DNA from: an uncultured Saprospiraceae bacterium
GTDB taxonomy: Bacteria > Bacteroidota > Bacteroidia > Chitinophagales > Saprospiraceae
DNA length: 42,524 bases
Direction: 5' to 3'
Assembly: GCA_937961455.1 (NCBI GenBank)
Contig: CALGNN010000161.1
Span: 1 to 42,524, forward strand
Shown here: positions 1 to 42,524 of the stretch, one piece after another
Layout of the letters: every line of letters starts with the position of its first letter
How positions within the stretch are numbered: position 1 is the first letter of the stretch
Notes under the pieces: generated by a model
Told to the model about the DNA's origin: nothing
The model's input: only the letters and a program-made list of their open reading frames with translations
Database searches by the model: none
Position numbers and translations under genes: made by a program

Positions 1-965
1 CTTGGCACATCGTAGTTGATTACTAAATTGATCTCCTTAATATCGATACCACGACTCATGACATCAGTAGCCACAAGGATTCTGGTTCTTCTCGACCTAA
101 AGCCAGCTAAGACAGCTTCCCTTTCCTTTTGTTCTAGATTAGAAGATATACCATCCGCATTCAATTTTGCGCGTCTCAAGGCACGCACGATTTCAGAGAC
201 TTTCTTTTTGGTAGAGCTAAATATTAAAATGCTTTTGTAATTTGGTTTATCTGCAATCAGCTTTACTAGCAAAGGGCTTTTTTGTGTTTCATAAAGCAAA
301 TAACTTGCTTGAAGCACTCCTGCCGCAGGTTTTGAAATCGCAATGCTTATCTCTAAAGGGTCTTTCAATATGGTTTTAGAAAGCGACTTAATCTTTGGAG
401 GCATCGTTGCACTAAACAATAGTGTTTGTCGCTCCTTCGGAAGTGTGTTGATGATTTCAATAATATCGTCATAAAATCCAATATCCAACATTCGATCAGC
501 CTCATCTAAAACTAAATACTTGATAGTGGATTTACTCACATAATCATTGTGTATAAATGACTTAAGTTTCCCAGGGGTGGCCACAACAATATTTGCCCCA
601 TTTTTAAGCGCCTTTCTTTGCTCTTCCCATTCCATACCCGATCCACCACCATACAACGCAATCGAAGCCAAATCTGCATAATAGGCGAAACCCTGGATTT
701 GCTGTTCTATTTGTATGGCAAGCTCTCTTGTAGGGCAGATGATGAGCGCCTCAGTATTTTCTTTTGGCCCTGAGGCTAGAATATTTATAATCGGCAGCAT
801 GAATGCTGCAGTTTTCCCAGTACCCGTTTGTGCACAGGCTAACAGATCTTTACCTTCCAATATGGCTGGTATGGCCTGTTCTTGGATCGGTGTTGCTGTT
901 TCAAAGCCCATATAATACAAGGCATCTAATAATTCTTCTTGAAAATCAAACTCGTCAAATCTCAT
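1..965 (-). CDS. DEAD-box ATP-dependent RNA helicase, RhlE-like (3' end outside window)
   Basis: ATP-dependent RNA unwinding in the cytoplasm, probably in ribosome assembly or RNA turnover. The ATG is at 963-965 and 321 codons are present before the left edge. Both RecA-like lobes are visible in the usual order: Q-motif region GFETATPIQEQ (about 20-30), Walker A AQTGTGKT (45-52), PTRELA (78-83), DEAD (154-157), SAT (185-187) and lobe-2 motif ATDVMSRGIDI (299-309). Only the end of lobe 2 and the variable tail are missing, so the RhlE/CshA/DeaD subtype cannot be settled; the short N-terminus before the Q motif is like RhlE. It lies downstream of the lipid A operon on the same strand, 82 bases after the ABC gene, and is probably its own unit. 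Confidence 0.93.
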   Translation of the reverse strand, partial: MRFDEFDFQEELLDALYYMGFETATPIQEQAIPAILEGKDLLACAQTGTGKTAAFMLPIINILASGPKENTEALIICPTRELAIQIEQQIQGFAYYADLASIALYGGGSGMEWEEQRKALKNGANIVVATPGKLKSFIHNDYVSKSTIKYLVLDEADRMLDIGFYDDIIEIINTLPKERQTLLFSATMPPKIKSLSKTILKDPLEISIAISKPAAGVLQASYLLYETQKSPLLVKLIADKPNYKSILIFSSTKKKVSEIVRALRRAKLNADGISSNLEQKEREAVLAGFRSRRTRILVATDVMSRGIDIKEINLVINYDVP

Positions 966-1047
966 TAATGCTATACTTGATTCTGGTTTTTTAGCGCTCT
1001 AAGCTAGTTAAATTATTAATTATTAGGGAATTAGCTGCTTTCTTAAG

Positions 1048-1662
1048 TTAGGATTGATCCATATGTATGAGTTCATCACAAAGCTCAAACTCGGCTTGAA
1101 TGTTTGAAGCAATGAAAATTAAGCGTTCTTTTCTCAATTCGTTAATGGCTGACTGAACCAAAGAGATACTTTTTTCATCTAAGTTTGAAGCTGGCTCATC
1201 TAAAAAGATAATCGATGCATCACTGGATAAACATAGGGCCAATTTTAATCGGTGTTTGGTTCCAGATGAAAGATTTTTAATAAGCTCATTCTCATACATA
1301 TTCAAATTGAATTTTTTTAAAAATTCTGAAAATTCAATTTGCATGGATTTAAATTTTTTTTGAAAATGGAATGCTTCTTTTACGCTTAACTCTTCAATAG
1401 ATTCTGCATAGGGTGCTGCAAGTGCGATATGTTTATATATCGCATCATCTTCGATTTTCTTATTTGCACTAAAAAATGTAATGCTTCCTTTTGAGGGAGA
1501 TAAAAAACCTGAAAGGATTTTTACTAAGGTAGATTTCCCTATACCGTTTGAACCAGCAATACCATAGATGCGACCAGAATGAAAAGTTTTTGTGAAGTTT
1601 TTTAAGACCCAATGTCTATCATATCTCTTCCAGAGATCCTTACATTCAATGCGAATTTCCAT
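1048..1662 (-). CDS. Orphan ABC-type ATPase subunit of the lipid A operon
   Basis: Short (204 aa) single-domain ABC ATPase. Visible motifs are Walker A GSNGIGKS (37-44), the signature-like LSSGTKHR (131-138) and Walker B IIFLDEP (151-157). The H-loop, normally a His after strand 6, reads IASN, so Asn187 sits where the switch His is expected. That suggests slow or regulated hydrolysis (inference). No membrane partner is encoded nearby. The start overlaps the end of lpxA by 17 bases, so translation is coupled and it is the last gene of the lpxD operon. Small ATPases of this type next to lpxA recur in Bacteroidota as far as I recall; a role in lipid A or LPS handling is plausible but unproven. 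Confidence 0.85.
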   Translation of the reverse strand: MEIRIECKDLWKRYDRHWVLKNFTKTFHSGRIYGIAGSNGIGKSTLVKILSGFLSPSKGSITFFSANKKIEDDAIYKHIALAAPYAESIEELSVKEAFHFQKKFKSMQIEFSEFLKKFNLNMYENELIKNLSSGTKHRLKLALCLSSDASIIFLDEPASNLDEKSISLVQSAINELRKERLIFIASNIQAEFELCDELIHMDQS

Positions 1663-2452
1663 TCTTAGAAGTTTGAAACCCTTTGATTAATCCTCTATCT
1701 CCATCAGCAATAAAGGATAAGATGAGTTCCTTGTCTGAGCTTGACGGAATTTCTTCTTTGATTTGTTCTAAAGCTTTTGATACTGGTAAGCCCTTGATAA
1801 ATAAAATTCGATATATGTTACTGATATGATTAACTTGATCGTCTGTAAATCCCCTTCTCTTTAACCCAATGCTATTTACGCCCATAAATTTTGCAGGATC
1901 ACCACTTGCCTTTACAAAAGGTGGAGCATCTTTTCTCAACATAGTTCCTCCTCCAATCATCACATGTTTTCCAATTTTCACAAACTGATGAACGGCTGAC
2001 ATTCCAGCTACAATCGCATGAGAATCAATTTCTACATGTCCACCAAGATTTACAGAATTCACTAAAACTACATGATCTTTAATTTTGCAATCATGTGCTA
2101 CATGCACATAAGCCATGAGTAAACAATTGTCACCTATTTCAGTAGTACCATCTGCTTTTGTTCCTCTGTTGAGTGTACAATATTCTCTAATGGTAACATT
2201 ATTACCAACTTTCAAAAAGGTCTCTTCACCACCATATTTTAAATCTTGAGGCTCTGCCCCTACTACTGCTCCAGGAAAAATCTTGCACCCAGAGCCAATA
2301 GTTGCACCATTCATGATAGTCACATGAGGTCCAATCCAACAATTATCCCCTATTTGAACATCTTCTTCAATAGTCACGAAAGGAGATATGGTAACATTAT
2401 TACCAATCCTTGCATTTGGATGGACTGCTTTAAAATCTTGATTTATGATCAT
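1646..2452 (-). CDS. lpxA: Acyl-ACP--UDP-N-acetylglucosamine O-acyltransferase LpxA
   Basis: First step of lipid A synthesis: transfer of a 3-hydroxyacyl chain from ACP to the 3-OH of UDP-GlcNAc, in the cytoplasm. At 268 aa it has the normal length. The N-terminal two thirds is a left-handed beta-helix of hexapeptide repeats (IGNNVT, IGDNCW, IGSGCK and so on), followed by a helical C-terminal domain from about residue 195. The catalytic His is His120 in VHVAHDC. The start codon overlaps the lpxC-fabZ stop (ATGA), and the end overlaps the ABC ATPase gene, placing it third in a four-gene operon. Confidence 0.97.
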   Translation of the reverse strand: MIINQDFKAVHPNARIGNNVTISPFVTIEEDVQIGDNCWIGPHVTIMNGATIGSGCKIFPGAVVGAEPQDLKYGGEETFLKVGNNVTIREYCTLNRGTKADGTTEIGDNCLLMAYVHVAHDCKIKDHVVLVNSVNLGGHVEIDSHAIVAGMSAVHQFVKIGKHVMIGGGTMLRKDAPPFVKASGDPAKFMGVNSIGLKRRGFTDDQVNHISNIYRILFIKGLPVSKALEQIKEEIPSSSDKELILSFIADGDRGLIKGFQTSKNGNSH

Positions 2453-3849
2453 GGTGTTTCCTTTCTATTAACAATTTGTGCTATAAGCTCTCCTTCTGAA
2501 ACGAGTTTACTTCCCACATATGCTGTCCCATACATGTGACAAATTCCTCTTCGTACCGGTGATAACAGCTTCATCTTTATTATTAACGTATCTCCTGGCA
2601 ATACCTTATGTTTAAACTTGGTATTATCAATTTTTATAAAATACGTATCCCAGTTTTCTGGGTCTGGTTTTTCATGTAAAACAAAGATACCTCCTGTTTG
2701 AGCCATAGCTTCTACTTGTAAGACGCCTGGGAAGACTGGATTGTTGGGAAAGTGTCCTTGAAAAAAATATTCACCAAAAGTTATATTCTTTATTCCAACC
2801 ACATGTTCACTAGAAATTTCCACTATTTTATCCACTAGAAGAAATGGAAAACGATGTGGAATTAATTTTGAAATATCATTGGTATTATAAATAGCTTCCT
2901 TATCAGGATCATAAACAGGAACTCCTTTGGTTTTTCTTTGCTCAAGCAAAAGGGTCTTTAGTTTTTTGGCAAATCTAATATTGGCTGAATGTCCCGGTTT
3001 CTTTGCAATAATTTTTCCTTGAATCTCAACACCTAACAAACTTAAATCTCCAATCAGATCAAGAATCTTATGCCTAGCTGGTTCATTATTGAAAAGCAAA
3101 TTTTGATCGTTGAGAATTCTTCCTTCAGAAAGATTAACATTTTGGTGGCCTAATAATTCTGCCATTTGATCTAGATCTGCTTGACTTAACTCTTCGTCTG
3201 CTACAACAATTGCATTGTCCAAACTTCCACCTTTCACTAGATTCGCTTCATGAAGTTTTTTCAACTCACTGAATAATACAAATGTTCTGCTTGGCGCAAT
3301 TTCGCTTGCATAATCCACACCTTGGTGAAATTCTGCAAATTGATTACCAGGGTATAAATTGTTGTAGTTTAATAAAACCGTTATTTGAAAATCATCTGAA
3401 GGACTCACAATATACTCAGCACCCGTTTCTTCATCAATGTGTGTAAAAGACTTGCGTATAAGGAGTCTTTCTTTTTTATCCTTTAGTTCAACAATCCCTG
3501 CTTCTTGAATCTTTTCAACAAATAACTTGGCACTACCATCAAGGATGGGAATCTCATTTCCTTCGATATGAATAAGCACATTATCAACATGCAAACCTCT
3601 GAGTGCGGATAATAAATGTTCTACGGTATATACCTTATCATCTTCTAAAGCCAGACAAGTACATCGACTTGTATCTGATACCTTTCCAAGATCTGTTGGC
3701 CAAGAACGCTTAGTGCTGTCTTCTGACTTAATTTGAATCCTTATCCCGTGTCCCGCATCTGCTGGACTCAAAGTGATTTTTGAATGTGTCCCAGTATGAA
3801 GTCCAATGCCTTCAAACGCTACCTCTTTACCCAATGTCTTCTGTAACAT
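2449..3849 (-). CDS. lpxC-fabZ: Bifunctional UDP-3-O-acyl-GlcNAc deacetylase / 3-hydroxyacyl-ACP dehydratase (LpxC-FabZ fusion)
   Basis: Two enzymes in one 466 aa chain. Residues 1 to about 305 are LpxC, the zinc-dependent committed deacetylase of lipid A synthesis. His78 (in VEHLL), His260 and Asp264 (in ARHKILDLIGD) are the zinc ligands, and His287 (in PGHSAN) is the catalytic-site His. Residues 315-466 are FabZ, the hot-dog-fold dehydratase of fatty acid elongation, with His366 in GHFPNNPVFPG and Glu380 in LQVEAMAQTGG. The fusion is well known in Bacteroidota and couples hydroxyacyl-ACP use between lipid A and phospholipid synthesis. The start shares one base with the lpxD stop (TAATG) and the end overlaps the lpxA start. 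Confidence 0.97.
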   Translation of the reverse strand: MLQKTLGKEVAFEGIGLHTGTHSKITLSPADAGHGIRIQIKSEDSTKRSWPTDLGKVSDTSRCTCLALEDDKVYTVEHLLSALRGLHVDNVLIHIEGNEIPILDGSAKLFVEKIQEAGIVELKDKKERLLIRKSFTHIDEETGAEYIVSPSDDFQITVLLNYNNLYPGNQFAEFHQGVDYASEIAPSRTFVLFSELKKLHEANLVKGGSLDNAIVVADEELSQADLDQMAELLGHQNVNLSEGRILNDQNLLFNNEPARHKILDLIGDLSLLGVEIQGKIIAKKPGHSANIRFAKKLKTLLLEQRKTKGVPVYDPDKEAIYNTNDISKLIPHRFPFLLVDKIVEISSEHVVGIKNITFGEYFFQGHFPNNPVFPGVLQVEAMAQTGGIFVLHEKPDPENWDTYFIKIDNTKFKHKVLPGDTLIIKMKLLSPVRRGICHMYGTAYVGSKLVSEGELIAQIVNRKETP

Positions 3850-4877
3850 TATTGATTATTATCTTTTAATTGTTTTTCTAAGTTATGAATTCTTTTTGCC
3901 AAGTCAGGGAGTTGTTTAAAAATGGCATAAGCCTTTAAATAACTCGTATAATCTATGGCAGGCGAACCAAACATTTTTCTACCATCTTCAAGGTCTGACA
4001 TGATACCACTTTGTGCTTGAATCTGCACTCCAGTACCGGTCTTTATGTGGCCTCGAAACCCTGCTTGCCCTCCAATCATATTAGCCTTTCCAATCTTAAC
4101 ACTTCCCGCTATTCCAGTTTGAGCTGCAATAACGGTATTTTCTCCAATTGTTACATTATGTGCGATCTGAATTAGATTATCTAATTTAACTCCCTTGTGG
4201 ATAATCGTAGATCCTAATGTAGCACGATCAATCACTGTAGAAGCACCTATCTCGACATGATCTTCAATCACCACATTACCAATTTGATCAATTTTAGTCA
4301 ATTTACCCTCTTTCATAGCAAAACCAAATCCATCGCTTCCAATGACACAATTCGAATGTATGGTCACATGGTCACCAATGATACAATCTCTGTAGATTCT
4401 AACTCCAGGGTAAATGGTACAATTCGAACCGATTTGCACACCATTTCCAATGTAACAAGAAGGATATATTTTACTCCCATTTCCAATTGAACTGCCTTTG
4501 CCGATAAAATTCAATGCGCCAATTTTAGCATCTGATGAAACCATAGCTTCATCCGACACAACGGCACTTTCGTGAATCCCATCATCTAGTTGCTCTTCAC
4601 TGTTATATAGATTAAGCACTTTGGCAAAACTCTCGTAGCTGTTTTCGACGATAATATAACTACAAGGTATTTCCGATTTTAAGTCTAAATCTTTAGAGAT
4701 TAATACCAATGAGGCGCTAGTATTGTACAGATATTTTTCATATTGAAGATTTGAAAGAAAACTGACACCACCTTCAAATCCTTCTTCAATTTTACAAGGA
4801 CCTGTAATTGCTAACTTAGGGTCACCATGTAAAACGCCATCTACAATCTTGTTGATTTCATCTGCTGTAATAGCCAT
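3849..4877 (-). CDS. lpxD: UDP-3-O-(3-hydroxyacyl)glucosamine N-acyltransferase LpxD
   Basis: Third step of lipid A synthesis: N-acylation of UDP-3-O-acyl-GlcN using hydroxyacyl-ACP. At 342 aa it is full length. It has an N-terminal uridine-binding domain (about 1-100), a left-handed beta-helix of hexapeptide repeats (about 105-300, for example IGNGSK, IGSNCT, IGDHVT) and a C-terminal helix (about 315-342). The catalytic His is His240 in IAHNVTIGENT. It is the first gene of the operon lpxD, lpxC-fabZ, lpxA, ABC ATPase. The ATG follows a TAAATTTG promoter-like box by only four bases. Confidence 0.97.
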   Translation of the reverse strand: MAITADEINKIVDGVLHGDPKLAITGPCKIEEGFEGGVSFLSNLQYEKYLYNTSASLVLISKDLDLKSEIPCSYIIVENSYESFAKVLNLYNSEEQLDDGIHESAVVSDEAMVSSDAKIGALNFIGKGSSIGNGSKIYPSCYIGNGVQIGSNCTIYPGVRIYRDCIIGDHVTIHSNCVIGSDGFGFAMKEGKLTKIDQIGNVVIEDHVEIGASTVIDRATLGSTIIHKGVKLDNLIQIAHNVTIGENTVIAAQTGIAGSVKIGKANMIGGQAGFRGHIKTGTGVQIQAQSGIMSDLEDGRKMFGSPAIDYTSYLKAYAIFKQLPDLAKRIHNLEKQLKDNNQ

Positions 4878-4881
4878 GCTG

Positions 4882-4889
4882 CAAATTTA
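4882..4889 (-). promoter_or_regulatory. Candidate Bacteroidota -7 element for the lpxD operon
   Basis: On the minus strand this reads TAAATTTG, an exact match to the Bacteroidota -7 consensus TAnnTTTG. Only CAGC separates it from the lpxD ATG, so if used the transcript would begin at or next to the start codon. No clear -33 TTG is seen at the usual distance. A chance match is possible in AT-rich DNA. Confidence 0.35.
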
Positions 4890-5018
4890 GTTAATATACC
4901 CTTAAACGAAGAATGAATAAAAGAATGTGTGCGAGTAGTTCAGTTCTGTTTAAAATAGTTCAATTAGTCAATAGGAATTATCATATTAGCATATAAACTA
5001 AATGATATTAAAGATTGT

Positions 5019-5603
5019 ATGTACTTAATTTTTAGTTCTTCAGCATTAGGCACTCCGAAAAAATGGAATGCTGCCGCCACTGATAGTTTTAATTGGCCTA
5101 GGCTCCTGCGACTTTCTTGGATCGTTCTTAATGCAGAATGTAAGCCTATTGCTCAAAAAGATTATATCATCAAACCTGAAGGATTTGAGATTCCGATTGA
5201 GCAAGAACGTATTACAGGAATTGATTATGAAGATGCTAGAGAAAATGGACATGAATTAAGCATGGTTTTAAGGGAGTTTAGTGATGCTATCAACGCTGCA
5301 GAATATATATTCTCCTTCAATTTAAGACTCCACGAAAATGTCGTTGCTGCAGAATTCTTTAGAAAAAATATCCAGCATGCCTTGTTGAGCTCAGAAAAAT
5401 ATTGCTTAATGATGGAAACAACCTACCTCTGCAAGATCCCTGGAAAAGACGGAAAATATAAATGGCCAAGCTTACCAGAATTGTATGGCTTACTATTCAA
5501 CAAAAAACTTATCAAAGCTAAGAATGCAAAAATTGCCACAAATGCAACCGCAGTATGCTTTGTCAAATTGTTGAAAACGAATAGCCTTGATGATATATTC
5601 TAG
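5019..5603 (+). CDS. Catalytically dead DnaQ-like 3'-5' exonuclease-fold protein
   Basis: The 194 aa chain aligns along its length with the Bacteroidota exonuclease family whose active members start with an FDTETTGLP-type motif. The flanking family signatures are kept: NWPR (25-28), a YIIKPEGFEIP-type strand (49-59), ENVVAAEF (106-113) and KWPSLPELY (148-156). Every catalytic position is changed: the DTE triad reads S6-S7-S8, the HNxxFD motif reads FNLRLH with His105 in place of Asp, and the final AHxAxxD motif reads AKNAKIA with Lys168 and Ala173 replacing His and Asp. The reading frame is intact and ends 8 bases before the next gene, so it is probably expressed and co-transcribed. The likely role is nucleic-acid or protein binding without cleavage (inference). 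Confidence 0.8.
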   Translation: MYLIFSSSALGTPKKWNAAATDSFNWPRLLRLSWIVLNAECKPIAQKDYIIKPEGFEIPIEQERITGIDYEDARENGHELSMVLREFSDAINAAEYIFSFNLRLHENVVAAEFFRKNIQHALLSSEKYCLMMETTYLCKIPGKDGKYKWPSLPELYGLLFNKKLIKAKNAKIATNATAVCFVKLLKTNSLDDIF

Positions 5604-5611
5604 CTAATACT

Positions 5612-7531
5612 ATGGCTAAACAAAAGAAGCTAAAGAAGAAGATGGTATCTAAAAAATCCCTTCCTTGGATTCCTATCTGGAAATCTAAGGAACGATTGCT
5701 TCTAGCCCTTCTTGCAATGATCATAGGATTTGCCGTTTTTTATAACTGCCTTTCGTTTGATTTTGTTAATTGGGATGATCCTAAAAATATTCAAGACAAT
5801 GTCAACTTGAGATCTTTTGATGCAAAAAATATTAAAGGCATTTTCACCAGTACTGTAATCGGAAATTACAATCCACTCACCATCTTAAGTTTTGCTATAG
5901 AAAAACATCTTTTCGGTTTAAATCCGAAAGTATTTCATCTCAACAATATCTTGCTTCATTGCCTCATTATTTTTTTGGTGTATTGCATGTTTTCACTAAT
6001 GGGATTAAAACCCGTGGCTGCTTTATTTGGTGCTGCATTATTTGCCATTCATCCAATGAGATCTGAATCAGTAGCGTGGATTACTGAGCGTAAGGATGTT
6101 TTATTTGGGGTCTTTTATTTTGCTGCCTTAGTTAATTATCTGAAATACATTCTAAGTAAAAAGAAGAGACGTTTTCTGATCTATGCATTTCTACTTTTTA
6201 TTCCTGCACTATTTTCTAAAATACAAGCGGTATCGCTGCCCCTTTCGATGTTGGCCATTGACTATTTATATAAAAGAAAATTTGACCAAAAACTCTGGTT
6301 GGAAAAACTGCCCTTTTTCATCGGATCTTTAGTTGTCGGAATCCTCGGTTTTATCCTTTTGAAAGATCATGGCTCTTTAAGTCCCTCAGGAACAAGGTTC
6401 CATTTTTTAGATAGACTTTTTATTGGTGGATACAGTTATGTTATATACTTAGTAAAGGCTGTAGTTCCCTTCCAAATGTCACCCTTATATCCATACCCAC
6501 CTGAAATACCTTTAAAAATTTATGCCTTGGGAGGATTGGCTTTAAGCTTCTTCCCTATTTGTTGGTTTCTCTGGAAAAAAAATATGAGTACGATCTTATT
6601 TGGTTTACTCTTCTTCACAGTGAATGTAATGTTCATGTTGCAGATTGTAGGAGCTGGTCAAGGTTTTCTTGCTGATAGATTTACTTATGTTGGCTACTTC
6701 GGATTGTTTTTTATTGTGGCCTATTATTTCGATAAGATCCCATTAGAAGGGGCAAAAAAAATCATCAAATATATTGCAATGTCTGGAGTGATTGCAGTCT
6801 ATGCTTTTTTGTGTTTTAGACAAAATCAAATTTGGAAAAACAGCGACACACTCTGGACACATGTCATAAAGTACTATCCCAATACAAAAACCCCTTGGAG
6901 AAATCGGGCAAATTATTTTAGAGATCAAAAGAAAATGCCGGAAGCACTCAGAGACTATAGTGAAGCAATTCGATTAGCCCCAAGCGATGATGGCATCCTT
7001 ACCAGCAGAGGAAAATTATATTTTAATACTCAAGAATTTGATAAAGCCCTTACCGACTATACAAAGGCCATTGAATTGGTACCGGGAAAAGGAGAATATT
7101 GGATCAACAGAGGTGCCGTCTATGCTGTGACCCGCAGACCTAATGAGGCCTTAAATGACTTAAGCAAGGGACTAAGTTTGGATCCTGAATTTGCAACTGG
7201 ATACCTCAACCGATCAATTGTATACCAACAAGTTGGTGAATTTGAAAAATCGCTCTCTGACATTATCAGCTACCTTCGCATCAATCCATACAATGCTGAA
7301 CTATGGTACCAAAGAGGCAAGTTAGAGTTGAGATTAGCTAATCCTGAAGCAGCCTTAACAAGCATTAATAAAGCTCTTTCCATATCTGCCAATAATAGCG
7401 ACTATTATCTTGAAAGGTCGAAAGCATTTTATGAAACCAATCAAAGGCAAGCTGCTCAAAATGACCTTAGAAAAGCCCGTTCCTTAGGTAATAAATCAGA
7501 GCCCAACTTAGAGCAACTGTTTTCTCAATAA
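5612..7531 (+). CDS. Multi-pass GT-C glycosyltransferase-like protein with C-terminal TPR domain (TMTC-like)
   Basis: 639 aa inner-membrane protein. A lysine-rich cytoplasmic N-terminus precedes the first membrane span (about 28-48). The first periplasmic loop carries NWDDPKNI with Asp55-Asp56, the acidic pair expected in the PMT/TMTC-type GT-C active site, and then GNYNPLTILS. About ten hydrophobic segments follow to about residue 410, with the recurrent HPMRSESVAWITERKDVLFG signature after one of them. Residues about 425-639 form roughly six tetratricopeptide repeats. The family uses polyprenyl-phosphate sugars to modify exported proteins; the substrate here is unknown. It is the second gene of a likely operon with the dead exonuclease-fold protein 8 bases upstream. 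Confidence 0.85.
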   Translation: MAKQKKLKKKMVSKKSLPWIPIWKSKERLLLALLAMIIGFAVFYNCLSFDFVNWDDPKNIQDNVNLRSFDAKNIKGIFTSTVIGNYNPLTILSFAIEKHLFGLNPKVFHLNNILLHCLIIFLVYCMFSLMGLKPVAALFGAALFAIHPMRSESVAWITERKDVLFGVFYFAALVNYLKYILSKKKRRFLIYAFLLFIPALFSKIQAVSLPLSMLAIDYLYKRKFDQKLWLEKLPFFIGSLVVGILGFILLKDHGSLSPSGTRFHFLDRLFIGGYSYVIYLVKAVVPFQMSPLYPYPPEIPLKIYALGGLALSFFPICWFLWKKNMSTILFGLLFFTVNVMFMLQIVGAGQGFLADRFTYVGYFGLFFIVAYYFDKIPLEGAKKIIKYIAMSGVIAVYAFLCFRQNQIWKNSDTLWTHVIKYYPNTKTPWRNRANYFRDQKKMPEALRDYSEAIRLAPSDDGILTSRGKLYFNTQEFDKALTDYTKAIELVPGKGEYWINRGAVYAVTRRPNEALNDLSKGLSLDPEFATGYLNRSIVYQQVGEFEKSLSDIISYLRINPYNAELWYQRGKLELRLANPEAALTSINKALSISANNSDYYLERSKAFYETNQRQAAQNDLRKARSLGNKSEPNLEQLFSQ

Positions 7532-7533
7532 AA

Positions 7534-7570
7534 ATGGAATTGTCATTAATGCTTCATTAAGTAATTCCAT
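7534..7570 (+). repeat. Nested inverted repeat after the GT-C/TPR gene
   Basis: Outer arms ATGGAATT (7534-7541) and AATTCCAT (7563-7570) enclose inner arms TTAATG (7546-7551) and CATTAA (7555-7560). Starting three bases after the upstream stop codon, it could act as a terminator or RNA-processing stem, but no T-run follows, so intrinsic termination is uncertain. Confidence 0.5.
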
Positions 7571-7575
7571 AGGCA

Positions 7576-7591
7576 ATTCTATTTATAGAAT
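7576..7591. promoter_or_regulatory. Perfect palindrome upstream of the Asp-box propeller gene
   Basis: ATTCTAT (7576-7582), two T residues, then ATAGAAT (7585-7591): a perfect 7+2+7 inverted repeat 27 bases before the ATG at 7619. The size and place suit a dimeric repressor or activator site, but nothing else in the window shares it. Confidence 0.35.
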
Positions 7592-7618
7592 GTGTATTTT
7601 AGTATCAAACTAATTCAT

Positions 7619-10105
7619 ATGTCTACCAGAATGTTACTATTTCTTGCTGTCTGTTTTTGCTATTTCTCTTGTTCAGATTCTGAACCGGTTCACACTGGTA
7701 AAATGATGATGGAATACCCAGGAGAATATATGTACAATCAAAGAGCGTATCCAAATCAAACCATAGACCCAGAAGCTCGAAAAGAAGCCATTAAAGGATA
7801 CAAAGAAAAACTAAACATTTCGAGATTTGATGGACCATGGATTTCGGATGGACCATTCAATACAGGCGGACGGGTTTCTGATATTGCTAGACATCCTCTG
7901 GATCCCAATAGCTTTTATATTGGAACAGCCAATGGAGGCATTTTTAAAACAACTGATGGTGGAGAAAATTTCAATCCTACTTTCGAAGAAGCAGGTGTTG
8001 CTTCTATTGGAAATATTGGAATTTCTGCTTCCAATCCCAACATTTTATATGTGGGTACTGGTGAAGCCAGCGGCTCGGCAACCTCAGGTGCTTTTTTTGG
8101 AAATGGGATCTACAAATCTGAGGATGCAGGTCTTAGTTGGACTAATGTTGGATTACAAGAGAGTGGACATATTGGTCGAATAGTCGTTGATCCTAATGAT
8201 TCGGATATTGCATATGTAGCAGCCAATGGGACCTTGTATGGAAAAAATAATGAAAGAGGTTTATTCAAAACTTCAGATGGAGGAAGCACTTGGGAGCAAT
8301 TGCTTTTTGTAAGTGATTCTACAGCTTGTATAGATCTTGCCGTAAACCCAGACAATCCAGAAATCATTTATGCAGCTATGTGGGAAAGAACTAGAAGAGC
8401 CTGGGCTAGAGATTATGGAGGAGTCACTTCTGGCTTGCACAGAAGTGCAGACGGCGGACAAACATGGGAACTCATTACGAACGGACTTCCTAACAATGAT
8501 GAAAATACAGGAAGAATAGGAGTCACCATTTCTCAATCAAATCCTAATACAGTCTATGCAGTTTTCACAGAGAATGAAATCACAAATTCATTTGCTGGAG
8601 TGTATAAATCAATTGACAATGGCTTGAGTTGGTTTAGAGTTGACGAAGATCTATCCGATGGGGTGTTTTCCAGCTTTGGTTGGTTTTTTGGAAACTTAAG
8701 AGTTGATCCAACGGATGAAAACTTAGTTTACATCTTGGGACAAAGTATGTATCGTTCTTTTAATGGAGGAATCAATTGGGAACCAGTATTTGGAATGCAC
8801 GTCGATCATCATGCGATGGAATTTTTTGCTGGTAATCCCAATGACATTTTATTTGGAAATGATGGAGGAACCTATCGATCAACTGATGGTGGAAATATTA
8901 ACAGTCATTATGAAAATATTCCCAATACTCAATTTTATCAAATTGAAGTTGATGAACAATTACCCGAAAGAAAATATGGCGGCACCCAAGACAATAACAC
9001 TATAAGAACGCTTACAGGACAAACAGATGACTTTGCGCCAATATTAGGTGGAGATGGTTTTTATGTTCTTGTTAATCCTACAAACTCAGATAATATTTAT
9101 GCTGAGTATCAATGGGGAAATCTTTTTGTTTCCTTCGATGGTGGATATAATATGATACCAGCTACCAATGGTATTGACCCTAACGACAGGACCAATTGGA
9201 ATACGCCAGTAGCAATGTCTCCTGTAGATCCAATAACCTTGTTTTATGGTAGCAATAAATTATACATCTCTGATCAAGCTTATGAATGGACCCCAATTAC
9301 AGATGATTTAACTAAAGGTCAACATCCAAGTGGAAGTATCTCTTATGGAACCATTACTGTAATTGCTCCCTCTTATCAAAACACAGAATCCGTTTATGCT
9401 GGTACTGATGATGGGAATGTTTGGTTTATTAGTGATTTTGGTTCCACCCAAAATTTAATTACGGATGGATTACCTGATAGATATGTCACAGGCATAGCTG
9501 TGCATCCTGAAGATGACGCTGAAGTCTATGTCAGTTTTTCAGGGTACAAGGATTTGGATTACAGTTCTCATATATTTAGATCTATAAATCATGGAGCAGA
9601 TTGGGTTTCGATCCAAGGCGACCTTCCCGATATGCCAATTAATGATATCGTTTTAGACCCACTTGATGAGGGCGTTATTTACATCGCAACTGATTTGGGA
9701 GTTTGGGTGACATCTAATTATGGTAACAATTGGGAAATACTTGGAACTGGAATGCCTCCAGGTATAGTAAATGATTTAAGATTTCATGAGCCTACTAGAC
9801 ATTTGACAGCTGGTACATTTGGAAGATCTATGTATACGATTGATCTTTCCGATTTTGTATCTGATGTAAATGATATTAATAATGCATTTGCAGTTGAAAT
9901 ATATCCCAATCCAAGTTCAGAATTCGTTACCATCAGCGCAGACTTATTAGATGTTACACTAAGTATCTTCGACCTAAATGGTAAATTAATTTTGAAAACA
10001 CAAGCTAATCAAACCATTGACCTTAGCCAATGGAAAAAAGGGAGCTATATCGTTCAAATGAAGGCAGGTGAGGCTCTAGCAGTTAAAAAGTTGTTAGTGC
10101 TATAA
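7619..10105 (+). CDS. Secreted Asp-box (BNR/VPS10-like) beta-propeller protein with T9SS type A sorting domain
   Basis: 828 aa from the ATG at 7619. An upstream GTG at 7592 is in frame but would put nine residues before the signal peptide. The N-terminus MSTRMLLFLAVCFCYFSCSDSEP is a signal peptide ending in SC followed by acidic residues, resembling a Bacteroidota surface-lipoprotein signal. The body has many Asp-box loops of the S/T-x-D-G-G-x-T-W type (for example TSDGGSTWE, SADGGQTWE, SEDAGLSW), spaced as in sortilin/sialidase-like propellers. The last 80 residues are a T9SS C-terminal sorting domain (IYPNPSSEFVTIS, then a terminal KKLLVL). No glycosidase catalytic set is recognisable, so adhesion or binding is as likely as catalysis. 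Confidence 0.88.
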   Translation: MSTRMLLFLAVCFCYFSCSDSEPVHTGKMMMEYPGEYMYNQRAYPNQTIDPEARKEAIKGYKEKLNISRFDGPWISDGPFNTGGRVSDIARHPLDPNSFYIGTANGGIFKTTDGGENFNPTFEEAGVASIGNIGISASNPNILYVGTGEASGSATSGAFFGNGIYKSEDAGLSWTNVGLQESGHIGRIVVDPNDSDIAYVAANGTLYGKNNERGLFKTSDGGSTWEQLLFVSDSTACIDLAVNPDNPEIIYAAMWERTRRAWARDYGGVTSGLHRSADGGQTWELITNGLPNNDENTGRIGVTISQSNPNTVYAVFTENEITNSFAGVYKSIDNGLSWFRVDEDLSDGVFSSFGWFFGNLRVDPTDENLVYILGQSMYRSFNGGINWEPVFGMHVDHHAMEFFAGNPNDILFGNDGGTYRSTDGGNINSHYENIPNTQFYQIEVDEQLPERKYGGTQDNNTIRTLTGQTDDFAPILGGDGFYVLVNPTNSDNIYAEYQWGNLFVSFDGGYNMIPATNGIDPNDRTNWNTPVAMSPVDPITLFYGSNKLYISDQAYEWTPITDDLTKGQHPSGSISYGTITVIAPSYQNTESVYAGTDDGNVWFISDFGSTQNLITDGLPDRYVTGIAVHPEDDAEVYVSFSGYKDLDYSSHIFRSINHGADWVSIQGDLPDMPINDIVLDPLDEGVIYIATDLGVWVTSNYGNNWEILGTGMPPGIVNDLRFHEPTRHLTAGTFGRSMYTIDLSDFVSDVNDINNAFAVEIYPNPSSEFVTISADLLDVTLSIFDLNGKLILKTQANQTIDLSQWKKGSYIVQMKAGEALAVKKLLVL

Positions 10106-10120
10106 GATCGAAAAATCATT

Positions 10121-10157
10121 TATGTAGGCGCTAAATGAAATACGCATTTACGCCATA
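10121..10157 (+). terminator. Stem-loop between the propeller gene and recN
   Basis: GGCG (10127-10130), a bulged C, TAAATG (10132-10137), a seven-base loop, then CATTTA (10145-10150) and CGCC (10151-10154) form a ten-pair stem after the upstream stop. The downstream tract ATAAAAG is poor in T, so it may be a processing or stability stem rather than an intrinsic terminator. Confidence 0.45.
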
Positions 10158-10202
10158 AAAGTCCTAAAAAATTCGTCTATTTGCTATGTATTTTAACAGA
10201 GC

Positions 10203-11867
10203 ATGCTGAATAATCTTTATATAAAAAATTACGCCATAATAAAGGAGATTGATATTCCTTTTGGTCATGGTCTAAATGTAATCACAGGAGAAACTGGGGC
10301 AGGAAAATCCATCATTATGGGTGCTTTGCAATTGATCCTTGGACAGCGAGCAGATACCAAGGTTCTATATGATCCGGATCATAAATGCATTGTAGAAGCA
10401 AGCATCAATATCGCAGACTACAAATTAAAAAAATTCTTCACAGACGAAGATCTTGAATACGATGATGAATTAATTATTAGGAGAGAAATTTCTTCTTCCG
10501 GGAGAAGCAGAGCATTTATCAATGATAGTCCTGTAAACTTAGATGTACTAAAAGAATTAGCTGCTGGACTAATTGATCTCAACAAACAATTTGATAATCT
10601 CGACACTGGAAATCAAGAATTTCAAATTAAAGTACTGAATGCAGTTTCTAGTATTTCAAAAGAATTAGACAAATACCAAAATACCTTTAATACATATAAG
10701 TCCCTTCAAAAAGAATTTAATAGCCTTAAAAGTTATAGCGAAAAACAAGGGATAGAAAGGGACTACATCAAGCATCAGGTTGATGAGTTGGACCTTGCTG
10801 CTTTTCAGGAAGGTGAGGAAGAATCCTTGAGTCAACAAATGGGCTTGCTTTCTAATGCTGAGAATATCAAGTCTGCCTTGAGTAAGGCCAGCTTCATGCT
10901 CCTTGATCAAGAGCCTTCGCTCTTGGATCAATTAAGAGAAATTAGAAATGAAATTTTATCATTAGAAAAATATCATAATGATTTTCTAGGCTATTCTGAA
11001 AAACTAGAGAGTTCATTAATCGATCTTGAAGAGCTTGCGGCAGAGCTAAATAATAAGAATTCAGGAATAGAACTAAATGAATCACAATTAGCTGAAGTTA
11101 CGGAGCGGCATGACAATTTACATAGGTTGTTAAGGAAACATCAAGTCAATGATTTGCCAGCGCTCCTAAGCCTGCATGAAAAACTTTCAACTGAGTTATC
11201 CAAGGTTGAAAACATCGGAGAAAACTTAGAGAAATTACAAAGCCAAATAGCGGCAAGTAAAAACACGCTAATTGAAATCGGTAAAAAAATATCAGCTAAA
11301 AGAAAGAAAAACGCAACACCATTTAAAAAAGAAATTGTCAAGATGTTGCAATTACTTGGGATGGAACATGCAAATTTTGAAGTTGATCTGAAGCATGGCG
11401 TTGAGCCTAATGTCAACGGCACAGATGAAATTGCCTTCTTATTTTCACCTAATAAAGGGAGTGCTCCAAAACCCATTAAAAATATTGCCTCTGGTGGAGA
11501 GATGGCTCGTCTGTCGTTATGCATTAAATCCTTAGTTGCAGAAAATTTAAAATTACCTATTTTAATTTTTGATGAAATTGATACAGGAATAAGTGGTGAT
11601 GTAGCCATGAAAATGGGTAAGATCATTAAAAAACTATCGGCTAAACACCAGGTTTTAATCATCACACATTCACCTCAAATCGCGATTAATGCGTCTCAGC
11701 ATTTCTTTGTTTATAAAACCCTAGAAGCTGAAAGAACTTTAACTCGAATTAAAGAACTAGATCGAGATGAAAAAATTAGAGAGATTGCAACGATGCTAGG
11801 TGGAAGTCCACCAAGTGATGCTGCCATTGCAAATGCGGAAGCACTCTTACAAACAAATGAAAACTAG
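10203..11867 (+). CDS. recN: DNA repair protein RecN
   Basis: SMC-like ATPase for recombinational repair of double-strand breaks, acting on DNA in the cytoplasm. At 554 aa it has the usual length. The N-terminal head half has Walker A GETGAGKS (29-36). The middle (about 150-370) is the coiled-coil arm. The C-terminal head has a signature region around IASGGEMARLSL and Walker B LPILIFDEIDTGISG with Asp457-Glu458, followed by the IITHSPQIA switch. The start gives MLNNLYIKNYAII, the normal RecN N-terminus. It ends 8 bases before fabI, so the two may share a transcript. I see no LexA-type box upstream. Confidence 0.96.
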   Translation: MLNNLYIKNYAIIKEIDIPFGHGLNVITGETGAGKSIIMGALQLILGQRADTKVLYDPDHKCIVEASINIADYKLKKFFTDEDLEYDDELIIRREISSSGRSRAFINDSPVNLDVLKELAAGLIDLNKQFDNLDTGNQEFQIKVLNAVSSISKELDKYQNTFNTYKSLQKEFNSLKSYSEKQGIERDYIKHQVDELDLAAFQEGEEESLSQQMGLLSNAENIKSALSKASFMLLDQEPSLLDQLREIRNEILSLEKYHNDFLGYSEKLESSLIDLEELAAELNNKNSGIELNESQLAEVTERHDNLHRLLRKHQVNDLPALLSLHEKLSTELSKVENIGENLEKLQSQIAASKNTLIEIGKKISAKRKKNATPFKKEIVKMLQLLGMEHANFEVDLKHGVEPNVNGTDEIAFLFSPNKGSAPKPIKNIASGGEMARLSLCIKSLVAENLKLPILIFDEIDTGISGDVAMKMGKIIKKLSAKHQVLIITHSPQIAINASQHFFVYKTLEAERTLTRIKELDRDEKIREIATMLGGSPPSDAAIANAEALLQTNEN

Positions 11868-11875
11868 AAAATAAT

Positions 11876-12682
11876 ATGTCACATAATTTATTAGCAGGAA
11901 AGCAAGGAATCATTTTTGGAGCTCTTGATGAAAAATCTTTAGCTTGGAAAGTAGCTGAACAAGTTCATGCAGAAGGTGGAAAAGTAGTTTTAACAAATGC
12001 TCCCGTTGCTTTACGTTTTGGTGAAATCGATAAGCTTGGAGAAAAAATAAACGCACCCATTATTCCAGCGGATGCCACAAGTGAAGAAGAATTAGAAAAC
12101 TTATTCAATGGTGCAACCGAACATTTTGGTGGCAAAATAGATTTTGTATTGCACTCCATAGGGATGTCAGTCAATGTAAGAAAAAAAAGAGATTATACCA
12201 ATTTGAATTATGAATGGATGAAGAAGACCTTAGATGTCTCTGCCATCTCATTTCACAAGGTGATGCAAACAGCATGGAAGCTTGATGCTTTAAACGATTG
12301 GGCATCAATCGTAGCGCTTACTTATATCGCTGCTCAAAGAGTATTTCCTGACTACAGCGAAATGGCAGAATCTAAAGCACTCTTAGAGTCCTTTGCGAGA
12401 AGTTTTGGTTACCACTTAGCTAAAGCTAAAAAAGTAAGAGTCAATACCATTTCCCAAAGTCCTACTGTAACAACAGCAGGCTCAGGTGTCAAAGGATTTG
12501 GTGACTTCTTTAGTTATGCAGATACCATGTCTCCACTTGGAAATGCTACTGGAGATCAATGCGCTTCTTTTTGTGTAGCGATGTTTAGTGATCTAACGAA
12601 GATGGTTACCATGCAAAATCTCTTTCACGATGGAGGCTTTTCAAGCATGGGAATTAATCCTGAAATCATTGATCCTGGATAA
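11876..12682 (+). CDS. fabI: Enoyl-[acyl-carrier-protein] reductase (NADH) FabI
   Basis: Last reduction of each fatty-acid elongation cycle. It is a 268 aa atypical short-chain dehydrogenase with the FabI-type cofactor loop GKQGIIFGALDEKSLAWKVA near the N-terminus. The catalytic set is Tyr150 (LTYIAAQ) and Tyr160-x6-Lys167 (YSEMAESK). Its substrate-loop region reads ISQSPTVTTAGSGVKGF where enterobacterial FabI has a SAGP-type sequence, and ESK replaces the usual GxAK near the catalytic lysine; I take this as a lineage variant. It follows recN by 8 bases. FabI is the known target of triclosan-type inhibitors, but sensitivity cannot be read from the sequence. Confidence 0.93.
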   Translation: MSHNLLAGKQGIIFGALDEKSLAWKVAEQVHAEGGKVVLTNAPVALRFGEIDKLGEKINAPIIPADATSEEELENLFNGATEHFGGKIDFVLHSIGMSVNVRKKRDYTNLNYEWMKKTLDVSAISFHKVMQTAWKLDALNDWASIVALTYIAAQRVFPDYSEMAESKALLESFARSFGYHLAKAKKVRVNTISQSPTVTTAGSGVKGFGDFFSYADTMSPLGNATGDQCASFCVAMFSDLTKMVTMQNLFHDGGFSSMGINPEIIDPG

Positions 12683-12692
12683 GCATTAAGAC

Positions 12693-12724
12693 CATGCTAT
12701 TGCTTAACTGATAGTATGACTTTT
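12693..12724 (+). terminator. Possible weak terminator after fabI
   Basis: CATGCTAT (12693-12700) pairs with ATAGTATG (12711-12718), with one G-T pair and a ten-base loop, followed shortly by TTTT. It starts 11 bases after the fabI stop. Confidence 0.4.
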
Positions 12725-12821
12725 GATGAACCAAGCATTTAGCATGAAAGTACGCACAAAAAAAAGATGCATAGGTTCGGCCACGAAAAACAATAATGTG
12801 ACGCGCAAACGTTTCTTAAAC

Positions 12822-14750
12822 ATGCATATTAAACAAAGCATTCTTTGTTTGCTGGCTTTTCAGTTTATATTCAGCTTATCCTTGCACGCACAACAAGATG
12901 TATTGCAAGGGACTACTCAAGATACCACAGCTGCAGATACTCGATCCAAAGATGATATCATCAATCAAATCATTGATCCAGATACTGTGACTATGCGGCA
13001 GTTTTTTCAAAACGATATGCATCAAAGTGCATTGTATCAAGTAGACAGTCTTAGTTATAATTTTCGTCAATATGATCTTTCAAGGGAACAAGAATTTTAT
13101 GGAGCACACATTGGTAATTTAAGGTCTGCATATAGAGATCTTTGGTATAAGCCCATTTACGACAAAGGCTATCATTACAAAAATGACGCGCATCGCATTT
13201 ATAAAAAAAGCGCAGAGGACTTAGCTTTTTACCTATTGAATTTACCCTATGCTGACTTTCAATACAATCAAGGAGACGGACAGCAAAACACCGCATTTGA
13301 TACAAAGTTTGGAATGAATATGACCAAACAATTTCAGCTGTCAATTGACTATAGCAAGATTAATCATCAAGGACAATATCGAAATCAACAAAACAATGAT
13401 GTTCATCTATTAATTGGAGGATGGTACCAATCTAAAAACAAATTCTATGATGGCTTTTACACCTATCAGAGTAATAACTTGGGTCACGAACATAATGGTG
13501 GAGTAACCACCGACACCCTTTTCAGCCGTCCAGGCTTTGAGCTGAGAGAAACCATTCCAGTAAAATTTTCATCTGCCCTTTCTTTAGAGAGAGACAAAGC
13601 ATTTTTGATTAATAATATTTTTCATCTTAATGTCAACCCAAAAGATTCTATACCACAAGAAAAGGATTGGATTTTTGACTTAAGGCAACAAATCAAAATT
13701 GGCTCTTATGATTTAAAGTATTTTGACAATGATGTTGACACATTTCAATATTATAAATCATTTGAACTTGATGAAAGAGGTGTAAGACATTTTTATGAAC
13801 ATCAACTTTTTGAGACGGCAGCTTTTTTGGACATAGAGCAATCCAAAAACGACTTTAGCTATCTCTTATCACCTGGAATTCGATTTCAGAGATATTCCAT
13901 CAATCAAGAACCTCTAGACAGTGTGCACGCTCAATCTACTATTGAAGCGACACTTAGACTGAAATATAAAGAGCTCTTTAATTTGAATTCCTCTTTAGAA
14001 TTCGGTCTTTTAAAAGCCACAGGTTATCTCTTGAGTGAAAATGATATCAGCTTTGGTCTTTCTGACAAGTTGCATTTAGATGGTTTTTTAAATTTCTATA
14101 GAAATAATCAAGCGCTGATGAATCAACGCTTATTTATTTCAGGCCAAGAAATGTGGAGCAATAATTTTTCTGACAAGAGTATCCTGAGCTTTGGAGCTGA
14201 TTTAGAAATCCCTTCGCTAAAGCTTCGTGCTGGAATTGCTTTGCATAATTTATTCAATCCCATTTACTACGATGAGTTTGTATTTCCTGCTGTTTTATCG
14301 TCCAACCCTAGCATTCTTCAGTTAAAATTGTCTCATCACGCGAAATTTAAAAATTTCCATTTTACAAACACTGTAGGATTTCAACAGACGGCACAGACAG
14401 AATTGTCACTTCCAAAATTTATAGGTAAACATAGCCTCTACTATCAAAACAATATTTTCAAAAAGAATTTATTAATGCAGACAGGTTTAGACTTGCATCA
14501 TAATGATCGTTTCAACTCATATGCCTACTTCTCGCTCATTGATCAGTTTTACTTCACGAACCAAACTCGGCTCGTCTACTACCCTATCGTTGACGCTTTT
14601 GTAAGTTTTAAAGTGAAAACTTTTAAAGCTTTTGTAAAAGCAGAAAATCTAACAGCGCTACTTACAGAAGAGGTCCCTTATCAAGTACCTGAATATCCAC
14701 AAAATGAGTTTCAGCTAAGAATTGGAATTAGCTGGACGATGTATCAATAA
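12822..14750 (+). CDS. Putative outer-membrane porin (Bacteroidota putative porin family)
   Basis: I place the start at the ATG at 12822 (642 aa), because it begins directly with a signal peptide (MHIKQSILCLLAF to HAQQ). The longer frame from 12723 adds 33 basic residues that do not look like a real N-terminus. The mature protein alternates aromatic and polar residues in short strands throughout, as expected of a large outer-membrane beta-barrel. A conserved-looking N-terminal plug-like part (SALYQVDSLSYNFRQYDLS) precedes the barrel, and it ends with an aromatic-containing strand (ELRIGISWTMYQ-like; actual FQLRIGISWTMYQ). The substrate is unknown. It ends convergently 21 bases from the alpha/beta hydrolase gene. 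Confidence 0.8.
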   Translation: MHIKQSILCLLAFQFIFSLSLHAQQDVLQGTTQDTTAADTRSKDDIINQIIDPDTVTMRQFFQNDMHQSALYQVDSLSYNFRQYDLSREQEFYGAHIGNLRSAYRDLWYKPIYDKGYHYKNDAHRIYKKSAEDLAFYLLNLPYADFQYNQGDGQQNTAFDTKFGMNMTKQFQLSIDYSKINHQGQYRNQQNNDVHLLIGGWYQSKNKFYDGFYTYQSNNLGHEHNGGVTTDTLFSRPGFELRETIPVKFSSALSLERDKAFLINNIFHLNVNPKDSIPQEKDWIFDLRQQIKIGSYDLKYFDNDVDTFQYYKSFELDERGVRHFYEHQLFETAAFLDIEQSKNDFSYLLSPGIRFQRYSINQEPLDSVHAQSTIEATLRLKYKELFNLNSSLEFGLLKATGYLLSENDISFGLSDKLHLDGFLNFYRNNQALMNQRLFISGQEMWSNNFSDKSILSFGADLEIPSLKLRAGIALHNLFNPIYYDEFVFPAVLSSNPSILQLKLSHHAKFKNFHFTNTVGFQQTAQTELSLPKFIGKHSLYYQNNIFKKNLLMQTGLDLHHNDRFNSYAYFSLIDQFYFTNQTRLVYYPIVDAFVSFKVKTFKAFVKAENLTALLTEEVPYQVPEYPQNEFQLRIGISWTMYQ

Positions 14751-14754
14751 AATC

Positions 14755-14769
14755 CAATAATACTTATTG
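14755..14769. terminator. Short bidirectional stem between convergent genes
   Basis: CAATAA (14755-14760), loop TAC, TTATTG (14764-14769). It lies exactly between two convergent stop codons, but the six A/T-rich pairs and lack of a strong T-run make it weak. Confidence 0.3.
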
Positions 14770-14771
14770 AA

Positions 14772-16973
14772 TTAATCACGTCCAAGGCCCAAATTATCAA
14801 TCGCTATTATTCCAAAAGGTGTGGCATCAAATTCAAAGGATATATTTTTTAAAGAAGAGACAGGCAATGTTTGTTCTATGCCAAATGCCTCAAGAGGAAT
14901 TTTAAAATACTCCATCTGAATAACATGCTTTTCTCCGAACATTTCTTTCTCCAAAAAATTCCATTTTGTCAATCGATTTTTAAAAACGGGTGTAAAGACT
15001 TGTAGCTCATTCAACATCACTTTATAGCTATTGGCAGTATGATGATTCCAATGAAATCTTATTGCCAGATGCATCGTATCAGTATCTAACGCTTTGTTTT
15101 TAGATTTTAATTCTTTCAAATCACCTTGCCCCATTTCTAGAAAAAAATAATCAAACGAATCTTGACTTGAGGCTAAAGCATTATCAAAATTGAAGCTAAA
15201 TGAGGGAGCTAATGATTGGAGACTATCAGGACTGGTATCCCAGCCAAGTATCAAACAATTATTTTTTAGGCTTTCTCCATTTTGGGTTTTTAAATTTTCT
15301 TCTCTCCAAACTGCTAAATGCTCCGCTTGCATTGAAGCTGCATGGCTTCCTTGACTGAGATTAATATCTTCTTCAAAATCCTCTAATACAAAATCGGCAG
15401 TTGATCTGAAGTGATTCATATAAGGATATTCTGGAAGCCAGTCTCTTCCATAAGAAGCATTCTTTAAAATTGGGAGGTAGGCTGAATTATCCAATAAGAC
15501 ATATTGGACAAAGGCCATGATATTAACCTTGGCAATTTCCTGTTGTTGCTCAGGGCTCATTAGTGATGCGCGATTCAGTGTCCAAGCCATGGCACCTCCA
15601 AAGTCCTTATCTCCCCAAGTGCTATTAAATTGACCATGATTGGCGCGATCTATATAAACTCCCGCTTTGATGTAATCCTCTTCTCCTGAAAAACTAAGAC
15701 GATGAAAAGGCCTTAGTCCCCAAAAACTACTTTCGTCCGCATCGTATGAACCTTGTAGTGATAAGTAATTGATATCCTTTAAGGAAATCTCTCTGTGGTA
15801 TCGATAGTCAGTCGGGGCAATGGATACTATGCCTTTGATGGCAAAATTAAAATCAAAAGTTTCAAAAGCATCATCAGGGAAGTGTGGAAGGTCATTGAAT
15901 GCAGCGGCAATATTGACTGCCTCTCCTCCTCTGGAGTGCCCTATTAGAGCAATCTTTTCATCATCAATTTTTTGAAATAATTCGTGACCAAGAGTTTTAT
16001 TCCATTCAAGTAATAATTCTATGTGCTTCAAAAGTAACCAAGCCCGAGTTGGCATTTCTTTCCCTCTAAAATCTCCCGACCAATGACCATTAATAAAATT
16101 TTGATCAATAGAAATTCCTATAATCCCATGAGAGGCCAAAAGCTCTGTGAGATAGCTGTAACCATCATCAGAATAATCAATCATATTATGATTGCCGTGA
16201 ACGATTAATACTAATGGAAAAGGACCCTCGCCTTCTGGAAGAGAAATTCGTCCATTTAAGGGAAAGGCTTCCGGTCCGAACTTCCAATAGCGTTCTCGCC
16301 ATTTTTTCTTTTTTCCCTTCCATTCAGGTAAGAGACGTGATGCATCTACGGTCTTTGAAATAATCGTTGTTGCTGAGCCATATTCAGGGCGCCAATGATC
16401 AGTACCAGGGCTGTAGCTTAAAGATTGAATTGGATACTTGCCTGCAACTGCTGGGTTTTGCAAACCACTTTCGGACAAAAGACGGGATTCAATGAGATTG
16501 CTGCTACTCAAGGGTGAGGGATGGTTTTTCCCTTTATGGACTAAAAGAAAAACCATGGAGACCAAACCCATAAATCCCACTAGCGATAATAGTAAAGCTG
16601 CAATGCTTCGATCTTTTTTATATCTAGGTAGCTGATATTGAATCAACCCCAAGAAAAGCATGAATAAAATAACGAAGCCATAATATAAAAGAACGGGAAA
16701 TCTAAAGCCCAGATATCGAGCTAAGGCCGCCAAAGAAAGTATCGTCAGAAAAGCAATAATATGGGAATGGGAAATCCGCTGTACTAATGGAAATAATCTT
16801 TTGAATAGGAATAGAGTGCCGAAGTACAATGGAATACTTATGATCGCCCCAAAGATTGCCATTAACCAATTGGGCAAAGCTGTTTGGGTAAAGTATCCCA
16901 AGAAGGCAAATAAAATTATGGATATGATCCAATAACTTTTAGATAGGGAACTAGCTGGGTTTTCATTTTCCAT
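14772..16973 (-). CDS. Membrane-anchored alpha/beta hydrolase
   Basis: 733 aa. About five hydrophobic segments lie between residues 13 and 145, followed by an alpha/beta-hydrolase domain (about 235-500) and a C-terminal domain rich in beta strands (about 520-733). The nucleophile is Ser347 in the elbow GHSRGG. Asp411 (in SYDADESS) and His446 (in RANHGQF) are good candidates for the rest of the triad, and LIVHGNHN (256-263) is the oxyanion-hole strand. The catalytic domain resembles dienelactone-hydrolase or acetylhydrolase relatives. An envelope ester or lipid substrate is plausible, and the catalytic side is probably periplasmic (inference). It sits 20 bases after a strong terminator, so it likely has its own promoter or depends on read-through. 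Confidence 0.8.
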   Translation of the reverse strand: MENENPASSLSKSYWIISIILFAFLGYFTQTALPNWLMAIFGAIISIPLYFGTLFLFKRLFPLVQRISHSHIIAFLTILSLAALARYLGFRFPVLLYYGFVILFMLFLGLIQYQLPRYKKDRSIAALLLSLVGFMGLVSMVFLLVHKGKNHPSPLSSSNLIESRLLSESGLQNPAVAGKYPIQSLSYSPGTDHWRPEYGSATTIISKTVDASRLLPEWKGKKKKWRERYWKFGPEAFPLNGRISLPEGEGPFPLVLIVHGNHNMIDYSDDGYSYLTELLASHGIIGISIDQNFINGHWSGDFRGKEMPTRAWLLLKHIELLLEWNKTLGHELFQKIDDEKIALIGHSRGGEAVNIAAAFNDLPHFPDDAFETFDFNFAIKGIVSIAPTDYRYHREISLKDINYLSLQGSYDADESSFWGLRPFHRLSFSGEEDYIKAGVYIDRANHGQFNSTWGDKDFGGAMAWTLNRASLMSPEQQQEIAKVNIMAFVQYVLLDNSAYLPILKNASYGRDWLPEYPYMNHFRSTADFVLEDFEEDINLSQGSHAASMQAEHLAVWREENLKTQNGESLKNNCLILGWDTSPDSLQSLAPSFSFNFDNALASSQDSFDYFFLEMGQGDLKELKSKNKALDTDTMHLAIRFHWNHHTANSYKVMLNELQVFTPVFKNRLTKWNFLEKEMFGEKHVIQMEYFKIPLEAFGIEQTLPVSSLKNISFEFDATPFGIIAIDNLGLGRD

Positions 16974-16992
16974 AGTCCCCTTAAGTTAATAA

Positions 16993-17027
16993 ATAAGCGC
17001 TTAAGCATGTTATGCTTAAGCGCTTAT
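16993..17027 (-). terminator. Perfect 16-bp stem terminator after the LOG-family gene
   Basis: Arms ATAAGCGCTTAAGCAT (16993-17008) and its exact complement (17012-17027) flank a three-base loop. On the minus strand the stem is followed by TTTATTAA. It lies 25 bases downstream of the LOG-gene stop and 20 bases before the next start codon. Confidence 0.75.
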
Positions 17028-17051
17028 CTAATATGCTATATTGAAAAATTC

Positions 17052-17759
17052 TTACAGCTCGTAATTTGGTTCAAGTGTCGCTTGATCTTCACCACTATAC
17101 CAATTATTAATATATTCGGCAATTTCATCCGGATCATCCATAATAGGTATGAGATCTAAGTCTTTGGCACTGATATTTCCATTTTCTTCTAACATGGTTG
17201 TTTTAATCCAATCAACCATTCCTGACCAAAATTCTGTGCTCACTAAAATGACAGGAACCTTGGTTATTTTTTTAGTTTGAATCAGTGTAAGCACTTCAAA
17301 CAATTCATCGAGGGTACCAAATCCTCCAGGTAGTACAATAAATGCCTGTGCATACTTAACAAACATCACTTTACGAACGAAAAAATATCTGTAGTTCAAA
17401 TTTTTGTCGTCATCGATAAATGGATTGTTGTTCTGCTCAAATGGTAAGTCAATATTTAATCCCACTGAAACACCGTTGTTCATAGAAGCTCCTTTATTTG
17501 CTGCTTCCATAATACCAGGCCCACCTCCAGAAATCACTCCAAATCCACTCTCTGTCATTCGCTTGGCAATCTGGGTGGCTAAAAGATAGTAAGGATGAGA
17601 TGGCTTTGTTCTGGCAGATCCAAATATAGAAATACAAGGACCAATTTTATTTAATGTTTCAAATCCCTCCACAAATTCTGCCATCACTTTGAACATCGTC
17701 CAAGCGTTTTCACCCTTGATCTTAGTCCACTCTTTCATTTTAAATGCGTCTTTATTCAT
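17052..17759 (-). CDS. LOG-family nucleoside 5'-monophosphate phosphoribohydrolase (TIGR00730-like)
   Basis: 235 aa cytosolic Rossmann-like protein. The two LOG signatures are present: SGGGPGIMEAANKGA (77-91) and PGGFGTLDE (144-152), with an Arg-Lys pair at 129-130 between them. The family cleaves the N-glycosidic bond of nucleoside monophosphates (cytokinin-riboside monophosphates in plants, AMP or purine monophosphates in bacteria); the physiological substrate here is not evident. The ATG at 17757-17759 lies just after the terminator of the upstream regulator gene, and a TAATTTTG box stands before that hairpin. Confidence 0.92.
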   Translation of the reverse strand: MNKDAFKMKEWTKIKGENAWTMFKVMAEFVEGFETLNKIGPCISIFGSARTKPSHPYYLLATQIAKRMTESGFGVISGGGPGIMEAANKGASMNNGVSVGLNIDLPFEQNNNPFIDDDKNLNYRYFFVRKVMFVKYAQAFIVLPGGFGTLDELFEVLTLIQTKKITKVPVILVSTEFWSGMVDWIKTTMLEENGNISAKDLDLIPIMDDPDEIAEYINNWYSGEDQATLEPNYEL

Positions 17760-17780
17760 TGTGTTTTTTTAATATAAAAA

Positions 17781-17809
17781 AGAGCTTATCCTGAATTAGA
17801 ATAAGCTCT
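17781..17809 (-). terminator. Intrinsic terminator after the NtrC-like regulator
   Basis: AGAGCTTAT (17781-17789) pairs with ATAAGCTCT (17801-17809) around an 11-base loop, and the minus strand continues with TTTTTTAT. It is 27 bases after the regulator stop codon. Confidence 0.8.
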
Positions 17810-17817
17810 CAAAATTA
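17810..17817 (-). promoter_or_regulatory. Candidate -7 element for the LOG-family gene
   Basis: The minus strand reads TAATTTTG, an exact TAnnTTTG match, directly before the first arm of the terminator hairpin. Transcription starting a few bases downstream would begin inside that arm, so the new transcript could not fold the full terminator. No obvious -33 TTG is seen. Confidence 0.3.
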
Positions 17818-17835
17818 CAATTTTTTATTCGCTAT

Positions 17836-19107
17836 TTATGCTTGACTTTTATAGCTGGCATATTCTTTCTCCATGTATGTTTTCAATTCTTTAACATTTT
17901 TGAATTGATCAAATAGGGGTTTAAAGCCATGGTTGGATGAATGAGTTGGGAAAACCAAACTCTGAACATCCTTCTTAGAGATTTTATCCTCACTTAGGAT
18001 AATCAATCGTTCTACAACATTACGCAATTCACGGATATTACCGCTCCAGTTGTGTTGCTGTAAGGCTTTCAGTGCATCCTTATTAAAAGCCTTAGTAGCT
18101 ATGCCATAATCTCCGCAGATGGTCTCAGAAAAATGCTCCACAAGCATAGGTATATCTTCAGCACGCTTATTCAGTGGTGGTACATCAATAATGATGACGG
18201 CTAATCTGTGATACAAATCTTCTCGAAATTTATGCATAGCTATCTCAGCTCTAAGATCTTTATTCGTCGCTGCTATTATTCTAACATCTGTAGGAATTTC
18301 TTTATCTCCTCCTACTCTAGTTATTCTATTTTCTTGTAATGCTCTCAATACTTTTGCTTGAGCTGACAAACTCATATCGCCAATCTCATCCAAAAATAAT
18401 GTCCCTCCATTTGCTTGTTCAAACTTACCGATACGCTGTTTTACTGCAGAGGTAAAAGATCCCTTTTCATGTCCAAATAATTCACTCTCTATCAATTCAG
18501 AAGGAATGGCTGCACAATTCACTTCTACAATCGGCTTATCTTTTCTATTACTCTTTTCATGAATCCATCGAGCTACCAATTCCTTACCCGTTCCATTGGC
18601 ACCCGTAATCAAAACTCTGGCATCTATCGGAGCTACTCGATCAATGGTCTCCTTAATAGCGGAAATATTTTTTGACTCGCCTATAATATCTTGAACTTTA
18701 GTTTTTCTTACTCTCCTTTGCAAAGTCTTCTTCTCTGTGATGAGACAAGATTTATCCATGGCATTTCGAAGGGTAATCAAGAGACGATTTAAGTCTGGCG
18801 GCTTCGAAACAAAATCAAATGCCCCCTTCTTAACAGCATCAACAGCAGTATCAATATTGGCATGTCCCGATATCATCACGACAGGTGTCTCAGGCGCTAG
18901 GACCATCACTCTTTCAAGTGCTTCCATCCCATCCATCTTGGGCATTTTAATATCCATGATAATGACATCAAACTTGTCAGCTTTTATCTTAGCTAAACAA
19001 TCAAGACCATCTTGAGCCTCTTCAACTTTGTATTTTTCAAATTCTAATATTTCACGGAGCGTTGATCTGATACTCTTTTCATCGTCAACAATGAGAACCT
19101 TAGGCAT
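17836..19107 (-). CDS. NtrC-like response regulator lacking a DNA-binding domain
   Basis: 423 aa. The N-terminal receiver domain has Asp8-Asp9, phospho-acceptor Asp52 (IIMDIKMPKMDG) and Lys102. The central AAA+ domain (about 138-385) has Walker A GANGTGKE (169-176), Walker B TLFLDEIGD (236-244) and Arg residues at 295 and 301 in the arginine-finger region. The sigma-54 contact loop reads GSFTSA (216-221) instead of GAFTGA. The chain then ends with about 35 polar residues and no Fis-type helix-turn-helix, and only 76 bases separate its stop from the next gene, so a frameshifted HTH is not hidden there. I believe short forms like this exist in other Bacteroidota. It may act on RNA polymerase from solution or through a partner (inference). 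Confidence 0.88.
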   Translation of the reverse strand: MPKVLIVDDEKSIRSTLREILEFEKYKVEEAQDGLDCLAKIKADKFDVIIMDIKMPKMDGMEALERVMVLAPETPVVMISGHANIDTAVDAVKKGAFDFVSKPPDLNRLLITLRNAMDKSCLITEKKTLQRRVRKTKVQDIIGESKNISAIKETIDRVAPIDARVLITGANGTGKELVARWIHEKSNRKDKPIVEVNCAAIPSELIESELFGHEKGSFTSAVKQRIGKFEQANGGTLFLDEIGDMSLSAQAKVLRALQENRITRVGGDKEIPTDVRIIAATNKDLRAEIAMHKFREDLYHRLAVIIIDVPPLNKRAEDIPMLVEHFSETICGDYGIATKAFNKDALKALQQHNWSGNIRELRNVVERLIILSEDKISKKDVQSLVFPTHSSNHGFKPLFDQFKNVKELKTYMEKEYASYKSQA

Positions 19108-19283
19108 AGTACGATTTTAATATATTATAAATTATTATCAAATATAATAAATTGCAAATGAATACACTATACTTTATAATTTTATTTAATATGTAAAAAT
19201 TGCATACTTCTGCACGAATATCATAAGCGGAATTTTTAATTAGACTATCTTATAAGTACTAATTCTCATTAAAATCAGAAATC

Positions 19284-21233
19284 ATGAATGCTTTGATTTT
19301 TCGTCTTCCATTATTTGCTTCTTTTTTCATCTTCTGTCATGTAAGCATTGTTTCCGCAGCTATAGCTCCACAAACTTGTACCAGCTTATATGATCATTTG
19401 GTAGAAGTAAACGCTCATTGGCTTTCTATTGATAAAAATGCTAATCCCTATTTACTTGATGAAGTAGATTTCGAAAATGAAGCGCATAGAATTCAAAAAC
19501 ATTTAATGCTGGTTATTCATCACTTGCAACAAAAACCAAATCATACAAATAAGCATCGATCGATGTTATTAAAAGCACTGAGTCATTACGCTAATAATGC
19601 TCAATTCCCTATCAACACTCATCATGAAAATCGTACGCCATATTTTGTTGATCTCTATGATACACATTGCGCCGTCGGATATATGATGAAAACCAATCAG
19701 GACCAAACTCTGATTAGTCACATCAAAGAAAACTATAACAATTTCTACATCGAAGATATGCCTCAGGCTGCTTTATCAAAATGGGCCAACGCCAATGGAT
19801 TCACCACAGAAGAATTGAAGTGGATCCAGCCAGGTTATCCACCAGATAGACAGCAATATTTTGCACTGGGATCCAATGAAGGTGTCAATGGTACAATCAA
19901 TTGTATGGCTAAAGATAAGAATGATGAAATGCTGTACATTGGCGGTGCTTTTAGTGAAGTGGATGGTCAATTGGCTAATGGGATTATAGCGTGGGATGGA
20001 GAAAATTGGCATTCTTTGGCAAACGGCCTCAACGGAATTGTCAATGACATTTATGTCCTAGATGATTTGGTTTATGCCGTTGGAGATTTCAGCTTTATTG
20101 GACAAAATGAAGTCATCAATATTGCAGCTTGGAATGGGCAAGAATGGACCGCAGTTCAAACTGGCGATATGGGAGGACAAATAAACGCTGTTGCTGTTTT
20201 AGATGGGGAAGTTTTCGTGGGTGGAAACTTTTCTATGATAAATGGCGAAGCTGCAGATAATATCGCAAGATTTAACACCTATCATAATAAGTGGTATACA
20301 CATGCAGTTGCGGATCAGGTTAATATTGAAAATGGTTTTGGGTTGAATGGTGCAGTTGTAGATTTTGCCTTGAATGGTAACAACTTATTGTTGGTTGTAG
20401 GAGACTTTACTGAAACAGCTCCTTCAATTGCAAACCCGAGTTCTATAAATCAGCAGGTGAATAAACTTTCTTATTGGGATAGATCTGAAAATACTTGGAA
20501 TTTCTCTAGCAATTTCCCTGGAGAAAATATTGGAACAGCATTCATCGCTGATAATACGCTCTATACAGCAAGTTCCATATTCGATGAAAACATGATGTAC
20601 ATAAATCAGGCTGGAGTTTGGAAAACGCTCTCCGAGCAAAACTTTGGTGCAAGCTATTTAATTGAAGGTGATGGCCTCGTTCATGAAATGATTAAACACA
20701 ATGATGAGATATACATTTTGAACGGTTTTGGTAATTACGTAATTGTAGGAACGCAAGGTTCTGGTATTTCAAAACTGCATGATGATAATAGCTGTTATAT
20801 AAGTCCAGTTTCAAGTTTTGACAAACCTGTTCGAGCAGGTATTTCATTTCAAGGACACTTATATTTTGGTGGAGACTTTACACAAACTTATGGTGTAGAT
20901 GCCTATGGAAATACCACAAGTATTACGCTTAACAATTTGGGTTTTTCCAGATTTGATGGACTTGCAAGTTCTACCACAAAACTTGACTTTGAAGAACAAA
21001 TTAAGGTTCAGCAATACGGTTCCAATTTGAATATCCAGTGGAATGATCTAAATCAAAATGCAAGCTTCAATCTTGTAAATGTTGAAGGTAGGCTAAGTCA
21101 TGCATTCAGGCTGACAGATTCAAATGGTACTAAGACCTTGCCTATTGACCATCTTCCTGAAGGCATATATTTTTATCATATCACGGATGGGACATTACAA
21201 AAATCTGAAAAAATATACATTAGCAGATTTTAA
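19284..21233 (+). CDS. Secreted beta-propeller protein with unnamed N-terminal domain and T9SS-type tail
   Basis: 649 aa. A signal peptide (1 to about 26, ending SAA) is followed by an N-terminal domain (about 32-186) that contains TPYFVDLYDTHCAVGYMM (118-135, with Cys129) and closes with EELKWIQPGYPP (176-187). I recall the same arrangement in other secreted Bacteroidota proteins but know no name for it. Residues about 190-560 contain kelch/WD-like repeats of the form YIGGAFSEVDG and YAVGDFSFIGQ with AWDGENWHSL-type strands. The last 80 residues look like a divergent T9SS sorting domain ending in EKIYISRF. Transcribed away from the regulator gene across a 176-base gap. Confidence 0.82.
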   Translation: MNALIFRLPLFASFFIFCHVSIVSAAIAPQTCTSLYDHLVEVNAHWLSIDKNANPYLLDEVDFENEAHRIQKHLMLVIHHLQQKPNHTNKHRSMLLKALSHYANNAQFPINTHHENRTPYFVDLYDTHCAVGYMMKTNQDQTLISHIKENYNNFYIEDMPQAALSKWANANGFTTEELKWIQPGYPPDRQQYFALGSNEGVNGTINCMAKDKNDEMLYIGGAFSEVDGQLANGIIAWDGENWHSLANGLNGIVNDIYVLDDLVYAVGDFSFIGQNEVINIAAWNGQEWTAVQTGDMGGQINAVAVLDGEVFVGGNFSMINGEAADNIARFNTYHNKWYTHAVADQVNIENGFGLNGAVVDFALNGNNLLLVVGDFTETAPSIANPSSINQQVNKLSYWDRSENTWNFSSNFPGENIGTAFIADNTLYTASSIFDENMMYINQAGVWKTLSEQNFGASYLIEGDGLVHEMIKHNDEIYILNGFGNYVIVGTQGSGISKLHDDNSCYISPVSSFDKPVRAGISFQGHLYFGGDFTQTYGVDAYGNTTSITLNNLGFSRFDGLASSTTKLDFEEQIKVQQYGSNLNIQWNDLNQNASFNLVNVEGRLSHAFRLTDSNGTKTLPIDHLPEGIYFYHITDGTLQKSEKIYISRF

Positions 21234-21251
21234 AATTAGCTCAGCTAAGCT

Positions 21252-21770
21252 TTACTTATCTGTTGACTTTTCAATGGAGCTGGCATGATCTTTAATAATG
21301 TACCAACTTCCTTCGTATTTCTCTAAGGCATAACTAACGGTCATGCGATTGAAGTAGGGTTTACCATCTCTTTCAGGTTCTTTGTATACCACTTCAGTAA
21401 TACCTATTCCATGACTTTCTCCAACTTCAATATTTAAGATTTTGGTTTCGAAGGTCCAATTGGGCATGGCAAACCATTCTTCATGATAATTCATAAATGC
21501 ATCTACTCCGTTCATGATTTCTGTTGCAGGTAAAATGAGTTGCATCTTTCCTTTTGGATGCATCGTTGATTTTAGGACATCCAAATCACGATTTGAAACT
21601 GCGTTTAAGTGGCGTTCAAGTGTAGCGTGAAATGTTTTTTCATTGTGAGCATTATCCATTTCTTTTGATTCTTTTGAAATTTCATTTTGGGCACTTTCCG
21701 TACAAGAATATGCCAAAAAGATAAAGAGCAAAAAACTTAAACCGATGCCTATTTTTTTCAAGGTTTCCAT
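21252..21770 (-). CDS. Lipoprotein with NTF2-like (SnoaL/DUF4440-type) domain
   Basis: 172 aa. The signal peptide ends in LAYSC, with Cys23 as the likely lipidated residue. Residues about 45-165 form one NTF2-like domain: a helical start (ATLERHLNAVSNRDLDVLKS), then strands with TFETKILNIEVG and the typical final SWYIIKDHAS. The family includes isomerases, hydrolases and plain binding proteins, and no catalytic set is clear, so function is open. It is the last gene of the recR, GT2, M20 series, 18 bases after the M20 gene. Confidence 0.75.
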   Translation of the reverse strand: METLKKIGIGLSFLLFIFLAYSCTESAQNEISKESKEMDNAHNEKTFHATLERHLNAVSNRDLDVLKSTMHPKGKMQLILPATEIMNGVDAFMNYHEEWFAMPNWTFETKILNIEVGESHGIGITEVVYKEPERDGKPYFNRMTVSYALEKYEGSWYIIKDHASSIEKSTDK

Positions 21771-21788
21771 TTATTTGAAGATTAGAAT

Positions 21789-22976
21789 TTAATTGATGAG
21801 TTGATCCAAAGCTAAGTAAGACATAAGTCCCGTGCTAACTTGGAGTGCATCTTCATCAATGTCAAAAGTGTCTGTATGTACAGGAGAGGTAATTCCCTTA
21901 GATAAGTTGCCCGTACCTAATCGATAAAAACACCCAGGCATCTCTTGAGAATAATAGGCAAAATCTTCTGCAGTCATTCGTATAGGAAGATCAACTACTT
22001 GAGATTTACCCATATATTGAATAGCAGCAGATTTAACCTTGGCCGTGAGTTTTTCATCATTGACTAAAAATGGGTATCCTTTGACAATATTTATTTCAAC
22101 CTTTGCACCAGATGCTTTTGCGATTTGCTTTACCTTTTGACTGATAAGTCGATGAGCTTCTTTCCGCCACTTTTCATTCATGGTTCTAAAGGTACCATCC
22201 ATCGTTACAGCATTGGGTATCACATTCGTAGCACCACCTACAGAATTGATTTTACCTATGCTTAAGACTGAAGGAATTATAGGATTAGAATGACGACTGA
22301 TCAAGGTCTGTAAAGCAATGATGATTTCAGAAGATATTACAACAGGATCTATGCAATCATGTGGTAAGGCACCATGCCCACCTTGACCTATTACTTTAAT
22401 ATAAAGTTCATCCGCAGAAGCCATATAATTACCAGGCTTCATTCCAATCTCCCCTACTCTCAATGGAGGATGTACATGCTGACCAATAATACTTGTTGGC
22501 TTAGGATTTTTCAATACTCCTTCTTTAATTAGAATACTAGCACCTCCTGGCATACGCTCTTCGGCTGGTTGGAAAATGCATTTAATGGTTCCTCCATAAT
22601 TTTTTCGCAATTCATGTAGTATCCTGGCTGTCCCTAAAAGTGAAGCCGTATGAACATCATGACCGCAGGCATGCATGACACCCTTATTTTTGGATGCATA
22701 AGGCTTTTTATTTTTTTCAAGTATGGGCAATGCATCCATATCTGCTCTTAAAGCAATCACCTTGTTGGACTTTTTTTCACCTTTGATGATAGCAACAACT
22801 CCGTGATTACACCAACCAGTAGTATGCTCAATACCCATCGACTTTAAGCTATTCGAAATAAACTTTCCTGTATGCTTTTCTTCCCATGAAAGTTCTGGGT
22901 TCATGTGAAGGTGACGGCGCATTTTCACAATTTCTCTATGATATTTCTTTGATAACTTTTTAATACTATCGATCAT
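21789..22976 (-). CDS. M20-family metal-dependent amidohydrolase (N-acyl-amino-acid hydrolase type)
   Basis: 395 aa. Two-metal peptidase-fold enzyme of the hippurate/IAA-amino-acid hydrolase branch. Expected ligands are present: Cys104 and His106 in ACGHDVHTA, the Glu pair 139-140 in QPAEERMPGGA, His167/His169 in GQHVHP, and a late His in SPVHTDTFDID. The dimerisation (lid) domain lies at about 185-300, with GQGGHGALPHDCIDP at its start. No signal peptide, so probably cytosolic; the acyl-amino-acid substrate is not evident. The start is 7 bases after the GT2 stop, indicating one operon. Confidence 0.9.
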   Translation of the reverse strand: MIDSIKKLSKKYHREIVKMRRHLHMNPELSWEEKHTGKFISNSLKSMGIEHTTGWCNHGVVAIIKGEKKSNKVIALRADMDALPILEKNKKPYASKNKGVMHACGHDVHTASLLGTARILHELRKNYGGTIKCIFQPAEERMPGGASILIKEGVLKNPKPTSIIGQHVHPPLRVGEIGMKPGNYMASADELYIKVIGQGGHGALPHDCIDPVVISSEIIIALQTLISRHSNPIIPSVLSIGKINSVGGATNVIPNAVTMDGTFRTMNEKWRKEAHRLISQKVKQIAKASGAKVEINIVKGYPFLVNDEKLTAKVKSAAIQYMGKSQVVDLPIRMTAEDFAYYSQEMPGCFYRLGTGNLSKGITSPVHTDTFDIDEDALQVSTGLMSYLALDQLIN

Positions 22977-22983
22977 AAACCTT

Positions 22984-24954
22984 TTATTTTGAACCTAATT
23001 TTCCAAGATGACTTTTCAGAATGACAAGATCATCATTTACTTGATAGTCCTTTGCGTAAATAAAATTTATTTTTTCTTTCATATCTGCATGAATAATATC
23101 CGCACCATATTGAATGGCAGGATGAAGAACACCAGATCTAAGCACAGGAAGATCACTATTCGTTCCATCACTCTCATATGACACCCATGTTTTCGAACCG
23201 AACAATACAAGGAAGCAATTCTTAATAAATGAGAAGCCATTTTTTGGTAAGAATATTAAGACCGGACTTAAAATTACAAATAGCGTTGAGGCTAATATAT
23301 CTATCAATCTTTTTAACCTCCGATTATGGCGACTTGCAATATTATAAGATAAGGCAACAGAATACAATTCCCCTTTTTGATTTTTAGATTTACTACCCAC
23401 GATGGATAAACTCTCTTCTCCGGTAATTTTGTAGGCTATTTTGGGTCCCAACTTACTCATCCAAAATAAAATCTTATCCATGGGTGTCGACTTTGCGGCG
23501 AATATGATTTCATCTGGATTGTGAATGGATGATATTTCTTCAAGATTATCAATACCACTCAAAATAGTTTTATCAAGCTTTTGGCTTTCTTGACCATTCA
23601 TTAGAACCGCTACCCTACCTAAAATTTTTGTATTCGCAGCCGTCTTTGATAATAAAGACAGTATTTGTTGGTAGTCCGTTGCTGAACCAACAACCAAACT
23701 TTTTTTCAATTGATTATTTTGCAAATAAGCTACATGCGGGAACAGTTTATTCAAAATCCATCGACTTGAGATGAGCAAACCAGTTGCCAAAATACTCCCT
23801 AACAAAATAATCATCCTAGAATTTCTCAATGCTTCAGGGAAGAGGCCATATAATGCAAGAAGCACCAGGGTTCCTAAGAGCATGGCTCTGATGGTTTTCC
23901 ACAAGTTGACTTTTTTATCATAAGCTCCCGAATAGTAAAGAGCAATTAACCAAACTACTACGTATAAGGGCACATTGACTTTCTCAAAAATGTCTGAATA
24001 ATAATCTTCCTTGCCAAAGTAGAAGGACTCCCAAAAATTTTTAAAACCTATAAGACTTGCTACCATGAGCAATATGTCGGTAAAATAAAGTATATAATTT
24101 TGGAAGAAACTTTTCACCATTGATAGCATGGCACGACCATAGATGGCTACATTTAGAATCCCATTCATCCTGGATGCATTGCCCGGATCTAAATGCTTAG
24201 AAGCAAAAATGCTCATCGCTTGATAAAAGGTTTTTACATAATTCAGACTACCTTTCTTTGTACTCTCTCCTTTAAAATGAATGATTTGTGTTTCTGGAAA
24301 ATAAACATTCTTATAACCCGCCTTAATGATTCTATAAGAGAGATCAATATCTTCTCCGTACATAAAAAAAGCTTCATCTAGCAAGCCCACTTTATCTAAA
24401 ACCGTCTTTGGCATCATCATAAATGCACCACATAATACATCTACTTCATGGCTTTCATCTTTGTCTAAGTAACCCAAATGATAGCCATTGATATATTTTG
24501 AATTGGGAAATAATTTTGTCAATCCTATGATTTTAAAAAAGGCTACTGAAGGTGAGGGAAATCCACGTTTTGACTCTGGTAAAAATTTACCAGAACCGTC
24601 AAGCATCTTTACCCCCAAACATCCTATAGTAGGATCTGAATCCATCTTTGCAATAGAGGCGCTAAAGGTATCCTCTTGGACTAGGGTATCAGGATTTAAT
24701 AATAAAATATACTTTCCTTTAGATTGTCGGATCGCTAGATTATTGGCAATCGAAAAACCATGATTCTTTTTTTCCTTAATAAGGACGACCTCTGGAAAAT
24801 CATTTTCAAGCATGGCCACCGAACCATCGACAGAATTATTATCAACCACGATTACTTCTGCATCCATGCCTTGTATGGCTTTTCTTACAGACAGGAGACA
24901 CTGCTCTAGAAAAGCTTTGACATTATAATTGACAATGATGATGCTTAAGGTCAT
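22984..24954 (-). CDS. Family 2 glycosyltransferase fused to a remnant of a polyprenyl-phosphate glycosylphosphotransferase
   Basis: 656 aa. Residues 1 to about 240 are a rhamnosyltransferase-like GT-A domain: IIIVNYNV (5-12), VVDNNSVDGS (36-45), NPDT with Asp89 (87-90) and FFMYGEDIDLSYR (196-208). Several membrane segments follow (about 280-400). Residues about 418-515 look like the nucleotide-binding-type domain of WcaJ/WbaP proteins (KKSLVVGSATDYQQIL). Residues 545-570 match the membrane re-entrant helix of such enzymes (RRLKRLIDILASTLFVI), but the conserved catalytic KFRSM and PGITG blocks are absent. It probably adds a sugar to an envelope glycan at the inner membrane. It lies between recR and the M20 gene, 7 bases from each. 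Confidence 0.82.
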   Translation of the reverse strand: MTLSIIIVNYNVKAFLEQCLLSVRKAIQGMDAEVIVVDNNSVDGSVAMLENDFPEVVLIKEKKNHGFSIANNLAIRQSKGKYILLLNPDTLVQEDTFSASIAKMDSDPTIGCLGVKMLDGSGKFLPESKRGFPSPSVAFFKIIGLTKLFPNSKYINGYHLGYLDKDESHEVDVLCGAFMMMPKTVLDKVGLLDEAFFMYGEDIDLSYRIIKAGYKNVYFPETQIIHFKGESTKKGSLNYVKTFYQAMSIFASKHLDPGNASRMNGILNVAIYGRAMLSMVKSFFQNYILYFTDILLMVASLIGFKNFWESFYFGKEDYYSDIFEKVNVPLYVVVWLIALYYSGAYDKKVNLWKTIRAMLLGTLVLLALYGLFPEALRNSRMIILLGSILATGLLISSRWILNKLFPHVAYLQNNQLKKSLVVGSATDYQQILSLLSKTAANTKILGRVAVLMNGQESQKLDKTILSGIDNLEEISSIHNPDEIIFAAKSTPMDKILFWMSKLGPKIAYKITGEESLSIVGSKSKNQKGELYSVALSYNIASRHNRRLKRLIDILASTLFVILSPVLIFLPKNGFSFIKNCFLVLFGSKTWVSYESDGTNSDLPVLRSGVLHPAIQYGADIIHADMKEKINFIYAKDYQVNDDLVILKSHLGKLGSK

Positions 24955-24961
24955 GGATTTT

Positions 24962-25570
24962 TTAGTCTATTGAATAAGGCACTCGAGCGGCTATGGACCT
25001 ACCAAGTGTCAATTCATCTGCATATTCCAATTCTCCACCAAAGGAAACGCCTCTGGCAATGGTGCTGATATTTACTTCAGTTCCTTTTAATAATTTAGAC
25101 AAATAAAAAATCGTGGTTTCACCTTCAATACTGGGACTGATCGCCATTATCAATTCTTCCACGTCATCAACACGAACGCGTTGAATCAATTCATCTATTT
25201 TTAAGTCTTCAGGACCAATATCATCTATTGGAGAAATTACACCTCCAAGCACATGATAGACTCCAGAATATTGATTGGTATCTTCTATTGCCATGACATC
25301 TCTTACAGATTCAACGACGCAAATGGTTTTTGTATTTCTACTTTGATCTTTACATATTTCACAAATTTCCTCGTCCGCATAATTATAACAATTACTGCAT
25401 TGCTTAATTTGTGTTTTGGCCTTATGTAATTTTTCTAAAAACTGTCTCGCTTTGTCATCTTCTTTCTTGAGATAGTGAAGTACCAATCTCAAAGCTGATT
25501 TTCTACCAATCCCAGGTAGGCTCGCAAAGGCATTTACTGCCTCTTCCAATAAATTAGATGAAAATTTCAT
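24962..25570 (-). CDS. recR: Recombination mediator protein RecR
   Basis: 202 aa, normal length. RecFOR-pathway protein that helps load RecA at single-stranded gaps. It has an N-terminal helix-hairpin-helix (SLPGIGRKSALRL, 17-29), a four-cysteine zinc motif (Cys58, Cys61, Cys70, Cys73), a Toprim domain with ICVVESVRDVMAIE (83-96), and the C-terminal Walker-like ARGVSFGGELEYAD. First gene of the run recR, GT2, M20, NTF2-like lipoprotein, and divergent from the E2 gene. Confidence 0.96.
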   Translation of the reverse strand: MKFSSNLLEEAVNAFASLPGIGRKSALRLVLHYLKKEDDKARQFLEKLHKAKTQIKQCSNCYNYADEEICEICKDQSRNTKTICVVESVRDVMAIEDTNQYSGVYHVLGGVISPIDDIGPEDLKIDELIQRVRVDDVEELIMAISPSIEGETTIFYLSKLLKGTEVNISTIARGVSFGGELEYADELTLGRSIAARVPYSID

Positions 25571-25644
25571 ATGCTAAAATTAGGAATAATGTTTTCCATA
25601 ATGCCATAAAATAGCTAAACAAACCATAATTTTGAAGATTAATG

Positions 25645-25652
25645 TATTTTTG
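25645..25652 (+). promoter_or_regulatory. Candidate -7 element for the E2 gene
   Basis: TATTTTTG, an exact TAnnTTTG match 50 bases before the ATG; a second match, TAATTTTG, is at 25627-25634. Both lie in the 132-base gap between divergent recR and the E2 gene. No convincing -33 TTG accompanies either. Confidence 0.3.
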
Positions 25653-25702
25653 CAGCAAAAGTAATATCTCAATAGAGATCAAATTAAAAATCTATATAAA
25701 AG

Positions 25703-26956
25703 ATGGCCGAAGTAATAAGAATGCCCAGATTAAGTGATACCATGGAAGAAGGTAATATTGTGGCATGGATGAAGAAAGTTGGAGACCAAGTTTCGCCGGG
25801 TGATATTTTAGCTGAAGTTGAAACTGATAAAGCGACAATGGATTTAGAGAGCTTTGAAGAAGGCTATTTGTTGCATATTGGTATTCCTTCTGGTCCTGTT
25901 CCAGTTGATGCAGTGATTGCAGTAATTGGCGATAAAGGTGAAGATTTTCAAGCACTACTAGATGCTGCAGCATCGGCTCCAAGTGCAGAAGCTGAGAAAG
26001 AAACTGCTGAACCAGTAGAAGCTCAGCCTGTAGCTGTTGCATCATCAGATTCAAATGAACAATCCCACAGTACTGCTAATACAACTGATACGCATATTAA
26101 AGCTTCACCTTTAGCAAAGAAAATGGCGGCAGATGCGGGAGTAGAAATAGCCTTATTAACAGGTACTGGAGAACAAGGTAGAATTGTAAAGAAAGATGTA
26201 GAATTATTTTTGAAAAATGGGCCAGCCACATCAAAGTCTTCTACACCTAGTGCAGTAATCACACCTGCTAGTAACATAAGCTATGGTGATAAGCCTGTAA
26301 GCCAAATGAGAAAGGTGATTGCCAAGAGACTGGCAGAAAGTAAATTTACTGCCCCACACTTTTACCTCACCATTGAAATTGACATGAATAATACCTGGGC
26401 ATCGAGAAAACAACTCAATGATGCTGCAGGAGTCAAAATTTCTTTCAATGATATCATCCTTAAAGCTTGTGCGGCAGCTCTAAGAAAACACCCTGCAGTC
26501 AATTCTTCATGGATGGATACCAGTATCAGATATAATGAAGAAATAAACATAGGCGTGGCCGTTGCTGTTGAAGACGGACTTATGGTTCCTGTAATCAAAA
26601 ATGCCGACCAAAAAAGCTTGACCTATATCAATACTGAGGTTAAAGAATTGGCTGGATTAGCAAGAGATAGAAGATTGAGTCCTGATCAAATGAGTGGCAA
26701 TACTTTTACCATTTCGAACTTAGGGATGTTTGGGATAGAAGAATTTACTGCTATCATAAATCCACCAGATTCTTGCATTTTGGCAGTCGGAGGTATTCAA
26801 GATAAAGCGGTTGTTCACAATGGCGAAATCGTAGCAAGAAAACGAATGAAAGTCACTTTATCATGCGATCATCGTGTTGTAGACGGTGCTACTGGATCTC
26901 AATTTCTTCAAACACTAAAGTTAATGATAGAAAATCCTGTTGGGATTATGCTCTAA
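25703..26956 (+). CDS. Pyruvate dehydrogenase E2: dihydrolipoyllysine-residue acetyltransferase
   Basis: 417 aa. One N-terminal lipoyl domain (about 3-78) with the lipoylated Lys43 in ETDKATMD, an Ala/Glu-rich linker (about 88-128), a peripheral subunit-binding domain (about 132-168, SPLAKKMA to GRIVKKDVE), a second linker, and a catalytic domain (about 190-417) with His390 and Asp394 in DHRVVDG. It transfers the acetyl group from lipoyl to CoA in the pyruvate dehydrogenase core. Many Bacteroidota E2 proteins have two lipoyl domains; this one has one. No E1 or E3 gene is adjacent. The branched-chain or 2-oxoglutarate versions are alternatives, but the lipoyl and catalytic motifs fit pyruvate best. 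Its stop is 7 bases from the convergent beta-helix gene. Confidence 0.9.
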   Translation: MAEVIRMPRLSDTMEEGNIVAWMKKVGDQVSPGDILAEVETDKATMDLESFEEGYLLHIGIPSGPVPVDAVIAVIGDKGEDFQALLDAAASAPSAEAEKETAEPVEAQPVAVASSDSNEQSHSTANTTDTHIKASPLAKKMAADAGVEIALLTGTGEQGRIVKKDVELFLKNGPATSKSSTPSAVITPASNISYGDKPVSQMRKVIAKRLAESKFTAPHFYLTIEIDMNNTWASRKQLNDAAGVKISFNDIILKACAAALRKHPAVNSSWMDTSIRYNEEINIGVAVAVEDGLMVPVIKNADQKSLTYINTEVKELAGLARDRRLSPDQMSGNTFTISNLGMFGIEEFTAIINPPDSCILAVGGIQDKAVVHNGEIVARKRMKVTLSCDHRVVDGATGSQFLQTLKLMIENPVGIML

Positions 26957-26963
26957 GGCCAGA

Positions 26964-28583
26964 TTACAACTTTATTATTTTTTCAAGTTTTAAATTGCCA
27001 AAGGTTTTGTGTTGAATCCTCACAAAGTACATGCCACTGGGCAGGTCATTCAAAATGATGGTTTGAACACTCCCATTGGTATCTAAGTTTTGAAACACAT
27101 TACCATTCATATCCAGAATGTCTAGATGATATTCACTTAATAATCCTTTAATGGTAAATTCGCCTATTACTGGATTTGGGAATAAAACTACTTCATTTAT
27201 AGTATTAACCACATCGGCATTTGAACTAAGTGATACATATTCAAAACATCCAAGATCAACTTGTGTACCTTGAGGTCTACTCGTCCCATTTAAATCAAAA
27301 GCTGGAGCTCCTACATGGTCTCCTGAATCGATCAATGTGCTATTTTCTTTGAGTTGAAAATCATTGCTTGTATAAGATTGAAAATGTAGATCGTATTCTA
27401 AGTAGTCCATGAGTTCCGCATTGTGACTCTCTGTGGCATCCACTATAATTCTGTTGGAGATATTGTTTTTTACAGTACATCCTGTACTTGGTGTCCCATT
27501 CTTATGATCAGTGATTCTTATCCAAATGGGACCTGGTGTAATGTCTGGTGTGGGATCAATTACCGTATTATTTATAATAGTGCAATCATTGGCTCCATAT
27601 AGACTAATCCCATGATAATGATCGGTAATAATGAGATTATTTTCAATGACCCAATTATTATAAAAACCATCAAAACATCCAATTCCTTGTAGAGGACCTC
27701 TAAGAGGCTGATTTGGATCCTCATAGTTTAAAATAATATTTGATCTGATGACATTGTAATCCCAACTTCCATCTCCTATCACAAAAGATTGTATCCCATC
27801 ATCGTGGTTGTCATCAACATTGTAGCAATTTTTAATAATATTAGATTCAATCAGACTGCGAGATCCATTCATTCGCATTCCGTCTCCCGAAAAATTAATA
27901 ATCTCATTATTTATAGCAGTGAGATCGCTGGCCAACAGTGATATTCCGTGTATCACATTTTCCAATTTATTATTTAAAATTTGACAACTATCCCCAACCA
28001 CATAAATTCCTGAACTTGCCTTGCTTATCCAATCTTCTGCTAATGTCCAAGGAATAGAAGTGCTATATATATGACTGTTAGCAAGGCGCATTTTTGAACT
28101 GGGTCCGTGGTGTCCGTGCGATTCAAAATAGACTAAGCGATAGTTGATATAACTAGCGTAAGGCTCTGAACTAACCGTGATACTATCAAAGTTCCAATTG
28201 GAACAAGATTGCATTCTAAGTGCCATTAATATGGGAGTATGGCCAGGCTCAGCCATAATTGTAATATTTGCACTGTTATGATAGTTCCTGGCGAATATAT
28301 TTCCATGCAGTCCTGAACGCAGGTATAGTGTATCGCCTGATTTTATCGGAGCGCCTACATTGAATGGAATCAATTGGCTGATGAGGGGATCATAAGGCAA
28401 AGGACTAAACTTTTGACTTTCTATGAATCCATTTTCGAAAACTTCTTCAAGAGTACTCCATGGAGCATTGATAGATCCATCATTATTGATATCTCCGACA
28501 ATAGGATCTATGTAAAAAATAGAAGCCTGAACACTTATGACATAAAAGAGAAGAGAACAAATGAGAATTGGGATCTTTTGCAT
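26964..28583 (-). CDS. Secreted right-handed parallel beta-helix protein with T9SS type A sorting domain
   Basis: 539 aa. Signal peptide at 1-20 (MQKIPILICSLLFYVISVQA). Residues about 22-450 are built from short beta-helix coils with Asn/Ile ladders (for example NIIKNCYNVD, NNLIITDHYHGISLYGAND), as in pectate-lyase-like and NosD-like proteins. Residues about 460-539 form a T9SS sorting domain (EVVLFPNPVIGEFTI and a final LKLEKIIKL). Export would be by Sec to the periplasm and then PorU/PorV-dependent surface attachment. No catalytic residues can be assigned, so polysaccharide binding or lysis is a guess. It starts 47 bases after the ompA-gene terminator. Confidence 0.87.
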   Translation of the reverse strand: MQKIPILICSLLFYVISVQASIFYIDPIVGDINNDGSINAPWSTLEEVFENGFIESQKFSPLPYDPLISQLIPFNVGAPIKSGDTLYLRSGLHGNIFARNYHNSANITIMAEPGHTPILMALRMQSCSNWNFDSITVSSEPYASYINYRLVYFESHGHHGPSSKMRLANSHIYSTSIPWTLAEDWISKASSGIYVVGDSCQILNNKLENVIHGISLLASDLTAINNEIINFSGDGMRMNGSRSLIESNIIKNCYNVDDNHDDGIQSFVIGDGSWDYNVIRSNIILNYEDPNQPLRGPLQGIGCFDGFYNNWVIENNLIITDHYHGISLYGANDCTIINNTVIDPTPDITPGPIWIRITDHKNGTPSTGCTVKNNISNRIIVDATESHNAELMDYLEYDLHFQSYTSNDFQLKENSTLIDSGDHVGAPAFDLNGTSRPQGTQVDLGCFEYVSLSSNADVVNTINEVVLFPNPVIGEFTIKGLLSEYHLDILDMNGNVFQNLDTNGSVQTIILNDLPSGMYFVRIQHKTFGNLKLEKIIKL

Positions 28584-28630
28584 GGATTAATAAGGTTGAA
28601 TACAAAAGAGGTGAACTTAAAAGTAATAAA

Positions 28631-28662
28631 AAAGGCTTATTCGCGATGAATAAGCCTTTTTT
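28631..28662 (-). terminator. Intrinsic terminator after the OmpA-family gene
   Basis: AAAGGCTTATTC (28631-28642) pairs perfectly with GAATAAGCCTTT (28648-28659) around a five-base loop. The minus strand continues from the stem with further T residues (TTTTTTATT), and it lies just past the OmpA-family stop. Confidence 0.85.
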
Positions 28663-28685
28663 ATTATTGTAAATTAAATTGTCAA

Positions 28686-30500
28686 TTAGTAGCCAGAACT
28701 CGTGTTACCTGAATACTTAGGACCAGGTCTTGAAGAACAAGGAGTGTTTTTACCAACTTGCTTTCCTGATGGAAGTCCCATGTTTATTTCTGATCCGTCA
28801 CAGACTTTAAATTCAACTCTACGGTTCATGTATTGTTGCATTTCTTTTTGCTTCGAAATGTTATGGTGATCAGGAAGACCTGCAACTAACGGCGAATCTT
28901 CACCACCATACATTAATTTAAATCTGTCTCTAGGAATATTATATGCTGTTACGATATAATCAATTGCTGCTTTCGCACGATTATAAGATAATACTCTATT
29001 GTAATCATTAGGCATTCTAACATCTGTATGTCCAACTGCTGATACGCATAGGTAAGGATGTGATTTCATCACAGTTGCAACATGGTGCAATTGAGGATAA
29101 AATTCAGGCTTAATGTAGTACTTATCTAGATCAAAGTGAATCATAGGCAAGTACCAATCCGTAGCAGCTGCAGTTGTAACTGTTGTTCCTCCTTTTGGAG
29201 CATGCTGCTTAATTAAGCTAATGATTTTTGGCTCATCAACCTCAGCAACTACTGGAGGATCTTCAGGTATAACTGCTACACAGTTTACGATTTCATATCC
29301 TGGAGGTGAGTATGGCTCAGCATCTTCACAATCAGGGCATCCGTCTCCGTCGCTATCTAGAATAACTCCTCTTGTATCAACAGGACATGGTGTTGGACAA
29401 CCACCTTTTGTATTCATTTCCATATCAACCATATCAATTACACCATCGCAATCTGCATCCGTAACTTCAAATTTTGGACGTGACTTTAATGTAGCAATAT
29501 CATTTAAGGCTCCATCAAGAGGATTCAACCAGTACAATGGCTCTGTCTTCTCATCAAAGTTTCCTAAGTTGATAGCTAATCTAACATTGGTATAGTGTGG
29601 TACATCCACATTGTTAGTTTGATCAAATCTTGTTCTATTCCAATATCCGTCCATATAGTCGTTATCACTAACCATAACCATATGCTCTAAACCGATATTG
29701 ATTCTTTTGTTTAATTTTCTCATTACACCAACTCCACCGTGGAATTGAGTAAGGAAGTTCGTTTCATCTCCAAGTCTGAAGATTCCATCCTTTTGATATC
29801 CTTTCGTCTCATATACGCCATCGTATAATTGTCTAAGTTTATCTTTGATCTCTCTTCTGTCATTTTGTTTGTTGATATCCAATCCTGAAATGGCAGCTCT
29901 AGTATTGTAAATATTACCAGAACCATCAACAAGGTCAAGATTAGCTGTCCAGGTATAAAAACCTGCGCCCAAAATCACATTGAAATTCCACTTATTTCTT
30001 TCTCTGTGAAATAAGATGTTTCCAATATTAGCAACACCTTGAATCGCACCACCGATATAATCAGTTTGGTGATTTCTATTGAAACTAACATCGTCATTGT
30101 TATAAAGTGCTCCTACTGTTCCATTTTGGGATAATGGTCCCCACAAACTACGCTGCGGATCTAAACCAGTGGCTTTTCCATAAAACCCATCTAATCGAAC
30201 AGAAAAAATGTAATTGATTGCTTTTCTAAGGTGTACACCAACTCCAAAACCTCCAGGAAGTGTTCTATCCACATCACCGTCAATAAACATATGACCAGCG
30301 TGTAAACCTAATTCCCAAACATTTTTAGGCTTAGCGGAATAACGATATTGACCCATTCTCCATCTTTTATTTTGATCTTCATCAATGGTCATCTCGTCTG
30401 TAATGATCGGAGTTCTGAACGCATCATCATCTTCTTGTGCATTCATAGTAAAAACTCCAAGAATCATTATAACTGCTAAAAATAAAATTCTCTTTGTCAT
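28686..30500 (-). CDS. OmpA-family outer-membrane protein with barrel-like N-terminus and TSP3-type linker
   Basis: 604 aa. Signal peptide 1-21 (ends MNAQ). Residues about 40-335 have alternating strands like an eight-or-more-stranded barrel. Residues about 345-400 hold calcium-binding thrombospondin type 3-like Asp repeats (DADCDGVIDMVD, DSDGDGCPDCEDAE) with paired cysteines. Residues about 450-570 are an OmpA peptidoglycan-binding domain with HFDLDKYYIKPE, VGHTDVRMP and a terminal NRRVEFKVC. It would tether the outer membrane to the wall. OmpA proteins of this type often accompany PorP/SprF partners in T9SS, and a porP-like gene lies 4 kb away; the link is inference. Confidence 0.87.
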   Translation of the reverse strand: MTKRILFLAVIMILGVFTMNAQEDDDAFRTPIITDEMTIDEDQNKRWRMGQYRYSAKPKNVWELGLHAGHMFIDGDVDRTLPGGFGVGVHLRKAINYIFSVRLDGFYGKATGLDPQRSLWGPLSQNGTVGALYNNDDVSFNRNHQTDYIGGAIQGVANIGNILFHRERNKWNFNVILGAGFYTWTANLDLVDGSGNIYNTRAAISGLDINKQNDRREIKDKLRQLYDGVYETKGYQKDGIFRLGDETNFLTQFHGGVGVMRKLNKRINIGLEHMVMVSDNDYMDGYWNRTRFDQTNNVDVPHYTNVRLAINLGNFDEKTEPLYWLNPLDGALNDIATLKSRPKFEVTDADCDGVIDMVDMEMNTKGGCPTPCPVDTRGVILDSDGDGCPDCEDAEPYSPPGYEIVNCVAVIPEDPPVVAEVDEPKIISLIKQHAPKGGTTVTTAAATDWYLPMIHFDLDKYYIKPEFYPQLHHVATVMKSHPYLCVSAVGHTDVRMPNDYNRVLSYNRAKAAIDYIVTAYNIPRDRFKLMYGGEDSPLVAGLPDHHNISKQKEMQQYMNRRVEFKVCDGSEINMGLPSGKQVGKNTPCSSRPGPKYSGNTSSGY

Positions 30501-30758
30501 GGTAAATAATTGAATTTTTCTTGACTAATTTAACTTATAATAAATGTAAAAATATCTTTTTTTAAGATTGATTCAAATCTTAAACAAATAAAATTCTGAA
30601 TATTTCTTAATATTCAAACCTTTACGATTTATTGCTTTATGTTGGTTTAGAATGGTAGGTTGACGGAATCGAATTATTAGACGCATAACATAAACTAGAA
30701 AACAGTAAATTAGTGGCGTCTGAATACAAATTTAACACTTTTTTGGTAAATATTTCAC

Positions 30759-31796
30759 ATGTTAGAAAATTGGTTACAACCATCTGATAAACAGGATTTT
30801 ATATTCGAAAATTACCAACTTGGTAGTAATATAGTCCAATATTTTAGTGAATTTCCTTTTCTTGATAAGACGAAAATAGCTTTAATAGGTACTAGAAAAA
30901 GCATTGCCTCACAAATTAAATATGAGCTCTTTACCTTGAGTAATGTCTTCGAAGATGACTTTATTGCAGATATTGGGTACCTTAGGAATTCTGGCAGTTC
31001 ATTCACTACAAATCTTATAAAAGAGCTAAATAACAGTAAAATCATCCCAATATTCTATGATTTAGAAAATGATGATCACCTCGGTATTAAAGCAATTAAT
31101 AGCATTGGACAAGAATTTTCTATAGCCCAATTTGAAAGTAGCGTAAATGAATCTTCTCATGCTTTCGCATTCGACAAAACCTATGATCATTTAAAAACTT
31201 TAAAGCTTTTAGGATATCAGACACATTTAACTGATCCTGGCGTTATTGAGGATTTGACCAATCATAAACACTTTCCTATTAGATTAGGGAGACTAAAAGA
31301 AAATATTGCAGAAGTCGAACCCTGGATAAGAAATGTCCATCAATGTAATATTGACTTATCTTGCATCAGGTTTTCAGATTGTGCTGCGCAGAAAAATCCT
31401 CCTATAAGTGGTTTGAGTGCAGATGAGATTACACAAATATGCCGTTATCTAGGATTTAATCAGCACTTAAAAGTCTTGAGTTTTTCAGGATTTCAAGGAA
31501 AGCTAGATAAAAGCAATCACACATCAAAATTACTCGCTCAAATGATATGGTATTTTGCAGCGGGAGTAAATGCTCGGCTTTCACAAATTGGAGATACAAG
31601 CGAAAGTTTAACGGAATATCATATGAATCTTAAAGATCATCAAATGAGTTTAATTTTCTTTAAGGGAGAGCAAACTGGAAGATGGTGGTTTAGTTTTGAA
31701 AATGAAGATGAGCAAATCCCATGTTCTTATTCTGATTACGAAGAAGCCAGTAAACAAGTTTTGTCCGAAAGGATCAAGAAACACCTCTTTTTATAA
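30759..31796 (+). CDS. Degenerate arginase/formimidoylglutamase-fold protein (probable non-enzyme)
   Basis: 345 aa. The second half carries the signature of the Bacteroidota formimidoylglutamase-like family: RLGRLKENIAEVEPWIRN (175-192), ICRYLGF (227-233) and LLAQMIWYFAAGVNARL (258-274). The manganese-binding motifs of true ureohydrolases are lost: IIPIFYDLENDDH (95-107) replaces the strand with GGDHS, no DAHxD is found, and SxDxDxxDP is reduced to NIDLSCIRFSD with Asp199 kept but Ser201 in place of the second Asp. Hydrolase activity is therefore unlikely. It is co-located with murF, gldJ, porP, porU and porV, which hints at an envelope or T9SS-linked role, but no function is known to me. No signal peptide. 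Confidence 0.75.
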   Translation: MLENWLQPSDKQDFIFENYQLGSNIVQYFSEFPFLDKTKIALIGTRKSIASQIKYELFTLSNVFEDDFIADIGYLRNSGSSFTTNLIKELNNSKIIPIFYDLENDDHLGIKAINSIGQEFSIAQFESSVNESSHAFAFDKTYDHLKTLKLLGYQTHLTDPGVIEDLTNHKHFPIRLGRLKENIAEVEPWIRNVHQCNIDLSCIRFSDCAAQKNPPISGLSADEITQICRYLGFNQHLKVLSFSGFQGKLDKSNHTSKLLAQMIWYFAAGVNARLSQIGDTSESLTEYHMNLKDHQMSLIFFKGEQTGRWWFSFENEDEQIPCSYSDYEEASKQVLSERIKKHLFL

Positions 31797-31802
31797 ACCT
31801 TA

Positions 31803-33110
31803 TTACAGACTACCTAACACATTTTCTAGCGCATTAGATCTTGAACCTTTTATTAGGATGCTTGAATTTTGGAAACCTTCACTTTCAATATGTTTGCATA
31901 AAGATTCGATTGTTTTAAATTTATTATAAGAACTAAGACAATCAATCTGCTCATATTCTTGGCCATAAAGTATCACCTGCTCCCAGTCATATTTACTAAC
32001 AAAATTTAAAAGACTTTGATGCTCAGATACACTGAAGTCTCCTAGCTCTTTCATTGCGCCTAAGATCAAAACCTTTTTTGGATTTTCATCACTTAAGATG
32101 GTTTGGATGGCTTCAATCATACTGCTAGGATTGGCATTATAAGCATCTAAAAAAATCTTATTCGAATTCTTGCGAATTAATTGAGATCGCATCATTTCAG
32201 GCACATAAGATTCTATTGCCATTTTTATGTCTTCTATGGGAACATCAAAATATTTTCCAATTGCAATTGCAGTAATAAGATTTTCATAATTATATGCTCC
32301 TACCAATTTTGATCTAATGATGGTTTGGCTTTCTTCTTCAATGCAAGTGCAAAAAGAAGCCTGTTCCTCTTTTACTTGTCTAAATCGATATTTTATGTCA
32401 CCTTCATCATCTCCATAGTGTAATTGTCTTTTGACTCCTTTTGCCAGCTCAGCAAGGTCCTTTTCATTGGCATTTATGAAAGCAAGGCCATCATTATTCA
32501 ACAAATGCTTGTAGATTTCAGACTTGGCTTTTTTCACACCCTCAAAACTGCCAAATCCTTCCAAATGAGCTTTTCCAACATTTGTAATGAGGCCGATATC
32601 AGGATTTGCCCAATTACAATATCCTTCTATTTCTTTCAGGTGGTTTGCGCCCATTTCTATTATGGCAAGTTCTGTATCCTTTTTAATAGTCAATAAAGTA
32701 AGTGGGACTCCAATGTGGTTATTAAGATTGCCCTTTGTAGCTATACATTTGTATTTCTTTGAAAGGACAGCATGGATCAATTCTTTAGTGGTAGTTTTGC
32801 CATTACTTCCGGTTAATGCTAATACTTGAGCATTTTGTTTATGCCGGTATACCTTACTTAAATTTTGTAAAAACGATAACACGTCTTCCACTAAGATAGA
32901 ACTAGCATCAGATAAGATGTCATTATTTGTTTCATCTACTACTACTAAAGATGCTCCATTTTCTAGAGCGCTTATTGCGAAATCATTTCCATTGAATGTG
33001 GGGCCTTTTAAAGCAAAATAAATGTCCCCTGGAGCGATCTTTCTACTGTCAGTAGATATCTCAGCACCTTCTTCTATCATTTTCACCAGCCTTTCAATAG
33101 CATTATCCAT
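31803..33110 (-). CDS. murF: UDP-N-acetylmuramoyl-tripeptide--D-alanyl-D-alanine ligase MurF
   Basis: Adds D-Ala-D-Ala to the UDP-MurNAc tripeptide, the last cytoplasmic peptidoglycan precursor step. 435 aa from the ATG at 33108-33110; the longer TTG-started frame to 33137 is rejected because its extra codons are simply the T-run and stem of a terminator. The N-terminal substrate domain has TDSRKIAPGDIYFALKG. The central ATP domain has the Mur P-loop TGSNGKTTTK (100-109) and NHIGVPLTLL. The C-terminal domain has LDAYNANPSSM and ILGAMKELGDFS. murF next to gldJ is a conserved pairing in gliding Bacteroidota as I recall. Its stop is 6 bases from the convergent arginase-fold gene. Confidence 0.95.
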   Translation of the reverse strand: MDNAIERLVKMIEEGAEISTDSRKIAPGDIYFALKGPTFNGNDFAISALENGASLVVVDETNNDILSDASSILVEDVLSFLQNLSKVYRHKQNAQVLALTGSNGKTTTKELIHAVLSKKYKCIATKGNLNNHIGVPLTLLTIKKDTELAIIEMGANHLKEIEGYCNWANPDIGLITNVGKAHLEGFGSFEGVKKAKSEIYKHLLNNDGLAFINANEKDLAELAKGVKRQLHYGDDEGDIKYRFRQVKEEQASFCTCIEEESQTIIRSKLVGAYNYENLITAIAIGKYFDVPIEDIKMAIESYVPEMMRSQLIRKNSNKIFLDAYNANPSSMIEAIQTILSDENPKKVLILGAMKELGDFSVSEHQSLLNFVSKYDWEQVILYGQEYEQIDCLSSYNKFKTIESLCKHIESEGFQNSSILIKGSRSNALENVLGSL

Positions 33111-33118
33111 AGACAATA

Positions 33119-33158
33119 ATAAAAAAAGCCCATACAATTCGTAGACTGTATGGGCTTT
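33119..33158 (-). terminator. Intrinsic terminator between gldJ and murF
   Basis: A perfect 12-pair stem, AAAGCCCATACA (33125-33136) against TGTATGGGCTTT (33147-33158) with a ten-base loop, then a run of seven T on the minus strand. The murF start codon is 11 bases past the T-run, so murF needs read-through or a promoter overlapping this stem. Confidence 0.85.
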
Positions 33159-33177
33159 GATTTTTTAAAATTCGGTA

Positions 33178-34734
33178 TTATTTACCGTATTTTCTTTGTT
33201 TTCTTTTTTTCGTTCCAAAGTTCAATCCTCCAGAATCATCGTTTCCAGCTGAACTACCAGTTCTCGTCATAGCACATCTAAAACCTAGGGTTCTATCTGA
33301 AGTATATTGATTTCTATATCTTCTTGTTCCAGGAGATAACCAATAAAGTCTATCTGCCCATGATCCGCCTTTTATGACTCTTGATTCATCATTGATTAAT
33401 GTATGAACACCATACTCATAGGTAATGAACTCATCATCTCCATCTTCATAAGCAACAACATCACCTCTTTTATAGTTTTCTCTGTTCATTACTGTTGAAT
33501 CAACTACTTCTTGATATCTCAATCTTCCTAAGCTATCTTTCTCAACAAGTTGACCATTTTCATCTCTAACTTTTTCAACAAATTTAGATCCTCTATACGG
33601 ATTAAGGTCATGATTTTCTACATCTCTTAATGTTGAACTAGTCATAGGTCTATATACATCTTGAACCCACTCGTTAACATTACCCGCCATATTATATAAA
33701 CCAAAATCATTTGGCCAATACTCATCCACTGGTGCTGTAATGTGCGCATTATCGTTTAGCTTACCTGCCATACCCATATAATCTCCTCTTCCTCTCTTGT
33801 AGTTAGCCAACATTTGACCTTGGTACTTATTTCTCTTTTTGTATCTAGCTGTGTTACCATTCCAAGGATAAATTCTTCTATCAGTATAAAGCTCATCTTT
33901 TTCAGATGCATGATTTCCTTGTAATGCTAAAGCTGCATATTCCCACTCAGCCTCAGTCGGCAGTCTATAAGAAGGTAATAATATACCATCACTGAATGAA
34001 ACTGCCTTTCCTTCTGCTGCTGCCTCTGCTGCAGCATCGGTTGCATCTGTTTCACCATCTCCACCTTTTTTATTCTTCTTAGGAGCTTTGGTATCAGCCC
34101 TAACTGAAGGCTTATATTGACCTGCAAGGTATGCTTCAGTGTTAAAATTATCAGAATCTCTCTGATCTGGATTAGGGTTTATTAGACCTTTCTCAATCAG
34201 AAGCATCTCATTGACACGATCAGTTCTCCACTTGGAATATTCTCCAGCTTGAACCCAATTTACCCCAACTACAGGATAGTCGTTGTATGCTGCATGTCTG
34301 AAGTATGTTTCAACAAATGGTTCATTATAAGCAAGCTCTTCTCTCCATACTAATGTATCAGGAAGGGCGTCAATTTTAGTTTGCGGGTAAGTTTCACCCC
34401 ATACTCTTTGAATCCAATAAAGATATTCTCTGTACTGGTGGTTTGTCACCTCAGTCTCATCCATATAGAATGAAGAAACTGTAACTCTTCTAGGTTCGTT
34501 GTTCCATTCATAGGTAACATCTTGATCGACCGTACCCATCATAAATGTACCACCTTGAATTAAAACTAGATTAGGACCATTTTCTTGTCCCATATAATCT
34601 ACTTTGGTATAGCCACCCCACTCTTCATCATTGAACTTCCAACCAGTAGCATCAGATCGCTCAGCTTGTTTGCATGATGCAAACAATAATGCAACAATTG
34701 CAATAGAGCCTAACGTATTGAGAAATTTATTCAT
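33178..34734 (-). CDS. gldJ: Gliding motility / T9SS-associated lipoprotein GldJ
   Basis: 518 aa. Lipoprotein signal ending LLFASC with Cys21. The rest is a formylglycine-generating-enzyme-like (SUMF1) fold: GGTFMMGTVD (61-70), NNEPRRVTVSSFYMDETEVTN (about 78-98), YPVVGVNWVQA (153-163), LPTEAEWEYAA (258-268), NMAGNVNEWVQD and a final VIKGGSWADR to GFRCAMTR. The fold is structural in GldJ. Residues about 216-244 form a low-complexity Lys/Gly/Asp/Ala segment interrupting the fold. GldJ stabilises other Gld proteins in the motility/secretion complex of Flavobacterium. Next to porU/porV and murF as in other gliders; gliding itself cannot be inferred. Confidence 0.92.
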   Translation of the reverse strand: MNKFLNTLGSIAIVALLFASCKQAERSDATGWKFNDEEWGGYTKVDYMGQENGPNLVLIQGGTFMMGTVDQDVTYEWNNEPRRVTVSSFYMDETEVTNHQYREYLYWIQRVWGETYPQTKIDALPDTLVWREELAYNEPFVETYFRHAAYNDYPVVGVNWVQAGEYSKWRTDRVNEMLLIEKGLINPNPDQRDSDNFNTEAYLAGQYKPSVRADTKAPKKNKKGGDGETDATDAAAEAAAEGKAVSFSDGILLPSYRLPTEAEWEYAALALQGNHASEKDELYTDRRIYPWNGNTARYKKRNKYQGQMLANYKRGRGDYMGMAGKLNDNAHITAPVDEYWPNDFGLYNMAGNVNEWVQDVYRPMTSSTLRDVENHDLNPYRGSKFVEKVRDENGQLVEKDSLGRLRYQEVVDSTVMNRENYKRGDVVAYEDGDDEFITYEYGVHTLINDESRVIKGGSWADRLYWLSPGTRRYRNQYTSDRTLGFRCAMTRTGSSAGNDDSGGLNFGTKKRKQRKYGK

Positions 34735-34761
34735 CTTTTACAAAAATTTTTAGAAAGCATG

Positions 34762-34769
34762 CAAATATA
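34762..34769 (-). promoter_or_regulatory. Candidate -7 element for gldJ
   Basis: The minus strand reads TATATTTG, an exact TAnnTTTG match 27 bases before the gldJ ATG. A TTG lies upstream, but the 14-base spacing is shorter than usual. It lies in the 69-base gap between porP and gldJ, so gldJ may be transcribed partly on its own. Confidence 0.35.
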
Positions 34770-34803
34770 ATACAAAATATAAACAATTGGGGAGTTCTTT
34801 TAT

Positions 34804-35838
34804 CTAGCGAAAAAGATTTAGGCAATCATTATAAATTGACTCTTTATCTGTGTCGAAATTGAAGACTACACTGAGTTCATGAGCACCACCACTATCGAAT
34901 CCAAGTCTAGAAATGGTAAGATCATAACTGTATCCAATTTTAAAAATTCCATACCTAACTCCTACTGTCCCTATAAGGGCATCTCCGTTTCTTCCAGATT
35001 GTCGGTATGATAAACCAAATAAAAAGGCATCGTAATTAACAAACGCACCCGCATTCACTTGATAAAAGTTTCCTTGCTTTACAAGGAGTATACTCGGACT
35101 AAAAAACGCTCCTCTAAATAGATTATTGCCTAACAATATCGGAATTTCTGTTCCACCATGAAGTGTAATTCTTAATGGTAAGCCCGTAAAAATATTACTG
35201 TTTGTATCGTAGAAATTTTGATCAGGTGTATTTAAGTGCTTTAAACTAATACCTCCATAATATTTTGGATTGACTATCATCAAACCACTAGAGATATCGA
35301 AATATGCCAAATTGGTATTCAAGGGTATATTTTCTTCAGTCAGTAATCCAGGACCTGTTTCTGGATCTATAGAATCATAAAATACTAGTTTATCCCAATC
35401 CAATCTTGTTTGAAATACTCCTGCTTCAATGCCCAATTTCAAATAGGTGTCTCTGTTGATCCTAAGTCTGTATGCATAAAACCCACTTATTTTATTAGTC
35501 ACCAAAATACCATCTCCAGCATTGTCTGACAGTATGCTTAATCCAAAACCACTATTTAGGTTTGTAAAAAACTGATCGTAAGAAACTGAATAGGTATTGT
35601 AGGCATTATTCAATCCTGGCCACTGCTTCCTGTAATTAATAGCCACAAATGGACTTTCTGTATTACCCGTGAAAGCAGAATTTAGATGTAATGGCGATGC
35701 GTAATATTGAGAATATATAGCATCCTGTCCATTAAGTCCGCCACAAAATGTCATGAATATTCCTGCTAAAAAGACACCACCAAATGTGCAATTCTTCAGA
35801 TATTTGAAAGCATTTTGTAAATATTTTGACATTGACAT
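34804..35838 (-). CDS. PorP/SprF-family T9SS outer-membrane protein
   Basis: 344 aa. A long N-terminal signal region (about 1-38, hydrophobic FGGVFLAGIFMTFCGGL, ends NGQ) precedes the family start DAIYSQYYASPLHLNSAFTG (39-58), with YRKQWPGLNNAYNTYSVSYDQ close behind. The rest is a beta-barrel with alternating strands and ends near LSVVFNFDTDKE. PorP/SprF proteins are usually linked with OmpA-type partners and are needed for secretion of specific T9SS substrates such as gliding adhesins. An alternative start two codons on (MSK) is equally possible. It probably heads an operon with gldJ, and is divergent from porU across 84 bases. Confidence 0.88.
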   Translation of the reverse strand: MSMSKYLQNAFKYLKNCTFGGVFLAGIFMTFCGGLNGQDAIYSQYYASPLHLNSAFTGNTESPFVAINYRKQWPGLNNAYNTYSVSYDQFFTNLNSGFGLSILSDNAGDGILVTNKISGFYAYRLRINRDTYLKLGIEAGVFQTRLDWDKLVFYDSIDPETGPGLLTEENIPLNTNLAYFDISSGLMIVNPKYYGGISLKHLNTPDQNFYDTNSNIFTGLPLRITLHGGTEIPILLGNNLFRGAFFSPSILLVKQGNFYQVNAGAFVNYDAFLFGLSYRQSGRNGDALIGTVGVRYGIFKIGYSYDLTISRLGFDSGGAHELSVVFNFDTDKESIYNDCLNLFR

Positions 35839-35922
35839 TCTAAATTATAATAGAGCTAAACAAACAAACGTTATTTCCGTATCTTAATTATATACTTAAG
35901 TGAATTCATTACAACAGAACAC

Positions 35923-38900
35923 ATGATTCAACGCTTTTTATACCTGAATATATTCTTATTTGTATGTAATATATCATCTCAGGCCCAACAAAAATTCAAT
36001 ATTACTCATAAAATAGATTGGAAAGAAAGTTACGACGTCTACTCAGCTAACATTTTAACTGAAATGCTTTCTTTTGAAGATTGCCTATACAATGAGAAAA
36101 AAAGAGGCATTCCCATTTTTAGTAAAAGAATTAAAGTGGATGGCCCCGGAACACTAAAGGCAGATTTTTCTAGCCTACTTTTTGAAGATTCAACTTTCGA
36201 ATATAGAAATGTGGATGATCTTCCGACCTCACTAAAACTAAACGTATTTATTGAGCAAGAGAAAAGTGATTATTATGCAGTGGTAAGCTTCTATCCGATT
36301 TTGCGAGAAGGTGATAGATACAAAAGAGTTAGCGAATTTGAAATAGGTTTACAACACACTTTAGTATTCAACAATCAAAGAGATCCAAATTTTGCGACCA
36401 GTTCCATTTTACAAGAAGGTGATATTTTCAAATTAGCTGTAAATCAAACAGGGATATACAAATTAGATTTTAATTACTTGAGTAATACACTCGGTATTAA
36501 TATGAGCTCATTAAATCCAAATAATATTTCCATATACGGAAATGGTGGAAGTCCTGTACCCGAAGCCAATGCTGATGATAGAATTGATGATCTATATGAA
36601 AATGCCATTTTAATTGAAGGTGAAGGAGACAACTCTTTTGATGCCAACGATTATATATTGTTTTATGGAGAAGCAGCAGGAGTATTTTCATTTGACAGCA
36701 ATAAGGTATACGATTATAGACCCAATGCATTCGATGATGAAAACTACTACTATTTAGTCATTGGCAACCAAGAAGGAAAGCGGATTTCAAATCAAAATTC
36801 AACAGGCAACCAAAATCCTTTAAATGAATACTACAAGACCCTAAGATTTGAAGAAAACAAATTTAATTTACTAGGTGCCTTTTCATTTGAATCTGGATCA
36901 GGTAGAGATACCTATGGAGATGAGATGTCTGTCCAAAGAGAAATTGATTTAAGCAGTTTCTTTGATTTTCCAAACATTGTGAAAGATTCACCAATCAGCA
37001 TTTCATCGAGTTTAGCTTCACGGTCAAATAAGTCAAGCATTTATACCGTGTCCGTAGATAATCAAACTTTTAATAAAAGTATTAGCAGTGTTAATACATC
37101 CTACAGTTTAGGTTTATTTGCCAGAATTGGAAAAATAAATGAAGAATTAACTAGCAGTGGAGATAATCCTTCTGTTTTAGTAAGATACAATCAAAACACT
37201 GGGAGTGTGCAGAAAGGATGGCTTGATTACCTTCAAATTACAGCTATAAATGAATTAAAATTTGATGGTACAGGATTTGAATTTTATCATTTAGATGCTT
37301 TTAACCAAGAAGAAAATCAATTCAATATTCAATCCAGCTCTTCGGATGAAATCATCTGGGATATTAGCAATACTTTAGAACCAAAGAATCAAGAATTTTC
37401 TAAAAGCGGAAATCAATTGAGCTTTGGGTTCAATTCTACGAACTCTGATCGATTTTATGTATTCAATAAAAATGGTAATTTTTTAAGCCCCATCGGTTTT
37501 GAAAATATACCTAATCAAAACTTGCATGGAATTGATGATGCAGATGCCATATTTATTTATCATAAAGATTTTAAGGAAGCTGCAGAAAGGTTAGCTGAAC
37601 ATAGAAAATCGCAGAGCGATCTCGTTATATACACCGTAGATGTAGATAACATCTTTAATGAATTTTCATCTGGAAAAAGAGAGCCTGCAGCTATCAGAGA
37701 TTTTGCCAGAATGTTATCATTAAGAAAAAGCAGTTTTAATTATCTAGTATTAATAGGAGACGGTACTTACGATTATCATCATACATCAGAAGAATATGAT
37801 GACCATAATTTTATTCCTGCCTACGAAACTAGAGAATCTTTACATCCAATTCTTGCATTCCCAACTGACGACTTTTATGGTCTGTTAAGTGAACAAGAAG
37901 GTATAAGTCTCAGAGGAGCCGTTGATATCGCAGTAGGCAGGATTCCAGTGACGACTGCTCAACAAGCCAATGATATTGTAGATAAAATTATTAGTTACGA
38001 ATCGGATCCAGACGGATTTGGAGAATGGAGACTAAGGATGACCATGGCCGCTGATGATGAAGATGGAAATGCCCACATCATTCAAGCTGACAAAATTACG
38101 ACGAAAACAGATACGTCTTATGAACTTTTTAATCAAGAAAAAATATATTTCGATGCATTCCCACAGGTATCTACTGCTGGTGGCGATCGCTATCCAGAAG
38201 CTGAAGATATATTGATCAGAAATTTTTTCCGCGGGATGCTCATTTTAAGTTACTTGGGACATGGTGGACCAAATGGTTGGGCACAAGAGCGCGTTCTTAA
38301 AGTTGATGATATCAGCAACCTATCTAACAAGGATAAACTTCCCCTACTCATCACAGCGACTTGTTCCTTTACTGGTTATGACGACCCTTCAGATGAATCA
38401 GCAGGTGAAAGAATGATCCTACAACCTAATGGTGGTGCGATTGCATTATTCAGTACTGTGAGGGCAGTGTATTCAGATCAAAATGCAAGATTGACAGAGG
38501 CAGCATACGACATCATTTTAAATAAAAAATCTGATGAGCAAATGACCTTAGGTGAAAGTATGCGTCTATCAAAAAATGCAAATAGTGCAGATACCATTGA
38601 TACTAATGCTAGGAAGTTCACACTCATTGGAGACCCCACTATGAAGTTGGCCATACCTAAGTATAATGTTGTACTCAACACTTTAAATGATAAGAATGTA
38701 GCCTTAGGTGAAATCGATACATTAAGCAGTCTCGAGCCAGTTAATTTAACTGGACAGGTACAGAATTACAATGGAGAATTACTCGAAAACTTTAATGGAA
38801 AAGTTTACGTAACCCTATTTGATAAAGCTTTAGGCTTGACTACACTCGGCAACGATCAATCGAGCTATGAAAAATCTTTCAATGCTCAAACTAGTGTAAT

Positions 38901-39759
38901 CTTTAAAGGTACTGCAAGCGTGACTAATGGTAAATTTGATATTTCTTTCATTGTCCCGAAAGACATTAGATTTGAATATGGCAAAGGAAAGATTAGTTTT
39001 TACGCAACAGATGGAATCTCTGAAGATGCAGGAGGTTTTTATAAAGATGTAATCATAGGTGGCAATAGTGTAGGCAATATAGAAGATGACCAAGGACCAT
39101 TGGTAGAAGTCTTTATGAATAATGAGGAATTTGTGATCGGAGGCTTGACCGATGAAGATCCCATCTTACTGGTTAAACTTACGGACGATTATGGAATCAA
39201 TATTGTGGGAACAAGTATTGGACACGATTTAAAAGGTGTATTAGACGATGATACTGGAAATTCATTCATCATGAATGATTTTTATGAAGGGGCGATTGAC
39301 AACTTTAAACAAGGAGAAGTGCGTTATCCACTATTTGACATAGAACCAGGCTTACATACAGTAAAGGTTACTGCTTGGGATATCGCCAACAATTCTTCAG
39401 AAGGATATACAGAATTCATTGTTGCAGAAGATGCTGATCTTGCACTCGCCCACGTATTAAATTACCCTAATCCATTTACGACCAATACCAACTTTCAGTT
39501 TGAGCATAATTTTGCAGGCTCCGAACTAAATGTCGAAATATCGATTTATAGTATGGGAGGTAAATTAGTCAAGAGAATTGAAAAACAAGGAATAGCAGAA
39601 GGATATAGAATGACTGATATCAGCTGGAACGGTAAAGATCAATTTGGTGATCAACTGGCAAAAGGAGTGTACATTTATAAGGTAAAAGTAGATGCTATCG
39701 GTGCCGGAAATTCATTATCTGCGGAGAGTGAATTCGAAAGATTAGTGATTCTTAAGTAA
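35923..39759 (+). CDS. porU: T9SS C-terminal signal peptidase / sortase PorU
   Basis: 1278 aa, the usual size. Signal peptide 1-21 (ends SSQA). Gingipain-type (C25) cysteine peptidase that removes the sorting domain of T9SS cargo at the cell surface and attaches the mature protein to A-LPS. The catalytic dyad is His780 in SYLGHGGPNGW and Cys814 in ITATCSFTGYDDP. The N-terminal region (about 30-560) is the beta-rich pro-part; the peptidase spans about 540-920, then Ig-like and a CTD-like domain (YPNPFTTNTNFQFEH to FERLVILK) that PorU keeps uncleaved. Followed by porV 94 bases later, the conserved order. Confidence 0.94.
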   Translation: MIQRFLYLNIFLFVCNISSQAQQKFNITHKIDWKESYDVYSANILTEMLSFEDCLYNEKKRGIPIFSKRIKVDGPGTLKADFSSLLFEDSTFEYRNVDDLPTSLKLNVFIEQEKSDYYAVVSFYPILREGDRYKRVSEFEIGLQHTLVFNNQRDPNFATSSILQEGDIFKLAVNQTGIYKLDFNYLSNTLGINMSSLNPNNISIYGNGGSPVPEANADDRIDDLYENAILIEGEGDNSFDANDYILFYGEAAGVFSFDSNKVYDYRPNAFDDENYYYLVIGNQEGKRISNQNSTGNQNPLNEYYKTLRFEENKFNLLGAFSFESGSGRDTYGDEMSVQREIDLSSFFDFPNIVKDSPISISSSLASRSNKSSIYTVSVDNQTFNKSISSVNTSYSLGLFARIGKINEELTSSGDNPSVLVRYNQNTGSVQKGWLDYLQITAINELKFDGTGFEFYHLDAFNQEENQFNIQSSSSDEIIWDISNTLEPKNQEFSKSGNQLSFGFNSTNSDRFYVFNKNGNFLSPIGFENIPNQNLHGIDDADAIFIYHKDFKEAAERLAEHRKSQSDLVIYTVDVDNIFNEFSSGKREPAAIRDFARMLSLRKSSFNYLVLIGDGTYDYHHTSEEYDDHNFIPAYETRESLHPILAFPTDDFYGLLSEQEGISLRGAVDIAVGRIPVTTAQQANDIVDKIISYESDPDGFGEWRLRMTMAADDEDGNAHIIQADKITTKTDTSYELFNQEKIYFDAFPQVSTAGGDRYPEAEDILIRNFFRGMLILSYLGHGGPNGWAQERVLKVDDISNLSNKDKLPLLITATCSFTGYDDPSDESAGERMILQPNGGAIALFSTVRAVYSDQNARLTEAAYDIILNKKSDEQMTLGESMRLSKNANSADTIDTNARKFTLIGDPTMKLAIPKYNVVLNTLNDKNVALGEIDTLSSLEPVNLTGQVQNYNGELLENFNGKVYVTLFDKALGLTTLGNDQSSYEKSFNAQTSVIFKGTASVTNGKFDISFIVPKDIRFEYGKGKISFYATDGISEDAGGFYKDVIIGGNSVGNIEDDQGPLVEVFMNNEEFVIGGLTDEDPILLVKLTDDYGINIVGTSIGHDLKGVLDDDTGNSFIMNDFYEGAIDNFKQGEVRYPLFDIEPGLHTVKVTAWDIANNSSEGYTEFIVAEDADLALAHVLNYPNPFTTNTNFQFEHNFAGSELNVEISIYSMGGKLVKRIEKQGIAEGYRMTDISWNGKDQFGDQLAKGVYIYKVKVDAIGAGNSLSAESEFERLVILK

Positions 39760-39786
39760 ATTGTTAAGATTTTATTAAAATAATAT

Positions 39787-39794
39787 CACCTTTG
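39787..39794 (+). promoter_or_regulatory. Possible -7 element upstream of porV
   Basis: CACCTTTG matches TAnnTTTG except for its first base, with a TTG at 39761-39763, 23 bases before it, near the usual spacing limit. The porV ATG is 60 bases downstream. It could make a porV transcript separate from porU. Confidence 0.25.
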
Positions 39795-39853
39795 AAAAAT
39801 AAATAAGCCAAAATCACATTATATAGGCGGCTTTATAATAACTAATAAATAAA

Positions 39854-41071
39854 ATGAAAAGTAGACTATTTTTAATTTCTTTAATATTCACAGGACTATC
39901 TATACAAACAGTCAATGCACAATGTGTATATAACACTTCAACTCAAGAGTATGAAGCATTAGATGGTGGACCATGTAATAATACCATTATTACAGCTATT
40001 CCTTTCCTGAGAATTACTCCTGACGCAAGAATTGGTGGAATGGGTGATGCTGGTGTTGCGACTAGTGCAGATGCAGGAGCAATGTATATTAATGCAGCAA
40101 AACTAGCCAACGTAGAAGACGACTTTTCAGTTGCTGCTACTTATTCTCCTTGGCTTAGAGACATTGGTTTGACCGATGTATACCTTGCCTACTTAACAGG
40201 TTATAAAAAACTTTCAGATGTAGAGGCGATTGGAGCTTCATTGAAATATTTCTCATTAGGCTCTATTAATTATACAGACGCGAATGGAATGCCTTTAGGC
40301 ACGGGAAGACCTAATGAGTTTGAAGTAGCTCTTGCTTATTCAAGAAAATTATCTGAAAACTTTTCAGCTTCATTAACTGGAAAATATATCTATTCTAATC
40401 TTGCAAAAGGCTATTCTGTAGGAACCGTTGAAATTAATGCGGCAAATGCTGGAGCAGTTGACTTAGGAGTTTTATATAGTGCACCTATTGAATTAGGTAG
40501 AGGTAGTACTACCCTATCTATTGGAGCAGCTATCACCAATGTTGGATCCAAAGTTACTTATACGGCATCTCCCGTTAAAGACTTTATTCCGGCTAACTTA
40601 GGTATTGGAGCAGCCTTAGATATGGATATTGATGATTACAATAGGATAACTTTTGCTTTTGATATCAATAAATTATTGGTACCGTCTCCTCAGCATGCTG
40701 ATCAAAATCCAGAATATGACTTAAATGGTAATGGCATCGCTGAATACAGGGAGAAATCACTATTCTCTGGAATCTTAGGTTCATTCTCTGATGCACCAAA
40801 TAGCGGAGAAGAATTTTCTGAACTCATGTATAGCATAGGAGCAGAATATTGGTATGACAAACAAATTGCTTTAAGAGCTGGGTATTATTACGAAGCCCCA
40901 ACTAAAGGAAATAGACAATATTTGACTGCAGGATTTGGATTTAAATACAACGTTCTTGGAATGAATGTATCCTATCTCGTAGCGACTTCTAACCAAAAGA
41001 ACCCACTTGACAATACGCTTAGATTATCATTACTTTTTGATATGGAAGCGTTCAGTCGGGACAATCTTTAA
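39854..41071 (+). CDS. porV: T9SS outer-membrane protein PorV (LptO)
   Basis: 405 aa. Signal peptide 1-22 (ends VNAQ). FadL-like 14-stranded barrel that shuttles cargo from the translocon SprA to PorU. The family hallmark AIPFLRITPDARIGGMGDAG (about 49-68) follows the signal peptide, then AGAMYINAAKLA (77-88); the barrel ends with LRLSLLFDMEAF. The pairing with porU and the terminator directly after its stop make it the last gene of the porU-porV unit. Confidence 0.95.
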   Translation: MKSRLFLISLIFTGLSIQTVNAQCVYNTSTQEYEALDGGPCNNTIITAIPFLRITPDARIGGMGDAGVATSADAGAMYINAAKLANVEDDFSVAATYSPWLRDIGLTDVYLAYLTGYKKLSDVEAIGASLKYFSLGSINYTDANGMPLGTGRPNEFEVALAYSRKLSENFSASLTGKYIYSNLAKGYSVGTVEINAANAGAVDLGVLYSAPIELGRGSTTLSIGAAITNVGSKVTYTASPVKDFIPANLGIGAALDMDIDDYNRITFAFDINKLLVPSPQHADQNPEYDLNGNGIAEYREKSLFSGILGSFSDAPNSGEEFSELMYSIGAEYWYDKQIALRAGYYYEAPTKGNRQYLTAGFGFKYNVLGMNVSYLVATSNQKNPLDNTLRLSLLFDMEAFSRDNL

Positions 41072-41093
41072 TGAAAATTAAAGTTAACAACTG

Positions 41094-41125
41094 AAGGAGC
41101 CTTATAACCCAAGGCTCCTTTTTTT
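41094..41125 (+). terminator. Intrinsic terminator after porV
   Basis: AAGGAGCCTT (41094-41103) pairs with AAGGCTCCTT (41111-41120) around a seven-base loop and is followed by TTTTTAT. It lies 22 bases after the porV stop and separates it from rnpB. Confidence 0.9.
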
Positions 41126-41162
41126 ATGCCTATTCCTCATCTCAATCAACAAACATTTCTAG

Positions 41163-41183
41163 TGTAAAAAGTGTAATTTTACA
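41163..41183 (+). promoter_or_regulatory. rnpB promoter region with inverted repeat
   Basis: TGTAAAA (41163-41169) and TTTTACA (41177-41183) form a perfect inverted repeat with a seven-base spacer. The overlapping TAATTTTA (41174-41181) matches the Bacteroidota -7 consensus at all but the last base and lies six bases before the expected RNase P RNA 5' end. No good -33 TTG is visible. Confidence 0.4.
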
Positions 41184-41186
41184 TCT

Positions 41187-41557
41187 TAGGTGACTCTATC
41201 GCAGCCTAGGCTGAGGAAAGTCCGGACAACGTAGAGTATCTCGCCATCTAACGGATGGGGTGATCTTTGATCATACAGCTAGTGTCACAGAAACTAAACT
41301 TCTCCCTTGTGGAGTAAAGGTGAAAACGTGTGGTAAGAGCGCACGGCATTTAAGGGTAACCTTAATTGTGGATAAACCTCGAGAGTTGAAATGCCATGTA
41401 CATTTCGTTTCTTCGGAATTAAGTGACTCGCTTAAAAGAAGTTTTCTTCTTGCGGAAGGGGTAGGCAGCTAGATGTTGTTAGCAATGACAACACCAGATA
41501 AATGATAGAGAATGTTTCGATTTATCGATTCATACAGAATCCGGCTTATAAACCTAT
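41187..41557 (+). ncRNA. rnpB: RNase P RNA (type A)
   Basis: Catalytic RNA that matures tRNA 5' ends. The conserved blocks are in order: GCTGAGGAAAGTCCGGAC (41210-41227), GGTAAGAGCGCACGGC (41331-41346), the AGATAAATGATAGA-type block (about 41494-41508) and ACAGAATCCGGCTTAT (41534-41549). The ends pair as TAGGT (41187-41191) with ACCTA (41552-41556), helix P1. The 371-base length is normal. It has its own terminator right after it and a terminator (porV) before it, so it is an independent unit. Ends are approximate to a few bases. Confidence 0.95.
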
Positions 41558-41560
41558 TTT

Positions 41561-41590
41561 CCTCCATAAGTCTCTTATGGGGGATTTTTT
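41561..41590 (+). terminator. Intrinsic terminator of rnpB
   Basis: CCTCCATAAG (41561-41570) pairs with CTTATGGGGG (41574-41583) around loop TCT, including one G-T pair, followed by ATTTTTTATTT. Confidence 0.9.
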
Positions 41591-41690
41591 ATTTACAAAA
41601 TGACCTGTTCACTTATTTCATATTAAACTATTTTATTATATGTAAATTGCTTATTTTTAATGCGATTATTGATCAATAAAATAAGGAAAA

Positions 41691-42524
41691 CTGAAAAACA
41701 AGGTCCTAAACGCACTTTTGTTAACCATTCTCTTTGTAGGAATCTCTACTGCATGGTATGGCTACACTGAAAAAGAAGCTGAAAGCAATAAATATGTAGA
41801 AAGCTATGCTGAAGCTGTTGCAAGTCAATTAGAGGATCTAAGATCTGAAATCGCGAACGTTGACAAAATTCGCAAACTCTATAATTTATATGAAGGCTCA
41901 ACAAGTTTAGACAATGAATCCATTGCACAACTTGAAAAAATATCCAATGAGTGGTATGAACTTCTGATCTTTGAGAATGATGGATTGGTTTTTTGGACAG
42001 ACAATCATTTTAATTTTAAAGCTTCCAAATTACTCTCAGGAAAAGAACAAGCAGAAGGGATCAGAAAACTTAATGGTCAGCCATGTTATCTCATTAAGGA
42101 ACGCATGATCATTGAAGATATTCCATTGACTATTTTGGGTATTCTACCTTTGGATATTACTAAAGAAAACATCCACCAAAAGAATCATGATTTGCTATCA
42201 AAGATTCAAGTTGATGCATTGCACTTTAGCAAATCTGCTCCGGGATATGCAATTAAAGATAAAGCTGGCAAGACGCTCTTTTATCTAAGTAGTTTTAAAT
42301 CGATTCAACCTCGATCCAATCAACTCGTTTTTCTCCTATTGATTTTCTTGAGTATTCTATCATTTTTCACAACGGTACATCACATTCTCAATGCAGTAAA
42401 CTATCACTATGGTGAAGCTGCAAGTATAGGAGCTCGTACGATGTGCATTGCATTGTACCGCTTGGCAAGTCTGCAGTTTGATGTGCTACAGCAATACTTT
42501 GACCTATTCGTATTTGATCCGTAT
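41691..42524 (+). CDS. Membrane sensor protein, probably a sensor histidine kinase (3' end outside window; non-ATG start)
   Basis: An open frame of 278 codons runs to the right edge. An N-terminal membrane helix (LLLTILFVGISTAWYGY), a periplasmic domain of about 160 residues, and a second strongly hydrophobic span (LVFLLLIFLSILSFFTTV) give the layout of a sensor kinase. The last residues (FDLFVFDPY) resemble extra membrane-sensor regions of Bacteroidota kinases, but no kinase domain is reached, so the type is inferred. An in-frame stop (41682-41684) lies just upstream and no ATG occurs until deep in the periplasmic domain. The best start is CTG at 41691, preceded by AAGGA; TTG at 41718 is the alternative but loses the positively charged start. 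Confidence 0.65.
   Translation, partial: MKNKVLNALLLTILFVGISTAWYGYTEKEAESNKYVESYAEAVASQLEDLRSEIANVDKIRKLYNLYEGSTSLDNESIAQLEKISNEWYELLIFENDGLVFWTDNHFNFKASKLLSGKEQAEGIRKLNGQPCYLIKERMIIEDIPLTILGILPLDITKENIHQKNHDLLSKIQVDALHFSKSAPGYAIKDKAGKTLFYLSSFKSIQPRSNQLVFLLLIFLSILSFFTTVHHILNAVNYHYGEAASIGARTMCIALYRLASLQFDVLQQYFDLFVFDPY

Follow-up and report, generated by a model that had tools for sequence, protein, structure and literature searches.

The window, a stretch of 42,524 nucleotides from an uncultured Saprospiraceae bacterium, carries an intact gene (exo) whose product is predicted to have the fold of a DnaQ/DEDDh exonuclease and has lost all five catalytic residues. The protein is the extreme member of a family-wide series and not an isolated oddity, and sequence comparisons indicate that in the relatives measured the inactive form is held by strong purifying selection. 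On balance, we favour the view that it is a non-cutting pseudo-exonuclease adaptor that docks via its C-terminal tip, with a nucleic-acid 3' end as the most likely candidate ligand.

The gene starts with ATG, encodes 194 aa and has a single terminal stop (Table 1). A stop-free run of 194 random codons at the base composition of the window has P = 1.1e-6, and the open frame is therefore unlikely to have survived by chance. Aligned with 20 homologues that keep the complete catalytic set (DEDHD), the window protein has S6, S8, H105, K168 and A173 in the catalytic columns; DxE, the Asp of HNxxFD and HxxxxD are each absent, and the His of the 'HN' motif is also gone (Phe100). This alignment bears out the original prediction, made from the DNA letters, of an intact frame with the catalytic set replaced at SSS, His105, Lys168 and Ala173. 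The family framework named there is kept as well: three residues of NWPR and four of KWPSLPELY are at least 95% conserved in 72 other rows, and ENVVAAEF forms residues 106-113 of the protein. We could rule out that the catalytic residues have been shifted to other positions, since a list of all acids of the window protein has none at 1-21 or 155-190, around motifs I and III, and E106, which adjoins His105, occurs widely in active as well as inactive relatives.

Table 1. Positions of exo, its motifs and its neighbours in the window
Feature	Position	Strand	Basis
Pseudo-exonuclease gene, DnaQ/DEDDh fold, 194 aa	5019..5603	+	frame, alignment, predicted structure
Former DxE motif, now Ser-Ser-Ser, codons 6-8	5034..5042	+	alignment
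Former Asp of HNxxFD, now His, codon 105	5331..5333	+	alignment
Former His...Asp motif, now Lys168 ... Ala173, codons 168-173	5520..5537	+	alignment
Framework motif NWPR, residues 25-28	5091..5102	+	W26, P27, R28 conserved at 95% or more over 72 other rows
Framework motif KWPSLPELY, residues 148-156	5460..5486	+	K148, W149, P150, L152 conserved at 95% or more over 72 other rows
Candidate docking tail SLDDIF at the C-terminal tip, residues 189-194	5583..5600	+	loose post hoc pattern
lpxD, divergent neighbour, locus anchor in many relatives	3849..4877	-	
141-base gap from lpxD to exo; hemC lies here in many relatives	4878..5018	.	
TPR membrane protein, recurrent neighbour, with hemD between in several relatives	5612..7531	+	Pfam TPR families

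Pfam gave no family for the window protein at E 1, PF00929 (RNase_T) included; PF00929 matched 34 of the 73 rows of our alignment A1 at E 0.01. The NCBIfam model for DNA polymerase III epsilon matched the window protein at E 6e-4, far below its cut-off, and a DNA polymerase exonuclease subunit of PHROGs matched at E 1e-4. A PDB sequence search with the single window protein had no match at E 1, and a search with the profile of A1 retrieved one PolC-type and one DnaQ chain. With an alignment of the window protein and 62 of 80 named loci (A3) as input, AlphaFold2 produced a model (pLDDT 95.3, pTM 0.90) that is a DnaQ/DEDDh domain over its whole length, in line with the fold originally proposed. 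Its best PDB match is the DnaQ domain 8h18 (Foldseek E 4.3e-9; VIA Z 21.3, rmsd 2.1 over 169 residues), and together with 9qpc (the exonuclease portion of a polymerase), E. coli epsilon and DinG it makes up the top structural matches, with Z of 19.5-21.3. For epsilon (2gui, Z 19.9), residues 1-186 match 7-180.

Among the active relatives at about 40% identity are free-standing proteins some 190 aa long, as well as the N-terminal domain of frames of 1400-1560 aa; both fused frames tested were DNA polymerase III alpha and carried RNase_T at residues 3-182, which argues for a parent family of the proofreading type. A DnaE1-exonuclease fusion of Bacteroidetes is described in the literature (PMC3919608). 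The window protein shares its predicted fold with the DnaQ/DEDDh exonucleases (RNase_T, epsilon and the DnaE N-terminal domain), whose active members among the homologues have NWPR, HN and KWP in common, but it differs from them in the absence of all five catalytic residues and in going unrecognised by PF00929. Two DEDHD-intact homologues, at L102:5053-6456 (-) and L099:345-1742 (+), have about 280 extra N-terminal residues, with Cys-rich repeats in L099.

We searched 150 Saprospiraceae genomes at E 0.001 and found homologues in 76, the window's own counted. The other 74 had no homologue at this threshold, so the family can do without exo. After exclusion of G106 (two fragments) from all alignments, the window protein and 75 sequences from 74 other genomes (two from G047) gave an alignment of 76 rows; G066 and G136 were left out of the 74-row tree, and these two and G107 out of A1 and the conservation and locus counts made on it. 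The search for named loci used the best 80 of 584 relatives, several of which are the same contigs as in the genome set. At columns 6/8/105/168/173, the full DEDHD set is present in 20 of the 76 rows, only D6 and D173 in 44, and none of the five in 3; the remaining rows keep one (2 rows), three (4 rows) or four residues (3 rows), three of these rows being partial or distant. The class with two Asp residues mostly reads D-S-N-N/G-D (Ser8, Asn105), and the rows with total loss are the window (SSHKA), G007 (QSSNN) and G077 (HNAFC). Masking the catalytic columns before tree building gives 4 changes for Asp6 and 3 for Asp173, which indicates that complete loss was separate in the window, G007 and G077.

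The tree of 74 rows has a clade of 48 rows that contains inactive proteins only (support 97/99); the split is weaker with the catalytic columns masked (61/84, G100 crossing over), and losses occur also outside the clade, in G073, G077, G067, G105, G122 and G101. Orthologues sharing the catalytic loss, named originally as a check, thus exist. Most of the loss is common to relatives: by the alignment, most inactive relatives have also lost Glu8, Asp105 and His168, and the part specific to the window protein is the additional loss of Asp6 and Asp173.

Of the columns at least 90% conserved in the 72 other rows, 24 are non-catalytic, and all 24 are unchanged in the window protein; the two catalytic ones are both lost (Fisher P 0.003). 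The window's genus holds one genome, and selection was measured on relatives. Between inactive copies dN/dS was 0.012 (G002/L115) and 0.05 (G017/L134), rough values given a dS of 1.4-1.5, from the only two inactive pairs unsaturated at synonymous sites. These values are far from neutral, and together with the shared loss and the restriction of lost near-invariant columns to the catalytic ones they agree with the selection for a non-catalytic role that had been suggested. Twelve inactive pairs, which share genomes, have both genes; the conservation of exo exceeds that of LpxC-FabZ in 9 of them (for G051/G149, 84% identity for exo vs 62% for LpxC-FabZ) and falls below that of LpxC in 3 (G007/G116, G009/G117 and G087/G111). 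In the window genome, exo has a mean identity of 0.418 and LpxC one of 0.498; their ratio lies within the range of relatives, and by this comparison the window exo is not more divergent than its LpxC predicts. Long exo branches in some HemC-less genomes hinted at a faster evolution of exo where HemC is lost; this was rejected, as identities relative to LpxC do not separate such genomes.

In relatives, lpxA, lpxC-fabZ and lpxD commonly occupy the minus strand and are followed by hemC, exo, hemD and the gene for a TPR protein or recN. Of the 54 inactive rows, 40 have a same-strand hemC at most 1.2 kb upstream, compared with 3 of 19 intact rows (Fisher P 1.7e-5, which is only a guide because the rows are related), and hemD lies at most 0.6 kb downstream in 30/54 vs 3/19. 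The window locus has neither gene, and its exo stop is 8 bases from the start of a gene whose product matches TPR families as its Pfam families above cut-off. Such a TPR gene is directly downstream of exo in nine neighbourhood rows, the window included, with hemD between in none of them. The closeness of the TPR gene in the window is hence due to the missing hemC and hemD. The partnership with this gene, read originally as GT-C/TPR and coupled to exo 8 bases away, did not hold up: exo lies mostly between hemC and hemD in relatives and adjoins the TPR gene only in the absence of hemD, and we dismissed the TPR gene as a primary partner because its position is an effect of hemD loss. DEDHD-intact rows also occur at the hemC-hemD place (G048, G016 and G034), and on an unrooted tree these three rows suggest that exo entered the heme cluster before losing activity. 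An intact exonuclease immediately precedes a gene for a HemD-like protein of 535-542 aa in L129 (8738-10342), L139 and L164; the L129 protein is a fusion of HEM4 and a Ppx/GppA phosphatase domain.

We then consider the heme genes. The window genome (4.6 Mb, 96% complete) gave no match in profile searches for HemB, HemC (PF01379), our pseudo-HemC model or ferrochelatase, and it has COX1; the same searches in 14 control genomes matched HemC in 11, HemB in 11 and ferrochelatase in 8. The organism is likely a heme auxotroph. Exo-bearing genomes were surveyed for HemB, HemC and HEM4 (76 genomes) and for ferrochelatase and COX1 (22 genomes). HemB and ferrochelatase were both missing from 16 of the 22, the window's included, and 15 of these 16 have COX1. 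In nine of the 16 heme-less genomes the HemC beside exo is degenerate (pseudo-HemC), and in the other seven, among them the window's and two that are 83% and 92% complete, exo occurs without any HemC match. Two further pseudo-HemCs, for a total of 11, are in G079 (Portibacter marinus) and G123, two genomes that encode intact HemC, HemB and ferrochelatase at other places. HEM4 was matched in 76 of 76 genomes, via a second HemD-like paralogue of about 260 aa (e.g. G000:C127:19300-19905) that is present also where heme synthesis is absent; by these matches, HEM4 presence does not track heme synthesis.

A further alignment (A4) took in all 22 listed HemC frames. With slightly loosened patterns, all 11 pseudo-HemCs have lost GTRGS, HSxKD, SxRR, RGNVPTR and GGC, catalytic motifs present in 32 or 33 of 33 intact HemCs, and all 11 retain TNxER. 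Their frames are intact, and Pfam recognises 6 of the 11. The Portibacter pseudo-HemC was modelled with pLDDT 87.5, and its best PDB matches are porphobilinogen deaminases (E 1.1e-14). Pseudo-HemC evolves fast (26-66% identity in pairs with exo at 63-89%) and on a quick lpx tree its distribution takes 7 changes, of which starred branches force at least 4. The gap to exo is at most 19 nt in 11/11 (median 2), vs a median of 26 for the 30 of 33 intact HemCs whose gap is below 400 nt (Mann-Whitney P 0.0008). The loci are L114:7230-8000, L039:4302-5069 (both of the same genome) and nine others. A twelfth pseudo-HemC, of G098, lies at L108:161-964 (-), and the 160 bases between it and the contig end contain no exo start; the exo of this genome is intact and at another place, which speaks against strict pairing. 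A hydroxyphenylpyruvate-dioxygenase-like gene (Glyoxalase families) lies immediately upstream of this pseudo-HemC, and a TPR membrane protein is encoded close by. Our data suggest that heme synthesis was lost and then regained in G123, G079 and G098. Intact hem genes are found away from the degenerate HemC at G123:C65, G079:C22/C53 and G098:C43, and a single 524-aa frame of G098 carries the matches to hemC as well as hemD.

What could a DEDDh protein do that cannot cut? According to the adaptor reading, a proofreading-type domain would have kept its fold and framework and lost the residues for two metal ions. The retained cleft would hold a nucleic-acid end, which is favoured by the fact that the kept framework is that of active enzymes, and the acidic-aromatic C-terminal tip would dock to a protein partner. 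Docking is favoured by a loose tip pattern, picked after seeing the sequences, that 45 of the 54 inactive rows have, compared with 4 of the 19 intact ones. In relatives HemC would be the most likely operon partner; the window protein would work without HemC. The observed basis consists of the shared loss, the predicted fold, the intact frame, the purifying selection on inactive relatives and the conserved locus, from which we infer the order of the residue losses and an action by binding.

The gene order in relatives also fits a complex of the exo protein with HemC, in which exo would regulate or scaffold HemC and HemC would be only a structural partner once heme synthesis is lost. The persistence of pseudo-HemC beside exo in nine of 16 heme-less genomes and in G079 and G123, its repeated origin, the TNxER kept by all 11, the HemC-like model of the Portibacter protein and the tight gaps to exo are consistent with such a complex. 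We regard it as possible but doubtful: exo is present and HemC was not found in seven of the 16 heme-less genomes, including the window's, the fast change of pseudo-HemC means that it is not the source of the constraint on exo, the G098 pseudo-HemC has no adjoining exo start, and the tight gaps equally fit mere translational coupling. A module of two pseudoenzymes, with dead exonuclease and HemC in a complex whose function is unrelated to heme, HemC stripped but kept as a scaffold, and exo alone in a few lineages, appears rather unlikely to us. The presence of the N-terminal domain of DNA polymerase III alpha among the active relatives points in another direction, to a dead proofreading-like subunit related to Pol III epsilon that would bind clamp, SSB or polymerase. 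E. coli epsilon has its clamp motif QTSMAF at 182-187, followed by a linker at 190-212 (PMC4478557), and the tip NSLDDIF of the window protein is at the equivalent place but lacks the Gln; the protein ends 8 residues past its last long helix, without the alpha-binding segment that follows the clamp motif in epsilon. PolA2 has been proposed to bind the clamp via a vestigial exonuclease domain (PMC12926913). We nevertheless judge this alternative unlikely, as no homologue was found in half of the family genomes and G000 has three other RNase_T proteins, one of which is a better epsilon candidate, with a 275-aa frame whose kind turned up in many of the 32 genomes searched.

Residual or altered catalysis with one metal, via D6 and D173, could explain the unusually uniform pattern of the 44 rows that keep exactly these two residues. 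It cannot apply to the window, G007 and G077, where both Asp residues are lost, and E8, D105 and H168 are gone in the two-Asp class itself, making it quite improbable. Finally, the long branch of the window protein (0.88 and 0.82 in two trees), the loss of every catalytic residue and the missing HemB, HemC and ferrochelatase matches could indicate a decaying gene that is heading for loss in a heme auxotroph. The open frame, the 24 of 24 conserved non-catalytic columns, an LpxC that is divergent too with a normal exo/LpxC ratio, and the strong selection on the measured inactive relatives render decay highly improbable.

With its predicted fold, its lost catalytic set and the selection on the inactive form in relatives, the window protein would fit the DEDD-origin pseudonucleases. 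The fold of Dis3/RNase II is unrelated to the DEDDh exonuclease fold. Dis3/RNase II pseudonucleases of fungi are alike in that inactive nucleases have repeatedly been kept as RNA-binding proteins (PMC8097288). Exuperantia is an RNA-binding pseudonuclease of insects and differs in its added SAM-like domain and its arthropod origin, RNA binding of the bacterial protein being putative (PMC5597691). The Maelstrom domain is similar in having a DnaQ-H fold with the DEDHD residues lost, but it has its own conserved EHHCHC set, and the window family has no new Cys/His set (PMC2628886). A switch to a Cys/His active site of this kind was rejected, as C129 and C138 are conserved at 90% or more across the full set of active and inactive rows. 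The PolA2/APEX proteins of Actinobacteria also retain a bacterial inactive DnaQ-like domain, for which clamp binding is proposed, but there it is a domain of a polymerase and of the DEDDy type, whereas the window protein is stand-alone and DEDDh (PMC12926913).

The published DEDD-derived pseudonucleases that we found are thus animal proteins or vestigial domains within bacterial polymerases, and the literature matches listed include no stand-alone bacterial one. Nor did we find literature linking Saprospiraceae, hemC and exonuclease, or mention of an exonuclease in literature on the hemC/hemD gene order in Bacteroidetes. The exo family is a stand-alone bacterial series, largely at one locus, whose living members still show steps on the way from DEDHD to complete loss. 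In addition, a neighbouring metabolic enzyme became a pseudoenzyme in heme-less genomes. The series allows one to ask what use there is for an exonuclease fold that cannot cut, and why genomes without heme synthesis retain a dead HemC. Portibacter marinus 10MBP4-2-1 carries both a dead exonuclease and a pseudo-HemC.
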